Shown here: positions 1 to 64,000 of the stretch, piece by piece
How positions within the stretch are numbered: position 1 is the first letter of the stretch
Layout of the letters: each line of letters starts with the position of its first letter
DNA from: Flavobacteriales bacterium
GTDB lineage: Bacteria; Bacteroidota; Bacteroidia; Flavobacteriales_D; Sanyastnellaceae
Assembly: GCA_029245065.1 (NCBI GenBank)
Contig: JAQWQB010000106.1
Span: 1 to 64,000, forward strand
DNA: 64,000 bases
Direction of reading: 5' to 3'
Translations under genes and position numbers: made by a program
The notes under the pieces: generated by a model
What the model was told of the DNA's origin: nothing
The model's database searches: none
Seen by the model: only the letters and a program-made list of their open reading frames with translations

Positions 1-1
1 T

Positions 2-40
2 AAAAAACAAACCCCTCTAAATCAATGACTTAGAAGGGTT
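2..40 (-). terminator. Terminator of tRNA-Gln
   Basis: On the minus strand the arms at 30-40 and 10-20 form an 11-bp stem with a single G-U pair and a 9-nt loop. A T-rich tract (complement of 2-9) follows. It lies just 3' of tRNA-Gln, as expected for a Rho-independent terminator. Confidence 0.8.
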
Positions 41-45
41 ATTTG

Positions 46-116
46 TTGTCCCACAAGGACTCGAACCTTGAATGACTGGACCAAAACCAGTTGTGTTACC
101 ATTACACCATGGGACA
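46..116 (-). tRNA. tRNA-Gln (anticodon TTG)
   Basis: The minus strand folds as a 71-nt cloverleaf. The acceptor stem TGTCCCA pairs with TGGGACA, followed by discriminator A. The anticodon arm is ACTGG-loop-CCAGT with loop TTTTGGT, so the anticodon is TTG (Gln). The T arm carries the standard GGTTCGAGTCC. The 3' CCA is not encoded. An exact -7 element lies 31-38 nt upstream at 147-154. Confidence 0.95.
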
Positions 117-146
117 ATACCACGTTCCGTTACCAGAACAAGGGTG

Positions 147-154
147 CAAATTTA
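147..154 (-). promoter_or_regulatory. -7 promoter element of tRNA-Gln
   Basis: The minus strand reads TAAATTTG, an exact match to the Bacteroidota TAnnTTTG consensus, about 30 nt before the mature tRNA 5' end. A TTG lies about 21 nt further upstream. Confidence 0.6.
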
Positions 155-211
155 GTAAATTTTCAAATTGCTGCGCAAGTCAATTGAAATATTTCAGCCA
201 TTCTAAAATTG

Positions 212-219
212 TACTTTTG
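212..219 (+). promoter_or_regulatory. -7 promoter element of the aldehyde dehydrogenase gene
   Basis: TACTTTTG matches TAnnTTTG exactly. Transcription would start near 224-226, giving a leader of only about 10-12 nt before GTG 236. This rules out the further-upstream TTG at 209 as a start. Confidence 0.6.
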
Positions 220-235
220 TCAAAAGCTCGTGAAC

Positions 236-1687
236 GTGAAGAAAATACTGAACTACATCAACGGAAAATTAGTAGAGCCAGCCACCCAAAAATGGCTCAA
301 CAATGTGAATCCGGCTACTGGAAAAGACTACTCTCTGATTCCTGATAGCGACGCTTCAGATGTAGAAGAAGCATACAAAGCAGCAGCTAACGCTTTTCCG
401 TCTTGGTCAACTACACCCTATGCAGAGCGTTCTCAGATTCTTACGAAACTAGCGGACCTCATTGGTGCAAATTTGGAGTCGTTAGCCTTGGCTGAATCAA
501 TCGATAATGGCAAACCGGTTTCATTGGCTTCGCACGTAGACATTCCACGAGCAGAATCAAATATTCGTTTTTTCGCCTCAGCAATCAACCATTTCCACAG
601 TGAAGCGCATATCATGGAAGACCGGGGCATCAATTACACCAACCGCAAGCCAATTGGCGTTGTTGGCTGTATTTCGCCATGGAATTTACCGCTGTACCTC
701 TTTACATGGAAAATCGCCCCAGCGTTGGCTTCTGGAAACACCGTTGTAGCCAAACCCAGTGAAGTCACTCCCATGACAGCGTATTTGCTGTCTGAATTGT
801 GCATCGAAGCGGGGCTCCCAGCGGGCGTGCTAAATATCGTCCACGGACTCGGTCCTTCGGCGGGGGATGCCATCATCTCTCACCCAAAAATCAAGGCTAT
901 TTCTTTCACGGGAGGTACGAAAACAGGCGCTTACATTGCATCGAAGGCTGCTCCTATGTTTAAGAAGTTATCCTTGGAATTGGGAGGAAAAAACCCGGCC
1001 ATCATTTTTGCCGACTGCGATTTTGACGAGATGCTTAAAACCACGGTGAGATCATCTTTCGCTAATCAAGGTCAAATTTGTCTTTGTGGATCGCGAATCT
1101 TCGTTGAACGAAGCATTTACACCAAATTCAAGGAGGCATTCGTTGCAAAAGTGGCGCGGATGAAAGCTGGTAACCCACTGGATCCAAGTACGAAATTTGG
1201 AGCCGTTGTTGGCAAAGACCACATGAACAAAGTGTTGGAATACATCCAATTGGCAAAAGAAGAAGGAGGAACAGTATTAACGGGAGGAAATAGAATTTTT
1301 CCGGAAGACGAAGCGTGTGCTGAAGGCTACTTCATAGCACCAACGGTCATTGAGGGACTAGACTACATGTGCCGCACCAACCAAGAAGAAATTTTTGGAC
1401 CTGTTGTCACGTTGACACCATTTGACACCGAGGAAGAAGTATTGAAGATGGCCAATAGCGTGGAATACGGTTTGGCTGCTACGGTATGGACAAGCCATTT
1501 GAATAGAGCGCACAAAATGGCTCAGCAGCTTGAATCAGGTATTGTATGGATCAACTGTTGGCTTGTTCGCGATTTACGGACTCCTTTTGGAGGTGTAAAA
1601 TCTTCAGGTGTAGGAAGAGAGGGTGGATTTGAAGCTCTGCGATTCTTCACAGAGCCTCAAAATGTTTGTATTCAACTTACGTCTTGA
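236..1687 (+). CDS. Aldehyde dehydrogenase, 2-aminomuconic/2-hydroxymuconic semialdehyde type
   Basis: A full-length NAD(P)-dependent aldehyde dehydrogenase of 483 residues. The general-base Glu248 lies in LELGGKNP and the catalytic Cys282 in NQGQICLCG. The substrate-loop and C-terminal signature WINCWLVRDLRTPFGGVKSS resembles ALDH8-type 2-aminomuconic (or 2-hydroxymuconic) semialdehyde dehydrogenases. These oxidise the ring-cleavage semialdehyde in kynurenine or catechol catabolism. No other gene of that pathway is nearby, so the exact substrate is inferred. GTG 236 is chosen because an exact -7 element lies at 212-219 and the protein then begins like relatives (MKKILNYINGK). GTG 230 is an alternative. 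The protein is cytosolic and monocistronic. Confidence 0.85.
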   Translation: MKKILNYINGKLVEPATQKWLNNVNPATGKDYSLIPDSDASDVEEAYKAAANAFPSWSTTPYAERSQILTKLADLIGANLESLALAESIDNGKPVSLASHVDIPRAESNIRFFASAINHFHSEAHIMEDRGINYTNRKPIGVVGCISPWNLPLYLFTWKIAPALASGNTVVAKPSEVTPMTAYLLSELCIEAGLPAGVLNIVHGLGPSAGDAIISHPKIKAISFTGGTKTGAYIASKAAPMFKKLSLELGGKNPAIIFADCDFDEMLKTTVRSSFANQGQICLCGSRIFVERSIYTKFKEAFVAKVARMKAGNPLDPSTKFGAVVGKDHMNKVLEYIQLAKEEGGTVLTGGNRIFPEDEACAEGYFIAPTVIEGLDYMCRTNQEEIFGPVVTLTPFDTEEEVLKMANSVEYGLAATVWTSHLNRAHKMAQQLESGIVWINCWLVRDLRTPFGGVKSSGVGREGGFEALRFFTEPQNVCIQLTS

Positions 1688-2080
1688 TCGTCTCTGATCA
1701 CAGACTTATTTCCGTTGGTAAAGAACCAACCAAATCGGTTATTAAACCAAGCCTCCAAGGAGGACAACTGCTCAAAAATCATCCACATCACACATCTTTT
1801 TTGGTTACGATAGCCGATCAACCATCCATTCAATGAAAATGTGACTTGTGGGAGCAAACAATTCCTGTTCACAATTTCAGATGATGTGTAGCGTCTATAC
1901 TACTTCTATATACAACCAAAACGCTGACAACCCTACATTTAGTGCCTTGAGCAACTCATAAAAAAGGTCAATAATTGTGGTTCTATTTGGGTGTTCACAG
2001 ACGCCTGTGTATAAGAAAGCCCCGTCATTAAGCAGCTCTGGCAGGAAAGAGACCACCTTTGTATTGAAATTTAATGAAGC
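1688..2080. other. Intergenic stretch without a convincing gene
   Basis: These 393 nt hold no clear gene, terminator or RNA. A minus-strand frame open from 1899 to 1672 has no ATG and overlaps the dehydrogenase 3' end. Its translation looks moderately protein-like, so it may be a gene remnant. CACCTTTG at 2054-2061 is one mismatch from the -7 consensus and may serve the OmpA gene. Confidence 0.5.
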
Positions 2081-3070
2081 ATGAAAAGCGTTTTAATCCC
2101 TGCATTAGCTGCCGTTCTTACATTGGGCTCTTGTGTTACTGCTAGACAGTACGAAGAACTTGAAACGAGGAAGAATGAGTACCAAACAGAAAATGAGCAA
2201 CTCAAAACAAAGAATGAGCAGCTCACTACGCGTGCCAACGAAATGGAAGCCAGTGTATCTGACTTGAACAAGCGCATCGAGGCACTTGAAAGCGATACAA
2301 CGTTGCTTGGGACTTCGCTTCGACATCTGAGAAATCAGTACGACAAAATCCATGAGCTGAACGACATCTTGATGAACAAGAATACGACCATGCTCAGTGA
2401 AATGACTGCAGAGAACAGGCAGCTATTGGAAGACCTACAAGTGACTCGAACAGAGCTTCAAGAAAAAGAAGATGCGCTGGTTTTATTGGAGAATCAATTG
2501 AACGAGAAGGAAGCAAACCTCGAAACACTGAATGCTGAACTTGAAGTACGTGAAGCGAAGGTGAATGAATTGCAAGAGCTTTTGCAACAACAAGAGGATG
2601 CTGCCAATGCGCTTAAAGACAAAATCGCCGCTGCTCTCCTAGGCTTCAAAGACAAAGGGCTGACGGTTGAACAAAAGAACGGAAAGGTTTATGTGAGCCT
2701 TGAAGCAAAGTTGCTCTTCCCTTCTGGAAGCACCAACATCAACGCTGAAGGGAAACAGGCACTCATCGATCTTGCTAAAGCCATTGAAGACCAGACGGAA
2801 ATGGAAATCATTGTTGAAGGTCACACTGATACAGACGCCCTACGCAGTAATTCTATCCCACGTGATAACTGGGAACTCAGTGTCCTACGCTCTACAGCAG
2901 TAGTGAAAATCATGATGGACAACAGTGCCATCAACCCTAAGATTCTAGCTGCTTCAGGACGAAGCGAATTTCACCCGGTTGACCCGGAAGACAAAGCACG
3001 CAATAGAAGAATTGAGATCGTTATTTCTCCTAACCTCAACGATCTGTTCAACATCATTGACAACGAATAA
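2081..3070 (+). CDS. OmpA-family peptidoglycan-binding lipoprotein with coiled coil
   Basis: A 329-residue outer-membrane lipoprotein. The lipobox is LGSC with Cys18. It is followed by a long heptad-rich coiled coil (about residues 22-190, dominated by Glu, Leu and Asn) and a C-terminal OmpA domain (about 200-320). The OmpA domain shows the family motifs IIVEGHTDTD and ASGRSEFHP, then ARNRRIEI. OmpA domains bind peptidoglycan diaminopimelate, so the protein probably tethers outer membrane to cell wall, with the coiled coil as spacer. It stands alone between a near-consensus promoter and a strong terminator. Its specific role is unknown. Confidence 0.9.
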   Translation: MKSVLIPALAAVLTLGSCVTARQYEELETRKNEYQTENEQLKTKNEQLTTRANEMEASVSDLNKRIEALESDTTLLGTSLRHLRNQYDKIHELNDILMNKNTTMLSEMTAENRQLLEDLQVTRTELQEKEDALVLLENQLNEKEANLETLNAELEVREAKVNELQELLQQQEDAANALKDKIAAALLGFKDKGLTVEQKNGKVYVSLEAKLLFPSGSTNINAEGKQALIDLAKAIEDQTEMEIIVEGHTDTDALRSNSIPRDNWELSVLRSTAVVKIMMDNSAINPKILAASGRSEFHPVDPEDKARNRRIEIVISPNLNDLFNIIDNE

Positions 3071-3117
3071 AAGCCGTATCCAGTTCTAACCTGCAAAATT
3101 GGGATTGATACCCTACC

Positions 3118-3147
3118 AAGCCACACTCTTCCGAGTGTGGCTTTTTT
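3118..3147 (+). terminator. Terminator of the OmpA lipoprotein gene
   Basis: The arms AAGCCACACTC and GAGTGTGGCTT form a perfect 11-bp stem with a 4-nt loop. The T-run continues to 3147. Confidence 0.9.
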
Positions 3148-3293
3148 AATGTTCTAAGATGCGCTTTAACGCCTATTTCTTTTTGTACCCTAACACGTAT
3201 TCCCAAGCCAGTAGAAACCTATTAGACGCTTGCTGAACAGACGAAGACAGCATCGCTGACTTCCACCCCTTCTAAGCACGATTATAAGCACAA

Positions 3294-3335
3294 AAAAAGG
3301 GCGTTTTAACCTGAGGTTAAACGCCCTTTTCAATT
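3294..3335 (-). terminator. Terminator, mainly for the cysteine-rich lipoprotein gene
   Basis: GGGCGTTTTAACC pairs with GGTTAAACGCCC, with one bulged T. The hairpin is flanked by A-run and T-run, so it could work in both directions. It lies 15 nt past the stop of the minus-strand gene at 3350. Confidence 0.85.
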
Positions 3336-3349
3336 TGATTCTTGTTTGC

Positions 3350-4309
3350 CTAGAGGATAGGCAACTGGAAGTATCCATTGGAAATACCAGTTGCAGTCTC
3401 GTCAGGTGCCAACAGCTGCCCTTGGAACGTACCAACAATAATTCCTCCAGCTCCTGGAATAACAAATTCAATGTTGAACGTGATTGAGGCATTCCCTACT
3501 TGAGAAGTAAACTGGGTACCTAAGTTGTTTTCGTAACCAGCTATGGAATTCGGTACGGTAGTCGGATCGCAAATAATTGCGGCTCCGTTCACCCATCCAA
3601 CTCCTGGCTCAGCCAATGTGGCACCAAAGGTTCCTAGTTGCGGGTCATTGGATTGACCGCCTATTACAATTGAAGTTCCGTCCATAGAAGCAGTGGCTGC
3701 TAGGTTCGCTTCAAACGTAATTCCGTTCGCTTTCCAAGTCATTGTAGGCTCACATACTGGGCACGTAGAACCGCCACAGTCAATGTACAATTCATCTCCA
3801 TCAAGTTCACCGTTGGTGCAATCACCGTCAGTAGCGCAGTCAGGACATTCATCACCTCCGCAATCAATTCCAATCTCATTTCCATTCATGGCCATGTCAT
3901 CGCATGTTGGACATGCATCACAATCAGGACCGCCACAATCAATTTCTTCTTCATTTCCATTCAAGAGACCGTCTCCACAGAGCTCTCCACAATCAACTCC
4001 AGTGTCTCCACCGCAATCAATCCCTTCCTCTCCTGGATCTAGTTGACCGTTGAAAGAAGATAGGCAAGGGTCGCATTCTCCTCCACAATCAACCCATTGT
4101 TCACCTAATTCAGGCTCCCAAATGAAGTTCTCGCATGGATCACAAAGCGGACAGTTTACACCTCCACAATCAATGAATTGCTCACCGTTGTTCAGAATTC
4201 CATCGTAACAGTTTGGTGGAATTTTGTTGTCGTCATTTAAGCAGCTCGCCATAAAGAACGAGGCAGAAAAAAGGATTAGAAATCCTAGAAGTAATTTTGA
4301 ATCTTTCAT
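3350..4309 (-). CDS. Lipoprotein with six MopE-like cysteine-rich repeats
   Basis: A 319-residue predicted lipoprotein with signal peptide and lipobox MASC (Cys23). Residues about 30-190 hold six repeats of the pattern N-G-x-E-x-x-I-D-C-G-G-x-x-C-x-x-C. They resemble the MopE or eukaryote-like metal-binding motif found in many surface proteins of Bacteroidota and Myxococcota. The last ~125 residues form an unassigned, probably beta-rich domain lacking cysteines until CDP. ATG 4309 is preferred over GTG 4318 because it puts the Lys-containing n-region first. The minus-strand TATCTTCG at 4344-4351 may be a -7 element. Possible roles are calcium or copper binding or adhesion; the function is unknown. 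Confidence 0.8.
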   Translation of the reverse strand: MKDSKLLLGFLILFSASFFMASCLNDDNKIPPNCYDGILNNGEQFIDCGGVNCPLCDPCENFIWEPELGEQWVDCGGECDPCLSSFNGQLDPGEEGIDCGGDTGVDCGELCGDGLLNGNEEEIDCGGPDCDACPTCDDMAMNGNEIGIDCGGDECPDCATDGDCTNGELDGDELYIDCGGSTCPVCEPTMTWKANGITFEANLAATASMDGTSIVIGGQSNDPQLGTFGATLAEPGVGWVNGAAIICDPTTVPNSIAGYENNLGTQFTSQVGNASITFNIEFVIPGAGGIIVGTFQGQLLAPDETATGISNGYFQLPIL

Positions 4310-4428
4310 GTTCAGCACGATTCGTCAGAATTTATTGCAGTTTCGAAGATAATCATCTTTGCCAAGACAACATCATTGTTTTCGCTGTAATCATTGCGAT
4401 GCTATAATTTAAGGGCTTTTTGGGATTC

Positions 4429-5280
4429 CTAAGCATCCGATTTTCCCAATGACGTTTCTCCAGATATGATATGCAGATCCCGTTGAGGAAATGGAATGGA
4501 AACCTCGTTCTCTCTGAAAAGTTCGTCGATTCGAAAGCGGATATCACTTTTAATCTGGTCCATTTGCCACGATTTATTCGCCCAATACCGCAATTGAAAA
4601 TCCAAGGAACTTTCGCCAAAATCTTGAAAGACCACCACCGGAGCTGGAGATTTCAAAACCAACTTGTGTTCTTCTGCCGCTTGAAGCAACAGTTGCTTCA
4701 CCTTCCCCGTATCTGAACCGTAGGCTACTCCAACGTTCACAGACAACCTCGAAGTAATATTTGAATGGCTCCAATTGACCACCTTGTTACTCGTTATCAA
4801 TGAGTTAGGAACCAATATCGTGATTCCTTCTCTTGTTACGATTTTCGAAGTTCGGATGTCTATTTGCTGCACTCGTGCTATGGTTCCATCAATTTCAATG
4901 ATGTCTCCAACACGCACCGTTCCTTCGAATAGCACCACAAAACCAGAAACAACGTCATTGAACAAATGCTGGAGTCCTAACCCAATTCCTACTAATAAAC
5001 CGGCAGATCCAACCACTAGAACAGTGATATCAACTCCAACGGCTTGCAACGACATGACAACCCCAATGGTATAGGCAAAATAGCTTACCAACTTCACCAG
5101 GGTGTAGCGCTTTCCTACTTCAATCGGGTTCTCGCTTTTGTTGGCTTTTCGAAGCAAATAATGAAGTCCTTCAAGCAGCAATCGGATGGTAATAAAAACC
5201 AATACGATGTAAATGACATCGCCTATTGTGAGGTGATAATCATGAATGTGTACTCCTTTATCTAACCAAGACGTATCCAT
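4429..5280 (-). CDS. MscS-family mechanosensitive ion channel
   Basis: A 283-residue small-conductance mechanosensitive channel. It has three N-terminal membrane segments (about residues 20-40, 62-82 and 86-106). The pore-lining third segment has the Gly/Ala-rich pattern GSAGLLVGIGLGLQ. The MscS beta-domain follows with VRVGDIIEIDG and the conserved VPNSLI, then the C-terminal alpha/beta cage. Such channels release solutes on hypo-osmotic shock. The start codon lies 3 nt after the dnaG stop, so it is very likely co-transcribed with dnaG. Confidence 0.9.
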   Translation of the reverse strand: MDTSWLDKGVHIHDYHLTIGDVIYIVLVFITIRLLLEGLHYLLRKANKSENPIEVGKRYTLVKLVSYFAYTIGVVMSLQAVGVDITVLVVGSAGLLVGIGLGLQHLFNDVVSGFVVLFEGTVRVGDIIEIDGTIARVQQIDIRTSKIVTREGITILVPNSLITSNKVVNWSHSNITSRLSVNVGVAYGSDTGKVKQLLLQAAEEHKLVLKSPAPVVVFQDFGESSLDFQLRYWANKSWQMDQIKSDIRFRIDELFRENEVSIPFPQRDLHIISGETSLGKSDA

Positions 5281-5283
5281 TGC

Positions 5284-7266
5284 TTAAACGATTGCACTGC
5301 CAAAGTAGCGAGACAAATCGCGTTTCACAGCATCTAAGTGTTGTTTTTCTTTGATTAATTCAAATAGCTTTTCCTCCTCAGCGCAGCTTTTGATTTCGAT
5401 TTGCAATTCCTCAATCATGACCAATACGTGACGGAGTTTCAACCTGAAGACGCAATCTTTCGTTGCTTTGGCCAAGTTCATGTCCTCTGTTTCAGGATAA
5501 ATCTGGTGTCGTTCAGACCAGTTGCCACTTAATTCATAAGGAAAGGCCATGAGGTCTGCACAGAGCGTGTGTATAGAAGCACTTTCGTGGTGCTGAAAGT
5601 ACTTTTCTGGTGGAAATTCTCCCTTTTGTAAAAACCGTGCGTACTCGACCACAATCTTCCTCATCACCTCATCGTGCAGTTCCAGCTGCTCATCTTGGAG
5701 CTCAAACAAGAGGTATTCAGCCACACTGGAGTCCAACGTTTCTTTCTCATCGTCTTCCAAGCGGTGCAATTCAACCTTGATCGGGTGTCTTCCAAAGGTC
5801 AAGAGCAAGCGAATCAAGTCTTTTTCTTGTGAAAGTGCACTGGTCTCTAACTTCCGTTTACGTTCTTGATGCGGGCCTTCTTCTAGCGGTGGGGGCGGCG
5901 GCGGTGGGGGAATGTCGTTTCGCTGCTCATTTCGGAACTCGTTTCGCTTGGCTTGCTTCTTGTTCTCTTGGCGAAGGATTTTGTTGGTTTCATTGAGAAG
6001 CACTTGTTCTTCAATAGCCAACAGCCTGCTGCATTCCTGGATGTATACCGCGCGTTTGATTCCGTCAGGAATGTGCGCAATGGAATCAACCACTTCGCGA
6101 ATCATCTCAGCACGTTTGATTGGGTCACCGGCTGCATCCTCGGCCAACATGCTGGTCTTGAACTCCAAAAAGTCCTTCGCCTCTTCCTCAATGTAATTTT
6201 GAAGAATCTCTGACGAAACTTTTTTCGCGTAAGAATCAGGATCATCTCCGTCAGGAAACAACACCACTTTTACGTTCAATCCTTGTGCTAAAATGAGGTT
6301 AATACCTCGGAACGACGCACGAATCCCAGCCGGGTCACCATCGTAAAGAATCGTGATGTTTTGTGTGTAACGCTTAATGAGACGCACCTGATCATCTGTC
6401 AACGATGTACCAGAAGAGGCCACCACATTGTCTACCCCACTTTGGTGCATGGAAATGACATCGGTGTACCCTTCTACCAGGTAACAGCGGTCCTTCTTAA
6501 CAATACTGTTTTTCGCCTCGTAAATCCCATAGAGCACCTTCGACTTGATGTACAAGGCACTTTCAGGACTGTTAAAATACTTGGCAATCTTCTTGTCTGT
6601 CTTCAGCGTTCTTCCGCCAAAGGCGATGACTCTTCCAGAGATATCGCGGATTGGAAACATCACCCGGCCTTTGAAGAAATCGAAATGTTTGTCTTTCGAC
6701 TCTTTGACCAAGCCTGCAGCCTTCATCCACTTGAGCTCGTAACCTGCTTTCTGCGCTTCATCTGAAAAGCCGGTCCATCCATCCGGACAAAACCCCAACT
6801 TGAACAGCTTGATGATGTCGTCTCTGAAACCACGTTCTTGAAAGTAGCTCAGCCCAATAGCTTGCCCTTCCTCATGATTCCACATGTATTCCTCGAAGAA
6901 TTTGGCGGCATATGAACTAACGGCCAATAAGCTTTCTCGTTCGGAACGCTCTTGCATTTCCTCTTCGTTCGGCTTTTCTTCCTCAATTTCGATGTTGTAC
7001 TTATCCGCTAGCCATCGCAGTGCTTCAGGATAGCTCAGCTTTTCATGTTCCATCAAGAACGTGACGGCGTTGCCTCCTTTCCCTGAAGAGAAGCACTTGA
7101 AGATTCCTTTGGCCGGCGAAACGTAAAAAGAAGGAGTTTTCTCGTTCGTAAACGGACTCAATCCTTTGTAGCTAGACCCTGATTTTTTGAGCTGCACAAA
7201 GTCGCCAATGACTTCTTCAATCATGGCAACTGACATTATTTGATCTATGGTGGCTCTGGGTATCAC
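5284..7266 (-). CDS. dnaG: DNA primase DnaG
   Basis: A 660-residue replicative primase that makes RNA primers at the fork. The N-terminal CHC2-like domain is recognisable (SPFTNEKTPSF, then KCFSSGKGG), but three of four zinc ligands are replaced: Ser37, Thr40 and Ser61, with only Cys58 kept. The RNA polymerase core and TOPRIM domain follow (VEGYTDVISMHQ and ILYDGDPAG). A proline-rich linker with eight consecutive prolines (about residue 456) leads to the C-terminal helicase-binding region. An exact -7 element at 7274-7281 is immediately upstream, leaving almost no leader. It leads the dnaG-mscS operon. Confidence 0.95.
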   Translation of the reverse strand: MIPRATIDQIMSVAMIEEVIGDFVQLKKSGSSYKGLSPFTNEKTPSFYVSPAKGIFKCFSSGKGGNAVTFLMEHEKLSYPEALRWLADKYNIEIEEEKPNEEEMQERSERESLLAVSSYAAKFFEEYMWNHEEGQAIGLSYFQERGFRDDIIKLFKLGFCPDGWTGFSDEAQKAGYELKWMKAAGLVKESKDKHFDFFKGRVMFPIRDISGRVIAFGGRTLKTDKKIAKYFNSPESALYIKSKVLYGIYEAKNSIVKKDRCYLVEGYTDVISMHQSGVDNVVASSGTSLTDDQVRLIKRYTQNITILYDGDPAGIRASFRGINLILAQGLNVKVVLFPDGDDPDSYAKKVSSEILQNYIEEEAKDFLEFKTSMLAEDAAGDPIKRAEMIREVVDSIAHIPDGIKRAVYIQECSRLLAIEEQVLLNETNKILRQENKKQAKRNEFRNEQRNDIPPPPPPPPLEEGPHQERKRKLETSALSQEKDLIRLLLTFGRHPIKVELHRLEDDEKETLDSSVAEYLLFELQDEQLELHDEVMRKIVVEYARFLQKGEFPPEKYFQHHESASIHTLCADLMAFPYELSGNWSERHQIYPETEDMNLAKATKDCVFRLKLRHVLVMIEELQIEIKSCAEEEKLFELIKEKQHLDAVKRDLSRYFGSAIV

Positions 7267-7273
7267 GGACTAG

Positions 7274-7281
7274 CAAATATA
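7274..7281 (-). promoter_or_regulatory. -7 promoter element of dnaG
   Basis: The minus strand reads TATATTTG, an exact TAnnTTTG match, ending 7 nt before the ATG at 7266. The transcript would be leaderless or nearly so. A TTTA lies about 17 nt upstream as a possible -33 element. Confidence 0.55.
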
Positions 7282-7342
7282 CCTAAAGTTTTGCGGATTA
7301 AACGCTCTTGAAATGCCAATGAGCGGAAGCCCAAAACTGCGT

Positions 7343-7370
7343 AAAATAAAAAAAGGCCCGAAGTCCTTTT
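7343..7370 (-). terminator. Terminator of the TonB-like gene
   Basis: The minus strand reads AAAAGGAC-TTCG-GGCCTTTT: an 8-position stem with one A-G mismatch, closed by a TTCG tetraloop and followed by seven T. It separates the TonB-like gene from dnaG. Confidence 0.7.
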
Positions 7371-7378
7371 CCATGTGA

Positions 7379-8104
7379 TTATTTTAATTTGTAATGGATC
7401 GGTATGTTGTAGATCACAGATACCGATTTCCCCTGCTGCTTAGCCGGGTTCATTTTCGGAATGGAGCTCACAACGTTCGTCGCATTCTCATCAATCAATC
7501 TATGCAAGCCTCGTTGAACAGTCACATCTTTAATGTTACCACTGCGGTCAACAACAAACGACATGTAAACCGTCCCTTCAATGCCAGTTTCCACGCATAT
7601 CTTAGGATACTTCACATTTGTCTGTACGTAACGAATGATTTCTGCCTCTGTGCACTTGGATTGTGCTTCACGATCCAATACATCTTTACAATCATCGAAG
7701 AAAGGCATGATTTCAGCCACCATTATAGGAAGGGCTGGTTCATCATCGTGCCAGTTTTCATCTCCACCACCTAACGAAAACAAGTCGTCAGGATCTAAAA
7801 AGAACGGATCTGGTTCTGGGCCCGGGTCCGGACCTGGTTCAGGAGCGGGCTCTGGTGCAATTTGAAATACCAGCGGATTTACCTTTGGCTTTGGAGGTGT
7901 TGGCTTCGGCGGACGGTTGAAAGGAATAGGTTCATCTTCCATCGGAATACCATCCATGAAAGCCATTTGCTTGTACTCGTGGATTTCATAGTCTGTCCAC
8001 TCGAAAGCAGCCAACACAAATGACAACGCCACGGCAAAACCGAGCTGTAAGTAAACCTTGCGCTTTGACTCAAGGTTCGCTTTTGATGTTTTGTTCTTAC
8101 TCAT
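7379..8104 (-). CDS. TonB-family energy transducer
   Basis: A 241-residue TonB-like protein. It has a short basic cytoplasmic N-terminus, one membrane anchor (about residues 18-36), a Pro/Lys then Pro/Glu/Asp-rich periplasmic span (about 55-115) and a C-terminal TonB domain with YPKICVETGIEGTVYMSF and VQRGLHRLIDENA. TonB proteins pass proton-motive-force energy to outer-membrane receptors. No exbB/exbD is adjacent. Two cysteines (in FDDCKDVLD and SKCTEAE) sit just before the TonB fold. ATG 8104 (MSKNK) is chosen over the upstream start at 8143, which would read through an inverted repeat. Confidence 0.9.
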   Translation of the reverse strand: MSKNKTSKANLESKRKVYLQLGFAVALSFVLAAFEWTDYEIHEYKQMAFMDGIPMEDEPIPFNRPPKPTPPKPKVNPLVFQIAPEPAPEPGPDPGPEPDPFFLDPDDLFSLGGGDENWHDDEPALPIMVAEIMPFFDDCKDVLDREAQSKCTEAEIIRYVQTNVKYPKICVETGIEGTVYMSFVVDRSGNIKDVTVQRGLHRLIDENATNVVSSIPKMNPAKQQGKSVSVIYNIPIHYKLK

Positions 8105-8105
8105 A

Positions 8106-8134
8106 CTATCAGTTTTAGTGTTTATTACTGATAG
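8106..8134. promoter_or_regulatory. Inverted repeat in the leader of the TonB-like gene
   Basis: CTATCAGT at 8106-8113 and ACTGATAG at 8127-8134 form a perfect 8-bp inverted repeat with a 13-nt spacer, starting 2 nt upstream of the ATG. It may be an operator, or an mRNA hairpin that limits translation initiation. Confidence 0.4.
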
Positions 8135-8215
8135 AAGAGTCACACATACTTTGCCAAAGGCCAGAAATGGCTTTCAACAAAAATCCATAAATAACAGTTG
8201 AATGGTACCGGACAA

Positions 8216-8911
8216 TTAAGGCGTCAACAACTTGAACCCTTTTCCGTGAACATTGATGATCTCAACGGCTTCATCTGCTTTGAGGTGCTTTCTCAATTTA
8301 GCGATGTATACGTCCATACTTCTTCCGTTGAAGTAATTATCATCTCCCCAGATAGCGTTCAACGCGTAGTTTCGTTCCAATAGTCCGTTGCGGTGTTTGC
8401 ACAACAAGAAGAGCAATTCATTCTCTTTAGTTGTCAGCTTCGCTTCTTCTTCACCTCTGAACAACCGTTGCTTGTTGTAATCAAAGGTGTATTCGCCTAC
8501 TTGGTACTCCGTTACTTCTTCGCCATCCTCAGGCAACGCCGCAGACCTTCTTAAAATAGCGTTGATTCTTACCATCAGTTCTTCCATTGAAAATGGCTTC
8601 GTCATGTAATCGTCTGCACCTGCCTTAAAACCGGCAAGGGTATCTTCTTTCATGCTCTTTGCCGTTAGGAAGAGCACTGGAACGTGGCGGTCAATTTCTC
8701 GGATCTCACTAGCTACAGTGAATCCATCTTTGTTAGGCATCATCACATCTAGGATGACGAAATCAAAGTGTTCGCGTTTGAATTGCTTAATTCCTTCTAC
8801 CCCATCTACTGCTAGGGTTGTTTCGAAATCTTTTGCATTTAAGTATTCTGTCAACAATGAACCTAGGTTCGGATCATCTTCGCAGAGTAATATTTTAATC
8901 TTCTTCTTCAT
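8216..8911 (-). CDS. OmpR/PhoB-family response regulator (RprY-like)
   Basis: A 231-residue two-component response regulator. The receiver domain has the acidic pocket EDD (11-13), phospho-acceptor Asp55 in VILDVMMP, conserved Thr in FLTAK and Lys in MTKPF. A C-terminal winged-helix DNA-binding domain (about 130-230) carries LTTKENELLFLLCKH and RSMDVYIAKLRKHL. The start overlaps the upstream histidine kinase gene by 17 nt, so the pair is co-transcribed and probably translationally coupled. It resembles the Bacteroides RprXY pair. The regulon is not visible here. Confidence 0.92.
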   Translation of the reverse strand: MKKKIKILLCEDDPNLGSLLTEYLNAKDFETTLAVDGVEGIKQFKREHFDFVILDVMMPNKDGFTVASEIREIDRHVPVLFLTAKSMKEDTLAGFKAGADDYMTKPFSMEELMVRINAILRRSAALPEDGEEVTEYQVGEYTFDYNKQRLFRGEEEAKLTTKENELLFLLCKHRNGLLERNYALNAIWGDDNYFNGRSMDVYIAKLRKHLKADEAVEIINVHGKGFKLLTP

Positions 8912-10415
8912 GTTCAGCAGGTATATAAATTGAAAAAGTACTTCCCTTTTTCAGTTCGCTTTCCACCGTAATTTCGCCTAAGTGCTTTTCTAGAACTACT
9001 CTAACGTAGCTCAATCCTAGTCCAAAACCTTTCACATTGTGAATGTTTCCGGTGGGTACGCGATATAATTTATCAAAAATCTTCTTTTGGTTCTCCTTTG
9101 AAATACCAATTCCGTTGTCTGTGAAGCTTAATTCAACTCCATTCTTTACGTTTCGAGATCGAATCACAACTTCTGGTGTTTCCAAAGAGTATTTTATGGC
9201 ATTGTCTATCAAATTGTAGACCACGTTTGTAATGTGGACAGCGTCTCCCGTAACTAACGGATTAACAGCGTTTAACTCTACTTTGATACTTCCGCCTTTC
9301 TTCTTCACTTGAATGGCGATGTTGCGAATAACGCCTTTCACCACTTCATGCAAATTCATCGGTTCAAGACGCAGTTGCATGTCTCCTCTATCTAAGATGG
9401 CAGAACGAAGGACATTTTCAACCAACACACCCAAACGCTTATTCTCATCGTTGATCATGCTGATGAAGGAACGCATGCGCTGCTCGCTTTTCCGCATATC
9501 AGGATCATTCAACGCTTCGCAGGCAAGAGAGATGGTAGATATAGGCGTTTTCAACTCGTGGGTCATGTTATTGATGAAGTCGTTTTTGATCTGCCCCAAC
9601 TTCTTCTGCTTGTATATCGTGTTGATGGTGTAGGTGAATGCGGCAAAAATGACAATGATTAGAATGGCTGAAATGGAAAGCATCAGCCACATGGTCTGCA
9701 ACAAATATGATTTCTGGTTCGGGAAGTATATACGCAGGTAATACACTTCACGGATGGGGTCATTTTCAAACAAGGTGGTTTTGTAGCCAAGTGTAAAAAA
9801 GTCTTCCCGATGTTTTTCTGCCGGCCCTTCCAGTATTTCTGGTTGGTGGTATTTGTTGAAGACACCAAAATTGTATTTGGCTGAAATCCCTTGGTTCACC
9901 AAGCTGTGCTTCACCAATGAATCAACAAAAACGGGTTCCAAGGCTTGGAGATTTCGGAAGATATCAATGGAAACACTTCCTTCAAGCAAGTCGTCCATGA
10001 ACCCACTTTGTTCCAAAATCTGGCCTGTTTCTATTCCGTAGGTTCCCCATTCGCTTTGCAAAATGGAATCGCGTTGTGCGGCAATATCAGGATGCAAACT
10101 CACCTCCACTCCGCTTAAATGCTCTTGTATAAGTAGGTTGATGGAATCCTTTTCGGCCTCAAACTCCATATTCAGATGTGAGTTCTCATTGGCCAGACGA
10201 AGCACCTCATCGCTATTAATCAACGGATCATCAACGTAGTATGAGCCTTGATCTAATATATCAGCAACATCTTCAAGGGCAATGGCCACCTTGTGATTGA
10301 ATTCCTGTTCGCGTAAGAGAATGGAGTTGTTGACCCAATAGATTTGAATGGCTACGAGCCCAATAAAGGCTGAGCTAATAAGTACAACAAGTGCCTGTAT
10401 GTATTTCTGTTTCAA
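8895..10415 (-). CDS. Sensor histidine kinase (RprX-like)
   Basis: A 506-residue membrane histidine kinase. A first membrane segment (about residues 8-28), a ~215-residue extracytoplasmic sensor and a second segment (about 243-263) precede the dimerisation domain, with His286 in MTHELKTP. The ATPase domain shows N box VYNLIDNAIKYS, G1 FTDNGIGIS and G2 GFGLGLSYV. It should phosphorylate the response regulator encoded next. The -7 element TACCTTTG (minus, 10441-10448) gives a leader of about 20 nt. The sensed signal is unknown. Confidence 0.92.
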   Translation of the reverse strand: MKQKYIQALVVLISSAFIGLVAIQIYWVNNSILLREQEFNHKVAIALEDVADILDQGSYYVDDPLINSDEVLRLANENSHLNMEFEAEKDSINLLIQEHLSGVEVSLHPDIAAQRDSILQSEWGTYGIETGQILEQSGFMDDLLEGSVSIDIFRNLQALEPVFVDSLVKHSLVNQGISAKYNFGVFNKYHQPEILEGPAEKHREDFFTLGYKTTLFENDPIREVYYLRIYFPNQKSYLLQTMWLMLSISAILIIVIFAAFTYTINTIYKQKKLGQIKNDFINNMTHELKTPISTISLACEALNDPDMRKSEQRMRSFISMINDENKRLGVLVENVLRSAILDRGDMQLRLEPMNLHEVVKGVIRNIAIQVKKKGGSIKVELNAVNPLVTGDAVHITNVVYNLIDNAIKYSLETPEVVIRSRNVKNGVELSFTDNGIGISKENQKKIFDKLYRVPTGNIHNVKGFGLGLSYVRVVLEKHLGEITVESELKKGSTFSIYIPAEHEEED

Positions 10416-10440
10416 ACTGTGTTTTAAACGATACGCAAAT

Positions 10441-10448
10441 CAAAGGTA
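10441..10448 (-). promoter_or_regulatory. -7 promoter element of the histidine kinase/response regulator operon
   Basis: The minus strand reads TACCTTTG, an exact TAnnTTTG match, 26 nt upstream of the kinase ATG. Confidence 0.55.
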
Positions 10449-10515
10449 TTTTATCCTTCTCTCCACACCCCCTCCCTTTTGCAACTTTTAACATGTGTTA
10501 ACCGCCTATTAACAC

Positions 10516-10543
10516 TTGGTACATGCGCATTCACATACCTTTG
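10516..10543 (+). promoter_or_regulatory. Promoter of a candidate small RNA
   Basis: TTG at 10516-10518 and an exact -7 element TACCTTTG at 10536-10543, separated by 17 nt. No ORF of note follows before the terminator at 10668-10697. Confidence 0.5.
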
Positions 10544-10547
10544 ATTC

Positions 10548-10697
10548 GGCTTAATCAAGGCCAGTTATCTGAATGCAGATGGCGAACTCATGATTTATTT
10601 AGGTTTATAAGGTCCTCTAATAAGATCAAAAAATTTTGTTGGATTACCTATTTCGAAACAACAACGGAAAGGCTCTGAACGCAGAGCCTTTTTTGTT
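10548..10697 (+). ncRNA. Candidate ~150-nt non-coding RNA
   Basis: A stand-alone transcription unit lies between the kinase promoter and the broken receptor gene. It has an exact promoter at 10516-10543 and a strong terminator at 10668-10697. The body has an imperfect hairpin at 10559-10583 (GCC and ATCTG pairing with CAGAT and GGC) and a possible long-range TAGGT/ACCTA pairing. No start codon begins a plausible protein. I cannot match it to a known family. It lacks obvious end-to-end pairing for 6S RNA and a visible cobalamin box. It could be a trans-acting sRNA or an orphaned leader of the downstream receptor remnant. The 5' end is inferred from the -7 element. Confidence 0.4.
10668..10697 (+). 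terminator. Terminator of the candidate small RNA
   Basis: AAAGGCTCTG and CAGAGCCTTT form a perfect 10-bp stem with a 4-nt loop, followed by a T-run. Confidence 0.85.
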
Positions 10698-10795
10698 TCT
10701 TACAATTCAGCTCCTAAATATGTCAATTCAGCCTGTTCTCATTTCGAAAAGGGAACTGTCATCGCACCTTTGTATCATCAAAACACAAGTTGACA

Positions 10796-11090
10796 TGATA
10801 CGATCAATTCAAACCGCCTTCCTTCTTCTTCTCTCGACCGTTGCCTTTCGCAATCGAACCCCACTTCGGCATTGCGTGGAACGATAACCGATGCCCAAAG
10901 TGGCTTCCCACTGCCAGGTGTGAACGTCATCGTAATCGACACAGACCCTGTTATGGGAGCTATGACCGATATGGACGGGAATTACCGATTGGAAAATGTC
11001 CCGGTTGGCCGGCATACCGTGAAGGTGACATTTTTGGGCTTCATTGAAATGGAGGTCAGCGAGAATGGAAGCAGAACAATTAAAACGTGA
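10796..11090 (+). pseudogene. SusC/TonB-dependent receptor N-terminal remnant, frameshifted and truncated
   Basis: ATG 10796 opens a signal peptide (MIRSIQTAFLLLLSTVAF) whose frame soon runs into a stop at about 10886. Adding one base near 10851-10854 would restore the classic ending AFAQS and continue into a carboxypeptidase-regulatory-like domain (ALRGTITDAQSGFPLPG, MGAMTDMDGNYRLENVPVG). That domain is typical of the N-terminus of SusC-type TonB-dependent receptors. The second frame ends at 11090, so plug and barrel are absent. A near-consensus CACCTTTG lies about 30 nt upstream. It is most likely a dead gene fragment; a sequencing error would explain the frameshift but not the truncation. 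Confidence 0.7.
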
Positions 11091-11311
11091 GAATTTACAG
11101 AGCCAGCTGAGCATTTTAAAGAGCCAAGTCTTCACCTGGCTCTCAACTAACTAATCAGATAACCTTAACCACTAATGTGGTCTTTGCCATATTGATCCCC
11201 TTTGACATCAATGACGAGACTAGTCTCCCAGCCCCTATTTCAGATTACTCACATCTAGTAAATCTTTCCGAAATACCATATTGATACTTAAGAATTTGGA
11301 TCCTCGCCCTT

Positions 11312-11326
11312 GGTATTTGAAATACC
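11312..11326. promoter_or_regulatory. Palindromic operator-like site over the prs -33 box
   Basis: GGTATTT-G-AAATACC is a perfect 7-bp inverted repeat around one base. It covers the TTTG -33 element at 11316-11319. The half-site string GAAATACCAT recurs upstream at 11270-11279. This suggests a repressor site, though no regulator is identified. Confidence 0.4.
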
Positions 11327-11346
11327 ATTGATTCTAGCTATCTTTG
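11316..11346 (+). promoter_or_regulatory. Promoter of prs
   Basis: -33 TTTG (11316-11319), 19-nt spacer, -7 TATCTTTG (11339-11346): a textbook Bacteroidota housekeeping promoter. Transcription should start near 11352, about 18 nt before the ATG. Confidence 0.75.
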
Positions 11347-11369
11347 CACCCCTTTTATTCTAAGGAATC

Positions 11370-12311
11370 ATGAATGACAACGTAAAAATCTTCTGCGGCA
11401 CGGCCTCTGGTTATTTGGCCAAAAACATTGCTTTGGAGTGCGGCATTAGCCTTGGTGAAGCGAACGTTCAGCGTTTTAGTGACGGTGAGCTTCAAACTTC
11501 GATTGAAGAAACCGTACGTGGAAAAGACGTTTTCATTGTGCAATCTACTTTCCCGCCTGCAGACAATTTGATGGAGCTATTGCTCATGGTTGATGCTGCA
11601 AAGCGTGCAAGTGCGAAGCGAATCATTGCTGTAATGCCTTATTTCGGTTATGCTCGTCATGACAGAAAAGACAAGCCGCGTGTTGCTATAGGCGCAAAAC
11701 TGGTTGCGAACCTTTTGACTGCTGCTGGAGTAGACCGTGTGATTACCATGGACCTTCACGCTGATCAAATTCAAGGCTTCTTCGAAGTGCCTGTTGATCA
11801 CTTATTTGCTTCAACCATCTTCTTACCGTATTTGGAATCATTGGACTCAGATAATTTGATTATCGCCACTCCAGACACAGGAGGTACAAAGCGTGCAAAT
11901 GCTTACGCGAAGTTTCTTTCAGTTGATCTAGCGATTTGCTACAAGCAACGTAAAGTAGCGAATCAGGTAGAGAGCATGACCGTTATTGGAGATGTTAAGG
12001 GGAAAGATGTTGTTCTTATTGATGACATGTGTGATACAGCTGGAACGTTGACAAAGGCTGCAGACATGATGATGGAACAAGGAGCAAAGTCAGTGAGAGC
12101 CGTTTGTACCCACGCCATTTTGAGTGGACCAGCGTATGAGCGAATTGCTGAGTCTCAATTGACAGAATTAATTGTAACCAATAGCATTCCTTTGAAAGAA
12201 GGAAAGCCACAAGATAAAATTAAGGTGTTAGGAACGGCACCGTTGTTCTCAAACGTCATGCGCGCTTTGACGAACAATGAATCAATCAGTTCACAATTTC
12301 TTATATCATAA
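11370..12311 (+). CDS. prs: Ribose-phosphate pyrophosphokinase
   Basis: A 313-residue PRPP synthetase that makes 5-phosphoribosyl-1-pyrophosphate from ribose 5-phosphate and ATP for nucleotide, His, Trp and NAD synthesis. Diagnostic motifs are FSDGELQTSIEETVRGKDVF, YFGYARHDRKDKPR, the metal-binding VDRVITMDLHADQIQGFF and the PRPP loop VVLIDDMCDTAGTL. Length is normal for class I enzymes. It leads the plus-strand run prs-rplY-pth, with a 9-nt gap to rplY. Confidence 0.97.
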   Translation: MNDNVKIFCGTASGYLAKNIALECGISLGEANVQRFSDGELQTSIEETVRGKDVFIVQSTFPPADNLMELLLMVDAAKRASAKRIIAVMPYFGYARHDRKDKPRVAIGAKLVANLLTAAGVDRVITMDLHADQIQGFFEVPVDHLFASTIFLPYLESLDSDNLIIATPDTGGTKRANAYAKFLSVDLAICYKQRKVANQVESMTVIGDVKGKDVVLIDDMCDTAGTLTKAADMMMEQGAKSVRAVCTHAILSGPAYERIAESQLTELIVTNSIPLKEGKPQDKIKVLGTAPLFSNVMRALTNNESISSQFLIS

Positions 12312-12320
12312 ATAATTATC

Positions 12321-12941
12321 ATGAAAAAAGCATCATTGAGCGGTTCTCCAAGAGAGAACGTAGGGAGTAAAGATGCCGCAGCATTGCGCAAATCAGGAAA
12401 CATTCCTGCTGTTTTGTACGGAGGTTCGGAACAAATCCATTGTTCAGTAGGCACGGTACCAGTAGAGAAGTTAATTTACAACGCGGACGTATTCCAAATT
12501 GACCTTGAGGTTGGTGGAAAAACATATCCATGCATTATCAAGGAAATCCAGTTCCACCCGGTGACTGACAAGATTGTACACCTTGATTTGTTGCAATTGT
12601 TTGATGACAAAGAAGTAACCGTAAACATTCCTGTTCGTCCAGTTGGAACGGCTGAAGGAGTTCGTAACGGTGGACGTTTGGCTACAAACTATCGTCGTTT
12701 ACCACTTCGCGGGTTGCCAAATGCAATTCCAGAATACGTAAACGTTGACATTACAGAATTGAACATTGGTGATGTTATTCGTGTTCGTGAAATCCCAATG
12801 GACGGATTCACAATTCTAAAGAGCGACTCAGATGTTGTAGTTGCTGTGAAACGTACTCGTGCTGCTATGTCTGCTGCTTCTGAAGAAGAAGAAGGAGCTG
12901 AAGGAGAAGGTGAAGAAGCTGCTGCAGAAGGAGCTGAATAA
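12321..12941 (+). CDS. rplY: 50S ribosomal protein L25/general stress protein Ctc
   Basis: A 206-residue protein of the long Ctc-type L25 family. The N-terminal half binds 5S rRNA (GNIPAVLYGG, FHPVTDKIVHLDLLQLFDDK). The second half is the TL5/Ctc beta domain (IPVRPVGTAEGVRNGG, VDITELNIGDVIRV). It ends in an acidic Glu/Ala/Gly-rich tail (about residues 186-206), common in Bacteroidota. It sits 9 nt after prs, as in many bacteria, and 23 nt before pth. Confidence 0.95.
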   Translation: MKKASLSGSPRENVGSKDAAALRKSGNIPAVLYGGSEQIHCSVGTVPVEKLIYNADVFQIDLEVGGKTYPCIIKEIQFHPVTDKIVHLDLLQLFDDKEVTVNIPVRPVGTAEGVRNGGRLATNYRRLPLRGLPNAIPEYVNVDITELNIGDVIRVREIPMDGFTILKSDSDVVVAVKRTRAAMSAASEEEEGAEGEGEEAAAEGAE

Positions 12942-12964
12942 CATTCTTATATTAGGCGAAAGCC

Positions 12965-13528
12965 ATGAAGTATTTAATTGTAGGCCTAGGTAACCCTGGT
13001 AGTGAATACCAGTTTACGAGGCATAACATAGGATTTGAAATATTGGATGCTCTTGCTGGGGCGTCCAATATTTCTTTTAGCCCAGATCGTTACGGTGATT
13101 TGGCAACATTGAAGCACAAAGGACGAACCTTGATTCTCTTGAAGCCAAGTACGTTTATGAACTTGAGCGGAAAAGCAGTTCGCTACTGGATGACCAAGGA
13201 GAAAGTACCCGCTGAAAATGTGCTCATTGTGACAGATGATCTTGCTTTGCCTTTTGGCACCATTCGCTTGCGTGCAAAAGGAAGTGATGGAGGACATAAC
13301 GGTCTCAAGAGCATCCAAGAACTGATCAACACGACCAAATACCCACGTTTACGCTTTGGCATTGGAAGCCTTTTCAACAAAGGAAACCAGGTGAATTATG
13401 TCTTAGGTAAATGGAATGAAGATGAGTCGAATGCGCTGGGTGAGCGAATGGATCGTGCCTCAAAAGCAATATTGGCTTTCTCTACTGTTGGTACCTCACG
13501 TGCCATGAATGAGTTCAACAACACGTGA
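12965..13528 (+). CDS. pth: Peptidyl-tRNA hydrolase
   Basis: A 187-residue bacterial-type Pth that frees tRNA from dropped-off peptidyl-tRNAs. It has the N-terminal signature GLGNPGSEYQFTRHNIGFE with catalytic His (about residue 20), and KPSTFMNLSGKAV, VTDDLALPFGTIRLRAKGSD and GGHNGLKSI further on. Length is standard. It follows rplY in a conserved prs-ctc-pth arrangement. Its 3' end overlaps the convergent anti-sigma-like gene by 33 nt. Confidence 0.97.
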   Translation: MKYLIVGLGNPGSEYQFTRHNIGFEILDALAGASNISFSPDRYGDLATLKHKGRTLILLKPSTFMNLSGKAVRYWMTKEKVPAENVLIVTDDLALPFGTIRLRAKGSDGGHNGLKSIQELINTTKYPRLRFGIGSLFNKGNQVNYVLGKWNEDESNALGERMDRASKAILAFSTVGTSRAMNEFNNT

Positions 13529-14737
13529 TGGTTTGTTGATTTCAAACTTCCCGAGCCTGAAGTAAAGCTTACGTCCCTTCTTTTTATTCGGAAGTACCAA
13601 TTGCAAACGTCCTTTTTTACGTTCTTCAATTTCACCTTCCAAACGATCGATGACAACCTTCAACAACGTAGCGTCATCTTTAACTTCATCGTCTTTACTG
13701 ACTTTCTGCTTCGCTCTGTCTACAACTAATTTTTTCAGCGTTGTAAACTCTTGATCTGTGGAAGAGGCAAATACTTGCTGCGTTTGGTTCGAAGAAGCTG
13801 GAACAGAAGCAATATTGGCTTCAGACTCCTGCTGCAACTGTCCCTCCTCAATCGAATTCGCTATCCCTTTCGCGTCTATTAGTCGTGCAAAATCGACTTG
13901 GACAGTTGGATGACCTTTCGTTTTTGTAGACGGAGCTGTATGGTCAGCAAATTGAACTTGTGCCGGCCTTTCTACTACAGGGTATGTTGGCGTTTCTTGT
14001 GTTTCATTACCCGGGTTCATAACCGACTTTGTCAACTCCAGCATAGGGCTGTATGCTTGGTAAAAAGAACTTGTTGTTGAGTTGTTCATGTTCCAAAACC
14101 AGAAGAGAATAGCCACCACTGCCGCCGCAACTGCGCCGTAACGAACGAAGATTGCAAACAGCGGAATAACCTTTGTTTCTTCTCTTTTCAAAGCGTCTAA
14201 ATCACCAAATGACACATGCATAGGCTTGACCACCGAACGTTTCATCCAGGCAATGTCATTGGCTAATTTTGGGTCTTTTAGCGCCGCTGCTTTCAACGGG
14301 CCATCAGCAACATCGCCCTCTGCTATAGCAGCTAACCACGTTTGCTGACTTTCCAAGCCTTCAACCTTCAATTCCTCATTCGAATCGCTGGAAACGAGTT
14401 CATCTTTGAGTTTTGTTTGCTGCATGGCCAACCAATGCTTTTCGGCCAAGGCGTTGCCTGAAATGGTAGGCAATTCAATATCTCCTTCCAGTGCTGCCGC
14501 CAGTTTTTCGTCGATCAACGACGGCATTTGATCTTCTGGCGCTGTTAGCTCAGGAAATACTTCTGAGTCAGCAACTAGCTCATTGAGCGGAAGGCCCTCT
14601 ACATCTATGTCGAACTCAGCTGCCAGCTCAGGATGAGCATCCAAGAAGCTAAACAACGCCGCCTTTTGATCAGCAGTGAGTTGTCCTTCCAGATAATCCA
14701 GAATAAACGCTTCGTAATTTGATGTATTGATGCTCAT
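13496..14737 (-). CDS. Predicted membrane anti-sigma factor partner of the adjacent ECF sigma
   Basis: A 413-residue single-pass membrane protein. The N-terminus (YEAFILDYLEGQLTADQ, then FLDAHPEL) resembles the short helical start of many Bacteroidota anti-sigma proteins. There is no HxxxCxxC zinc motif. A membrane segment spans about residues 192-216; the remainder is a probably periplasmic, low-complexity region with a basic C-terminus. Its ATG overlaps the sigma stop codon (ATGA), which is strong evidence of coupled expression. The anti-sigma role is inferred from position and topology. The 3' end overlaps pth by 33 nt. Confidence 0.65.
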   Translation of the reverse strand: MSINTSNYEAFILDYLEGQLTADQKAALFSFLDAHPELAAEFDIDVEGLPLNELVADSEVFPELTAPEDQMPSLIDEKLAAALEGDIELPTISGNALAEKHWLAMQQTKLKDELVSSDSNEELKVEGLESQQTWLAAIAEGDVADGPLKAAALKDPKLANDIAWMKRSVVKPMHVSFGDLDALKREETKVIPLFAIFVRYGAVAAAVVAILFWFWNMNNSTTSSFYQAYSPMLELTKSVMNPGNETQETPTYPVVERPAQVQFADHTAPSTKTKGHPTVQVDFARLIDAKGIANSIEEGQLQQESEANIASVPASSNQTQQVFASSTDQEFTTLKKLVVDRAKQKVSKDDEVKDDATLLKVVIDRLEGEIEERKKGRLQLVLPNKKKGRKLYFRLGKFEINKPSRVVELIHGT

Positions 14738-15219
14738 ACTAAATTCTCCATACTTACGAGGTAGTTCTTCAAAGCCACTCGCGCTCGGTAGATATATACC
14801 TTCACTTGTGATTCATTCAGCCCCGTAATTTCTCCAATTTCTTGGTAGTTGTACCCTTCATAATCTCTCAGGAGGACAACATTTCGCTGTACTTCTGGTA
14901 GAAGGTCTAACGCCTCTTGCAAGATCTCTTGAAGATCTGAATACTGCCTATCGTGTGATAGTCTTGATTCACTTACCTGTTCAAAATCTGCATTCTTCTT
15001 CTCTCTTCTTATCCAGTCAATCATTGTTCTATAACCTGTGGTGAATAGATATGACTTTGCTTTTTCAAAATTCACATCTTCCACCTTCAACCAAAGTTTG
15101 GTGAACGTATCTTGCACGACATCTCTCGACTGCTCCTCATCTCTCAAATTCTTGAAGATGAAGCGGAAGAGGTTATCGGCAAAATTGTCGACGCATATGT
15201 TGTATTCCGCAACGGTCAT
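14734..15219 (-). CDS. ECF-type RNA polymerase sigma factor
   Basis: A 161-residue sigma-70 family protein. Region 2 lies at about residues 8-75 (VVQDTFTKLWLKVED, then AKSYLFTTGYRTMIDWIRR) and region 4 at about 105-155 (LPEVQRNVVLLRDYEGYNYQ, helix-turn-helix EIGEITGLNESQVKVYIYRAR). There is no region 3, as expected for extracytoplasmic-function sigma factors. It is translationally coupled to the downstream membrane protein through an ATGA overlap, a typical sigma/anti-sigma pair. No promoter of its own is recognised. Confidence 0.92.
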   Translation of the reverse strand: MTVAEYNICVDNFADNLFRFIFKNLRDEEQSRDVVQDTFTKLWLKVEDVNFEKAKSYLFTTGYRTMIDWIRREKKNADFEQVSESRLSHDRQYSDLQEILQEALDLLPEVQRNVVLLRDYEGYNYQEIGEITGLNESQVKVYIYRARVALKNYLVSMENLV

Positions 15220-15510
15220 GTGCCAGTTCAGGTTGTTTCAATTGTGTGACGAACAGAAGTTCTTAAAAGTTACAGGATAATTTTTAGTGAGCGAAAAAAA
15301 GTGTTTGGGTAGGGTGGAATTGGGGTGGGGCGAAGCTCTTTTCAGAACGCGCTCTCCGATACCTTAGGATTATTCCTTTCCCCTTCCCTAGGCGAAGCTC
15401 GGGAGTAATTCCTTTCACCCGACAAGAATTTTGTGAACGTCTACTCTTAGTTTGTAGTCGAGGGGCTTTTTATCTATCCATAATAGGCCACTTCGTGCAG
15501 AAATTTAAAC
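15220..15510. other. Intergenic stretch, nothing recognised
   Basis: Between the sigma gene and the terminator of the small gene downstream. It has G-rich and C-rich tracts and the string GGCGAAGCTC twice (15338-15347 and 15392-15401). I see no ORF, clear promoter or structured RNA. Confidence 0.4.
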
Positions 15511-15548
15511 AAGAAAAAGCCCCGTGAACTTACGTTCTCCGGGGCTTT
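15511..15548 (-). terminator. Terminator of the 48-residue protein gene
   Basis: The minus strand has AAAGCCCCG pairing with CGGGGCTTT, plus an inner GAAC/GTTC extension, then a T-run. It lies about 30 nt past the stop at 15579. Confidence 0.85.
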
Positions 15549-15578
15549 CCAACCTTTAACCTATTTGAACCTTACTAA

Positions 15579-15725
15579 TCAGTGATTAGCAGCTATTTGA
15601 ATCATTTGGAATTTGAGATCATTTACCTCCTGAAGCTTTGCTAGATATGCAGAAATATTTCCTGTCTTCATTAGATCGATTGCTTGGCGCTTCATCGCCA
15701 TATATTTTCTTTTTAACTCTTTCAT
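15579..15725 (-). CDS. Small basic helical protein, 48 residues
   Basis: A short gene reading MKELKRKYMAMKRQAIDL, then MKTGNISAYLAKLQ, and ending QMIQIAANH before TGA. It is almost wholly helix-forming, with Lys/Arg clustered in the first 13 residues and a regular hydrophobic spacing that suggests two helices around a GN turn. It is followed by a strong terminator about 30 nt downstream, which supports a real single-gene unit. No family is recognised with confidence. It has no signal peptide or membrane segment, so it is probably cytosolic, perhaps binding nucleic acid or a partner protein. Confidence 0.7.
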   Translation of the reverse strand: MKELKRKYMAMKRQAIDLMKTGNISAYLAKLQEVNDLKFQMIQIAANH

Positions 15726-15767
15726 GGCATTTGGTTTTAATTGTTAAACTCAACTACCCAAATGCAA

Positions 15768-15794
15768 GCAGCGTGCCAAAAATGAACACGCTGC
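15768..15794. repeat. Inverted repeat between nadD and the small gene
   Basis: GCAGCGTG at 15768-15775 and CACGCTGC at 15787-15794 form a perfect 8-bp hairpin with an 11-nt loop. On the minus strand it follows the nadD stop but is not trailed by a proper T-run. It is either a weak terminator or an operator for the small gene. Confidence 0.45.
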
Positions 15795-15825
15795 AAAAAT
15801 AAAATCTTATCTATTTGATTATCAA

Positions 15826-16422
15826 CTACTTTTCGTACAGATAATTATTACTGATGTAGTTAATCACTTTGTCAGAAACGAGGTAACGAATGTCTTTTTG
15901 TGATTTAATTGCGTTTCTTAAAAACGTCGAAGAAATCTTGATCATGGGTGCATCACAAATTTCAACCCTGCCCATATGAATCACTGGAGCTTCTTGTTCG
16001 GCTTCCTCGCCGTCTGTCAATGACCTTGGGTAAACAAGCAAGTCAAACTCGTTCAAGATTCGCTCGTGGGACTTCCATTTATGTAGACTACGCAGGTTAT
16101 CTTCGCCCATAATGAGCGTAAACTGTGTGTCGTTATGCTCTTGCACCAGCTTATCCAATGTGTTGATCGTGTAATTAGGTTGTGGCAGATTGAATTCTGC
16201 ATCGCTCACATTCAACCTATTGTTATCCATGGTTGCCAAACGTACCATCTGTAGCCGGTGCTCATCTGGTAACAAATCACTCCGGTTCTTCAGTGGGTTG
16301 TGCGGGGTTACTACCAGCCATACTTCATCTAAGGAAGTGTGAGTTGCCATGTAATTCGCAATCACCAAATGCCCAATATGAATTGGGTTGAACGTTCCGA
16401 AGTATAGGCCTACCTGCTTCAC
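15826..16422 (-). CDS. nadD: Nicotinate-nucleotide adenylyltransferase
   Basis: A 198-residue enzyme that adenylylates nicotinate mononucleotide in NAD synthesis. The nucleotidyltransferase motif GTFNPIHIGHL lies at residues 9-19 and the C-terminal ISSTFLR motif at about 169-175. TPHNPLKNRSDLLP is typical of NadD. The start overlaps the gmk stop by 4 nt (16419-16422), so gmk and nadD are translationally coupled. It ends the yicC-gmk-nadD operon. Confidence 0.96.
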   Translation of the reverse strand: MKQVGLYFGTFNPIHIGHLVIANYMATHTSLDEVWLVVTPHNPLKNRSDLLPDEHRLQMVRLATMDNNRLNVSDAEFNLPQPNYTINTLDKLVQEHNDTQFTLIMGEDNLRSLHKWKSHERILNEFDLLVYPRSLTDGEEAEQEAPVIHMGRVEICDAPMIKISSTFLRNAIKSQKDIRYLVSDKVINYISNNYLYEK

Positions 16423-17000
16423 GATTTCAAAAATGTTGTGATGAGATCAAATGCTTCAGCTTTCGCCGTTTCCAAATCATCATTAATGAGCACGTAGTCA
16501 AACTCTGTGGCAAAATCCATTTCCATGTTCGCCTTGGCAATGCGTCGCGCAATACTTTCGTCGGTCTCCGTGGCACGTGTTCGAAGTCTATCTTCCAAGG
16601 CTTGTACCGAAGGCGCTTTCACGAAAACTGAGATCGCTTTATCACCGAATGCTGTTTTGAGATTGACACCTCCTACAACGTCTACATCGAAAATAACATG
16701 TTTTCCTTCGCTCCAAATCCGCTCAATTTCTGACTTCAATGTGCCGTAGAACTGGTTCTCGTATACTTCTTCCCACTCAACAAATGCGTCCGCGTCTATT
16801 TGTTGTTTGAATTCTGTTACCGACATGTAATGGTAATCTTTTCCATCGCGCTCCACCGGACGAGGAGCTCTACTTGTTGCTGATATAGAAAAGGCGAGTG
16901 GAAGATTCTGTTGCAGGATATGATGGACAATGGTTGTTTTACCCGCGCCGGAAGGAGCAGAAAAAATAACACATTTACCTTCTTGCTGATTAAAGGACAT
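16419..17000 (-). CDS. gmk: Guanylate kinase
   Basis: A 193-residue enzyme that phosphorylates GMP to GDP. The P-loop GAPSGAGKTT lies at residues 15-24. The GMP-binding segment follows (SATSRAPRPVERDGKDYHYM, FVEWEEVYENQFYGT) and then VIFDVDVVGG. Length is normal. It overlaps yicC by 11 nt upstream and nadD by 4 nt downstream. The yicC-gmk adjacency is widespread in bacteria. Confidence 0.97.
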   Translation of the reverse strand: MSFNQQEGKCVIFSAPSGAGKTTIVHHILQQNLPLAFSISATSRAPRPVERDGKDYHYMSVTEFKQQIDADAFVEWEEVYENQFYGTLKSEIERIWSEGKHVIFDVDVVGGVNLKTAFGDKAISVFVKAPSVQALEDRLRTRATETDESIARRIAKANMEMDFATEFDYVLINDDLETAKAEAFDLITTFLKS

Positions 17001-17862
17001 TTAGTACTTGTTCTTTGATCTTTTCCAATTCATCTTTCATCTGAACAACGACGCGTTGGATGTCGGAATCGTTTGCTTTGCTCCCAAGCGTGTTGATCTC
17101 TCTTCCAATTTCTTGGGAGATAAAACCAAGCTTTTTCCCCTGTGCAGCGCCATTGCGAAGAATTTCAAGAAAGTAATTGCAGTTGGCTGAAAGGCGAACA
17201 CGCTCTTCCGTCACATCAATCTTCTCGAGGTAGTAAACGACTTCTTGCTCGAAACGGTTTTGATCTACTTTATCAGGGTCAATTACCTCATCGAGGTTGG
17301 TTCGAATGCGATCTTTGATACGTTTGATGCGTGCGTTCACCGCTTCATCTAGATCTGCATCCAGTTGCATGATCTTTCCAATTCGCTCTTCAAAATCTTT
17401 CTGAAGGCCGTCTCCTTCTTGAGAACGGTAACCTTGAAACATGGTGTTGGCCTCTTTGATCAACTTCATGATTTCTCCCCATTCTTCTTCATTCAATTCT
17501 TCCTTTTCAGGGCGAAGAACATCAGGAATACGCATAATCAACGACATGTAGTCCACTTCGTCTTGGCCTATTTCCTTCGCTACCGCCTTCATATCTGTAT
17601 GATATGCTTCGATTAGCGCTTTGTTGAGCGTCACTCTCTTCTCAGAAGAGTCTGCATCATAATAGATTCCGAGATCGGCCTTTCCGCGCACCACTTCTTT
17701 GCTTAGCCAATTTCTCAGCTTCATCTCCTTCTCTTTGTAGACAGAAGGCATGCGCACATTTAGGTCAAATTGTTTGCTGTTTAGGGAACGCAATTCAACG
17801 GTAAACTTGCGGCTTCCAATGGTGGCTTCGGCTTTTCCGTAGCCGGTCATTGATTTGATCAT
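16990..17862 (-). CDS. YicC/YloC-family endoribonuclease
   Basis: A 290-residue member of the YicC family. It opens with the diagnostic MIKSMTGYGKAEA and NSKQFDLNVRMP and ends with the DUF1732-type region (RNGAAQGKKLGFISQEIGRE, INTLGSKAND). E. coli YicC is reported as an endoribonuclease acting on sRNA. The specific RNA targets here are unknown. It is first gene of the yicC-gmk-nadD operon. Confidence 0.93.
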   Translation of the reverse strand: MIKSMTGYGKAEATIGSRKFTVELRSLNSKQFDLNVRMPSVYKEKEMKLRNWLSKEVVRGKADLGIYYDADSSEKRVTLNKALIEAYHTDMKAVAKEIGQDEVDYMSLIMRIPDVLRPEKEELNEEEWGEIMKLIKEANTMFQGYRSQEGDGLQKDFEERIGKIMQLDADLDEAVNARIKRIKDRIRTNLDEVIDPDKVDQNRFEQEVVYYLEKIDVTEERVRLSANCNYFLEILRNGAAQGKKLGFISQEIGREINTLGSKANDSDIQRVVVQMKDELEKIKEQVLNVL

Positions 17863-17920
17863 TCAACTTGCTTTCTCGCAAAAATAGGAATTGCCCGTCG
17901 GATGACCGTGAAAGTTTCAA

Positions 17921-19223
17921 TTAATGCGTCACAATTAGTGTTTTTCTTGAAATTCCTGTGTCTTGAACAAGCACAACAGTGTAGATTCCTTCTGCCAAAT
18001 TATCTGTACTAATTTCCACCCGATTCATTGATTGAAGCGGTTCTGACACCACCAACTGTCCATTCGAACTGTAAATAACCACCTCGCCCGTGGTAGCAGA
18101 TTCGAATTCGATGTTAATGAGTTCATTTGCCGGGTTTGGATAGACGTTGAAGTCCAATTGGTTCACTTCAGTAATGGAATTGGTACAACTCAAGGTTGGA
18201 CTAGTAGCAATGCAAGAAGAAAACAACTGAGAAATCAGCGTGCAAACCACCACGTCTCCTGAAGAGAATGGTCCCAATTCATACGCTCCCACTTCATCTA
18301 TGACCATTGTTCCTGTAGATATATTGTTCACCATGTTCCATGGTCCTGCATTTCCTAGGTCAGTTACATTGAAATCAACGTACAAGAAGCCTCCTTCGCA
18401 GGTTGAAACTACCCAGTCAATAATTGGGCTCACACATTCGTAATGAGCCATCATTTTGAGTGGCGCCAATTACATAGTTGCAAGCTGTATGATCTGGACA
18501 ACCTAAGCACGATTCAAAATCACAACTTCCGTCGTCTTGAGTGGCAGTTGACGCGAAGTTGCAGGCTTCCGGATCAGTGCATCCTAAACAGGACTCAAAA
18601 TCACAGATGTAATTGTCATAAATGCACGCCAATTCGTACGACTTCTCAGCATCTGGATCGTAATTCACAGCATATGGATTACCGCATACTGACTGGTTAT
18701 CGTAACAGTTAACAGCCACGTCCACAGGATCTGACGTTCCTTGTGAGGTAGAGGCTGTAAATTCATAGACACCGGCACCTAGCAGAGGGATGATTACGCT
18801 TTCACCCGATTGAATAAATTGTCCTGTGGCGGGCAAGTCCACACATCCTTGAATTCCGCCACCTACTTCTTGGTAACAGATTTCTTCGAGGTAACAGACT
18901 CCAGTAATGGTCGGGGTAATGATTACACGTGTGATAAACTCGCCCGAAAATGAATCCCAAATGCAATTTTCTTCAATTGTCAATTCCACGGGTAAGCAGT
19001 GCGCGTAGAAACAGCTCCCATCATCAATGGTCACTTAAGGGTCATAGTTCTCTGCTAATTCATCGGTACAGCCCAAACAACTGTAATCACAAGAGCCATC
19101 GTCTTCCGTAGCTAGCTCGTCGTAATTGCACGCTGATAAATCGGTACAACCCTCTTGTGCGTTTACTGCATTGTAACCCAACAGCCCAATGCAAAGCATT
19201 AGTATGCGCGTAATTGTTTTCAT
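17921..19223 (-). pseudogene. T9SS type A secreted repeat protein, disrupted by a stop and a frameshift
   Basis: Three consecutive minus-strand fragments form one protein. 19223-19035: signal peptide (LMLCIGLLGYNAVNAQ) and two GCTD..NYD repeats, ending in TAA exactly where relatives have Glu or Asp (NYDP-stop-VTIDDGSC). 19034-18417 continues in the same frame with a repeat-rich middle up to NDGS. Near 18450-18457 the frame shifts, and 18456-17921 carries a beta domain and a type A sorting domain (FNVYPNPANELINIEF ending KTLIVTH). Two lesions make it a pseudogene unless they are sequence errors. The repeats match those of the intact giant gene just upstream, so a common origin is likely. Confidence 0.75.
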
Positions 19224-19293
19224 AAGGCAAAGGAGCGGATGAATCTTTATTCACCTCGTAGTCGGTTGGATGAACGTCCTGTAGTCTTTTCAC

Positions 19294-19332
19294 CCACAAA
19301 AAAAGCCCCAGCAGAGAACTGCCGGGGCTTTT
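19294..19332 (-). terminator. Terminator of the giant metalloprotease-like gene
   Basis: AAAAGCCCC pairs with GGGGCTTTT, with an inner CAG/CTG extension. On the minus strand a T-run follows. It sits 19 nt after the stop at 19351. Confidence 0.85.
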
Positions 19333-19350
19333 GATTGGTGTCTTATTTAT

Positions 19351-22300
19351 TTAGTGCCTAACGGTCACTTTTTGCGTCACAACTTTATCTCCATAAGTCA
19401 GTCGAACAAAGTACACTCCGCTCGCTACTTCAGCAACGTTCATCTTGAGTGATTCGTTTCCTTTCTTAAGGATGTCTTGTTTTACTAGCTGACCTGTTAC
19501 GTCTACCAGATCAACAGTTACTTCTCCCGTTGGTGAACCTTGGATGGTCATCCATTCGTTCGCTGGGTTCGGGAAAATCTGCCAAGCATCGGTTGCATTC
19601 AGTTCGCCAACTCCCACCTCACAACTCAACAATGGCGAAGTGATAATGCAGTTGGTCATTTGATCCGAAGAAACCGTGAGTAGTACGTTTTCACCTTCTG
19701 TGAAAGGTCCAACTTGGATCGTTCCAGTAAAGTTCAAACTAACCTCATCTCCATTTTGATCATTCGAAATGGTGTAAGGAGCTCCATTTCCAAGGTCAGC
19801 GATGATGATTTCCACGAAGTACAAGTCATCGGCATCATCAGAGCATTCAACAACAAGGTATTCTAGAACTGGGTATTCACAGTCGTAGATACAGCTTCCA
19901 TCATCCAGTGTAGCTTCAGGGTTGTAGTTCGTCGCATCTGGATCTGTACATCCTTCGATGTCGTAGATACAAGATCCGTCATCAATTGTTGCGTCTGCGT
20001 CGTAGTTGGTTGCTTCTGGATCTGTACATCCATAACAGCTGTAATCACAACTTCCATCGTCTACCGTTGCAAATTCATCGTAGTTACAAGCCTCAACGTC
20101 TGTACATCCTTCGATGTCGCCGTAGATACAGCTGCCGTTTTCAATGGTTGCTTCCGGATCGTAGTTTGTTGCTTCTGGGTCGGTACATCCGTAACAATCG
20201 AAGTTACAAGAGCCATCATCTACTGTAGCTAATGGATCATAGTTACAAGCGGCGATGTAAATACACCCACCGATTTCTTCGTAGATACAGCTTCCGTTGT
20301 CAATTGTTGCGTCTGCGTCGTAGTTCACCGCTTCTGGATCGGTACAACCGTAACAATCGTAGTTACAACTTCCGTCGTTTATGATTGCATCTGGGTCGAA
20401 GTTACATGCCAGCTGGTCAGTACATCCTGTTTCACTGTATGTACAACTTCCATCATCAATGGTAGCGTCAGCATCGTAGTTGTCTGCTGTTTCGTCTGTA
20501 CAACCATAGCAGCTGTAATCACAACTTCCGTCGTTCTCAGTTGCTTCAGGGTCGAAGTTACATGCTAACTCATCTGTACAACCTGGGTTCTCATAGATAC
20601 AAGAGCCGTCATTTACTGTAGCAGCTGCGTTGTAGTTCAATGCTGCAGGATCTGTACAACCAAGTACTTCATCTACACAACCGTTATTCGGAGGAAGGTT
20701 TCCTTCGCAAACGCCGTTTGGATCGTTTACAACTCCACCATCGGCGCAATCAAAGCCCCAAGTAACACAGTTGAAATTCACAGATACGCCATCCCAGAGG
20801 AATGAACCATCGTCAAGAGAACCGTCGCCCAACCAGTTTAATACACCAATTGAGTGCTGGTTGCCATCGCAATCACAGATTGTTTCTTCGTTATCACAGT
20901 TACCATTCACCCAAGTGAAAATACCCGATTGAGAACCGTCTGACGTTGTGAAATAGAACTCATAAGTAGCTCCAGGAACGGTATTGTTCAAGAACAGACC
21001 GTCTCCATCTTCCAAGATGATTGGATCAGCCAATGTAGGAAGGTTAAAACAAGTAAATTCTCCGCCGTCTTCCGAGAAGCAGAAGTCTTCAACGAGGCAA
21101 TCACCATTGATAGCAACTTCGAATCCGATTAAAGGTAATAAGCCATCACCAACATCAGCACAATCTTCTTGGTAAACTACCATGCCCAAAGGCCCACAGG
21201 TTGCTTCATCACATCCATTGTTTGGAGGAAGGTTTCCTTCACAAACACCGAATGGGTCATCTTCTACACCACCGTCAGCACAATCAAAGCCCCATGTAGC
21301 ACAGTTGAAATCAACTGGCTGGTCTTGCCAAAGGAAAGTACCATCATCAAGGAATCCATCACCTAGCCATACAAGCGCACCACCTGAGTGTTGCGTTCCA
21401 GCACAATCGCAGATGTAAACATCATACACACATTCTGCTTCGATATTTACCTCAACAAGAGGGCTATAGTTCAGGGCGAAAGGGTTTCCGCAACCTTGAA
21501 CGGCTTCAGAACAATCAATGAAGATCGTCATTGGCTCAGAAATGTCATCTGGTGTAGTATAGTACACAACGTATTCTCCTGGTCCGTCAACTGGAAGGAA
21601 CACCCCATTCTCATCATTTCCGATAAAAATGTCAAAATCAGGAAGGAAGTAACATGTTTCTGTTCCTCCAACTGGTGTTACACAAACTTCTTGAACGAAG
21701 CATTCACCGATCGTTTCAGCGTTCATTAGAATTCGAGCCAGTATCTGATCTGTTTCTTCGTCATAGAAGCAATCTTGCTCAAGTGTCATTTCACCAGCAG
21801 CACAGTCTCCGTAGAAACAAGAACCGTCGTCGATGGTTGCTAATGGGTCATAGTTGGTGGCTGCTGGATCAGTACATCCTACTACAGCTCCATCACAACC
21901 GTTGTTTGGAGGAAGGTTACCCAAGCAAACGCCAAATGGGTCACCAGTAACTCCACCGTCTCCGCAGTCATTACCCCATGTAGTACAATCGAAGAACACT
22001 GGTAAACCGTTCCATTCGTACGTTCCATCATCGAGTACTCCGTCACCAAGCCAAGTTAACACCCCAATTGTGTGCTCATTTCCTTGACAGTCACAAATCG
22101 TTTCTTCGCTTATACAATTTCCATTTACCCATGAGTACTCAGCCGACGTAGTTCCGTCTGAAAGGACGTAGTAGAAATCGTACGTTGCTCCTGGGTTGGT
22201 ATTGGTGAAATCCAATGGGTCACCTGATTCTAAAATGATATCAACTCCAGGTAAGTCGACACATGTAAAGCCGCCATCGTTTTCTTGGTAGCAGAACTCT

Positions 22301-24021
22301 TGCACCGCACACGCACCTTCAAAGTTGAAAACCAAGTTGATTACCGGAAGTGTTCCGAGTCCATCTCCTGTATCAAGGCAATCTCCTTGCGAAAGGACTA
22401 AGTCAAGGTTCGAACAACCATCGTAAATACACGAGCCGTCGTCTATGGTTGCGTTCGGGTTGTAGTTAGAAGCAAGCGGGTCAGTACATCCGAAAATGTC
22501 TCCTGCATCACAGCCGTTGTTAGGTGGTAAGTTACCGTCACAAACGCCGAATGGATCTTCTCCGTCGAAGCCGCCATCACCACAATCGAAGCCCCATGTA
22601 GAACAGTTGAAATCTACTGGCTGACCTTCCCAATCAAACGAACCATCGTCAAATGCGGTATCACCCAACCAAATGAGGACACCAATCGAGTGTTCTGTAC
22701 CCTGGCAATCGCAAATGGTTTCTTCGTTGTTGCAGTTACCATTGTTCCATGTGTAGGTCGGAGATGTGGTTCCATCAGATAGTGTGAAGTAGAAATCATA
22801 CGAAGCATTTGGTGTGGTGTTCGTGAAGTCCAATAGTTCACCTGCAAAAATATCGATCCCAATACCTGGAAGGTTAACGCAAGTGAAACCACCACCGTTT
22901 TCTTGGTAGCAGAAATCTTCCACGTTGCAGTTTCCTAGGAAATCAAATTCAAGGGTGATTACTGGAAGCGGCCCTAGACCATCACCCGTATCTAAACAAG
23001 GACTCTGCGTAATTGCAAGGTTGTTAATAACACAATCGCCACCACCTGTTTCTTCTACTGACCAACCGATGTCAGCCATTAATCCAAGAATAACTGGTCC
23101 TGGGGTGTGAATGGCTTCTCCTTGACCGATGAACGGTGTCATCAGTGAGTTCACGTTACCCGTGTCAAAAGAATCTTCGTCTAAGTGAGAAAAGCTCGAA
23201 CCACCTTGCCAAGTGCTCGGTGCGTATATTTCAGGTGCAGAGCCACCGTTATTGGTATTTGCATCTGGCCCATCGAAGAAAAGATTGCCACTTGTTAGTT
23301 GAGTTGCAAGAGAAGATGTTCCATCGTTGAACGCTAGAATTGACGTCCCACCACCATTCTCTACGAATGTATCATAGACTATTGGGTTTCCCAACTGGTA
23401 AAAACCAAGACCACCATCTACTGTTGGAGATCCCGTTACACCAAGTCCATGACCAAGTTCATGAAGCACTACTGATACGAAGTCATACTGCCCAAACCCT
23501 GGCTCCCCATCCGTACCAAAGTACCAATTCGTGCCACTATCAAACGTTGCTGTAACGTCGGCTTGACCGTTTAAAAGGTCAAAACCTGCAATTTTATTTG
23601 CAAGTGCTACTGGGTAGTACGTATTTGATTGTGGAGCATTATTAAAGTTTTGGAAAAACGTTACTGGACCGGCAAAACCGAGTGTGTTACCAGCGATATC
23701 TTCCCAGTTCGCATCAATTAAAATAGGTACATCGCTTGTCAAAAGTGAAGCCCAAATATCAACTGCATATTGAAATGCATTTTGCGCATCTGTTGTAAAT
23801 CCGTTGTATGTTACCGAGATTACCACATCGCGTTCACCTTGGGGATCAAAGCCAGCAGGAGGTGGTAAAAAGGAGTCTCTTTGTTCTTCGAGGCCAATGA
23901 TGCCCATGCATTTCACTCCACCACATCCGTTATGGGAGCAGTGATTCTGGGCATAAAGAGAGAGAGTGCAAAAAAGAGCCATGGCGAAGAACCATGCTCT
24001 AGTGCGTAGTGTTTTAGTCAT
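19351..24021 (-). CDS. Giant secreted metalloprotease-like protein with cysteine-rich repeats and T9SS type A signal
   Basis: A 1556-residue exported protein. Signal peptide 1-25. An N-terminal zincin-like domain (about 50-335) has HELGHGLG with His187, Glu188 and His191. The usual metzincin third ligand 3 residues after the Gly is Gly, but FSHLDE and NSLMTP (Met-turn-like) further on may complete the site. The middle has four ~65-residue repeats (CDC.G..HSIGVL.WLGD to GNLPPNNGC) alternating with beta domains. About 13 repeats of the GCTDP.ATNYDP.ATIDDGSC type follow, mostly at about 1130-1400, and then a type A sorting domain (FPNPANEWMTIQG to KVTVRH). It is probably a cell-surface or secreted enzyme. 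Substrate unknown. Confidence 0.85.
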   Translation of the reverse strand: MTKTLRTRAWFFAMALFCTLSLYAQNHCSHNGCGGVKCMGIIGLEEQRDSFLPPPAGFDPQGERDVVISVTYNGFTTDAQNAFQYAVDIWASLLTSDVPILIDANWEDIAGNTLGFAGPVTFFQNFNNAPQSNTYYPVALANKIAGFDLLNGQADVTATFDSGTNWYFGTDGEPGFGQYDFVSVVLHELGHGLGVTGSPTVDGGLGFYQLGNPIVYDTFVENGGGTSILAFNDGTSSLATQLTSGNLFFDGPDANTNNGGSAPEIYAPSTWQGGSSFSHLDEDSFDTGNVNSLMTPFIGQGEAIHTPGPVILGLMADIGWSVEETGGGDCVINNLAITQSPCLDTGDGLGPLPVITLEFDFLGNCNVEDFCYQENGGGFTCVNLPGIGIDIFAGELLDFTNTTPNASYDFYFTLSDGTTSPTYTWNNGNCNNEETICDCQGTEHSIGVLIWLGDTAFDDGSFDWEGQPVDFNCSTWGFDCGDGGFDGEDPFGVCDGNLPPNNGCDAGDIFGCTDPLASNYNPNATIDDGSCIYDGCSNLDLVLSQGDCLDTGDGLGTLPVINLVFNFEGACAVQEFCYQENDGGFTCVDLPGVDIILESGDPLDFTNTNPGATYDFYYVLSDGTTSAEYSWVNGNCISEETICDCQGNEHTIGVLTWLGDGVLDDGTYEWNGLPVFFDCTTWGNDCGDGGVTGDPFGVCLGNLPPNNGCDGAVVGCTDPAATNYDPLATIDDGSCFYGDCAAGEMTLEQDCFYDEETDQILARILMNAETIGECFVQEVCVTPVGGTETCYFLPDFDIFIGNDENGVFLPVDGPGEYVVYYTTPDDISEPMTIFIDCSEAVQGCGNPFALNYSPLVEVNIEAECVYDVYICDCAGTQHSGGALVWLGDGFLDDGTFLWQDQPVDFNCATWGFDCADGGVEDDPFGVCEGNLPPNNGCDEATCGPLGMVVYQEDCADVGDGLLPLIGFEVAINGDCLVEDFCFSEDGGEFTCFNLPTLADPIILEDGDGLFLNNTVPGATYEFYFTTSDGSQSGIFTWVNGNCDNEETICDCDGNQHSIGVLNWLGDGSLDDGSFLWDGVSVNFNCVTWGFDCADGGVVNDPNGVCEGNLPPNNGCVDEVLGCTDPAALNYNAAATVNDGSCIYENPGCTDELACNFDPEATENDGSCDYSCYGCTDETADNYDADATIDDGSCTYSETGCTDQLACNFDPDAIINDGSCNYDCYGCTDPEAVNYDADATIDNGSCIYEEIGGCIYIAACNYDPLATVDDGSCNFDCYGCTDPEATNYDPEATIENGSCIYGDIEGCTDVEACNYDEFATVDDGSCDYSCYGCTDPEATNYDADATIDDGSCIYDIEGCTDPDATNYNPEATLDDGSCIYDCEYPVLEYLVVECSDDADDLYFVEIIIADLGNGAPYTISNDQNGDEVSLNFTGTIQVGPFTEGENVLLTVSSDQMTNCIITSPLLSCEVGVGELNATDAWQIFPNPANEWMTIQGSPTGEVTVDLVDVTGQLVKQDILKKGNESLKMNVAEVASGVYFVRLTYGDKVVTQKVTVRH
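19870..20660 (-). repeat. Coding tandem repeats in the giant secreted protein
   Basis: About ten direct repeats of roughly 66-75 nt encode the GCTD-type motif (Cys-Thr-Asp, Asn-Tyr/Phe-Asp, Asp-Gly-Ser-Cys). Copies are diverged but clearly related. Such arrays favour recombination and may explain the broken paralogue at 17921-19223. Confidence 0.8.
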
Positions 24022-24125
24022 AATTGGACAGGTTCAAATGAATTTTGAACGAAGATAAGGCGAGTATTTCATGATTTTTCACATCATTCATTGTATTAAT
24101 TGGATTCTCGGTTGTGCAAAACCTC

Positions 24126-24133
24126 TAAATTTG
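24126..24133 (+). promoter_or_regulatory. -7 promoter element of the polyprenyl synthase gene
   Basis: TAAATTTG matches TAnnTTTG exactly and ends 8 nt before ATG 24142, so the mRNA would be leaderless or have a leader of about 4 nt. It excludes the TTG at 24100 as start. Confidence 0.6.
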
Positions 24134-24141
24134 GAGAATCT

Positions 24142-25116
24142 ATGCTGAAGGTAGCCGACATAAAAGCCCCTATATCTGATGAAATGCAACGCTTTGAAGC
24201 GCATTTCAAAGATGCTATGAAGAGCAATACGCCTTTGCTAGACAAGATTACCCACTACATCATCAAGCGAAAAGGGAAGCAAATGCGTCCTATGTTCGTG
24301 TTTTTAACGGCTAAGATGTGCGGCGAAATCAACGAAGCGTCCTACACAGCAGCTTCTATGATTGAGCTACTTCATACCGCTACGTTGGTGCATGATGACG
24401 TGGTAGATGACGCTTACAAGCGTCGTGGTTTCTTTTCAGTAAATGCCCTCTGGAAAAACAAAATTGCCGTGCTCGTGGGTGACTATCTGTTGTCTCGTGG
24501 GCTGTTGATGTCTGTAGATCAAAACGCTTTCGAACTGTTGAGGATTATCACCAACGCCGTGAGAGAAATGAGCGAAGGTGAGCTCCTTCAAATCGAAAAA
24601 GCGCGGAAACTGAACATAACCGAGGAAGTCTATTTTGAAATCATTCGGAGAAAAACGGCCTCGTTGATTGCTGCTTGTTGCGAATCAGGTGCTGCCGCTG
24701 TTCAGGATGACAAAGAAGTACAAGAGAGCATGCGTTTGTTTGGTGAAAAAGTGGGAATCGCTTTTCAAATCAAAGACGACCTCTTCGATTATGGGTCAGA
24801 TGACAACATTGGCAAACCAACAGGGATTGATATCAAGGAGCGAAAAATGACCTTGCCACTGATTTATGCGTTAAATCAATCCACTAAGTCTGAAAAGCGC
24901 CGAATCATCAAGATCATCAAGAACCACAATGAAAACCCTGAAAAGGTAAAAGAGGTGATTGATTATGTTATCAAATCTGACGGGCTCACATATTCGCACA
25001 AGATCATGCTGAACTACACAGATGAGGCACTTGCTATTTTGGACGGGTTTCCAGATTCTCCGTCGAAAGAGTCTTTGAAGCAATTAGTAGATTACACCAT
25101 CCACCGTAAAAAATGA
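24142..25116 (+). CDS. ispB: Polyprenyl (octaprenyl-type) diphosphate synthase
   Basis: A 324-residue trans-prenyl diphosphate synthase that elongates farnesyl diphosphate to the menaquinone side chain. First Asp-rich motif in LVHDDVVDDAYKRRG, second in FQIKDDLFDYGSDD, with GKQMRP for substrate binding. Length is normal with start ATG 24142. The protein then begins MLKVADIKAPISDEM like flavobacterial relatives, and the promoter element at 24126-24133 leaves no room for an earlier start. The stop overlaps the next ATG (ATGA), so the lipoprotein gene downstream is coupled. Product chain length is inferred. Confidence 0.92.
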   Translation: MLKVADIKAPISDEMQRFEAHFKDAMKSNTPLLDKITHYIIKRKGKQMRPMFVFLTAKMCGEINEASYTAASMIELLHTATLVHDDVVDDAYKRRGFFSVNALWKNKIAVLVGDYLLSRGLLMSVDQNAFELLRIITNAVREMSEGELLQIEKARKLNITEEVYFEIIRRKTASLIAACCESGAAAVQDDKEVQESMRLFGEKVGIAFQIKDDLFDYGSDDNIGKPTGIDIKERKMTLPLIYALNQSTKSEKRRIIKIIKNHNENPEKVKEVIDYVIKSDGLTYSHKIMLNYTDEALAILDGFPDSPSKESLKQLVDYTIHRKK

Positions 25117-25532
25117 AGGTTTTCAGTCTTTTTCTAGCCGTGTTATTCGTTGCATGTACGCCAACAGAAGGGCGCATTGTGAAGGAACGGTTCGAAGACG
25201 GCAACGAAAAAAGAGTGCTGGAATACACCAATGGCGACACCCTCAGCGGTACAGAATTTCAGTATTACAGCAATGGTTTTTTAATGGCCACAGGCGAATA
25301 CGAAGCCGGAAAACGCATTGGCACTTGGAAGAGTTTCCATCTGGATAGCACCAATTGGTCTCAGCAGCAGTACGAGAACGGACTTAAAACTGGGCCCTAT
25401 CATGTTTGGCATCGCAATGGACTCCAGCGTATTTCAGGTAACTACGCAGCGGGCAAAGAAATCGGGAAGTGGTACTTCATGAATGAGTTTGGAGACACGC
25501 TTCAAATCAAGGATTTCGATCAGGCCGATTAA
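25113..25532 (+). CDS. MORN-variant repeat lipoprotein
   Basis: A 139-residue predicted lipoprotein with lipobox LFVACT (Cys15). It holds three or four variants of the ~22-residue MORN-like repeat (YYSNGFLMATGEYEAGKRIG, GLKTGPYHVWHRNGLQRISG, NYAAGKEIGKWYFMNEFGD). Such proteins are often labelled YwqK-family antitoxin, but the toxin-antitoxin role is unproven and no toxin is present here. It is coupled to ispB by a 4-nt overlap. Confidence 0.8.
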   Translation: MKVFSLFLAVLFVACTPTEGRIVKERFEDGNEKRVLEYTNGDTLSGTEFQYYSNGFLMATGEYEAGKRIGTWKSFHLDSTNWSQQQYENGLKTGPYHVWHRNGLQRISGNYAAGKEIGKWYFMNEFGDTLQIKDFDQAD

Positions 25533-25619
25533 CATTTTCTTGTTCAAAATGGCCTTGGTTGTAGGCTAAAACGCACCTTTTCAACGTTTACTTTTATACC
25601 CGATGTAATGTGTTCGGCT

Positions 25620-26591
25620 ATGAAAAATTCGTTTTTGACCCTTCTTTTATCAATTCTTACCCTTTCTTCCATCGCTGGAGGAAAGCGTTTCACGCGTTCA
25701 GAATACATTGACATGTGGAAGGAAGAAGCCATTCGTCAAATGGTTGACCACCAGATTCCCGCGAGCATTACCATGGCTCAAGCTATTTTAGAAAGCGGGG
25801 ATGGAAACAGTGAATTGGCGAGTAAATCGAACAATCACTTTGGCATCAAATGCCATAGCACCTGGAAAGGGAAAAAAGTTTACCATGACGATGACAAAAA
25901 AGGAGAGTGTTTTCGACACTACAAAAATGCCTTTGAGTCGTTTGATGACCACTCTGACTTCCTCAAGAAAAAGCGCTACGCCTCTCTTTTTGAATATAAC
26001 ATTACAGACTATAAAAAATGGGCGAAAGGGCTGAAAAAGTGCGGTTACGCAACGAACCCTAAGTATCCTGACCTCTTGATTCGAATCATTGAAGATTACC
26101 ACCTCGACGACCTGGACAAAGAAGGGTTAGCCAGAGCGAAAGGAGATGTGATTGCGAAAAAAGACAAGCGAAAGAAAGATTCCGGCAAGGCATCAGCTGA
26201 CTATGATACCGACGAAACACTTCCTGAAGTGAACTTGAGCAACAGGAGAGCGATTCGCATGAGTGAAAATAACATCAAATACATCATTGGTGAAGCCGGC
26301 GATACCCCTGAATCAATTGCTTCCGACCTTGACCTCATGCCTTGGCAGATTCGTAAATACAACGACTTCGGTAAAGGCCATGCACCTGAAGAAGGAGAAG
26401 TGATTTATATTCAACCAAAAAGGGCAAAAGCGAAAGTGCATAAACATACCGTCCAAGAAGGAGAAACCATTTGGGACATCTCTCAGAAATACGGTATCAA
26501 AATCAAGAAAATCTATAAGTTGAACAAAATGACTCCGGGAACAGAGCCTGCAGCAGGAACTGTTCTGGTCATTGGACGAGCAAGTCGCTAG
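25620..26591 (+). CDS. Glucosaminidase with two LysM domains
   Basis: A 323-residue secreted cell-wall hydrolase. Signal peptide (1-19), then a FlgJ-type mannosyl-glycoprotein endo-beta-N-acetylglucosaminidase domain (about 30-165) with catalytic Glu in QAILESGDGNS, followed by SNNHFGIKCH. Two LysM-type modules follow. The second is clear (HTVQEGETIWDISQKYGIKI); the first is diverged (YIIGEAGDTPESIASDLDLM). It probably cleaves peptidoglycan glycan strands during growth or division. ATG 25620 is preferred over 25608. It ends 5 nt before the histidine kinase gene, so the two may be co-transcribed. Confidence 0.9.
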   Translation: MKNSFLTLLLSILTLSSIAGGKRFTRSEYIDMWKEEAIRQMVDHQIPASITMAQAILESGDGNSELASKSNNHFGIKCHSTWKGKKVYHDDDKKGECFRHYKNAFESFDDHSDFLKKKRYASLFEYNITDYKKWAKGLKKCGYATNPKYPDLLIRIIEDYHLDDLDKEGLARAKGDVIAKKDKRKKDSGKASADYDTDETLPEVNLSNRRAIRMSENNIKYIIGEAGDTPESIASDLDLMPWQIRKYNDFGKGHAPEEGEVIYIQPKRAKAKVHKHTVQEGETIWDISQKYGIKIKKIYKLNKMTPGTEPAAGTVLVIGRASR

Positions 26592-26596
26592 CCTTC

Positions 26597-29500
26597 ATGA
26601 AAAACAGGACCACTCCCGCGTGGAAGCAACTGTGCACCCTGTTTGTTGCGATTTGTTCAGCACTGCCAGCGGTTGCGCAGCGCTATCAACTCAATCAGTA
26701 TAACTTAAAAGATGGGCTACCTCAATCGCAGGTAACCGCCCTTTTACAAGACCATCGTGGGGCGCTGTGGGTAGGAACGCAGGGAGGTGGACTGGCTAAA
26801 TTCAACGGTGTTGATTTTACAGTCATCAACACGGGTGACGGATTGCCTGGGAACCAAATTCTATCTCTTATTCAAGAAGGAGATCGATTGCTTGTTGGCA
26901 CTGACAACGGGCTGTGTTCGTTCGACGGAAGAGAAGTTCAATCAGACACCATTGCTTCCCATCATTTGCGCATAGAAGCTTTGCTCCACGATGAAAATCG
27001 ACTCTTCATTGCCACCAATCAAGGCCTCTTCTTGCAAGAAGACTTGCGGGTCAATGGGGCATGGATCCCACTCGTGCCCGAGGAAGGGTTTTTTGATGTT
27101 TGCATCCATCAGAACCGCCTTTACGCCAGTTCAGACAAGGGAGTTTACACGTGGGATGAGCAGCTAAAAAATATGCGACTATTGCGTTTTGGCGGAAACA
27201 CCTACTGCAATAACTTTTTCTCGTCTTTCAACAACGAATTACTCGTTGGAACCTATGGCAACGGTGTGCTAATGATAGAAGGCGAATCGCTGGTGAAACA
27301 CCCACAACTCGGCAGCGTTTCAGCCATTGTTTTCGATGGTCTCTTCCTTGAAAATGGAAGTTGCGTTTTAGCCACTCAAAACGATGGGGCCATTGTGGTT
27401 TCTTCTACCGGAAAAATAGATCGGTATAACCAAGGGTCAGGACTTGGAAGTGCCGCCGTTCGATGTCTTTGGGAAGACTCCTGGAACAACGTGTGGTTGG
27501 GAACCTCTGGTGGTGGATTGGTAAGACTTAGTGCCCAACCTTTCACACATTACGACAGATCAAGTGGGCTTCCAGGAGACCAGGTTTACGCCATTGCTGA
27601 ACAAAACAAGAAACTTGCACTTGGGGTCAGCGATCGTGGGTTGACATGGTTCGATGGTAGCACCTTTGAAGCCGATGAAACCCTGAAAAACGGGACTGTA
27701 AAAACGCTACTTACGGACAGTCGCGGTTGGCTTTGGGCCGGAACCGAAGGCCAGGGCATTTACTTGTACACGCCAGACACTGTGGTTCAAATTGGCGCCT
27801 CATCTGGGCTGAGTGGGTTGTGGATTCGCGCCTTCGCAGAAGCTAAAGATGGAAGCATGTACGTGGCAACTGCAGGCGGTGGTATTACACACATCTTGTC
27901 TCCTATTGCTCCAGGCCTCAATCCTGCAACACGCATCTTCACTTCTGGAAATGGGCTTTCTGAAGATCGAATCACAGACTTGGCCATTGACGATTTAGGC
28001 CGTGTTTGGTACGGAACACGGGCGCATGGTTTTGGCGTGCTATTTCCGGACGGACAAGCGCTCAACTTCAACACCTCGCAAGGACTTCGAGACAATGACG
28101 TTCGTTCAGTAGAAATTGACAACTCCAATACGCTTTGGATTGGCATGTCAGGCGGACAAATCTGCAAAATCAACCTCAGCGACGACGCCTACACTATTCA
28201 ACAAGTGAAGTCAACAATAGAAAGTCCGTACGCGCTGTATTCCCTTGCTTTTGATAGCCGTGGCCACCTTTGGGTTGGAACAGCGAATGGCGCAGAACAG
28301 TGGTTGTTAGACGGAAAACGCAACTTGATTGGGGTTGAACAATACAGTGAAGACGAAGGTTTTGAAGGGCTTGAAGCTTGTAGCAATGCCTGTCTAAGTA
28401 AAGCAGACGGAGGGATTATTTTCGGCACCATAGACGGAATGAGCATTTACGATCCTGCGGTGAGCACTCAGGTGAATTCTTCGCCCTCTATCTTCATCAC
28501 AGACCCTCATCTGTTCTACCGTCCTTTTGCTGAATTGCCGCAACACATCTACCTCAATGCTTGGAATTCACCTGTAGATACGTTGGTGTTGACTTTTGAG
28601 CAAAACAACTTGAGCTTCGACCTAACAGCCATTCACCTGCAGTATCCTGAAGACATCACCTACCAGCATTTTTTAGTGGGTAGTGACCCTGATTGGAGTC
28701 CGGCCAGTTCGCGAAGCACCATCTCCTATTCAAATCTAGCCCCGGGAATCTACTCCTTGCACGCGAGGGCTTGTGTGAAAGGTGGAACGTGCGCAGAAGC
28801 AAGGCCCGTCGTGATCAATATCCTCACCCCATTTTGGAAAGAAACGTGGTTCCTTGTTACCGTTGTATGTGTTGCATTGATGCTCTTAGTATTGATTTTC
28901 CTTTTGGTACTAAGGAATGTAAAACGAAGGGCAACAGAGCGCAGTTCAAGGCTACGCTTGGAAAGAGATGTGTTGGAAATTGAACAGAAAGCACTTCGCC
29001 TACAAATGAATCCTCATTTCATCTTCAACACGTTGAATTCCATTCAAGGGCTCATTGCGAAGCAAGACAACAAAACAGCTCGACTCTATCTTTCTCGTTT
29101 CTCACGTCTGATGCGTCAAATTTTAGAGAATAGTAGGGAAGACGAAATTCCGCTGGAAGAAGAGCTAGCCGCATTGAAACACTACTTGGAACTAGAGCAG
29201 TTTACCCATGAACAGTGTTTTACTTGGGACGTAATATGCGACGAGGAATTGCTTGAGGAAGTGGTTCCACCCCTCATTCTTCAACCCTTTGTAGAGAATG
29301 CCATTGTGCATGGTATTGTTCCGAAAGGCAGCGGAAACATTGCTATTTCCGTTCATGAGGAAGAGGATTTCTTGGTCATGTCTGTTGCAGACAATGGTCA
29401 AGGGAGGTCAGCAAGTGCGGCATCCAAACTTCCCGGGACAACGCATCGGTCAGCAGGGCTTGATGTGACAAAAGAACGCTTGGCTATGCTGTCAGATGGC

Positions 29501-29599
29501 GACGGTGTTGGGGGAAACATCACCTTCATTGATTTGGAAGAAAATGGTCAACCGAGTGGCACCAAAGTGGTGATTAGGCTACCATTGCCCAACGGATAA
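26597..29599 (+). CDS. Propeller sensor histidine kinase of the LytS type
   Basis: A 1000-residue membrane sensor. Signal peptide (1-27), then about ten propeller-type repeats of the W-G-T-x-G-G-G-L kind forming one or two extracytoplasmic beta-propellers (about 30-630). A Y_Y_Y-like beta-sandwich comes next (about 655-745; SFDLTAIHLQYPEDITYQHF), one membrane segment (about 752-774) and a LytS-type kinase with phospho-acceptor His807 in QMNPHFIFNTLNSI. The ATPase domain has QPFVENAIVHG and VADNGQGRS. It should act on the LytTR regulator encoded next. The ligand is unknown. Unlike hybrid polysaccharide sensors, it carries no receiver or AraC domain. Confidence 0.92.
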   Translation: MKNRTTPAWKQLCTLFVAICSALPAVAQRYQLNQYNLKDGLPQSQVTALLQDHRGALWVGTQGGGLAKFNGVDFTVINTGDGLPGNQILSLIQEGDRLLVGTDNGLCSFDGREVQSDTIASHHLRIEALLHDENRLFIATNQGLFLQEDLRVNGAWIPLVPEEGFFDVCIHQNRLYASSDKGVYTWDEQLKNMRLLRFGGNTYCNNFFSSFNNELLVGTYGNGVLMIEGESLVKHPQLGSVSAIVFDGLFLENGSCVLATQNDGAIVVSSTGKIDRYNQGSGLGSAAVRCLWEDSWNNVWLGTSGGGLVRLSAQPFTHYDRSSGLPGDQVYAIAEQNKKLALGVSDRGLTWFDGSTFEADETLKNGTVKTLLTDSRGWLWAGTEGQGIYLYTPDTVVQIGASSGLSGLWIRAFAEAKDGSMYVATAGGGITHILSPIAPGLNPATRIFTSGNGLSEDRITDLAIDDLGRVWYGTRAHGFGVLFPDGQALNFNTSQGLRDNDVRSVEIDNSNTLWIGMSGGQICKINLSDDAYTIQQVKSTIESPYALYSLAFDSRGHLWVGTANGAEQWLLDGKRNLIGVEQYSEDEGFEGLEACSNACLSKADGGIIFGTIDGMSIYDPAVSTQVNSSPSIFITDPHLFYRPFAELPQHIYLNAWNSPVDTLVLTFEQNNLSFDLTAIHLQYPEDITYQHFLVGSDPDWSPASSRSTISYSNLAPGIYSLHARACVKGGTCAEARPVVINILTPFWKETWFLVTVVCVALMLLVLIFLLVLRNVKRRATERSSRLRLERDVLEIEQKALRLQMNPHFIFNTLNSIQGLIAKQDNKTARLYLSRFSRLMRQILENSREDEIPLEEELAALKHYLELEQFTHEQCFTWDVICDEELLEEVVPPLILQPFVENAIVHGIVPKGSGNIAISVHEEEDFLVMSVADNGQGRSASAASKLPGTTHRSAGLDVTKERLAMLSDGDGVGGNITFIDLEENGQPSGTKVVIRLPLPNG

Positions 29600-29684
29600 A
29601 AGACGAACACGAACGGATTCCTGAATTGGTTTGCGCGTAAAGAAGATTGTTCTTTCTTTAGCGTTAGAAGAAAAAGAGATGCTT

Positions 29685-30410
29685 ATGAAACGTGCACTAA
29701 TTATTGACGATGTAGAAAATGCCCGCATCAGTTTACGGAGCGATTTGAACGATTACTGTCCGGAAATTGAAGTGGTAGGTGAAGCAGAAGGAGTGGTCAG
29801 CGGTGCCCGATTGATCAAAGAAGTGCAACCAGACATTGTCTTTCTTGACATTCAAATGAAAGATGGAAGTGGCTTTGACTTGCTTGAGATCATTCCTGAG
29901 GTCAACTTCGCCCTCATTTTTACAACTTCCAGTGACACCCATGCCATTCAAGCTTTTCGCTTTTCTGCTGTAGACTACTTGCTCAAACCGGTTGACCCCG
30001 ACCAATTGATGCAAGCGGTTGAAAAAGCCGACGCATCTGGACAAGGCAAGCTTGAGGTGCTTCAGAGTAATTTAGGTGGGTCGAAGCGGTTGGCTTTGAA
30101 CTCTCAGGAAAAGATTAAAGTCGTTGACTTGGACGACGTTGTGCGCTGTGAATCTACTGGTTCATACACCTTGTTTTACATGAAAGATAAGGAGCAAGTA
30201 CTGGTAACTCGAACACTCAAAGAGTACGACTCCATGCTATCTGACGTAGGCTTTATCCGTGTGCATCAATCTCATTTGGTGCACATGAAATTCATTGCTG
30301 AATTCGTCAAAACAGATGGAGGGCACTTGGTATTGAAAGACCGTACAGAAATTCCAGTTTCTAGTAGAAAACGGAGCACCGTTATCAAAGCGCTTTCGCA
30401 CTTCGCCTAA
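29685..30410 (+). CDS. LytTR-family response regulator
   Basis: A 241-residue response regulator. The receiver domain has DD at 8-9, phospho-acceptor Asp55 in IVFLDIQMKDG and Lys in DYLLKPV. A C-terminal LytTR DNA-binding domain (about 140-240) reads KVVDLDDVVRCESTGSYTLF and VGFIRVHQSHLVHMKFI. It is the evident partner of the propeller kinase 85 nt upstream. ATG 29685 (MKRALIIDDVE) fits the family, whereas the start at 29631 adds an unrelated tail. Target genes are unknown. Confidence 0.92.
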   Translation: MKRALIIDDVENARISLRSDLNDYCPEIEVVGEAEGVVSGARLIKEVQPDIVFLDIQMKDGSGFDLLEIIPEVNFALIFTTSSDTHAIQAFRFSAVDYLLKPVDPDQLMQAVEKADASGQGKLEVLQSNLGGSKRLALNSQEKIKVVDLDDVVRCESTGSYTLFYMKDKEQVLVTRTLKEYDSMLSDVGFIRVHQSHLVHMKFIAEFVKTDGGHLVLKDRTEIPVSSRKRSTVIKALSHFA

Positions 30411-30448
30411 GTCTTCCCCTCTTTGTTTCAAGTGACCTCTGCATTTCG

Positions 30449-30456
30449 TAGCTTTG
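30449..30456 (+). promoter_or_regulatory. -7 promoter element upstream of hmgA
   Basis: TAGCTTTG matches TAnnTTTG exactly, with TTTC 19 nt upstream at 30426-30429. Transcription would start near 30461, directly at the ATG of a 17-codon reading frame (30464) and about 100 nt before hmgA. Confidence 0.55.
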
Positions 30457-30463
30457 TAGGTAC

Positions 30464-30517
30464 ATGGCACAATTTGAATGCAATCCAAAGCGGCGCCAAA
30501 AGCGCAACCCAGAATGA
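30464..30517 (+). CDS. Possible leaderless 17-residue peptide upstream of hmgA
   Basis: ATG 30464 begins a 17-codon frame (MAQFECNPKRRQKRNPE) ending in TGA. It is notable only because its start sits at the expected transcription start of the hmgA promoter. The peptide is strongly basic. It could be a leader peptide or chance; no Tyr run or other attenuation signature is seen. Confidence 0.25.
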   Translation: MAQFECNPKRRQKRNPE

Positions 30518-30563
30518 TCTTCCTTTTCTAGGAAATGAATCATTAACGCTTTAATTTCAACAC

Positions 30564-31724
30564 ATGCCATTTTATCAAAAACTGGGAAAGTTCCCACACA
30601 AGCGACATACCCAATTCAGACAACCCAACGGAAAGCTCTATCATGAGCAATTGTTTGGGACCATTGGATTCTCCGGTATGTCATCATTGTTATACCATGT
30701 GCACCCTCCAACTCAGGTAAAGGAGATTACCTCATCTGTAGATGTGAGTCCGCGTATTGCTGTAGCCAAAAACATGAAGTCCATCAACCTAAATGGCTTC
30801 GCTGTGCCGCCGAAAGACGATTACTTGGAAAGCAGGGTTCCTGTTTTAACCAATGCTGATTGCACCATTATTCTGGCTGCGCCGAAGAAGTCATTAACGG
30901 AATACTTCTATAAAAATGCCGATTCAGATGAAGTGATTTTCATCCACGAAGGCAACGGAACGCTTCGTACCATGTTGGGGAATATTCCTTTCAGTTATGG
31001 AGATTATCTCGTGGTTCCAAGAGGTATGATTTACCAAATTTCTTTCGAAACGGAAGAAAATAGGTTGATGATTACCGAATCAACTCATCCGATTTATACG
31101 CCGAAACGCTACCGAAATCATTTCGGGCAATTGCTTGAACATTCGCCATTTTGTGAGCGTGATTTCAGGGGGCCAAGTGAATTGGAAACACACGAAGAAA
31201 CAGGAGATTTCATCATGAAAGTGAAGAAGGAAAACACCCTTCACACCTACGTGTATGCAAGTCACCCGTTTGATGTTGTTGGTTGGGATGGGTACAATTT
31301 CCCGTACGCTTTTTCCATTCACGATTTTGAACCGATCACCGGACGTGTGCACCAGCCACCTCCCGTGCATCAAACGTTTGAAACAGACGGTTTCGTTATT
31401 TGTAGTTTCTGTCCGCGTTTGTATGACTACCATCCAGAATCCATTCCTGCTCCGTACAATCACAGCAACATCGATTCAGATGAAGTTTTGTACTACGTAG
31501 ACGGAGATTTTATGAGTAGAAATAACATTGAACGTGGCATGATTACGCTGCACCCAGCAGGAATTCCTCACGGACCGCACCCGGGTGCCTATGAACGTAG
31601 TATTGGCCAAACAGAAACCGTTGAATTAGCGGTGATGGTAGATACGTTCAGACCGTTGAAAGTAACTGAGCAAGCGCTCGAAATTGAAAACCCTGATTAC
31701 TTCCGCTCTTGGATGGAGCACTAA
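30564..31724 (+). CDS. hmgA: Homogentisate 1,2-dioxygenase
   Basis: A 386-residue non-haem iron dioxygenase that opens the homogentisate ring to maleylacetoacetate in tyrosine catabolism. Family motifs are SDEVIFIHEGNG, VPRGMIYQI, the iron-site segment NHSNIDSDEVLYYVDG and HPAGIPHGPHPG. It is somewhat shorter than the ~440-residue proteobacterial enzyme, as is usual for Bacteroidota. It lies 12 nt before hppD, forming a two-gene tyrosine-degradation operon. fahA and maiA are not in the window. Confidence 0.95.
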   Translation: MPFYQKLGKFPHKRHTQFRQPNGKLYHEQLFGTIGFSGMSSLLYHVHPPTQVKEITSSVDVSPRIAVAKNMKSINLNGFAVPPKDDYLESRVPVLTNADCTIILAAPKKSLTEYFYKNADSDEVIFIHEGNGTLRTMLGNIPFSYGDYLVVPRGMIYQISFETEENRLMITESTHPIYTPKRYRNHFGQLLEHSPFCERDFRGPSELETHEETGDFIMKVKKENTLHTYVYASHPFDVVGWDGYNFPYAFSIHDFEPITGRVHQPPPVHQTFETDGFVICSFCPRLYDYHPESIPAPYNHSNIDSDEVLYYVDGDFMSRNNIERGMITLHPAGIPHGPHPGAYERSIGQTETVELAVMVDTFRPLKVTEQALEIENPDYFRSWMEH

Positions 31725-31736
31725 AATATTGACATC

Positions 31737-32876
31737 ATGAGTACAGATAATACATCATTACAATTAGAAAAAATTGTTCCTCAAGCGGAAGATTTCTTGC
31801 CTTTGTTGGGAACAGATTACGTTGAATTATATGTTGGGAATGCCAAGCAAGCTGCTCACTATTACCAGAGCGCATGGGGATTCCAGCCGTTGGCATATGC
31901 CGGATTAGAAACGGGTGTTACTGACCGAACTTCGTACGTCTTGGAGCAAGATAAGATCAGAATCATCTTGACAAGTCCGATGGAAGATGGCGGACCTATC
32001 AATGAGCACATCGCGAAGCATGGTGATGGTGTGAAGGTGGTCGCATTGTGGGTTGATGACGCTAAGAAGTCTTGGGAAGAAACAACTTCTAGAGGGGCGA
32101 AATCATTCATGGAGCCGAACGAAGAAAGTGATTCAAACGGGAAAGTCGTTTACAGCGGTATCCATACCTACGGTGAAACGGTTCACATTTTCGTTGAGCG
32201 AAAAGACTACAACGGAACATTTTTGCCAGGCTTCAAAGCATGGAACCCGAAGTACAAGCCAACTTCTGTGGGCTTGAAGTTCATTGACCACATGGTAGGA
32301 AATGTTGGTTGGAACGAAATGAACAAGTGGTGTGAATTCTACGCGAAAGTGATGGGGTTTGCGCAGTTGATCAGCTTCGATGACAACGATATTTCTACTG
32401 ATTACACGGCGTTGATGTCGAAGGTGATGAGCAACGGAAATGGGCGAATTAAGTTCCCTATTAACGAGCCTGCTGAAGGAAAGAAAAAGTCGCAAATTGA
32501 AGAGTACATTGACTTCTACAATGGAGCAGGTGTTCAGCACATTGCGTTGGCTACAGATAACATCATTGAAACCGTAAAAGAACTCACCAAGAGAGGCGTT
32601 GAATTCTTGTACGTTCCTGAAACGTATTACGACGACGTATTGGACAGAGTTGGTGAGATTGATGAAGACTTGGCACCACTGAAAGAACTGGGCATCTTGA
32701 TTGACAGAGATGACGAAGGCTACCTTCTTCAATTGTTTACCAAGCCCGTTCTTGATAGACCAACGATGTTCTTTGAAATCATCCAACGTAAGGGAGCGCA
32801 GTCTTTCGGAAAGGGGAACTTCAAGGCCTTGTTTGAAGCTATTGAACGCGAGCAGGAAAACAGAGGGACACTCTAA
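31737..32876 (+). CDS. hppD: 4-hydroxyphenylpyruvate dioxygenase
   Basis: A 379-residue enzyme converting 4-hydroxyphenylpyruvate to homogentisate, the substrate of HmgA. It has two VOC half-domains. Expected iron ligands are His in FIDHMVGNV, His in VQHIALATDN and Glu in MFFEIIQRKG. The C-terminal lid GKGNFKALFEAIEREQ is diagnostic. It is the second gene of the hmgA-hppD operon, ended by a bidirectional terminator. Confidence 0.97.
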   Translation: MSTDNTSLQLEKIVPQAEDFLPLLGTDYVELYVGNAKQAAHYYQSAWGFQPLAYAGLETGVTDRTSYVLEQDKIRIILTSPMEDGGPINEHIAKHGDGVKVVALWVDDAKKSWEETTSRGAKSFMEPNEESDSNGKVVYSGIHTYGETVHIFVERKDYNGTFLPGFKAWNPKYKPTSVGLKFIDHMVGNVGWNEMNKWCEFYAKVMGFAQLISFDDNDISTDYTALMSKVMSNGNGRIKFPINEPAEGKKKSQIEEYIDFYNGAGVQHIALATDNIIETVKELTKRGVEFLYVPETYYDDVLDRVGEIDEDLAPLKELGILIDRDDEGYLLQLFTKPVLDRPTMFFEIIQRKGAQSFGKGNFKALFEAIEREQENRGTL

Positions 32877-32900
32877 TTTTCAGCCTACGATAAACGAATA

Positions 32901-32934
32901 AAAAAAGCCAGTTGAGATTCAACTGGCTTTTTTG
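32901..32934. terminator. Bidirectional terminator between hppD and a convergent T9SS gene
   Basis: GCCAGTTGA pairs with TCAACTGGC around a 3-nt loop, with an A-run on one side and a T-run on the other. It can serve both converging genes. Confidence 0.9.
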
Positions 32935-32935
32935 T

Positions 32936-34043
32936 TTAGCTCAATATTATAACACTCCCATACACTTCTTCCCGATCACCGTTGGGAAGTCCGTAACGAA
33001 GCACATAAGTATACACCTCATCTTGTGCGTAGTGTTTGCCACCTGAAACGTTCCCATTCCAAGCATCAGATGGGTCAGCAGTTTCGAATATCACTTCGCC
33101 CCACCGATTGAAAATCAAGAATGAATAATCCACAAAAGGACATGTTGAAACAGGCTTGAAATTTTCGTTTAGGTCATTCAAATCGGGCGTGAATGCATTC
33201 GGGATGAACACGTCACAGGTGCAGAAGGTTGATACCGTTTCAAAGTCCAATCGTTCTGTTCCGCAACTGTTGGTGATTTCTACCCAATGACTTCCTTCTT
33301 GTGCTGATTCGAAAATCCAATCAGACTCACCATCAGACCAGATGAGCGTGGTCCCTTGTGTAGGATCAACCTCAAAAAGGAAGGTCTCCTCTTCGCAAAA
33401 CGTAAACTGCTCTTCTAGCTCAACAGTTGGGCGCTGTTGAAATTCAAATAGAAAATCTTCTTGCCACATGCATTGCTCCTCGAAAAGCGTCAAATAGGTA
33501 GTTACGTTTGTTGTGAATAAGGTATCTGGAATAGAAGAACCATTTTCCCATTCCCACTCAGCGGCGGTAGTCACCTCCACAAAAACGGTGTCTCCCTCGC
33601 ATACGTAATCGTCTCTAGTTGTGATTTCAAGAAACGGCTTTTCAATTTCAGTCACTTCGAAGGTCCGTTGTGCCTCAAAACAGCCATCATTTACCTGAAC
33701 CCAATACGTTCCTCCTTCAAAAATCTCTTCTGTAGCTGTTGTAGTTCCCGTATTCCAGATGTAGTTTCCAGCCATGTCCTCAGCTGAAAGTGTCAATTGG
33801 TCTTCTTCGCACAAATCAAGCGCTATCGATTCATCTTCTGGGATTTGTTGTTCGGGAAAAGGATACATCCAGTTATTCGGAATCCCCAACGAATTCAACG
33901 TGATTCCAAAACCCAAAGAGCCAATTGTTTTCTTGCGATTGAGCCAACAAATTTGCACCTCCTAGAAGAAGTCCAATGATGATACCTAAGGCCTTTGCGT
34001 TGCTCACGTTAAATAGATGTTGACCTTGGCGTAAAAGTTGCAT
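32936..34043 (-). pseudogene. T9SS type B (gliding C-terminal domain) protein with frameshifted signal peptide
   Basis: The long frame (33958-32936) has no signal peptide and starts oddly. In the next frame a perfect one is encoded upstream (ALGIIIGLLLGGANLLAQSQ from about 33995, start ATG 34043 or GTG 34007). It reads into ENNWLFGF, after which the long frame continues GITLNSLGIPNN. Removing one T from the four-T run (minus strand, 33908-33911) joins them. The body has Ig-like Cys-containing modules and ends in a type B sorting domain (FIPNAFTPDLNDLNENF, FLIFNRWGEVIFET). It is either a recent pseudogene, a phase-variable homopolymer, or a sequence error. Confidence 0.7.
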
Positions 34044-34085
34044 GAGAGAATTGCGATATTTGACACATATACAGTTTCATTCTCT

Positions 34086-35375
34086 ATGACCCGATTGTTT
34101 ATTTCTGTTTCACTTTTGGTGATGATCTCCTTCTGCAGCTTGCAGGTGTACAAGGTTGAATCAGAAAAACGCGTGTTGAAGGCTGATTATGTTGAGCTTA
34201 GTCATATCAAATACGGACTATTCAACGTGGATGAATGGAAGGGCATTATTGCAGACATCATCGACAAAAAAGTCCGCGAATTTGAGATCACTCCTGAGAA
34301 CGAAAAAGAGATTCGGAAGAAGACCGAAAAGATCCTGAAAGACTTGCTGGACCAGGCCGAAGTGCTCATGCAAGAGGAAAATAAGCGCGAAGGTTTAAAG
34401 GGCTTCTTCAGGCAAGCAGTGTCTGACATTGTCGTGCCATTTGACAAACTCCGACAGCGAATTCCAGAATTCACCAACACCATTGTCAAGGCGCTCAAAG
34501 ATCCTCAAACGAAGAAGGACCTCAAGAATTATTTGGTCGAAAAAGTGGATGAATTTGCAGATGACACCGTGGGTAAGATGGATTATTCTACGTTCAACGC
34601 TTTGCTAGCAACATATGAAGCTGAGACGAAAGAACAGGCGTTCGCCAAGCTAGATGAGCTGCGCGCAAAAGCGGATCAGAAAGTCCAAATCTTCATCATT
34701 CTCTTGGCTTTTGCGGCAATCTTGCTAACCATCATGGTATTCCTTCCAAAAGCGGGAGTTGCAGAAATGGGCGTCTACACCATTACGGCATTCGTGCTAC
34801 TGGTTGCCGGGATTGCCTTGCCTATGATCGACATTGAAGCCACCATTGCTAGTTTCAGTTTCCTACTCATCGGTGAACCCGTCACCTTTGAAAACCAGGT
34901 CTTGTTTTTTCAGAGTAAGAGTATTTTAGAAGTCGTTGGAATTTTAATTCAGCGTGGCGATGCGGCTTTAGCAGTAGTTGCCATTCTCATCTTCTCTTTC
35001 TCTATTTTGATTCCGCTATTAAAACTGACGTTTTCATTCATCGCTCTGGTGCGCAAAAAAGCGCCTACTTCAAAAGTGGGTCAATTCATCGTGTTCAAAT
35101 CGGGTAAGTGGTCCATGGCTGATGTGATGGTGGTAGCGCTTTTCATGGCGTACATCGGGTTCAGCGGAGTCATCAACAGTCAACTCACCCAACTGGAGCG
35201 TGCAAGTGGTACGTTGGAGGTATTCACTACGAATAATTCTACCCTTCAATTGGGGTTTTATTTATTTACGGCCTACTCCATTGTTGGCCTCATCCTTTCT
35301 TCCAATATCAATCGCGGCATTCGAAATGCACAAGTGGAAGATGCTGAAATCCCTATCAAATGGACGGAACAATAA
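34086..35375 (+). CDS. PqiA-like integral membrane protein
   Basis: About 429 residues. An N-terminal membrane segment (FISVSLLVMISFCSLQVY) is followed by a charged, helical extracytoplasmic region (about 25-195) and a C-terminal membrane domain with at least four segments resembling paraquat-inducible protein A (GVAEMGVYTITAFVLLVAGI, ILIFSFSILIPLLKLTFSFI, KWSMADVMVVALFMAYIGFS). PqiA-like proteins work with MCE-type lipid transport in other bacteria, but no MCE gene is here. ATG 34086 is preferred over 34038 because it puts the hydrophobic segment at the N-terminus. Its 3' end overlaps the YwbE gene by 16 nt. Confidence 0.8.
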   Translation: MTRLFISVSLLVMISFCSLQVYKVESEKRVLKADYVELSHIKYGLFNVDEWKGIIADIIDKKVREFEITPENEKEIRKKTEKILKDLLDQAEVLMQEENKREGLKGFFRQAVSDIVVPFDKLRQRIPEFTNTIVKALKDPQTKKDLKNYLVEKVDEFADDTVGKMDYSTFNALLATYEAETKEQAFAKLDELRAKADQKVQIFIILLAFAAILLTIMVFLPKAGVAEMGVYTITAFVLLVAGIALPMIDIEATIASFSFLLIGEPVTFENQVLFFQSKSILEVVGILIQRGDAALAVVAILIFSFSILIPLLKLTFSFIALVRKKAPTSKVGQFIVFKSGKWSMADVMVVALFMAYIGFSGVINSQLTQLERASGTLEVFTTNNSTLQLGFYLFTAYSIVGLILSSNINRGIRNAQVEDAEIPIKWTEQ

Positions 35376-35566
35376 GAAAGAATATCAAAGAAGGCATGGT
35401 CGTTGCTGTTGTTCAGAAGCACCATCAACGCACAGGTGAGCTCACAGAAGGAGTGGTAAAGCAACTGCTGACCAAATCTCCTGAACATCCACACGGAATT
35501 AAGGTGAGATTACAATCTGGAGAGGTTGGTCGCGTTAAAGAAATTGTAGATGATGAAATCGATTAA
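35360..35566 (+). CDS. ywbE: YwbE-family protein
   Basis: A 68-residue protein matching the small YwbE (DUF2196) family: RKNIKEGMVVAVVQKHHQRT, then TEGVVKQLLTKSPEHPHGIK and VRLQSGEVGRVKEI. The fold is a small beta barrel reminiscent of KOW-like modules. The function is not established. The start overlaps the PqiA-like gene and the end overlaps the next gene by 14-17 nt, so all three are translationally linked. Confidence 0.88.
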   Translation: MDGTIRKNIKEGMVVAVVQKHHQRTGELTEGVVKQLLTKSPEHPHGIKVRLQSGEVGRVKEIVDDEID

Positions 35567-36032
35567 AACATTTGTCCTTGCATTGCTCTTCACCATGCCT
35601 TTCTGCGCGTGGTCTCAAACCTATGTTTTTGAAGATGACCGCATGTGGCAACCAGATATGCTGCTGAATGTTCAGAACGGGTTGATTCTTCCGGGTGATT
35701 CACGATTCAATGGAGACGCCATCTTGAACATACACGATGGCAAAGTCTTCGCTGGGTTTAGTACGAGTCCGTTTGATCTTCTTTATACCTTTATAGACAA
35801 CAAACTGTACCTCACTGATAGCCGATTTAGTGGCGATGTGCTCTATTCCTATGAGGACGGAAAAATCTTCGCAGGAGACAGTACCTTCCCCTTGGATTTA
35901 CTCTATACCGTTCGCAATGGAATGGTTTACAAAGAGAATTCGATTTCTGCCTTTGATAGACTTTTGGTGTTGAGCGGAAACCCTACTCCTGAAGAGATTA
36001 TTGGGATTTTGCTCGCTTTGCAAATGCTGTAA
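35553..36032 (+). CDS. Secreted protein with ~20-residue beta-hairpin repeats
   Basis: About 159 residues (start 35553, or 35550). Signal peptide ending CAWSQ, then roughly five ~20-residue repeats of the pattern D-S-x-F-x-G-D-x-L-Y-x-x-x-D-G-K-x-F (GDSRFNGDAILNIHDGKVFA, TDSRFSGDVLYSYEDGKIFA). A short helical C-terminus (PEEIIGILLALQML) follows. The repeats predict stacked beta hairpins. No known family is recognised. It overlaps the YwbE gene, so it may be exported with it as a cotranscript. Confidence 0.75.
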   Translation: MKSIKTFVLALLFTMPFCAWSQTYVFEDDRMWQPDMLLNVQNGLILPGDSRFNGDAILNIHDGKVFAGFSTSPFDLLYTFIDNKLYLTDSRFSGDVLYSYEDGKIFAGDSTFPLDLLYTVRNGMVYKENSISAFDRLLVLSGNPTPEEIIGILLALQML

Positions 36033-36324
36033 CCAAAAACGCTTTTTCCACCTTTTTTCTTCACGGTCCCTGAGGCTCTCGAAGGGAAAGGTGGAGCCAT
36101 CCTTCCATAAAGTCAGGAACCTTTCTAAAACCTAAGGTCACTGAGTTTATCGAAGTGTCGATGTGTTATTAGAATACCAACTCACCGTGTTTCCTTGCAC
36201 ATTCACTCGCGCAAATGCTAGGTATAGCTGGTTTCGACTTATGCAAAGGAGTAGCAAATGATTCGAGAGTTCCGGACTTCACTTTTTAGCACTCAGCTAG
36301 TGGACTAATAAGAAAATGCTCTAA
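36033..36324. other. Intergenic stretch with two short palindromic elements
   Basis: No gene. Two related strings, GGTCCCTGAGGCTCTCGAAG (36065-36084) and GGTCACTGAGTTTATCGAAG (36136-36155), share GGTC-C-CTGAG-x(3)-xTCGAAG. They look like degenerate copies of a dispersed palindromic repeat. Confidence 0.45.
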
Positions 36325-36585
36325 CTACGCTTCGGCAGCTTCTGAAACGCGAATGGTGTAGTACTCCATGATCTCGTTCACAAGCAATTTCTTGCACGCT
36401 TCATCTACTTTCGCTTCAGCAGCTGATTGAGAATCTGCTTCAATTTCTAGGGTGATGTGCTTACCGATTCGTACACGTCCGATTTCAGGAAGACCAATAT
36501 TCTTCATGTTGTTGCTTACAGCTTTCCCTTGTGGGTCAAGCAAAGCCTCAAGTGGCATAACGTCGATTTCAGCGCGGAACTTCAT
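36325..36585 (-). CDS. purS: Phosphoribosylformylglycinamidine synthase subunit PurS
   Basis: An 86-residue small subunit of the PurSLQ complex of purine synthesis, which makes formylglycinamidine ribonucleotide. It shows the typical start FRAEIDVMPLEALLDPQGKA, then IGRVRIGKHITLEIE and the end NEIMEYYTIRV. PurL and PurQ genes are elsewhere. Its start overlaps the upstream pssA by 17 nt, so expression is coupled. Confidence 0.9.
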   Translation of the reverse strand: MKFRAEIDVMPLEALLDPQGKAVSNNMKNIGLPEIGRVRIGKHITLEIEADSQSAAEAKVDEACKKLLVNEIMEYYTIRVSEAAEA

Positions 36586-37393
36586 GGTTTCGTTTTAAGT
36601 AATTATATCCTAGTGAGATTAGGAGGTACAAAAATAGCACAATCGGTAGGGCTATGAAAACAGTTCGATAAAATAGTTTTGCCACCAAGCCCAATAGTAA
36701 GCCTGAGGCGATGAGGAGGTAGCGAGCTCTGTTTCCTCTGAACCCAAAGTCTTTGAATTTCAATGCCAACATGGGGATGTCTGAAATCATCCACAAACTC
36801 ATTCCTACAATGAGAACGAGGATGGAAACAGGGTGGAAAAGCACTTCCAAAAATCCACTTCGTACCTCATGAAAAAGCACGTCTGACCACGAAGCGTGTG
36901 GAATACCAAGTTCAACGAACCCTTCCGGAGGTGTTCCTCCCGCTTTTCTGCCGAACGAATACCAATGCACCATTCCAATCCAAAACAACGCATTGGAAGG
37001 AGTTGGCAAACCACGGAACGAGTCTGATTGTCGGGTATCAATGTTGAATTTCGCAAGTCTGTAAATGGATGCAATCACCAGTAAAAAAGCGCCATAGCCG
37101 ATCCATGATGGCCAGTAGTTTACATCGGCTACACGGGTTAGCATAATGAAGACCATCATTCCTGGCGCTACTCCAAACGTGACAGCATCAGCCAGGGAAT
37201 CCAGTTGTTTCCCCATTTCGCCCTGCACCTTTAACAATCGGGCGAAGAACCCATCAAATAGGTCGAAAAAGGCACCCGCCATGATGAAGTAACACGCCAA
37301 TTCGAGCTGTACTTCGCTGAAAGCAAAGAAGATAGACAAACACCCGCAGACCAAATTGGCCATGGTGAACAGATTGGGAATCAAGCCTTTCAT
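36569..37393 (-). CDS. pssA: CDP-diacylglycerol-serine O-phosphatidyltransferase
   Basis: A 274-residue membrane enzyme making phosphatidylserine, the precursor of phosphatidylethanolamine. The CDP-alcohol phosphotransferase motif is complete: DGFFARLLKVQGEMGKQLDS followed by LAD. About seven hydrophobic segments are visible, beginning IPNLFTMANLVCGCLSIFFA. No psd gene is adjacent. It overlaps purS by 17 nt. Confidence 0.93.
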   Translation of the reverse strand: MKGLIPNLFTMANLVCGCLSIFFAFSEVQLELACYFIMAGAFFDLFDGFFARLLKVQGEMGKQLDSLADAVTFGVAPGMMVFIMLTRVADVNYWPSWIGYGAFLLVIASIYRLAKFNIDTRQSDSFRGLPTPSNALFWIGMVHWYSFGRKAGGTPPEGFVELGIPHASWSDVLFHEVRSGFLEVLFHPVSILVLIVGMSLWMISDIPMLALKFKDFGFRGNRARYLLIASGLLLGLVAKLFYRTVFIALPIVLFLYLLISLGYNYLKRNHEVPR

Positions 37394-37440
37394 GGGCTAA
37401 AGGTAGCAGTCTATTGAAGATTATCAGCACCAAAATGAAA

Positions 37441-37471
37441 TTTGTCATCTCTGTATTTCATTGCATCTTTG
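37441..37471 (+). promoter_or_regulatory. Promoter of pgk
   Basis: -33 TTTG (37441-37444), 19-nt spacer, -7 CATCTTTG (37464-37471, one mismatch from consensus). A start near 37477 gives a ~10-nt leader to ATG 37487. Confidence 0.6.
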
Positions 37472-37486
37472 CCGAAACTACGACCC

Positions 37487-38671
37487 ATGACGATTGATAC
37501 TTTTGATTTTTCAGGAAAACGCGCACTCATACGTGTTGACTTCAATGTTCCTTTGAACGACGCCTTCGAAGTAACCGATGCTACGCGTATTAAAGCGGCC
37601 ATTCCGACCATCAAGCAAGTGATTGCGAAAGGCGGAAGCGCGGTACTTATGTCGCACTTAGGCCGACCAAAAGGGTCAGAAGACAAGTTTTCCATGAAAC
37701 ACATTGTGAACGCTGTAGCCACCGAGTTAGGTATGGACGTTCAATTCGCAGGTGACTGCATTGGGGATGAAGCAAAGGGAATAACAGCGAACCTTGAAAT
37801 GGGCAAGGTGGTGTTATTAGATAATTTGCGTTTCCACGGTGAGGAAAAAGCAGGCGATGAATTTTTCGCTGGCCAATTGGCTGAACATGGCGATGTATAC
37901 ATCAACGATGCTTTTGGAACTGCACACCGAGCGCATGCTTCAACAGCTGCGATTGCGCGTTTCTTCCCACATGACAAGCTCTTTGGATATGTGATGGAAA
38001 ACGAAATCAAAAACATTGACAAGGTGTTGCACGGATCAGAAAAGCCCGTTACTGCTATTGTAGGTGGGGCGAAGGTATCTAGCAAGATCAGCATCTTGGA
38101 GAATTTGGTCGAAAAAGTAGATCACGTTTTAATTGGGGGCGGAATGGCCTTCACTTTCTTGAAAGCGCAAGGCGGAAATGTAGGAAGCAGCTTGATTGAA
38201 GACGATTATTTAGACAATGCCCGCACCATTTTAGCGAAAGCAGAATCACGTGGTGTGAAAATCCATCTTCCTATTGACAGTATTGTTGCTGACGCGTTCG
38301 CTGCAGATGCGAACACACAGGTTGTTGATTCGAATTCCATTCCAAACGGATGGATGGGACTCGACATCGGTCCAAAAGCCACAGAAGCTTACATGCAGGT
38401 TGTTCACGACAGTAAAACAGTACTGTGGAATGGTCCTATGGGCGTTTTTGAAATGGAGGCTTTTGCCAACGGCACCATTGAAGTAGCCAAAGCGCTGGCA
38501 GCAGCCACATCGAACGGAACCTTCACATTGGTAGGCGGTGGCGATAGCGTTGCAGCCGTCAATCAGTTCGGTTTAGCAGAAAAAGTGAGCTATGTTTCAA
38601 CTGGTGGTGGAGCCATGTTAGAATATTTGGAAGGCATTGAACTACCTGGTATAGCGGCCATTAACGCCTAA
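37487..38671 (+). CDS. pgk: Phosphoglycerate kinase
   Basis: A 394-residue glycolytic enzyme interconverting 1,3-bisphosphoglycerate and 3-phosphoglycerate with ADP/ATP. It shows RVDFNVPLND, SHLGRPKG, the hinge INDAFGTAHRAHAS and the nucleotide-binding GGGDSVAAVNQFGLAEKVSY and STGGGAMLEYLEG. ATG 37487 (MTIDTFDFSGKRALIRVDFN) fits the family; the earlier ATG at 37442 would overlap the promoter. It is monocistronic. Confidence 0.97.
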   Translation: MTIDTFDFSGKRALIRVDFNVPLNDAFEVTDATRIKAAIPTIKQVIAKGGSAVLMSHLGRPKGSEDKFSMKHIVNAVATELGMDVQFAGDCIGDEAKGITANLEMGKVVLLDNLRFHGEEKAGDEFFAGQLAEHGDVYINDAFGTAHRAHASTAAIARFFPHDKLFGYVMENEIKNIDKVLHGSEKPVTAIVGGAKVSSKISILENLVEKVDHVLIGGGMAFTFLKAQGGNVGSSLIEDDYLDNARTILAKAESRGVKIHLPIDSIVADAFAADANTQVVDSNSIPNGWMGLDIGPKATEAYMQVVHDSKTVLWNGPMGVFEMEAFANGTIEVAKALAAATSNGTFTLVGGGDSVAAVNQFGLAEKVSYVSTGGGAMLEYLEGIELPGIAAINA

Positions 38672-38741
38672 ACTAACCCCGTTGTATTTTGGGTGAATTC
38701 CCCTTTTGCGAAACCTTTTTTGCGTTGAAGAGTAAAACCCC

Positions 38742-38771
38742 TTGAAATGCATGGCGGATTTATTATATTTG
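38742..38771 (+). promoter_or_regulatory. Promoter of tRNA-Cys
   Basis: TTG (38742-38744), 19-nt spacer, exact -7 TATATTTG (38764-38771), 18 nt before the mature tRNA. Confidence 0.65.
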
Positions 38772-38788
38772 CCATCCGTTTAACACAA

Positions 38789-38859
38789 GGTCCTGTGGCC
38801 GAGCGGCTAGGCAGAGGTCTGCAAAACCTCGTACAGCGGTTCGAATCCGCTCGGGACCT
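38789..38859 (+). tRNA. tRNA-Cys (anticodon GCA)
   Basis: A 71-nt cloverleaf. Acceptor stem GGTCCTG/CGGGACC with one G-U pair and discriminator T (U73, the Cys identity base). The anticodon arm GAGGT-CTGCAAA-ACCTC gives GCA. T arm AGCGGTTCGAATCCGCT. CCA is not encoded. Confidence 0.95.
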
Positions 38860-38864
38860 CAATG

Positions 38865-38892
38865 AAAAACCTCGCAATAGCGGGGTTTTTTT
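38865..38892 (+). terminator. Terminator of tRNA-Cys
   Basis: AAAAACCTCGC pairs with GCGGGGTTTTT (one G-U) around a 4-nt loop and ends in seven T. It begins 5 nt after the tRNA. Confidence 0.85.
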
Positions 38893-38947
38893 ATGCCCTT
38901 TGCTTGAGCCAAGCGCAGCTTGAGTGAAAAGCAAAGGGCATAAAAAA
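38887..38947. repeat. Perfect 19-bp inverted repeat downstream of tRNA-Cys
   Basis: 38887-38905 and 38929-38947 are exact reverse complements (core ATGCCCTTTGCTT/AAGCAAAGGGCAT plus T6/A6). The 23-nt loop contains its own palindrome, CAAGC-GCA-GCTTG. It sits between two terminator-like hairpins. Confidence 0.8.
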
Positions 38948-38979
38948 CCCATCACGACCCGATAGGGGCGTGGGTTTTT
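38942..38979. terminator. Second terminator-like hairpin after tRNA-Cys
   Basis: AAAAACCCA pairs with TGGGTTTTT, with inner CG/CG and CCC/GGG pairs and a 4-nt loop. It is bidirectional in form. Confidence 0.6.
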
Positions 38980-39163
38980 CGTTGATTGGGCCCCCTGTTC
39001 CGGATCATGAAATAATCCATTTCGGAATGGAGTTCTTTTTGCGTTTTGGCCTTTTTCTGGAAAGCACACAAGCGGCCTCTATGTGGAAGGACGCGAGCGG
39101 CCTTCCGTGTGTGAGGACTTTCAAAAACTTATCTCCGCTTCTAGCAGGTGGATACAATCACAG

Positions 39164-39748
39164 ATGAAATCAATAATAGTAATATTAACCATATTTACGT
39201 CCATATCTTGTAGTGGACAAAGTTTTGCACCCCTTGATTCGGCAATATTTAATTCTATAACCGACTCTATTTACCTCAAGGATTTAGCTTTTTATTCTGT
39301 TTCCTACACTAACAAAGATGATATTGAAAGTATGATTACTTCTTCTGATACGTGGTACAGAAAAAGATTTCCTGTTTTTTTTAGTCATCTTGACAACAAC
39401 GACAAATGGAAACAACTACTCTTAAACCTTGATAATGATACTTCTGTAACGCATCATGAACAAATTACTAATGCAAAGTTTAACGATTTAGTTATCTATG
39501 ATGAAGATGACCTAAAAAGCTATCGTGATTCAAGTGGTTTTAATTGGACAGAGTATAGGAAACTTTCTCCTAGTCCAGAAGGATTTTTTCAAATATCAAA
39601 AGTGCACTTATCTGAGAATAAAGACATTGGGGTTGTTAAAATATGTCGATATAATGATGCGCTAGCTGCAGATAGCTGCCTATTATTATTGGAGAAAAAA
39701 AATGGAACTTGGGCGGTGGTTTCAAGTATGCTTTTATGGCTTAGTTAA
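39164..39748 (+). CDS. AT-rich orphan lipoprotein
   Basis: A 194-residue predicted lipoprotein with lipobox SISCSG (Cys16). The mature part is soluble, rich in Asp, Ser, Tyr and Asn, with short beta-like stretches and one pair of Cys (KICRYND, ADSCLLLL). I recognise no family. The DNA is visibly more AT-rich than its neighbours and uses ATA, AGA and TTA codons freely, which suggests recent transfer. It lies just after the tRNA-Cys hairpin cluster, a common insertion context. ATG 39164 is chosen since the signal peptide starts there, not 39083. Confidence 0.7.
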   Translation: MKSIIVILTIFTSISCSGQSFAPLDSAIFNSITDSIYLKDLAFYSVSYTNKDDIESMITSSDTWYRKRFPVFFSHLDNNDKWKQLLLNLDNDTSVTHHEQITNAKFNDLVIYDEDDLKSYRDSSGFNWTEYRKLSPSPEGFFQISKVHLSENKDIGVVKICRYNDALAADSCLLLLEKKNGTWAVVSSMLLWLS

Positions 39749-39989
39749 ACCATACACGACAAGGGTTAAACGTAATGTCTTTCGGGACGCTTCTCATTGC
39801 CAAAACATAACCTCGCAACCAAAAAAGGAAAACCCCACCTTCATTTGAAATTGAAACACGGCAAAGGGAGTAATTCTTGTTTGGCTATCCCTAAATAGAC
39901 GAAGCCTCCCCATAGCCTTCCCCTCTTTACCAACTTCACATTCAACATACTCCAACCTTTTTTCTAATTTACAAGCAGAACCTGCTGCC

Positions 39990-42191
39990 ATGAGATTATT
40001 CCTGCTTCTACTTTTGAGCCTTTTTGGGCTCTCTTCCTTCGCCTCCCATATTGTTGGGGGCATCATTCATTATGAATGCGTTGGAAACAATACCTACAAC
40101 ATTACGCTTTACGTTTACCGCGATTGCAATCCGGGGAATTCCCAGTTCGATAATAGTCCGACCATTGGGATCTATGAAAATTCTACCCTGGTTGAATCTC
40201 TGACCATGAGCTTCTCAGATGCCATTGTAACGGAACTCCCCTTGGAAACAGGGGACCCGTGTCTTTCGCCTCCTAACAACGTCTGTGTGCAGGAAGCAAT
40301 TTATACGGGTACAGTGACGCTACCACCAACTTCTGTGGGGTATATGTTGGCCTACCAGCGTTGTTGCAGAAACACCACGATTTTGAATGTTCCTGCGGGT
40401 GGAGATAACCTGGGCTCCACCTTCTTCGCCGAAATTCCACCTCAAGAAATTGCCGTGTGTAATTCGAATCCGTTGTTTAACGAATTGCCGCCCGTGCTGC
40501 TTTGCTTGAATGAACCGTTTGTTTTTGATCACAGCGCAACCGACATTGATGGAGATTCACTGGCCTACGTATTCTGCAACCCAAAAGATGGCGGGCTACC
40601 TGGGGTGGAAATGAACCCACCAACGGCCCCTCCCTACATAGATGTACCCTGGAATGCCTCCTTTTCAGTTGACTATCCGATTACGTCTGATCCTGCTTTC
40701 GAACTGGACCCCATTACCGGACTGCTCACGGGTACCCCTACTCAGGTGGGTCAATACGTTGTGGGAATTTGTGTGGAAGAGTGGCGAAATGGTGTTCTGG
40801 TGAGCACCACCAACCGTGACTTTCAATTTAACGTGGTTATCTGCGGACAAGGAATCATCTCCTTCATTGAAGAAGAGGACCCGTGCCAAGGAACATCGTT
40901 CTCTTTTGAAAATGGCTCTGCTGGCGGAACAGAATGGTTCTGGGATTTTGGTGTTGATGAACTCGACTCTGATACTTCCATCCTATTCGAACCAGAATAT
41001 ACCTACCCTGACACGGGCACGTACAACGTAATGTTAGTTGCCAATCCGGGTGAAGATTGTGCAGATACCGTCTTTCAAACCGTATACGCCTATGATCCTG
41101 TCACGGCTGATATGACGTTCTCTGGTGGGGAATGTGCTGAAGATGGGCGGTCGTACTTCTTTGAAGCGTTGGGCGAATTTGGTCCCAACACGGAATTCTC
41201 CTGGGACTTCGGATCAAACGCCATTCCAGGCACTTCGGTTGAGCAAAACCCAGACGTTATTTTCACCTCAGATGGAACCATGAGCTTCGTCTTCACGCTA
41301 ACTGAAGCAGTTTGTTCTGATGTGATCACCGGAGACATTATTGTACCTCCGTTCCCATCAGCCATAGTGGAAGAACAAACCACTTTTTGTGGTGGACTGG
41401 ATTTCGATTTTGTTAACTCCAGTACCGACGCTTCTACCTATTTCTGGGATTTCGATCATCCCAATCCCGATGCAACCTCCTCTGAACAGAACCCAAGCCA
41501 TACCTTTCCAGATTTTGGAGAGTACAACGTGGTCCTTATCGCTGACCCATTGTCTGACTGCGCTGACACCACTTCGACCGTGGTAACTATTCTTCCCCCT
41601 GACCCCATTCAATTTGCCTATTCAACTTCGGTTCCCGGACCGTGTGACTCATTGAGTGTAGTGTTGTTAAACTTCACCGGGTTTGGAGCAGATGAAATCA
41701 CGTGGGACATGGGCGATGGGACCATTTTGGAAGGCAGTCCGATTGAATATGTTTATGAAAACCAGGGCGAATACACGATTCAAATTACCGCATTTCAAGA
41801 GCTCTGTGATTTCGAGGAAACCGAAAGCACTGAAATATATTTCAATACCGAAGTGCTAGACTATCCGTTGGAAATGCCCAACATTTTCTCTCCGAATAAC
41901 GATGGAAAAAATGAACTCTACGCGCCCTACTTTGCGCTTTCAAGAGGCGTTCCTGTAGTACTTCCAGGAGGAAGAACCATCTTCGATTACTTGGATGTCT
42001 GGGACATGGAGGTCTACAACAGATGGGGGAATTTGGTGTTTGAAAGCAACAACTCGAAAGCATTTTGGGACGGACGAATTGAAGGAGAGTTGGTGGCAGA
42101 AGGCACCTATTTCGTTATATTCACTTTCCAACGTACCTGTCTAGACAGCAAACCATTAACGCTATCGCATGATGTGACGGTGGTACGTTAA
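39990..42191 (+). CDS. PKD-repeat surface protein with T9SS type B sorting domain (first of a tandem pair)
   Basis: A 733-residue exported protein. Signal peptide (1-18) and an N-terminal domain (about 19-285) beginning SHIVGGIIHYECVGNNTYNI, with many Cys and the strings AYQRCCRN and GVCVEEWRNGV-like ICVEEWRNGV. Three or four PKD modules follow (WDFGVDELDSD, WDFDHPNPDATSSEQNPSHT, WDMGDGTILEG), then a gliding-motility-type C-terminal domain (MPNIFSPNNDGKNELYAPYF, VYNRWGNLVFES). It should be exported by T9SS and act as an adhesin or surface component. It is followed after 11 nt by a close paralogue. Confidence 0.88.
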   Translation: MRLFLLLLLSLFGLSSFASHIVGGIIHYECVGNNTYNITLYVYRDCNPGNSQFDNSPTIGIYENSTLVESLTMSFSDAIVTELPLETGDPCLSPPNNVCVQEAIYTGTVTLPPTSVGYMLAYQRCCRNTTILNVPAGGDNLGSTFFAEIPPQEIAVCNSNPLFNELPPVLLCLNEPFVFDHSATDIDGDSLAYVFCNPKDGGLPGVEMNPPTAPPYIDVPWNASFSVDYPITSDPAFELDPITGLLTGTPTQVGQYVVGICVEEWRNGVLVSTTNRDFQFNVVICGQGIISFIEEEDPCQGTSFSFENGSAGGTEWFWDFGVDELDSDTSILFEPEYTYPDTGTYNVMLVANPGEDCADTVFQTVYAYDPVTADMTFSGGECAEDGRSYFFEALGEFGPNTEFSWDFGSNAIPGTSVEQNPDVIFTSDGTMSFVFTLTEAVCSDVITGDIIVPPFPSAIVEEQTTFCGGLDFDFVNSSTDASTYFWDFDHPNPDATSSEQNPSHTFPDFGEYNVVLIADPLSDCADTTSTVVTILPPDPIQFAYSTSVPGPCDSLSVVLLNFTGFGADEITWDMGDGTILEGSPIEYVYENQGEYTIQITAFQELCDFEETESTEIYFNTEVLDYPLEMPNIFSPNNDGKNELYAPYFALSRGVPVVLPGGRTIFDYLDVWDMEVYNRWGNLVFESNNSKAFWDGRIEGELVAEGTYFVIFTFQRTCLDSKPLTLSHDVTVVR

Positions 42192-42202
42192 AGCCCTTGA
42201 CT

Positions 42203-43912
42203 ATGAAATTGTTTCTCTCTCTTATCCTGACTTCATTGTGCCTACAGGGTCTTGCAACACATATTGTTGGTGGAGATATCCGCTATGAACAAACAGGAAA
42301 TGAAACGTATTTGATCACACTGACGGTGTACCGCGATTGTGGGCCAGACAATGTCAATGAAACGGGATTTGACGATTTCCCCAGTGTTGGGATCTATGAG
42401 AATGGCGTGTTAATCCAAAACTTATTGCTTTCTCTCTTCGACGCAGAAGTGAGCAACTTAACCTCTGACTTAGACAATCCTTGCCTCACCTTGCCTCCTG
42501 AAGTTTGCGTGGAACGAGCCGTCTACTCAGATACGGTAACGCTCCCTACCTCTAACATTGGGTACGATCTTGTTTACCAGCGCTGTTGTCGAAATCCGTC
42601 CATTATCAACATCTTACTTCCAGATGATTCTGGTGCCACATTTTGGACCCAGATTCCGCCCGTATCTACTGCTGCACAGAACAGTTCTCCCATTTTTAAC
42701 AACCTTCCACCAATAGGATTGTGTGCAAATAGCGCATTCGTTTTCGACCATTCAGCAACTGATTTGGATGGTGATCAACTGGTCTACTCTTTTTGTGACC
42801 CGTTGCTAGGAGCAGACCCTTTTCAACCAGCTCCTTCCCCACCTCCGCCTCCTCCTTTCTTGAGTGTTGCTTGGAGCGCTGGCTTCTCTTCAGATTATCA
42901 GATTACAAGCAATCCAGCCTTTCAAATAGATCCTACAACAGGGCTTATCACAGGAACACCAACCCAAATAGGTCAATTCGTATTTGGCGTGTGTGTTGAA
43001 GAATACCGCGATGGCGTCTTACTCAGTAAAACAAATCGCGACTTTCAGTTCAATGTGGTGCTTTGTGCCGGCACTCAATCGCCCAATTTCGGGGTTGAAG
43101 ATTTATGTGTAGGCACCACTCTTCAATTTGAAAATTACAGCGCACAGGAAGAAAATTGGCTCTGGGATTTCGGGGTAGATAGTGGCACCAGTGATACATC
43201 CACTGAATTCGAACCGAGTTTCGACTTTCCCGATTATGGCGAATACGTGGTAACCCTTGTTTCCAATCCGGGTGAAACCTGTTCCGACTCTGTACAACAA
43301 GTCATTTCTGTGATTCCTGAGGACCCGCTAGAACTACAATACTCTTACGCTGTTCCGGGGCCTTGCTCTGAAAGCACAGAGATAGGTCTTTCATTTACGG
43401 GTGAAGGGGCTGACGTTGTTGTCTGGGAATTCGGTGATGGAAGCATGGACGAAGGGTTTCAACTCTCTCATCAGTACGATGATTTTGGAGAATACTCCAT
43501 TACCGTTTTAGCTTATAACGAGGTTTGCGATTATGAGGAATCGTCTTCCGTAACGATTCTGTTTGAAAACTATTTGCTAGCGGGAGACGTAGTGTTGCCG
43601 AATGTTTTCACCCCAAATAACGATGGAAAGAACGACCTCTACCTTCCTTATTTTGAAGATGACATGGGAGACCGCATTGTACTTCCAGATGGGCGCTCCA
43701 TATTGGATTATCTAGACCTGTGGGAGATTCGAATCTACAACAGGTGGGGTGCGTTGGTTTTCGAAAGCTCTGCTATTCAGCCTGCTTGGGATGGAAGAAT
43801 TGAAGGAGACGTGGCCTCCGACGGAGCTTACTACTGCGTTTTGAGTTACCAGAAAAGGTGTGGTGATGGCCCGGTTGAAACGGTAGAGCACGATTTCTCT
43901 TTAATGAAATAA
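42203..43912 (+). CDS. PKD-repeat surface protein with T9SS type B sorting domain (second of the pair)
   Basis: A 569-residue paralogue of the preceding gene, sharing the N-terminal domain (THIVGGDIRYEQTGNETYLI, VYQRCCRNPS, FVFGVCVEEYRDGVLLSKTN) and the C-terminal sorting domain (VLPNVFTPNNDGKNDLYLPY, IYNRWGALVFES). It has two PKD-like modules fewer, plus a Pro-rich loop (about 210-222). ATG 42203 is preferred over 42197. The short gap implies co-transcription with its paralogue. Tandem duplication followed by module loss or gain is the simplest history. Confidence 0.87.
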   Translation: MKLFLSLILTSLCLQGLATHIVGGDIRYEQTGNETYLITLTVYRDCGPDNVNETGFDDFPSVGIYENGVLIQNLLLSLFDAEVSNLTSDLDNPCLTLPPEVCVERAVYSDTVTLPTSNIGYDLVYQRCCRNPSIINILLPDDSGATFWTQIPPVSTAAQNSSPIFNNLPPIGLCANSAFVFDHSATDLDGDQLVYSFCDPLLGADPFQPAPSPPPPPPFLSVAWSAGFSSDYQITSNPAFQIDPTTGLITGTPTQIGQFVFGVCVEEYRDGVLLSKTNRDFQFNVVLCAGTQSPNFGVEDLCVGTTLQFENYSAQEENWLWDFGVDSGTSDTSTEFEPSFDFPDYGEYVVTLVSNPGETCSDSVQQVISVIPEDPLELQYSYAVPGPCSESTEIGLSFTGEGADVVVWEFGDGSMDEGFQLSHQYDDFGEYSITVLAYNEVCDYEESSSVTILFENYLLAGDVVLPNVFTPNNDGKNDLYLPYFEDDMGDRIVLPDGRSILDYLDLWEIRIYNRWGALVFESSAIQPAWDGRIEGDVASDGAYYCVLSYQKRCGDGPVETVEHDFSLMK

Positions 43913-44022
43913 CGCTTGCTGGTTATTCACAAGCGAACTTTGGAAAAGAGCCACAGAATCTTTTACAAAAGCAATCTATGCTGATTTAATCCGTTAATTT
44001 CGCACAAGGAAAAAGGTACTCT

Positions 44023-44901
44023 ATGAATAACAAAGTCTATATAGGCGTCATTGCCGTGCTGCTTATGGCATGCGCTTACCTCGGATACAACCTTTCTAAG
44101 AAAGGCGATGAGGTAGTTCAGAAAACAGAAGAAATTGGCGGATTGGAAATCGAACGTCAATCGTTGGAACTTGAACTTCAGAAAATGAGTTTCAGCTACG
44201 ACACCCTTCGCACTGAGAACTCGTACATGATGGCAGAAATGGCTGCTCAGCGCACGGAAATCGAAGATCTGTTGAAGAAGGTGAAGGATAAAAACTGGAG
44301 CGTGAGCAAGTTGAAAAAGGAAGCTTCAACACTTCGTTCAATCATGAAAGGTTACATCGTTACCATTGATTCATTGAATCAGTTGAATCAAAATTTGATG
44401 GCTGAAAATGATGAATTGAACCAACGTGTAACAACGGTAGAAGGCGAAAACGATGAGTTGCTTCAACGCCAGGAAAACATGGAAGGGTTGATTGCCACAG
44501 GACAGGTTTTGCAAACTGCATCTGTATCGGCAACGGCTATTCGTCTTACATCTGGAGGGAATCAACGTGAAACAAACAGATCATCTAAAACAGAGATGAT
44601 TAAGGCGTGCTTCACCCTCATGGAAAACCCAATTGCCAAGCCAGGAGAGAAGAACCTTTACATGCGTATCATAGCGCCTGACGGAAGTGTTTTAGCGAAT
44701 AAGGATGGAAATGCCACACGTGAATTCAATGGCGAAGGCGTTCAAAATTTCTCGGTGTCTAGAACCATTGACTACAACAACCAACGCATGGATGTTTGCG
44801 TTTTCTACACCGTACAGAGCGATTTAGAGAAAGGCGATTACAAGATGTTCATATACGAAGAAGGGAACCGAATTGGTACGATTGACCTTGCTTTGAAATA
44901 G
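44023..44901 (+). CDS. Membrane-anchored coiled-coil protein
   Basis: A 292-residue protein. One N-terminal membrane segment (YIGVIAVLLMACAYLGYNL, about 5-23), a long coiled coil (about 30-165, heptads rich in Glu, Leu, Lys and Gln) and a C-terminal beta-rich domain (about 185-292; GEKNLYMRIIAPDGSVLANK, KGDYKMFIYEEGNRIGTIDL). Similar proteins are common but uncharacterised in Flavobacteriales. It could be a structural or envelope-spacing protein. TAATTTCG at 43995-44002 is a one-mismatch -7 element. A strong bidirectional terminator follows. Confidence 0.8.
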   Translation: MNNKVYIGVIAVLLMACAYLGYNLSKKGDEVVQKTEEIGGLEIERQSLELELQKMSFSYDTLRTENSYMMAEMAAQRTEIEDLLKKVKDKNWSVSKLKKEASTLRSIMKGYIVTIDSLNQLNQNLMAENDELNQRVTTVEGENDELLQRQENMEGLIATGQVLQTASVSATAIRLTSGGNQRETNRSSKTEMIKACFTLMENPIAKPGEKNLYMRIIAPDGSVLANKDGNATREFNGEGVQNFSVSRTIDYNNQRMDVCVFYTVQSDLEKGDYKMFIYEEGNRIGTIDLALK

Positions 44902-44917
44902 CAACAACTAAAGACAT

Positions 44918-44956
44918 AAAAAAAGCCCCGTGGAAGATGTTCCATGGGGCTTTTTT
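44918..44956. terminator. Bidirectional terminator between convergent genes
   Basis: AAAAAAGCCCCGTGGAA and TTCCATGGGGCTTTTTT pair over a long stem (one G-T) with a 4-nt loop, flanked by A- and T-runs. It serves 44023-44901 (+) and 44971-45507 (-). Confidence 0.9.
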
Positions 44957-44970
44957 GATCATATCATATG

Positions 44971-45507
44971 TTAGAATGCGAAGCTTAAGCCAACTCTTCC
45001 TCCGCTTAAGACGCTTCCTCCGCCTACCTCAGCGAAAATTGATTTGTTCGATTTGAAGTGATACCTACCTCCAACAGCTAGACCAAACCCAAGTCCTCCT
45101 TGCGAACCTGAATACGTCTCATCATAACCGTCTATGGTATCTGTCAATCTCGTGGACCAAAAATAATAGTTTAAACGTGCTCCTCCGTAGAGATCAAATT
45201 CAGAAGGTACGTCGAGAAGTTCATCGAAATAGTAATTCCATCCGCCCTCAAGGCCTACAATGGTATGACGCCAAGAAGAGCTTGATCCAAGATAGTTGAA
45301 CGATTCACGCTTCGAACGAAAAGAACCACCAACAACAATGCTTTGATTTGGGAACTCAAGTGGGATTTCAACGGTTCCAAAAACGGGGATACCCCAAGTA
45401 GAAAGGCCTACGCCAAGATTGAAGTATTTCGTATCTGGTTGAGCTGATAGCGATTGGCTCCCGAAAAATGCCCCTAACAAAAATAGGGCTGTAAGTACTT
45501 TATTCAT
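44971..45507 (-). CDS. Small outer-membrane beta-barrel protein
   Basis: A 178-residue exported protein. Signal peptide (1-23, ending SQSLSAQ), then alternating amphipathic strands with Gly and aromatic residues (YFNLGVGLSTWGIPVFGTVE, WRHTIVGLEGGWNYYFDELL, FDLYGGARLNYYFWS) and a C-terminal Phe (GRVGLSFAF). This is typical of an 8-stranded OMP. No specific function can be assigned. ATG 45507 is used because it starts the signal peptide. Confidence 0.8.
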   Translation of the reverse strand: MNKVLTALFLLGAFFGSQSLSAQPDTKYFNLGVGLSTWGIPVFGTVEIPLEFPNQSIVVGGSFRSKRESFNYLGSSSSWRHTIVGLEGGWNYYFDELLDVPSEFDLYGGARLNYYFWSTRLTDTIDGYDETYSGSQGGLGFGLAVGGRYHFKSNKSIFAEVGGGSVLSGGRVGLSFAF

Positions 45508-45666
45508 GTCAGTTGTGTTTGCGGTGCTAAGTAGCAACAATTATTCCACTCTGATAATTAGTACATTCCTAAAAACAGATGATTTTTCATGTTTCAAAGA
45601 TAAACTGAAAGGCAAGCATCCATTTCGTTTAACAAATAAATAACCCGTGAACGCTGGATTCTCAGT

Positions 45667-45704
45667 CAAAAAAAAGGCCTTAACACATTGGTCAAGGCCT
45701 TTTA
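45667..45704 (-). terminator. Terminator of the subtilase gene
   Basis: AAAAGGCCTT and AAGGCCTTTT pair with a 12-nt loop. On the minus strand it is followed by a long T-run. It starts 20 nt after the stop at 45724. Confidence 0.85.
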
Positions 45705-45723
45705 ATTCGTTGTTGTGGGTTAC

Positions 45724-48369
45724 TTATTCAACCACAATTTTTTGAACACCTACCAAGTTCGCTCCATCGAACAAACGGATTAGGTAAACACCGTTTGCCA
45801 GCCCGTTCAATGAAAGCTGTGTGCTTCCGTTTGAAACTTGCTGAAGAACCGTTCTTCCTGTAAGGTCAGTCATTTCAATGTTGTAATTCCCTTGTGCTAG
45901 TGATATGTTGACTACACCAGACGCTGGATTCGGATAAACGTTCCACTGAACAGCTCCATTCTCAACTACATTATCAATCACGTTATCTGTGATTTCAACG
46001 CAGTAATCTTCTACCTCTCCAAAAGCGAATTCTTCGCATGGTTCTGGTGCATCACCGCCGCCAAATCCACCAACGTATTTCATAGAAACACGCATTCTGG
46101 CAGAACCTTCAGGAGCATTTGTTGGGATTTCCATCAATCCAGTAGACGGCTCTGTTGAACCACCTTCAGAATCATACACAAGCTCATCGTTATCAAACGT
46201 TCCGTTTTGGTTGAAGTCAATCCAAACTACCCAGTGCTCGTCATATTCAAATCCATCGAAACCAGGAGTGAAAGTTACAGTATATGAACCACCTGGATCT
46301 AGTGTTGTGCCAATGTCAGGAGATCCTGTGTAATCTGCATAACCGTCATTCATACCCGACGTGTTATCGATGTCTTGTACCTGTACTCTGTCTATCCATT
46401 CTTCGGTTGCGTTCTCACTTAAAGAAGCGCAGAACTCAAGATCAGCGCATGCGCCACATCCAACGGTGTTAAACATAAATTCTTCTGTAAAGCTCAATGT
46501 TTCATCGGCACAAACTACCTGAATCATTACCGAGTAAACGGTACAATCTGTCAAATCAGAGAACGTATACGTGTTGTCTGTAATGCCTGTAATGGTTTCT
46601 GACATTCCACCTGTAGAAGTGAATTCAATATTGTAGCTCTCTGCTGCCAACACATCTTCCCAAGAAATAGTTGCTGAGTTGTTAGAAACTGCGTCCAAAA
46701 CAATTGATTCGAAAGCTGGGTTTTCACAGCATCCTTCCGTCAGCCAAGTTGTGCTTCCAGACCATTCGCTTTCACCGTCTTCACAAAGCGCCATTACTTG
46801 TACTTCGTATTCAGTACACCAAACAGACCCTTCAATCGTATAGTTTGGGTCAGTCAATCCATCGACGTTCGTCCATTCAGGTGCACCCACTTCGCGGTAA
46901 CGAAGGTTGAATCCAATCATGGAGTTTAGGTTACCCCATGTCACATCGTAGTTTCCATCTCCAGAAGGAGTAGCAGCTACAGAGAAAGGTGTTAAGCAAT
47001 CGCTATCACTACAAGACTCAAGAATAAGGTTAATTGAGTTGTTCACGTTCAAACGTCCACCTGTAACACATTCGTCAGATAGGTTTGCTACTGCATCTGT
47101 TCCATCGAACAAGACTTGACGCACGTAGTCAGCTCCTGCTTGTGGATCTCCTTGAACGAGCGCCATGAATGACGGACAAGGTGTAGAGTAGATCAATGCG
47201 ATTGCTCCAGCTGTAAGTGGAGATGCGAAAGATGTTCCAGAAGTAGATCCGTAAGCGTTTGTTCCTTGCGTAGTCCAAACCGCTTCACCTGGAGCTCCTA
47301 AGTCAATTGTTGTTGCTCCGTATCCCGAGAATGTTCTTACGTCAGCGCTATTGGTAGCCGTTACTGAGATCATGTAATCAGAATCACATGCCGTTGGGAT
47401 ATCTCCAACTACGTCGATATTTACGTTGTTGTTCGCTGTTGCTCCACAGTTTAGAATTCCGTTCTCACCTAACGTGTTGTAGAATTCACACCACAATGGA
47501 ATGGTAGCAGGGTCTCCACCATCAATACCCCAAGAAGCGTTCGTTGCTACAACAAATGCACCACTTGCACCTCCTGTTTCATCGTAAATCATACGCATGT
47601 TCATTGCATAATCATATGCGGCAATCACACTTGCTTCGTTACCAAGGCTTTCACCAGTAACACTCATGATTTTCACGTCCCAGTTCGCTCCAGCTACTCC
47701 TTCGTCGTTATTTCCTTTGGCACCAATCATACCCATCACTTGGGTACCGTGACCTCCGTTGAAAACACCAGAATCATCATTACTTGCAACGTTCCAGCCA
47801 TCGTAATCATCAATGTATCCATTGCCATCGTTATCGATGCCATCGTCTGGAATTTCGCCTTCATTGAACCACTTGTTTCCTTCAAGGTCAACGTGGTTAA
47901 GGTTTCCACCTTCAATTACACACACAACGATCTCATCGCCAAATGCTGTTGTACCACCTGTTGTGATATCCCATGCTTCTTCGGTATCGATGTCGTTATC
48001 TGTAAAATCATTGTGGTGCCACTGGCTACCGTAATCTGGATCATTCGGTGTTTCACGAAGGGTTACATAGTGGTTGTACTGCACAATCTGTACAGAAGGG
48101 TGCATCCAAAACGCAGAACGAATATCTCTAGCTTCCACTAGTTCTTCGTCGAAGGTGAATTGCCAAATGCGGCTGTGCTTACTCAATACTTGTTTCACTT
48201 CAACGCCTGTGTAAACACCTTCCACAATAAGGAGGTCTTCAACAATCTTGTCTACGTCATCGTTGCTAGTTACTTGAACCAATAGTTCTCCGGGAACATA
48301 AGGGCTCTCTTTTTGTGCAAAGGTTACTACAGAAAGTAGCACCAGTAAAAGGGTAAAAATCTTGTTCAT
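45724..48369 (-). CDS. Subtilisin-like (S8) serine peptidase, T9SS type A, with catalytic Asp replaced by Glu
   Basis: An 881-residue exported protein. Signal peptide (1-18), an N-terminal propeptide-like region (about 22-105), then an S8 domain (about 130-450). His207 lies in GGHGTQVMG, Asn278 in ATNASWG and Ser380 in STSGTSFASP. The position of the first catalytic residue is Glu153 (VVCVIEGGN) instead of Asp. Two fibronectin-III-like modules follow (about 460-630), a GEVE domain (about 650-790; HWVVWIDFNQNGTFDNDELV, FGEVEDYCVEI) and a type A sorting domain (WNVYPNPASGVVNISL to KIVVE). Activity is plausible but not certain with Glu. Confidence 0.9.
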   Translation of the reverse strand: MNKIFTLLLVLLSVVTFAQKESPYVPGELLVQVTSNDDVDKIVEDLLIVEGVYTGVEVKQVLSKHSRIWQFTFDEELVEARDIRSAFWMHPSVQIVQYNHYVTLRETPNDPDYGSQWHHNDFTDNDIDTEEAWDITTGGTTAFGDEIVVCVIEGGNLNHVDLEGNKWFNEGEIPDDGIDNDGNGYIDDYDGWNVASNDDSGVFNGGHGTQVMGMIGAKGNNDEGVAGANWDVKIMSVTGESLGNEASVIAAYDYAMNMRMIYDETGGASGAFVVATNASWGIDGGDPATIPLWCEFYNTLGENGILNCGATANNNVNIDVVGDIPTACDSDYMISVTATNSADVRTFSGYGATTIDLGAPGEAVWTTQGTNAYGSTSGTSFASPLTAGAIALIYSTPCPSFMALVQGDPQAGADYVRQVLFDGTDAVANLSDECVTGGRLNVNNSINLILESCSDSDCLTPFSVAATPSGDGNYDVTWGNLNSMIGFNLRYREVGAPEWTNVDGLTDPNYTIEGSVWCTEYEVQVMALCEDGESEWSGSTTWLTEGCCENPAFESIVLDAVSNNSATISWEDVLAAESYNIEFTSTGGMSETITGITDNTYTFSDLTDCTVYSVMIQVVCADETLSFTEEFMFNTVGCGACADLEFCASLSENATEEWIDRVQVQDIDNTSGMNDGYADYTGSPDIGTTLDPGGSYTVTFTPGFDGFEYDEHWVVWIDFNQNGTFDNDELVYDSEGGSTEPSTGLMEIPTNAPEGSARMRVSMKYVGGFGGGDAPEPCEEFAFGEVEDYCVEITDNVIDNVVENGAVQWNVYPNPASGVVNISLAQGNYNIEMTDLTGRTVLQQVSNGSTQLSLNGLANGVYLIRLFDGANLVGVQKIVVE

Positions 48370-48479
48370 AATGTAGGTTTACGGTTTCAAATGCTTTCGC
48401 ATGGTAATATTACAATGAAAAATACGTTTACCCTCGTAAGGTTTTGTCTGATATACAACGCCTACGTGTTGAAAAACAC

Positions 48480-50936
48480 TTAATCTCTGAAATAGAGTCG
48501 TTGCACTCTTCTAGAAATACCCGCTATTATTTCATAGGGAATGGTGGCCGCAGACGTCGCTAGCTCGGTTACTTTTGGGTTGTCTCCGAACACAATTACC
48601 TCATCTCCGTCTTGGATTTCTGACCCCGTAATATCTACCATTGTCATGTCCATACAGACCTTCCCAACTACCTGATAACGTTGCCCTTTGATGACTACTT
48701 CTCCCTTGCCTTCGCTCAAACTTCTTGGAAATCCATCTGCATAACCAATTGGAATCGTAGCAATTTTCCGTTCGTGTTGGGCCATTGAAGAACGGGTATA
48801 GCCCACGCTCTCTCCTGCTCCAATCATCCGAACTTGTGAAACTCTTGTTTTCAGCGCTCCCACTGGCTTCACTTGATCACGGTCCTCAGCGCATGATGGA
48901 ACGCCATACACCCCAATTCCTATGCGAACCATTTCATAGTGCGCTTTTGGAAACCGCATAATGCCGGCGGTATTGCATATGTGTCGGTCGATGGCGTAGC
49001 CAAGTGCCTTGGTTGCCGCTGCATGCAACCGATCAAAAGTGGCAATTTGTTGTAACGTAAACCCGTCGTGTTTTGGGTCATCAGAAGCAGCTAAATGGCT
49101 CAAAATGCTCGCTACTCGAATAGACTTACTTCGTTTTACGAGTTCTAGCACATCTCCAAAATTCTGCTCGTCGAATCCGAGTCGGTGCATGCCCGTATCT
49201 ACCTTCAAGTGGATGTTGAAAGGGGTCGAAACACGTTGGAAATTGAGTTCTTCGACCAACTTTTCCAGCTGGTGTAAGCTGTAGATTTCAGGCTCAAGGT
49301 TGTATTTGACCAGTTGGTGGAAACTTCTTGCGTCTGCATTCAAGATGAAAATCGGTAACTGAATTCCTTCTTCGCGAAGCTCTATTCCCTCATTGATGTA
49401 GGCCACACCAAGATAATCCACATGGTTCACTTCAAGTATTTCAGCAATCTCGGCATTCCCACTTCCATAGGCATACGCCTTGATCATGGCCATTACTTTT
49501 ACTTCGGGCGAAAGCTGATTCCGGTAAAAATGCAAGTTATGTTCAAGTCTCGAGAGGTTTATTTCAAGGGTCGAATCATGCCCCTTCGCCATCAATTCCC
49601 TCACCACCCGATCAAACCTGAACTGCTTCGCCCCTTTTATTAAAACGGCCTTGTTTCTGAAATCAACTGAATCCATTTCAGCAAGTAGGCCGCTGGTCGA
49701 TGGAAAGTGCAGGGAAGGCAGTATAAATTGATCAGCGTTTCGGAAAGTAGCGGGCCCAACCGTTACCACTTGGTCGATGTCGAATGAACTGATTAGGTGA
49801 TTCACTCGCTGATAGAGTTCTTTTTCCGGTATTCCTGTTTGAAGAATATCGCTAATGATTAGTAGCTTGGACGGACGGTTCAAGCGTTTCAAATCGTCCA
49901 GTGCAATTTCCAGTGCATTGATGTCATTGTTGTGGACATCCGAAATCAACCGGCTACCGTTCAGACCTTCTACATGCTGCATACGCATGTCTTCAGATCC
50001 TAACTTCGAAACCCGTTTCTTCAACGTCTCTGGATCCATCCCTTGTTCCAAACAGAACAGCGCACAGAGCAAGACATTGTTGCGGAATGCGGTTCCCCCT
50101 TCCTTCAAACTAAGCACTATTTCAACGCTATTCCACCTAGTACGAATGAGGTGATCTGACTGCTCTAGGACCACTAAGTTGGCCTGGTTGTTTTTTTTAC
50201 TCCAGCAGCAATGCTCGCCTTGGTAGCCAGCCTTCAGCAGTGATTCTTTAATGAGCGGTTGGTCTGAGTTGTAGTACACTTTTTTGCAACCCAACATAAG
50301 CTTAGCCTTTTCAAGGGCAAGGGCTTCCATGTTTGCGAAGTTCTCTAGGTGTGCACTTCCAAGGTGAGTGAAAATCCCCAAGTTTGGCTGAATCACATCG
50401 GCAAGCGCGTCCATTTCTCCTGGCTGAGAGATTCCCACTTCAAACAACGAGAGTTCATCTTTTTCGCCCATTCTCCATACAGAAAGCGGCACGCCAATTT
50501 GACTATTGAAGCTTCTAGGGCTGCGTACTATTCGCAATTCAGGTGACAGCATTTCGTGCAACCACTCTTTGACAATGGTTTTGCCATTGCTACCCGTGAT
50601 GCCAACCACCGGACAATTGAATTTCGAACGTTTGAATTTCGCCAACGATTGCATGGCGCTAACGGTGTCCTCTACCCTTGCTATTGCGGCACCTTCCAAC
50701 GCGTCAAAATCTGCTTCCTTATTGACAATAAAGCAGCGCACCCCTTGCTCATAGGCCGACTGAATATAGTCGTGACCATCGAAATTCTCACCTGAAATGG
50801 CAATGAAGCAGGAAATGTTGGGGTAAACAATGGACCTTGAATCAATCGAAAGTTTGGAAAAGGAATGCTGTACTTGCCCAGACAAGGTTCCGTTGAGAAA
50901 AGTCAGTTCACCAAACTCAATATGTTGCGATTTCAT
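48480..50936 (-). CDS. Bifunctional MurF ligase-alanine racemase
   Basis: An 818-residue fusion found in Bacteroidota. Residues about 1-450 are UDP-N-acetylmuramoyl-tripeptide:D-Ala-D-Ala ligase, with ATP loop GITGSNGKT and the Mur-ligase GSAHLENFANMEALALEKAK. Residues about 455-818 are PLP-dependent alanine racemase, with PLP Lys486 in AMIKAYAYGSG, DTGMHRLGF, NTAGIMRFP and catalytic Tyr in VGYTR. The fusion links D-Ala production to its use in peptidoglycan synthesis. The expected ligase catalytic loop is present, so both halves look active. ATG overlaps the tdk stop (ATGA). Confidence 0.95.
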   Translation of the reverse strand: MKSQHIEFGELTFLNGTLSGQVQHSFSKLSIDSRSIVYPNISCFIAISGENFDGHDYIQSAYEQGVRCFIVNKEADFDALEGAAIARVEDTVSAMQSLAKFKRSKFNCPVVGITGSNGKTIVKEWLHEMLSPELRIVRSPRSFNSQIGVPLSVWRMGEKDELSLFEVGISQPGEMDALADVIQPNLGIFTHLGSAHLENFANMEALALEKAKLMLGCKKVYYNSDQPLIKESLLKAGYQGEHCCWSKKNNQANLVVLEQSDHLIRTRWNSVEIVLSLKEGGTAFRNNVLLCALFCLEQGMDPETLKKRVSKLGSEDMRMQHVEGLNGSRLISDVHNNDINALEIALDDLKRLNRPSKLLIISDILQTGIPEKELYQRVNHLISSFDIDQVVTVGPATFRNADQFILPSLHFPSTSGLLAEMDSVDFRNKAVLIKGAKQFRFDRVVRELMAKGHDSTLEINLSRLEHNLHFYRNQLSPEVKVMAMIKAYAYGSGNAEIAEILEVNHVDYLGVAYINEGIELREEGIQLPIFILNADARSFHQLVKYNLEPEIYSLHQLEKLVEELNFQRVSTPFNIHLKVDTGMHRLGFDEQNFGDVLELVKRSKSIRVASILSHLAASDDPKHDGFTLQQIATFDRLHAAATKALGYAIDRHICNTAGIMRFPKAHYEMVRIGIGVYGVPSCAEDRDQVKPVGALKTRVSQVRMIGAGESVGYTRSSMAQHERKIATIPIGYADGFPRSLSEGKGEVVIKGQRYQVVGKVCMDMTMVDITGSEIQDGDEVIVFGDNPKVTELATSAATIPYEIIAGISRRVQRLYFRD

Positions 50937-51604
50937 AGGTCAAGAGTTTGCGTTGCGTCTTGGTCCGTTTCTTCCTTTCCGAGCGCTTCGCGTATGGCGC
51001 GAATATCTTCTTCTGTAATGTAATTGGGATCTTCCAACGCTCTGAAGTAGGCTTCACGTGAAAGCGGCACATACAGGTCGTTTTCACCCAACTCCACTAA
51101 TTTATCACTTTGCGAGAGTTTGAATGAGTGGTGCGCTAATCCGCCAGTCTTTATGCAAATAGCGTGCACCTTTGTCACGAATTCGGCCAGCGCCAATAAT
51201 TGCGGCATGGGGCCAAATGGTCTTCCTTTAAAGTCTAAATCGAGTCCGGCGATGATGACCCGAATACCAGAATTTGCCAATTGTGTGCACACATTGGGAA
51301 GTTCATCATCAAAGAATTGCGCCTCATCGATTCCGACTACTTCAACATCATTGGCTAGCAAGAGCAATTGTGAACTGTGTGGAACTGGAGTTGAAAGAAT
51401 GGCCGTTTTGTTATGGCTCACAACTTCTTCGTTGCTGTATCTCCTATCTACCTCAGGTTTGAAGATCTCAACCTTCTGTCTAGCAAATTGCGCACGACGC
51501 ATTCGCCGAATCAACTCTTCAGTCTTTCCGGAAAACATTGAGCCACAAATGACTTCAATCCATCCTTTTCGCTTTCCACGATTATCAATACTTTCCAGAA
51601 ACAT
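50933..51604 (-). CDS. tdk: Thymidine kinase (type II)
   Basis: A 223-residue salvage kinase making dTMP. P-loop ICGSMFSGKTEE (19-30), DEAQFFDDEL (93-102), and the thymidine-lasso region GLDLDFKGRPFGP. The usual four-Cys zinc site is mostly lost: Cys150 is kept, but the partner positions are Thr153, Ser182 and Ala185. ATG 51604 is chosen because an exact -7 element lies at 51614-51621; longer frames to 51775 would run through the divergent promoter. It is coupled to murF-alr by a 4-nt overlap. Confidence 0.95.
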   Translation of the reverse strand: MFLESIDNRGKRKGWIEVICGSMFSGKTEELIRRMRRAQFARQKVEIFKPEVDRRYSNEEVVSHNKTAILSTPVPHSSQLLLLANDVEVVGIDEAQFFDDELPNVCTQLANSGIRVIIAGLDLDFKGRPFGPMPQLLALAEFVTKVHAICIKTGGLAHHSFKLSQSDKLVELGENDLYVPLSREAYFRALEDPNYITEEDIRAIREALGKEETDQDATQTLDL

Positions 51605-51613
51605 AACGTAGGA

Positions 51614-51621
51614 CAAAGTTA
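51614..51621 (-). promoter_or_regulatory. -7 promoter element of tdk
   Basis: The minus strand reads TAACTTTG (exact TAnnTTTG), leaving about 4-5 nt of leader before ATG 51604. Confidence 0.55.
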
Positions 51622-51631
51622 GCATAAAGCG

Positions 51632-51639
51632 TACTTTTG
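51632..51639 (+). promoter_or_regulatory. -7 promoter element of the lipoprotein gene at 51657
   Basis: TACTTTTG (exact TAnnTTTG), 17 nt upstream of ATG 51657 and only 10 nt from the divergent tdk -7 element. Confidence 0.55.
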
Positions 51640-51656
51640 AAAAGAATGAGAATCGT

Positions 51657-52070
51657 ATGAGAACAGTATTTTTTACGCTAGCGACTGTTTGTCTAGCACT
51701 TACCGCTTGTGAAAAGCAGCCTGGAGAAGGTGGAAAAGCCTCCATTAAAGGCAAAATAATGACGGAAGAACGCACCGTTTTGTCTAATCCTGCCTCTGCT
51801 CAAGCACAATATCCGGCAGCTGACGAAGACGTTTACATCGTTTTTGGAGACAATATTTCACCCGATGACAGAGTACTCACCAATTATGATGGCGAATTTG
51901 AGTTTCGCTTTCTTCGGGAAGGAAAATACACTGTCTACGTTTACAGTGGAGACACTACTGGACAAGCTGGAGTTGATATCAACCGGATGCCCATTCTTCG
52001 CGAAATTGAGATCACAGATCGGAAAGAAGAATTAGACTTAGGATCAATTTGGAGGTATGAAGACTTTTAG
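51657..52070 (+). CDS. Lipoprotein with a carboxypeptidase-regulatory-like fold
   Basis: A 137-residue predicted lipoprotein. Lipobox LTACEK (Cys18). The mature part contains ASIKGKIM and LTNYDGEFEFRFLREGKYTV followed by YVYSGDTTG, the pattern of a small Ig-like/carboxypeptidase-regulatory domain, although an insert (about 38-58) splits it. It overlaps the next gene by 14 nt, so the two likely act together in the outer membrane. The role is unknown. Confidence 0.75.
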   Translation: MRTVFFTLATVCLALTACEKQPGEGGKASIKGKIMTEERTVLSNPASAQAQYPAADEDVYIVFGDNISPDDRVLTNYDGEFEFRFLREGKYTVYVYSGDTTGQAGVDINRMPILREIEITDRKEELDLGSIWRYEDF

Positions 52071-52725
52071 ACTTAGTGTTGTTGTTCTTCTTTTAACCAT
52101 CCCATTTTCAGCTGCAAGTCAATACACAGATGCTGGGGTCTGGGGTGGAGTCACGTTGAAAAAAGACCTTCCTAAAGGCTTTGACCTAGATGCTGAATTC
52201 CAATTCCGATCAGAGTTGATGGGAACGCATTTAGCCACTGTGTTGTCTGACTTAGGCGCTTCGTACAAGATTAACAAATGGATGAAAGCAGCGTTGACGT
52301 ATCGTTTTGGTGCTTTAAACGGTTTAGATAACGTCCAATCTACGCGCCACCGTTTTGCGGCCGATTTAACATTTGATCATGATTTCGGTAAACCGAACGG
52401 TTCTTTTAGAATTCGATATCAAGCCGGACAGCGTTCCACAGACGAAAATGGGATTTCTGACTTACGTGACGCCATCCGTTACCGGGTAAAAGGAGACATC
52501 AAGTTAATCAAGAAAACAAGGCTAGCCTCTTCTTTTGAACTATTTCAAGGCAGCACAGATTACGGGTTTGAACTCACCGATTGGCGTTGGAAAATTGGCA
52601 TCCAGCACAAGTTGAAAAAGAGGCAATACCTCACCGTGGGTTACCTTCTTCAAAATGAATTGCACACCAACGACCCGCTAATGGAACATGTTGTAACCAT
52701 TGGGTACTCCTATGAATTCAAGTAG
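52057..52725 (+). CDS. DUF2490-like outer-membrane protein
   Basis: A 222-residue exported protein. Signal peptide ending SAASQ, then a beta-barrel-like chain with DAGVWGGVTLKKDLPKGFDL, DAEFQFRS, KAALTYRFG, RYQAGQRSTDE and the final GYSYEFK. This fits the DUF2490 family of predicted barrels, whose role is unknown. It overlaps the preceding lipoprotein gene by 14 nt and is probably co-transcribed. Confidence 0.78.
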   Translation: MKTFRLSVVVLLLTIPFSAASQYTDAGVWGGVTLKKDLPKGFDLDAEFQFRSELMGTHLATVLSDLGASYKINKWMKAALTYRFGALNGLDNVQSTRHRFAADLTFDHDFGKPNGSFRIRYQAGQRSTDENGISDLRDAIRYRVKGDIKLIKKTRLASSFELFQGSTDYGFELTDWRWKIGIQHKLKKRQYLTVGYLLQNELHTNDPLMEHVVTIGYSYEFK

Positions 52726-52811
52726 GTTTTCAATCTGAAGTTGTTTTTTACCTCGTTGAGCACAACAGATTCTGCGTTTTGGAACGTTTATCTTTACCGG
52801 GTAACAACTGC

Positions 52812-55800
52812 ATGTTTCGTTCTAGCTCAAATTCGAAGACCATTTTGCACATCCTTTTGATAGGTGCGTGCCTGGTTTTTGGTGCCTTCGAAATTCAAGC
52901 TCAAGATGTGCCTACGTGGAAGGTGAAAATTCTAGCAGCAGGGACTGACAGCCTGCTTTTGGATGAACGCATTGTTTTGAGCACTTCCATCACCTTTCCA
53001 GAAGACTTTTCCAGCCCTTATTCATTCGACCCAACTACCGGATATTTGCATTTCAATCCGCCGCTAACATCAGCTACAACGGTTCGGTACAGAACACTTG
53101 AGATGAAACGTGATTTCAGCTTCGCGAATAAAGACTCCAGTATGATTCGTCCAACTGGAAGCGCGAACATTAGCCCTTACGTTTACCAAGCAGACCTTTT
53201 TCCCCAAAGTAGTTTCGAACAGAATGGACTTGTGAAGGCAGGTTCTATTTCACGTGGCGTGACCTTCGGGAACAGTCAAGATTTGGCCGTAAACAGCAAC
53301 TTGAACCTTCAATTAAGCGGAAAAATAACAGACCGTTTTCAAGTTCTGGCCAGTATTACAGACGATAACATCCCCATTCAACCCGACGGAAACACGCAAC
53401 AACTCCAGGATTTCGACCAAGTGTACATTCAGGTATTTGATGATCACTCCAGAATTACCGCAGGAGATTTTCAAATCGTAGAACGGGATCACCACTTCTT
53501 ACGCTATCAAAAGAGAGCTCGAGGAGCGACTGCTGAAACGACCTGGGGAGATAGTCTTAATACATTCGGATTGGCTGGAAGCGCTGCCGTTTCAAAAGGG
53601 AAATTCGCCCGAAATATCATTCAAGGGGTGGAAGGAAATCAGGGCCCTTACCGTCTCATTGGCGAGGAAGGCGAACGGTTTATCATTGTTTTGGCAGGAA
53701 CAGAACGCGTTTTTATTGACGGAAGGCTTCTCCAACGGGGGCAAGCGGCAGACTATGTCATTGACTACAACACCTCTGAAGTCACCTTCACCCCTCGTAA
53801 CCTGATTACAAAAGACCGTAGAATTGTTGTGGAGTTTCAGTATTCAGATCGAAACTATGCCCGTTCGCTCATCCAAGGAGAAGCATGGGGTGAGCAAGGC
53901 AAGTATTCTTGGTTTGTTCATGCACTTTCGGAGCAAGACAGCAAGAATCAACCTTTGCAGCAAGACTTGGATTTAGACGATCGTCAATTTTTAGGCAGCG
54001 TGGGCGATAACCTGAATGAAGCAGTCATCAATTCAGTTGACAGCTTGGGCTTTACAGATGACCAAGTGCTCTATGCCGTGCGAGACAGCCTGGGTTATGA
54101 CAGCGTCTTGGTGTTTACTTCTAGTCCAGACAGCGCTTTCTACCGCGCCATTTTCAGCTCAGTAGGCCTGGGAAATGGCGATTATGTTGAAGACGGATTC
54201 ACGGCCAATGGGCGGATCTATAAATGGATCGCCCCAGATACGGTAGACAATGTCATTATTCGAAATGGTGACCACGCTCCCCTTCGGTTGCTAGTGACGC
54301 CCAAACAGCGACAAATGATCACGGGGGGTGGGAAAATTCAATTCTCAGAAGACCACCAACTCACATTTGAGGCCTCTTTCACTCAAAATGATGTCAATAC
54401 CTTTTCGGACCTTGATGCTGGAGACAACGGTGGAATGGCATTTTGGACCGATTGGTCGGCGAAGAAAAAGGTGGGCAATGAGCAGAAAACGAAAATGGGA
54501 GTTCGGCTGTTTCATGAATATGTCCAACAGAATTTTACTGAAATTGAACGTTGGAGATCCGTGGAGTTCGACCGGGATTGGAACATCCGTGGTTTGGAGC
54601 TCTTCAGTGATCAACACGTTGCTGGAACTGCCTTGAGTATTGCCGAAGAAAACCTGTATTCGGTATCGGTTGAAGGAGCGTATTTCAGTTCAGGATCGGC
54701 GTATGAAGGGTACAGAGGAAGCTCGTTGATCAATTACTTAAAAGGAGATCGAAAACTCAATTGGCAGGGGAGTTTCACGCAAAGCGAAGGCTTGGTTAAT
54801 TCGAACTTTATTCGCCAAAAAACGAATTTTCAATGGCCTGTGGGCCCTGTCGTTTTAGGCTACAAAGATGATTTCGAATGGAACCGATTCAGTATTGATG
54901 ACACCTTGACTGCCGCGGCCTATCGCTTTCACGAGTGGCAAACGTTCATTGGTAGCCAACTAGAGCGAAAGCTACAATGGAAAATCTTCTACGGACAACG
55001 AACAGATAAGCTGCCTGCAAACAATGAATTGCTGCTGAGCACAGAGGCTCAAGAATACGGCGTTGAGGGAAGCTTAGCAGGGAAAAACAACCGCAGACTC
55101 ACCTGGAACGCCCGCAGAAGAACACTGGCCGTTTCTGATTCTACCCTTTCCGCAATTCGTCCGGAAGAGACCTTACTAGGCCGTATAGACGCTGGAGCCG
55201 ATTTATTTAAAGGATTGCTCGGCGGTCAGTTATTTTACGAAACGGGTTCTGGACTGGAACAAGCGAGGCAATTCATCTACATTGAAGTCCCCGCAGGTCA
55301 GGGAACGTACGTTTGGGTTGACTACAATGAAGACGGCGTGAAAGACCTAAACGAGTTTGAAATTGCTGCCTTTGCTTATGAGGCCAACTACATTCGAACC
55401 TTCGTCCCTTCAGATGATTACGTCCGCACTTACACCAATCAGTTTTCGCTTTCAACCCAATTGCAACCGGCGCGTATTTGGTCCAACGAGAAAGGATTTA
55501 AGAAGACGTTGGCCAAGTTTTCCAATGTTTTCTCCATCAGACTTGATCGAAAAACCACCCGTGACAAAGGGCTTGACCGGTTGAATCCGCTGGAGACTCA
55601 GCTAGCCGATACCAGTTTGCTCAGCTTGGGTTCTGTCCTTCGAAACACCTTTTCTTTCAACCGTACCAATCCAAATTTTGGAGTCGAATACACTTACCAA
55701 GACCTGGGAAATAAGACTTTGTTGGCCAATGGGTTCGAGTCTCGTTCCGATGAATACCATGAAGTTCGCGTTCGAAAAAAGGTGGTGAATGGTGTTACGG

Positions 55801-56273
55801 CGATTGTCATCAATCAGGTTGGAACCAAAACAGCGAGTTCCGATTTTCTCACGGGGAGAAATTACAGCATTGACTACTTGTCGCTAGAGCCTGAGCTGCA
55901 ATGGCAACCATCTACTAGCTTTCGCCTTACGTTGAAAGGGAGGTATGAATCCAAATTAAACGATGGGGATTTTGGAGGAGAGAAAGCCACTATTTCAGAC
56001 ATTGGAACGGAGCTGCGGTTTTCAGATCCGGGCAAGGGAATATTCAGCCTTGAGTTCCATTACCTTGACATTGCTTACAACGGAAGTGGGAACAATGCCT
56101 TGTCTTTTGAAATGCTGGAGAGTTTGAATGTTGGGCGAAATGCTATTTGGACTGCGGGTGTGCAGCGAAGCATTTCACGTAATCTTCAGCTCAGTTTACT
56201 TTACAACGGACGTACTTCTGAATTGGGCACCGTTATCCATGCTGGGTCTGTTCAAATTCGCGCTACTTTCTAA
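52812..56273 (+). CDS. Very large predicted outer-membrane beta-barrel protein
   Basis: About 1153 residues from ATG 52812 (or 52779). Signal peptide with core ILHILLIGACLVFGAF, a periplasmic region (about 30-110), then an SprA-like look: GSISRGVTFGNSQDLAVNSN, DRFQVLASITDDNIPIQPDG, ADYVIDYNTSEVTFTPRNLI, RRIVVEFQYSDRNYARSLIQ. A long run of amphipathic strands ends GSVQIRATF with terminal Phe, typical of outer-membrane barrels. Mid-protein TYVWVDYNEDGVKDLNEFEI looks like a calcium-binding or dockerin-like loop. It is too short for SprA (over 2000 residues). The family is not known to me. A possible -7 element TATCTTTA lies at 52789-52796. Confidence 0.75.
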   Translation: MFRSSSNSKTILHILLIGACLVFGAFEIQAQDVPTWKVKILAAGTDSLLLDERIVLSTSITFPEDFSSPYSFDPTTGYLHFNPPLTSATTVRYRTLEMKRDFSFANKDSSMIRPTGSANISPYVYQADLFPQSSFEQNGLVKAGSISRGVTFGNSQDLAVNSNLNLQLSGKITDRFQVLASITDDNIPIQPDGNTQQLQDFDQVYIQVFDDHSRITAGDFQIVERDHHFLRYQKRARGATAETTWGDSLNTFGLAGSAAVSKGKFARNIIQGVEGNQGPYRLIGEEGERFIIVLAGTERVFIDGRLLQRGQAADYVIDYNTSEVTFTPRNLITKDRRIVVEFQYSDRNYARSLIQGEAWGEQGKYSWFVHALSEQDSKNQPLQQDLDLDDRQFLGSVGDNLNEAVINSVDSLGFTDDQVLYAVRDSLGYDSVLVFTSSPDSAFYRAIFSSVGLGNGDYVEDGFTANGRIYKWIAPDTVDNVIIRNGDHAPLRLLVTPKQRQMITGGGKIQFSEDHQLTFEASFTQNDVNTFSDLDAGDNGGMAFWTDWSAKKKVGNEQKTKMGVRLFHEYVQQNFTEIERWRSVEFDRDWNIRGLELFSDQHVAGTALSIAEENLYSVSVEGAYFSSGSAYEGYRGSSLINYLKGDRKLNWQGSFTQSEGLVNSNFIRQKTNFQWPVGPVVLGYKDDFEWNRFSIDDTLTAAAYRFHEWQTFIGSQLERKLQWKIFYGQRTDKLPANNELLLSTEAQEYGVEGSLAGKNNRRLTWNARRRTLAVSDSTLSAIRPEETLLGRIDAGADLFKGLLGGQLFYETGSGLEQARQFIYIEVPAGQGTYVWVDYNEDGVKDLNEFEIAAFAYEANYIRTFVPSDDYVRTYTNQFSLSTQLQPARIWSNEKGFKKTLAKFSNVFSIRLDRKTTRDKGLDRLNPLETQLADTSLLSLGSVLRNTFSFNRTNPNFGVEYTYQDLGNKTLLANGFESRSDEYHEVRVRKKVVNGVTAIVINQVGTKTASSDFLTGRNYSIDYLSLEPELQWQPSTSFRLTLKGRYESKLNDGDFGGEKATISDIGTELRFSDPGKGIFSLEFHYLDIAYNGSGNNALSFEMLESLNVGRNAIWTAGVQRSISRNLQLSLLYNGRTSELGTVIHAGSVQIRATF

Positions 56274-56640
56274 TCCGAACAGGACTCTTTTCCGATTGCT
56301 TTTTTGATGTTTTCTAATCTTGACCTAGCTCTTGGTTGGAAGAAGTTGTTTTGGTGTGGACGATGGTGAAACAGATCGCTACGGCGGCAAAGTTGTGGGG
56401 GTTTTGCAAGGGGAAATGGTTGGACTGGTGGTCCAGGAGTTGTAGCTTCGAGACGCTGGTTGGCAGGTGGGGGAGGGAGGGCCCGCAAGGGCTGCGTCTG
56501 CACCCCACCGTTTTGGAATCTTTCGCAAAAAAAAGAACCCCTGCTCAAGAGGGATGGAGCAAGGATTCACTAAGAGATAGAAAAATACTAGACCCTGAAT
56601 AGAGTCCTGGGGTAAGCGATTTACAGATCACTGAAGATCC
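56274..56640. other. G-rich non-coding stretch of unusual composition
   Basis: After the large OMP gene, the plus strand becomes strikingly G-rich and T-rich with C-rich complement. Overlapping open frames occur on both strands, none with a credible start, signal peptide or family. Short palindromes GGACtggtgGTCC (56426-56438) and GCCCgcaaGGGC (56482-56493) are present. It may be a dispersed repeat or structured RNA. I see no certain function. Confidence 0.4.
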
Positions 56641-56782
56641 AAATCTTCTGAACTGTCACGCTATTGCTATTGTGTTTACGGATACTCATAACGTTAATTT
56701 TTTAGTGTTTTTCGAAACAACCTTAACCTTGATTGCATTTACAATTTACGTTGCATTAACACGCAGCGAAAGGGTCAGTTTA

Positions 56783-56906
56783 GGAGCGGTAGGGTTTTGG
56801 AAAGGAACGGTATGGTTTTGCGAAGGAGCGGTTTTGATTTCACCCCAAATGGTCCAAAATACGACGTGAGCGGTAAGGATTTCCCGTGAACGGTAACACC
56901 GGTTTT
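56783..56906 (+). repeat. Tandem ~21-nt degenerate repeats
   Basis: Units start at 56783, 56804, 56825, 56846 (degenerate), 56867 and 56887. Core: G/T-GA-G/A-CGGTA-x-GG-x-TTT. Examples are GGAGCGGTAGGGTTTTGG, GGAACGGTATGGTTTTGC and TGAGCGGTAAGGATTTCC. The spacing is 21, 21, 21, 21 and 20 nt, about two helical turns. It is non-coding and lies 50 nt before the 3' end of the minus-strand gene. Confidence 0.75.
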
Positions 56907-56955
56907 AGGCTCATAACACCCAAAAACACGTTATAAACAGCGCTTTTTAGGCTTT

Positions 56956-58065
56956 TTACTGTCCGCAAATAGCATCAATGAGCTCTTTTGAACGGTCAGC
57001 ATAAAAGCCACCCTCCTCAACAATAGCGTGTAAGAATGAACAGGCTTCTTGGGTTTCTTTAATCTCCACAAGGCCCCAAGCATGATAGAATTCACTCTCC
57101 AGCTTAAACGTTTCAATGGTCAACTCTTTGGATTGTTTTAAGAGCTTAATACTCGTTTCGAATCGATTCAATTCCCTTGCGCACATCCCACCATAGAACA
57201 ACCCATTGGCGTCTTCAGGGAAGTGCTCCAAGATGACATCGAAGCGCTTCATTGCTTTGCGGTACTTACCCAAAGCGAAATATTCCATGGTTTCTTCTAA
57301 GTAGTCAACATAGGCTACTTCCTTGGTATCATTGAATACAACAGTTGTTTTGTCGTCTTTGCTCTTCATGCTTGCAGGAGTTCCCAAATCAGGGTAAAAG
57401 GGAACCTCCCAAGAATTAGTGGTTCGCACTCCTCGGTAATCAACCATTTTGTAGTCCATCACATGATAAATGGGTGCTCCATTCACCATAGGCGCTCTTT
57501 CTTCTGGTGTTTCCTGAACCCCTTCAATGGTTTCAGGCGTTGTGGTTTCAATTGGTTCAAGGGCAGGCAAACGACGAACAAAAACCTCTTCAGGTACTTC
57601 TTCTACTTGTTTCACCTGTTGAGGTGCTTCTTTCATGGTGAACGTCATGCTGCTATCGGTTACTTTTCGTTGGACAATAACCGGGTCTTCAGCAGAAGTT
57701 TCCTTCACAATAGGTTCTTCTGAAGCAACCGCAGCAACCTTCGCCTGACTAAGATTCGAATCCATAGGCGGAGTTGAAGGTGTGAACATGAAAAAACCAA
57801 TGACCGCCAAGGCTAGTAAAGCTGGGGCAATCCACCAATTGGACATACCAGAAGTTGGCTCTTCCAATTGGCTTTTAATCCGATCAATGGTTTCAAAAGC
57901 AGCCGGCGCATCTTCAAGACCTTCCATGGCTTCAAACAGAAACGGATCATCCAGGGCGCGTTGCTCCAACCAATGCGCCTCTTCATTAGAAGCATTCCCT
58001 TCCACATATTTACGCAGAATAGCCTCCTCCTGAGATGGGTCGATATGTAGTGTAGACTTATTCAT
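56956..58065 (-). CDS. Membrane protein with anti-sigma-like N-terminus and TPR C-terminus
   Basis: A 369-residue protein. The N-terminal ~70 residues (EAILRKYVEGNASNEEAHWL, DDPFLFEAMEGL) resemble the anti-sigma start of Bacteroidota proteins. A membrane segment lies at about 75-93 (WWIAPALLALAVIGFFMF), then a long Glu/Pro/Val-rich linker (to about 230) and TPR-like helices (about 255-365; YFALGKYRKAMKRFDVILEH, GLFYGGMCARELNRFETSIK). It overlaps the sigma factor gene by 8 nt, strong support for a regulatory pair. Anti-sigma activity is inferred. Confidence 0.7.
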   Translation of the reverse strand: MNKSTLHIDPSQEEAILRKYVEGNASNEEAHWLEQRALDDPFLFEAMEGLEDAPAAFETIDRIKSQLEEPTSGMSNWWIAPALLALAVIGFFMFTPSTPPMDSNLSQAKVAAVASEEPIVKETSAEDPVIVQRKVTDSSMTFTMKEAPQQVKQVEEVPEEVFVRRLPALEPIETTTPETIEGVQETPEERAPMVNGAPIYHVMDYKMVDYRGVRTTNSWEVPFYPDLGTPASMKSKDDKTTVVFNDTKEVAYVDYLEETMEYFALGKYRKAMKRFDVILEHFPEDANGLFYGGMCARELNRFETSIKLLKQSKELTIETFKLESEFYHAWGLVEIKETQEACSFLHAIVEEGGFYADRSKELIDAICGQ

Positions 58066-58615
58066 TATTGGTCAGCATAAGCTGTAAGTTTCGTTTGCCA
58101 TTTTGCAAGAAGCTCTTTACTTTTTTTAGTTCGAAACCGGTTGTTTCAGCCACTTCTCTATAGCTCTTTTGATCGAGATAGAAGAGTTTAACACACCGCT
58201 GTTGTTCCGGATTAAGTTGCTCTATGGCTTTTTCAAGGGCCACTAAGTTCGCTTCATTTTCGAAAGCAATTTCAAGTGAAGAGGTATCATCTTCAAGTTG
58301 TGTTTCCACGTCTCGAACGAAGGTTTTCTTCTGCTTTCGCAATTGCATTAGGCAATGGTTTCGTGTTACGGTGAACAGCCAAGATTTGAAGTGTTTAACC
58401 TCGTAGTTCTGCAACTCCTTGAGCAATTTCTCAAACACTTGCATTACGGCGTCTTCAGCGTCAGTTTCAGACTTGAGGTACTTCATGCATACACCAAAAG
58501 CGAGGTGGGCATACCTCTTGTAAAGTTCACCCACCACTGCTTTTTTACCATTCTTTCGATAGGCATCAAGCAGTTCATCATCGCTTAATTGTGTTATGCG
58601 TCTTTTGCCAATCAT
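58058..58615 (-). CDS. ECF-type RNA polymerase sigma factor
   Basis: A 185-residue sigma-70 family protein. Region 2 (about 25-95; DAEDAVMQVFEKLLKELQNY, WLFTVTRNHCLMQLR) and region 4 (about 120-175; LNPEQQRCVKLFYLDQKSYR, EVAETTGFELKKVKSFLQNG). No region 3. It follows the plug-domain gene by 14 nt and overlaps the TPR protein gene by 8 nt, forming a compact three-gene operon. Confidence 0.92.
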   Translation of the reverse strand: MIGKRRITQLSDDELLDAYRKNGKKAVVGELYKRYAHLAFGVCMKYLKSETDAEDAVMQVFEKLLKELQNYEVKHFKSWLFTVTRNHCLMQLRKQKKTFVRDVETQLEDDTSSLEIAFENEANLVALEKAIEQLNPEQQRCVKLFYLDQKSYREVAETTGFELKKVKSFLQNGKRNLQLMLTNNE

Positions 58616-58629
58616 TGGCTAGTTCTCTC

Positions 58630-59349
58630 TTATTGCTGTGAATAGTACCATTCGTTGTAAAGGTCAAAATAATTTTTGGACTCTATTACAATTACTCCTC
58701 CTGTAAAATCGCCATACTTTGCAGGCACTCCTCCCGTGTAAACGGAAACACTTCCAATTCCTGAGGCTGGAATGCCGCCAAAGTTACCTTGAACCTTCAT
58801 TCCATCTACAATGTACTGAACTGAGTTTCCTCTTGCTCCACGGAAATGCAGCTCCTGTGTTACCGGATCAATTTTCACGTCTGCTGTCATGGTAGCGATA
58901 ATACCCTTGATATCTCGCTTGGCAGGACTGTTTTTAAGGTCAGCTGCAAGCGTCGTGATTTTTGATGTTTCTTCTGGGTTGATGAGTTTATTCTCATACT
59001 CTACAATAATCGCTTTATCGATCATGACTGCATCATCAGTCAGACGTATATCATCTAACCTCAATGACTGATCTGGCTTGACCAATACTCCAGTCAGTTC
59101 ATGGTTGTTCATTCCGATAAATGACACTTTTAAAGTGTAAGTACCTGGATTCAAAGGCTTAATTCTAAATTGACCATCTAAATCTGTGGCAACTGGCGTT
59201 TGATTGTCGCCTGCTTGCGCAATAACTGTTGCTCCCGGAAGTGGCTGTCCTTGCGCATCAAGCACCACTCCATACAATTCTCCCCAAGTTTGGGCAGCAG
59301 CACCTAGGGCGAAGATCCCAAACAGTGCCATTAACATTAACTTTTTCAT
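58630..59349 (-). CDS. Barrel-less TonB-receptor-type plug protein with carboxypeptidase-regulatory domain
   Basis: A 239-residue exported protein. Signal peptide (1-20, ending GAAAQ), a carboxypeptidase-regulatory-like domain (about 22-105; YGVVLDAQGQPLPGATVIAQ, PVATDLDGQFRIKPLNPGTY) and a plug domain (about 140-225; DIKGIIATMTADVKIDPVTQ, FRGARGNSVQYIVDGMKVQG, VSVYTGGVPAKYGDFTGGVI). Full receptors would continue with a ~600-residue barrel, but this one ends with a stop after NEWYYSQQ. There is no sign of frameshift downstream, only 14 nt to the sigma gene. It appears to be a purpose-built short protein, perhaps a signalling partner of a separate barrel. ATG 59349 starts the signal peptide. 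Confidence 0.82.
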   Translation of the reverse strand: MKKLMLMALFGIFALGAAAQTWGELYGVVLDAQGQPLPGATVIAQAGDNQTPVATDLDGQFRIKPLNPGTYTLKVSFIGMNNHELTGVLVKPDQSLRLDDIRLTDDAVMIDKAIIVEYENKLINPEETSKITTLAADLKNSPAKRDIKGIIATMTADVKIDPVTQELHFRGARGNSVQYIVDGMKVQGNFGGIPASGIGSVSVYTGGVPAKYGDFTGGVIVIESKNYFDLYNEWYYSQQ

Positions 59350-59365
59350 ACTAAATAGGTTTTGT

Positions 59366-59380
59366 GGTTGCCAAGCAACC
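59366..59380. promoter_or_regulatory. Inverted repeat just upstream of the plug-sigma-TPR operon
   Basis: GGTTGC-CAA-GCAACC, a perfect 6-bp inverted repeat 16 nt before the ATG of the plug gene. It is a possible operator or leader hairpin. Confidence 0.35.
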
Positions 59381-59591
59381 GGTTCTCTAAACAAACACCT
59401 TAACTGTGTTTACGTCATTGAGATGCAGCGTACTTTCAAATTCCATAAGCAGTTCGAAAAAAAAATTTCATTCAAGGAAATCCCCATTGTTTGTCGTTCT
59501 AGGATTCAAACAATACCAATTCGTTTAAATCCTTGCGGTACAACCTTTTGAGCCGTAAATTGGTCTTACTAGTGAAACCACACGTTCCGCA

Positions 59592-62500
59592 ATGAAAAAG
59601 TTTACTACTCTGCTACTTTTGGTTATGGTGTCAACACTCGCTGTTGCCCATTCACCTAAGCTTTCATTCGATTTCCGAGCCAACTTCGGACAATGGAATG
59701 ACAACGTTCTTTTCAAGACCTCCATTGGTCCAAGCACCGTATTCCTAGAGTCAAATACCATGACTTGGGTACTAGCTCACCCTGAAGATTATGCCTTGGT
59801 GCATGAAAGTTCGGAGTGGGATAAGGCTACTTTAGACGCTTGGGAATTAAGGGGTCATGCCTACAAAGTTCATTTCGTTGGTGGTTCAACAGCCAATGTG
59901 GTTGGTCAAAATGAACAAAGCGGGTATCACAATTATTTCATTGGAAACGACACTGAAAAATGGGCTTCAAATGTCCCTGCTTTCGGCGCTGTTAGATATG
60001 CCGACGTGTGGGAAGGCATTGGATTACGCGTTTACAATTCTGCCGGACAATTCAAATATGACTTCATTGTAGATGCTGGGACGAACACGAATGCTGTTCA
60101 GCTTTCTTACGAAGGAATAGACGGTATTGAAATCGTTGATGGCAACTTGGTTATCCAAACTTCCGTTGGTGATGTGACCGAACAAGCACCTTATGCCTAT
60201 CAAATGGATGGCAATGAAATGGTGGAAGTGGCTTGCTCTTACGCCCTTGAAGATGGAAAAATGAGTTTCGTTTTTCCTGATGGTTACGACGAAACACGCA
60301 AATTGATTATTGATCCAATCGTAATTGCTTCTACCCTTTCTGGTACGAATGGAAGCGATAACTACGGTCACTGCGCCGCTTATGACATTGCTGGAAACAT
60401 CTATACAGGAGCACGTTCATTCGGAACTGGATACCCTACAGACACTGGTTCTTTCCAAGAAAACTTTGGAAATGGTGGAGGTGGGTTTGGCGTCGACATG
60501 GCGTTCAGTAAACTCAACCCGGAAGGAACTGAATTGATATGGGCAAGCTATTTAGGTGGTGATGGACAAGATCTTCCACACTCAATCATCGCCAATGATT
60601 TTGGCGAACTTTACACCTTCGGAACAAGTGATTCTGGAGATTTCCCTACGACAGACGGTGCCTACTCAGAAACGAACAGTGGAGGAGTTGACATTGCCGT
60701 ATCACACTTCTCTGAAGATGGAACCGCGCTGATTGGAGGAACATTAATTGGTGGGTCTGGGGCCGATGGTCAAAACCAAATCACCACCAACTACGGTGAT
60801 ACGTACCGAGGTGAAATCATCTTGGACTACGACCAAAACCCAGCCATTGCCTCTTGTACGCGTTCAACTGACTTCCCAACTACAGGGGGAGCGTATGAGC
60901 CCAATGCATACGGCAACGACACCGATCAAGATGCGGTTATGTGTAAGTTCAATCCAGAATTGACTTCCCTTACTTGGTCTTCTTACTTTGGAGGAACAGC
61001 TGGAGATGCTGGTTTTGGAATGCGTTTCACCACAGACGGAACGTTCTACATGGCTGGAGGTTCAGCTAGTAACGATCTTGAAGCTACAGCTGGCGCTTAT
61101 CAAACTACAGGAAATGCGGGTGTAAACTCGGGATATATTGCACACTTCAGTGCAGATGCCAACGACTTGCTATCATGCACCTACTATGGTGGTGATGAAG
61201 CAGATAACATCTTCTTTATCGACTTAGATAACGACGAAAATGTGTGGGTTTACGGACAATCTGCCAATGAACTTCCAATCACAGACGGCGTGTATTCCGA
61301 GGAAAACGGAACCCTCTTCGTTACCAAATTCAACCCTGCCCTTACCGAATTAGTTGCTGGCTCAATGGTAGCTGCAGGCACTTGGGGAAGCGGTGGCGTA
61401 CCAATTGCATTCCTGGTAGACCGTTGTGATAACATTTACATCTCTGCACACGGCGCTTCAGGAGATTTAACAACAACAGACGATGCCGTGTACACTGAAG
61501 GTGGTTTCTACCTTGCCGCTTACGGACCTGAAATTGAAACGCTTGAATTTGCTACCTACTACGGGGCGAATCATGTGGATGGTGGAACATCACGTTTCGA
61601 CAAAAATGGAATCATTTATCAGGGTGTTTGCACCATCGGTGGATTCCCGACGAATGCGGATGCATACTCCACAACCCAGGATGGATGGGACATTGGCGTG
61701 TTCAAAATGGACTTTCAAGTGTCAGGGGTAAACGCACAATTGACCGCGAGTGCAGATGCATTGAACGGATGTGCACCGCATAATATTGACTTCAACAACT
61801 ACAGTGTTGGTGATGTATTTGAATGGGATTTTGGAGACGGCTCTCCCATCAACAACGAATTTGAACCAAGTCACACCTACACTGAACCTGGTGTTTACGA
61901 AATTCAGCTGATCAGCTCCGATTCACTTTCTTGCAACTTGGCCGATACAGCTTACTTGGAAATTTCAGTTTCCGAACCAGTTGACTTCAATGCTGCTTTT
62001 GAAGTGGAATTGAATTGCGAAGACCTATCCATCACTACCAACAACCAGACGGGAATTGATTGGTTGGACTACGAATGGGACATGGGCGATGGCACCATCT
62101 TAACAGGTGAAAACGTTGAGCACGTGTACGGTGAGGAAGGAGAGTTTGTCATTAGTTTGAGCGCCGTAGACAACGGATGTATTGCAGATGATCAAGCTGA
62201 GGAGACTGTCCAAATAGTTGGGGCCGTAGAAGCCTCCTCTCTCTTTGATGACTACGAGGGATGTGGTGAACTTGAAATCTCTTTTGATAACACCAGTAAT
62301 GGGGTCACCTACCAGTGGGACTTCGGTGACGGGTCTCCAGTAACAACTGAAGAGAACCCAACACATACCTTTGGCCCAGGCCAATATGAGGTTCAACTGA
62401 CTGCCTTCCACCCTGAAAGTTGCAACCTAGAAGACGATACCACATTGATGGTGACTGTTGGTGAAGATCAATTCATTGAAGCGGCCTTCCAATTGCTGCA

Positions 62501-63917
62501 AACAGATTGCGAAGCGCTGCTAGTAGAAGGAACCAACCAAAGTATTGGTGACCACCTAGCCTTCGTTTGGGATATGGGAGACGGCACTACTTACGACACT
62601 CAAGACATTACCCACAATTACGGCGCAACAGGGCCTTACGATGTAGAACTTCTTATCACAGATACACTTTGTGATGCCACAGACACACAGCTTTTATCTA
62701 TCAATGTGTTAACTGAAGTAACGGCTATCATTGGCAATCCAAACATTGAAGGATGCCATCCTTTTGTAGCTGAATTTTCAAATAACAGTGCCGGTATAAA
62801 CTTCTTCTGGGATTTTGGCGACGGCTCACCAATTGTAGAAGCACAAGTTGCGGAATACGAATACGCCGACCCAGGAGTGTATGAAGTTACACTCACTGTA
62901 GAAGGTGTTGGAAATTGTGGAGGAACAGACGTTACCACCGCTACCGTAACGGTTATTGAAACACCCGAAATTGACGCCCTGTTTACTATGGAGCAAGAAG
63001 GTGCCTGCGAAGCCATGACGGTAGATTTCGACAATGAAAGTACCGGTGACAACCTCTCTTATGTTTGGGATGTAGATGGCATTGAATATACCGTAGCGGA
63101 ATTCGAGCATATCTTTACTGGACCCGGGAACTACAACATTACACTTTCGATTTCTGAGCCCGTTTGTGATGCTACTGACTCCTTTTCAGATAACATTGAA
63201 GTACTCCAAGGCATCGAACTAGTTGCACCGGAAGACACGTACATGTGTTACTACCAGGAGCAAATAGGGCTTCAAGTTCAAGGCCCTGCTGAAGCTGAAT
63301 ATGTTTGGGACAATGACGACCAAGGGTTGAGCACGGTGGTAACGGAACCAGGCATTTACACCCTGACTGCCACGTTGAATAACTGTACAGACGCTGTTGG
63401 TCTGGAAGTAATTCCAGTTGCTGAACTCGCTTTGTTGGACACTCCTAGGGCTTGTGAAGGACTTCAGACACTATTGGAAATCCCGTACGACAACGGTACG
63501 AACTACACGTGGTGCAACGGAGAAGCAGCTGATTTTATCTACGCTTCAGAAGCAGGAGAATACTGCTACCAATTTATTGATGAATACGGTTGTGCTCAAG
63601 AAGGATTGGTTGTTCTAGAACACATTTCGATGGATGCAGAAGTATTTGTTCCGAACGCATTCACGCCAAACAACGATGGAATAAACGATGTGTTCCAGCC
63701 AGTTGGCAAGGATGTACGTGACTACAGGCTGACGGTTTGGAATAGATGGGGAGACCTTGTTTTCGAAACAGAGAGCACAGAAGCTTTCTGGGACGGTACA
63801 TACAATGGAAGTAACCACTACGTACAAAACGAAGAGTACACTTACCGCATTGAATACAACGGCACCTGCAACGCTGAGAAAATCTTGGTAGTTGGAAACG
63901 TACTATTGATGAGATAG
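59592..63917 (+). CDS. Giant SBBP/PKD surface protein with T9SS type B sorting domain
   Basis: A 1441-residue exported protein. Signal peptide (1-19), an N-terminal domain of the DUF7948 kind (about 22-235; FRANFGQWNDNVLFKTSIGP, HNYFIGNDTEKWASNVPAFG), and SBBP-type beta-propeller repeats (about 240-710; ELIWASYLGGDGQDLPHSII, LTWSSYFGGTAGDAGFGMRF). At least six PKD modules follow (about 720-1210; FEWDFGDGSP, YEWDMGDGTILTG, YQWDFGDGSPVTT, FVWDMGDGTTYDT), then a Cys-containing Ig-like part and a type B sorting domain (FVPNAFTPNNDGINDVFQPV, VWNRWGDLVFETE). It is likely a T9SS-exported adhesin or gliding-associated protein. Confidence 0.9.
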   Translation: MKKFTTLLLLVMVSTLAVAHSPKLSFDFRANFGQWNDNVLFKTSIGPSTVFLESNTMTWVLAHPEDYALVHESSEWDKATLDAWELRGHAYKVHFVGGSTANVVGQNEQSGYHNYFIGNDTEKWASNVPAFGAVRYADVWEGIGLRVYNSAGQFKYDFIVDAGTNTNAVQLSYEGIDGIEIVDGNLVIQTSVGDVTEQAPYAYQMDGNEMVEVACSYALEDGKMSFVFPDGYDETRKLIIDPIVIASTLSGTNGSDNYGHCAAYDIAGNIYTGARSFGTGYPTDTGSFQENFGNGGGGFGVDMAFSKLNPEGTELIWASYLGGDGQDLPHSIIANDFGELYTFGTSDSGDFPTTDGAYSETNSGGVDIAVSHFSEDGTALIGGTLIGGSGADGQNQITTNYGDTYRGEIILDYDQNPAIASCTRSTDFPTTGGAYEPNAYGNDTDQDAVMCKFNPELTSLTWSSYFGGTAGDAGFGMRFTTDGTFYMAGGSASNDLEATAGAYQTTGNAGVNSGYIAHFSADANDLLSCTYYGGDEADNIFFIDLDNDENVWVYGQSANELPITDGVYSEENGTLFVTKFNPALTELVAGSMVAAGTWGSGGVPIAFLVDRCDNIYISAHGASGDLTTTDDAVYTEGGFYLAAYGPEIETLEFATYYGANHVDGGTSRFDKNGIIYQGVCTIGGFPTNADAYSTTQDGWDIGVFKMDFQVSGVNAQLTASADALNGCAPHNIDFNNYSVGDVFEWDFGDGSPINNEFEPSHTYTEPGVYEIQLISSDSLSCNLADTAYLEISVSEPVDFNAAFEVELNCEDLSITTNNQTGIDWLDYEWDMGDGTILTGENVEHVYGEEGEFVISLSAVDNGCIADDQAEETVQIVGAVEASSLFDDYEGCGELEISFDNTSNGVTYQWDFGDGSPVTTEENPTHTFGPGQYEVQLTAFHPESCNLEDDTTLMVTVGEDQFIEAAFQLLQTDCEALLVEGTNQSIGDHLAFVWDMGDGTTYDTQDITHNYGATGPYDVELLITDTLCDATDTQLLSINVLTEVTAIIGNPNIEGCHPFVAEFSNNSAGINFFWDFGDGSPIVEAQVAEYEYADPGVYEVTLTVEGVGNCGGTDVTTATVTVIETPEIDALFTMEQEGACEAMTVDFDNESTGDNLSYVWDVDGIEYTVAEFEHIFTGPGNYNITLSISEPVCDATDSFSDNIEVLQGIELVAPEDTYMCYYQEQIGLQVQGPAEAEYVWDNDDQGLSTVVTEPGIYTLTATLNNCTDAVGLEVIPVAELALLDTPRACEGLQTLLEIPYDNGTNYTWCNGEAADFIYASEAGEYCYQFIDEYGCAQEGLVVLEHISMDAEVFVPNAFTPNNDGINDVFQPVGKDVRDYRLTVWNRWGDLVFETESTEAFWDGTYNGSNHYVQNEEYTYRIEYNGTCNAEKILVVGNVLLMR

Positions 63918-63928
63918 ACGAGTTACCG

Positions 63929-64000
63929 CTACTTCTTTGAAATCCACAATTCAGGATTCTGAGGAGTCCCTCCTGCACTGGTCATTCGCCACACTTCTAA
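63929..64000 (-). CDS. Possible 3' end of a gene running off the window
   Basis: The minus strand from 64000 reads a 23-codon open frame (LEVWRMTSAGGTPQNPELWI, then SKK) to a TAG at 63929-63931. Its composition is protein-like and it converges neatly on the preceding gene. It is too short to identify. Confidence 0.35.
   Translation of the reverse strand, partial: LEVWRMTSAGGTPQNPELWISKK

Follow-up and report, generated by a model that had tools for sequence, protein, structure and literature searches.

In the 64,000-nucleotide stretch of Flavobacteriales DNA analysed here (the window), a three-gene operon on the minus strand (59349–56956) encodes a plug-only protein related to TonB receptors, an ECF sigma factor, and a TPR protein with a single membrane span. 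We consider the chances about even that these genes constitute an envelope switch, in which an ECF sigma factor and a membrane anti-sigma factor govern their own operon, headed by a receptor plug that lacks a barrel. Sequence comparison with related genomes supports the operon, the conserved length and single origin of the plug-only protein, the promoter and its regulon, and the link to a further protein family, F2. The conserved promoter, the regulon and the assignment of F2 as a fourth core component are new from the present analysis, and were overlooked in the earlier sequence-only reading of the same DNA.

The operon and its products

The sequence-only reading had described three tightly packed open reading frames, and these are indeed present (Table 1). 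The plug gene starts with the ATG at 59349 and is terminated by a TAA codon after the plug domain and a C-terminal helix; the sigma gene starts 14 nt past this stop, and the third gene overlaps the sigma gene by 8 nt. Profile matches bear out the earlier description of the first product as a signal peptide, a CarboxypepD_reg domain and a plug, followed by a stop without a barrel. The CarboxypepD_reg match has an E value of 1.4e-18, and the match to TonB Plug (PF07715) covers profile positions 15–107 of 107 with an E value of 1.5e-7, above the gathering score. The 22-strand beta-barrel of a TonB-dependent receptor is absent from the polypeptide, and in all aligned homologues the stop follows the plug. 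A structure model of the protein has low overall confidence (pTM 0.43), and its best 50 structural matches are mainly to the NTE domain.

The sigma factor consists of Sigma70_r2 and r4_2 with no region 3 (PF04542, PF08281 and TIGR02937 above cut-off), and NCBIfam equivalogs, e.g., sigma_PG0214, score below cut-off. As for ECF factors in general, it appears by comparison to have a promoter of its own, with a fixed −35/−10 spacing common to the regulon. In the predicted structure of the third protein, four confident helices (10–68) precede the TM helix, which is followed by about 95 mostly disordered, low-complexity residues (100–194) and a TPR domain, the latter with sub-threshold TPR profile matches. 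The cytoplasmic helical N-terminus, the one TM helix and the periplasmic C-terminus reproduce, as predicted architecture only, the layout of an anti-sigma factor, in agreement with the earlier view of an anti-sigma-like membrane protein. Because the N-terminal domain has no significant match to any known anti-sigma family, and sub-threshold zf-HC2 and anti-sigma matches occur in 2 of 17 family members, sigma binding itself is something we infer; the modelled layout is that of an anti-sigma factor anchored in the membrane and reading the periplasm.

Table 1. Positions in the window of the operon, its promoter and the predicted domains of its products
Feature	Position	Strand	Description
ECF-type promoter TTATGGAATTTGAAAGTACGCTGCATC	59422..59448	−	−35 TATGGAA, −10 CATC, GGAA/CATC gap 15 nt; 72 nt upstream of plug ATG
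Plug-only protein, 239 aa	58630..59349	−	Signal peptide 1–20, CarboxypepD_reg (NTE-like) 25–104, plug 136–219, C-terminal helix, stop; no barrel
CarboxypepD_reg / SusC NTE-like domain of plug-only protein	59038..59277	−	Profile match and Foldseek match to 9hfj (NTE of BT3090)
TonB-receptor plug domain of plug-only protein	58693..58944	−	PF07715; RG, DG and GGxPAKYGDxTGG motifs in common with receptors
ECF sigma factor, 185 aa	58058..58615	−	Sigma70 regions 2 and 4
Putative anti-sigma factor (third protein), 369 aa	56956..58065	−	Predicted cytoplasmic four-helix N-terminus, one TM helix, disordered linker, periplasmic TPR
Predicted sigma-binding helical domain of third protein, residues 10–68	57862..58038	−	pLDDT mostly >90; no significant family match
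TM helix of third protein, residues 79–94	57784..57831	−	Structure model and direct sequence reading
Predicted periplasmic TPR domain of third protein, residues 247–366	56968..57327	−	Predicted structure

Two neighbouring genes were considered as additional parts of the operon, and rejected because they are adjacent to it in few relatives only. The divergent gene at 59592–63917 (plus strand) encodes a 1441-aa DUF7948/PKD/CHU_C (T9SS type B) protein and adjoins the operon only in the closest relatives. The gene at 52779–56273 (plus strand) encodes a ~1,160-aa exported, possibly barrel-like protein with no Pfam or NCBIfam match; in two further genomes, homologues lie close to the plug operon. 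The convergent intergenic region past the third gene (56784–56895) contains GAGCGGT/GAACGGT heptamers at 56784, 56805, 56826 and 56868, spaced by multiples of 21 bp; the only other strict heptamer pair in the genome (G000:C31:7698) is located just upstream of a 172-aa ORF.

Promoter and regulon

The operon is preceded by a conserved ECF-type promoter, TTTATGGAAT-N14-GCATC, and the upstream regions of close relatives have TTATGGAAT...GCATC in common. One strict match within 64 kb carries no significance of its own, and the case for the promoter therefore rests on position and conservation. GGAA-N15-CATC is found before 36 of the 75 sigma-linked plug genes, whereas none of the other spacings between 10 and 20 gives more than four. 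A weight matrix scores 59 of the 75 sigma-linked promoters above the 99% level of shuffled sequence and 16 below it, and some of the promoters have N14 spacing or a diverged −35. Because the 38 sites used to build the matrix are the exact-core subset of these same promoters, independent evidence comes from counting spacings and from testing other genes.

Split operons are informative in this respect. In G044, where the plug is located on contig 16 and the sigma–TPR pair on contig 35, the motif is present before both halves. The same applies to G357, where three plug-only genes stand in tandem (L116:4083–6487, the third one diverged) and the sigma–TPR pair, far off on another contig, has a 37.7-bit site; in G046, sigma and the second plug copy each have a site in front. 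Where sigma is missing, at L048, L050, L103, L121, L123, L133 and L141, the plug has no site ahead of it; loci of the clade formed by G019, G035 and G358–G362 retain an intact plug gene that lacks the motif. These comparisons make a strong case that the sigma factor of the operon recognises the motif. One 31.5-bit copy, inside the sigma coding sequence of G353 (L353:1253, minus strand), was counted against the model.

The genome to which the window belongs contains four strict sites, all of them 19–72 nt before genes for CarboxypepD_reg proteins, and a reversed control pattern gives none. Besides the plug operon, the genes encode two F1 proteins (contigs 64 and 81) and one F3 protein (contig 8). 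F1 proteins have an N-terminal FCxxC-type Cys motif and a likely TM helix ahead of the CarboxypepD_reg domain; the F1 proteins of L227, L230, L240, L244 and L251 are candidates for the same regulon. F3 is a DUF4139 protein into which a CarboxypepD_reg domain is inserted; it occurs both with and without the system, and its gene has a site in 6/8 plug-positive versus 0/6 plug-negative genomes. Over all 60 related genomes searched, 115 strict sites fall in the 29 TPR-positive and 44 in the 31 TPR-negative genomes. By comparison, the motif marks a small regulon, composed mostly of CarboxypepD_reg (SusC NTE-like) proteins.

F2, a protein of ~410–440 aa, begins with an NTE-like region and otherwise matches no Pfam family. 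Its gene is preceded by a related site, TTTTGTGGATTTTTGTTTCATTCTGCATCTC, on contig 78 of the window's genome, and in most other relatives by a site at p=0.005–0.010. F2 tracks the plug across the 60 relatives (30/2/3/25, shared ancestry left in), is the fourth gene of a plug–sigma–TPR–F2 operon in ten distant loci, and directly follows the plug in four more, which makes it a fourth core component of the system.

Origin, distribution and role of the plug-only protein

Plug-only homologues were found in about half of the 60 genomes, most of the data being metagenome-assembled genomes (MAGs). The TPR protein is present in 29 of the 60 relatives, always together with a plug-only protein, and in 0/28 genomes that have no plug (29/3/0/28, with shared ancestry likewise retained in the counts). 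A sigma gene adjoins the plug at 75 of 91 distinct loci, and a short plug ORF has both sigma and TPR genes beside it at 83 of 112 loci before de-duplication, a set in which some contigs were fetched twice. The plug gene is the first of the operon in nearly all loci. These belong mostly to Flavobacteriales MAGs, with Cryomorpha ignava (L126) as a cultured member, and some to Bacteroidales/Marinilabiliales MAGs. In a phylum-wide sample of 296 genomes, the plug-only protein is above cut-off in only three, all from the window's own order; the remaining matches are receptors.

The suggestion in the sequence-only reading that the three genes form a variant signalling system is strengthened by the conservation, in relatives down to 33–40% identity, of both the plug length (232–251 aa in 33 aligned proteins, after start-site curation) and the gene order, by a self-promoter that joins the three genes, and by the anti-sigma layout of the third protein. 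Neither of the outcomes which that reading had named as refuting it, homologues with a barrel or an unconserved gene order, was obtained. A plug acting solely as sensor fares less well. In the clade mentioned above, no TPR gene was found and no sigma gene stands beside the plug, yet the plug gene is intact, and F2 is also retained in G019 and G035, the members checked. A plug that outlasts its regulator is more readily seen as an output than as only a sensor, and because of this pattern we read the plug-only protein as output first and input second.

In the mechanism that we propose, the cytoplasmic four-helix N-terminus of the third protein would most likely hold the sigma factor at the inner membrane, while its TPR domain, tethered by a long flexible linker, would read the periplasm. 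Once released, the sigma factor would use the conserved promoters to transcribe both the operon that encodes it and a few further envelope genes, with the plug-only protein and F2 as core outputs, and F1 and F3 as lineage-specific ones. The plug-only protein would most likely be exported as an output and act on receptor barrels or TonB from the periplasmic side of the outer membrane. It may also feed back on the TPR domain, in analogy to FecA, whose signalling domain works via the periplasmic portion of FecR and inhibits induction when an excess of it is produced separately (PMC9249621).

Two alternatives that deny the plug-only protein an identity of its own are both extremely improbable. Its domains follow the same order as those at the start of a ~1,228-aa receptor encoded elsewhere in the window's genome, as might be expected for a decayed or truncated receptor beside an unrelated sigma operon. 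The nearest receptors, ~1,230-aa proteins with the same NTE–plug start, occur in most of the 60 genomes. In a tree of the 33 plug-only proteins and 40 receptor plugs, however, the two groups lie on opposite sides of a 100/100-supported branch, so that the plug-only protein most likely split off once from an NTE–plug receptor lineage, and was then kept. Conserved length and single origin, together with conserved motifs, gene order and promoter, refute decay, and the protein instead represents an old, conserved gene family in environmental Bacteroidota. The Plug of the type IX secretion translocon (SprA/Sov), here under sigma control, shares its everyday name with this free protein and is found in the same phylum, where it closes a large barrel (PMC9127263, PMC10994853); its loss causes no gliding or secretion defect (PMC9127263). 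This identity was rejected, since no T9SS Plug chain (Fjoh_1759/PG2092) was matched in PDB sequence and profile searches at the thresholds used, and none is among the best 50 fold matches. Nor is membership of a sigma operon described in the cited T9SS literature (PMC9127263, PMC10994853).

More weight must be given to the possibility that the plug-only protein is an input subunit, whose NTE or plug touches the TPR domain of the anti-sigma factor, such that docking in or release from a receptor barrel switches the sigma factor on. Its leading position in the operon, its near-perfect co-occurrence with the TPR protein and the FecA precedent are all compatible with such a role. Persistence of the plug where the TPR gene is missing, the tandem copies far from sigma in G357, and the presence of an NTE (CarboxypepD_reg) in place of an STN signalling domain count against it, and we consider it a possible but rather unlikely explanation. 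Alternatively, the plug could be a soluble periplasmic decoy or competitor, made as an output of envelope stress to occupy TonB or to seal barrels that leak or lack a plug, with no signalling role. The output-like retention of the plug would suit a decoy, as would the hydrophobic TonB-box-like strand before PLI that persists in plug-only proteins, and cork and barrel of FhuA, when exported separately, reportedly reassemble. The TonB-box region is, however, much more degenerate than in receptors, and no plugless barrel partner was found adjoining the operon, which makes a pure decoy doubtful. Returning to the plug as sigma-controlled output, it is conceivable, if quite improbable in our judgement, that the free plug acts in trans on receptor barrels or TonB as a diffusible gate that determines which barrels are open, and that together with F2 and other NTE-domain proteins it forms a barrel-less branch of the TonB-receptor superfamily.

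Comparison with known systems

No description of plug-only proteins or of the plug–sigma–TPR gene order was encountered in the literature searched, which was not exhaustive. The plug of TonB receptors is usually studied within the barrel; here numerous lineages of Bacteroidota, many of them uncultured and a few cultured, have kept it as a separate gene that comes with a transcription switch of its own. The capabilities of a plug or NTE domain alone thereby become directly testable, the promoter motif supplies a ready list of co-regulated envelope genes (F1, F2 and F3), and the system offers a distribution test that tells regulator from output.

In its proposed mode of action the system resembles ECF/anti-sigma envelope signalling, but it does not belong to the Fec type. 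In common with FecI/FecR/FecA, it has an ECF sigma factor, an anti-sigma-like protein that crosses the membrane once and ends in the periplasm, and a component related to TonB receptors. Unlike the Fec system, it has neither barrel nor STN domain, a TPR domain replaces the periplasmic domain of FecR, and the sigma factor would drive its whole own operon together with a regulon of NTE-domain proteins. Profile searches accordingly find CarboxypepD_reg and TPR where Fec-type systems have STN on the receptor and an anti-sigma factor of the FecR family.

SusC/RagA and the ~1,230-aa CarboxypepD_reg receptors share with the plug-only protein the signal peptide, the NTE, the TonB-box-like strand, and a plug with RG, DG and GGxPAKYGD-like motifs; they differ in that the plug-only protein stops after the plug and forms its own clade. 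Similarities are also noted with ECF/anti-sigma stress pairs of the RpoE/RseA type, i.e., an autoregulated ECF operon, a membrane anti-sigma factor and a small envelope regulon, whereas the promoter sequence, the TPR sensor domain and the plug output of the present system are distinct.
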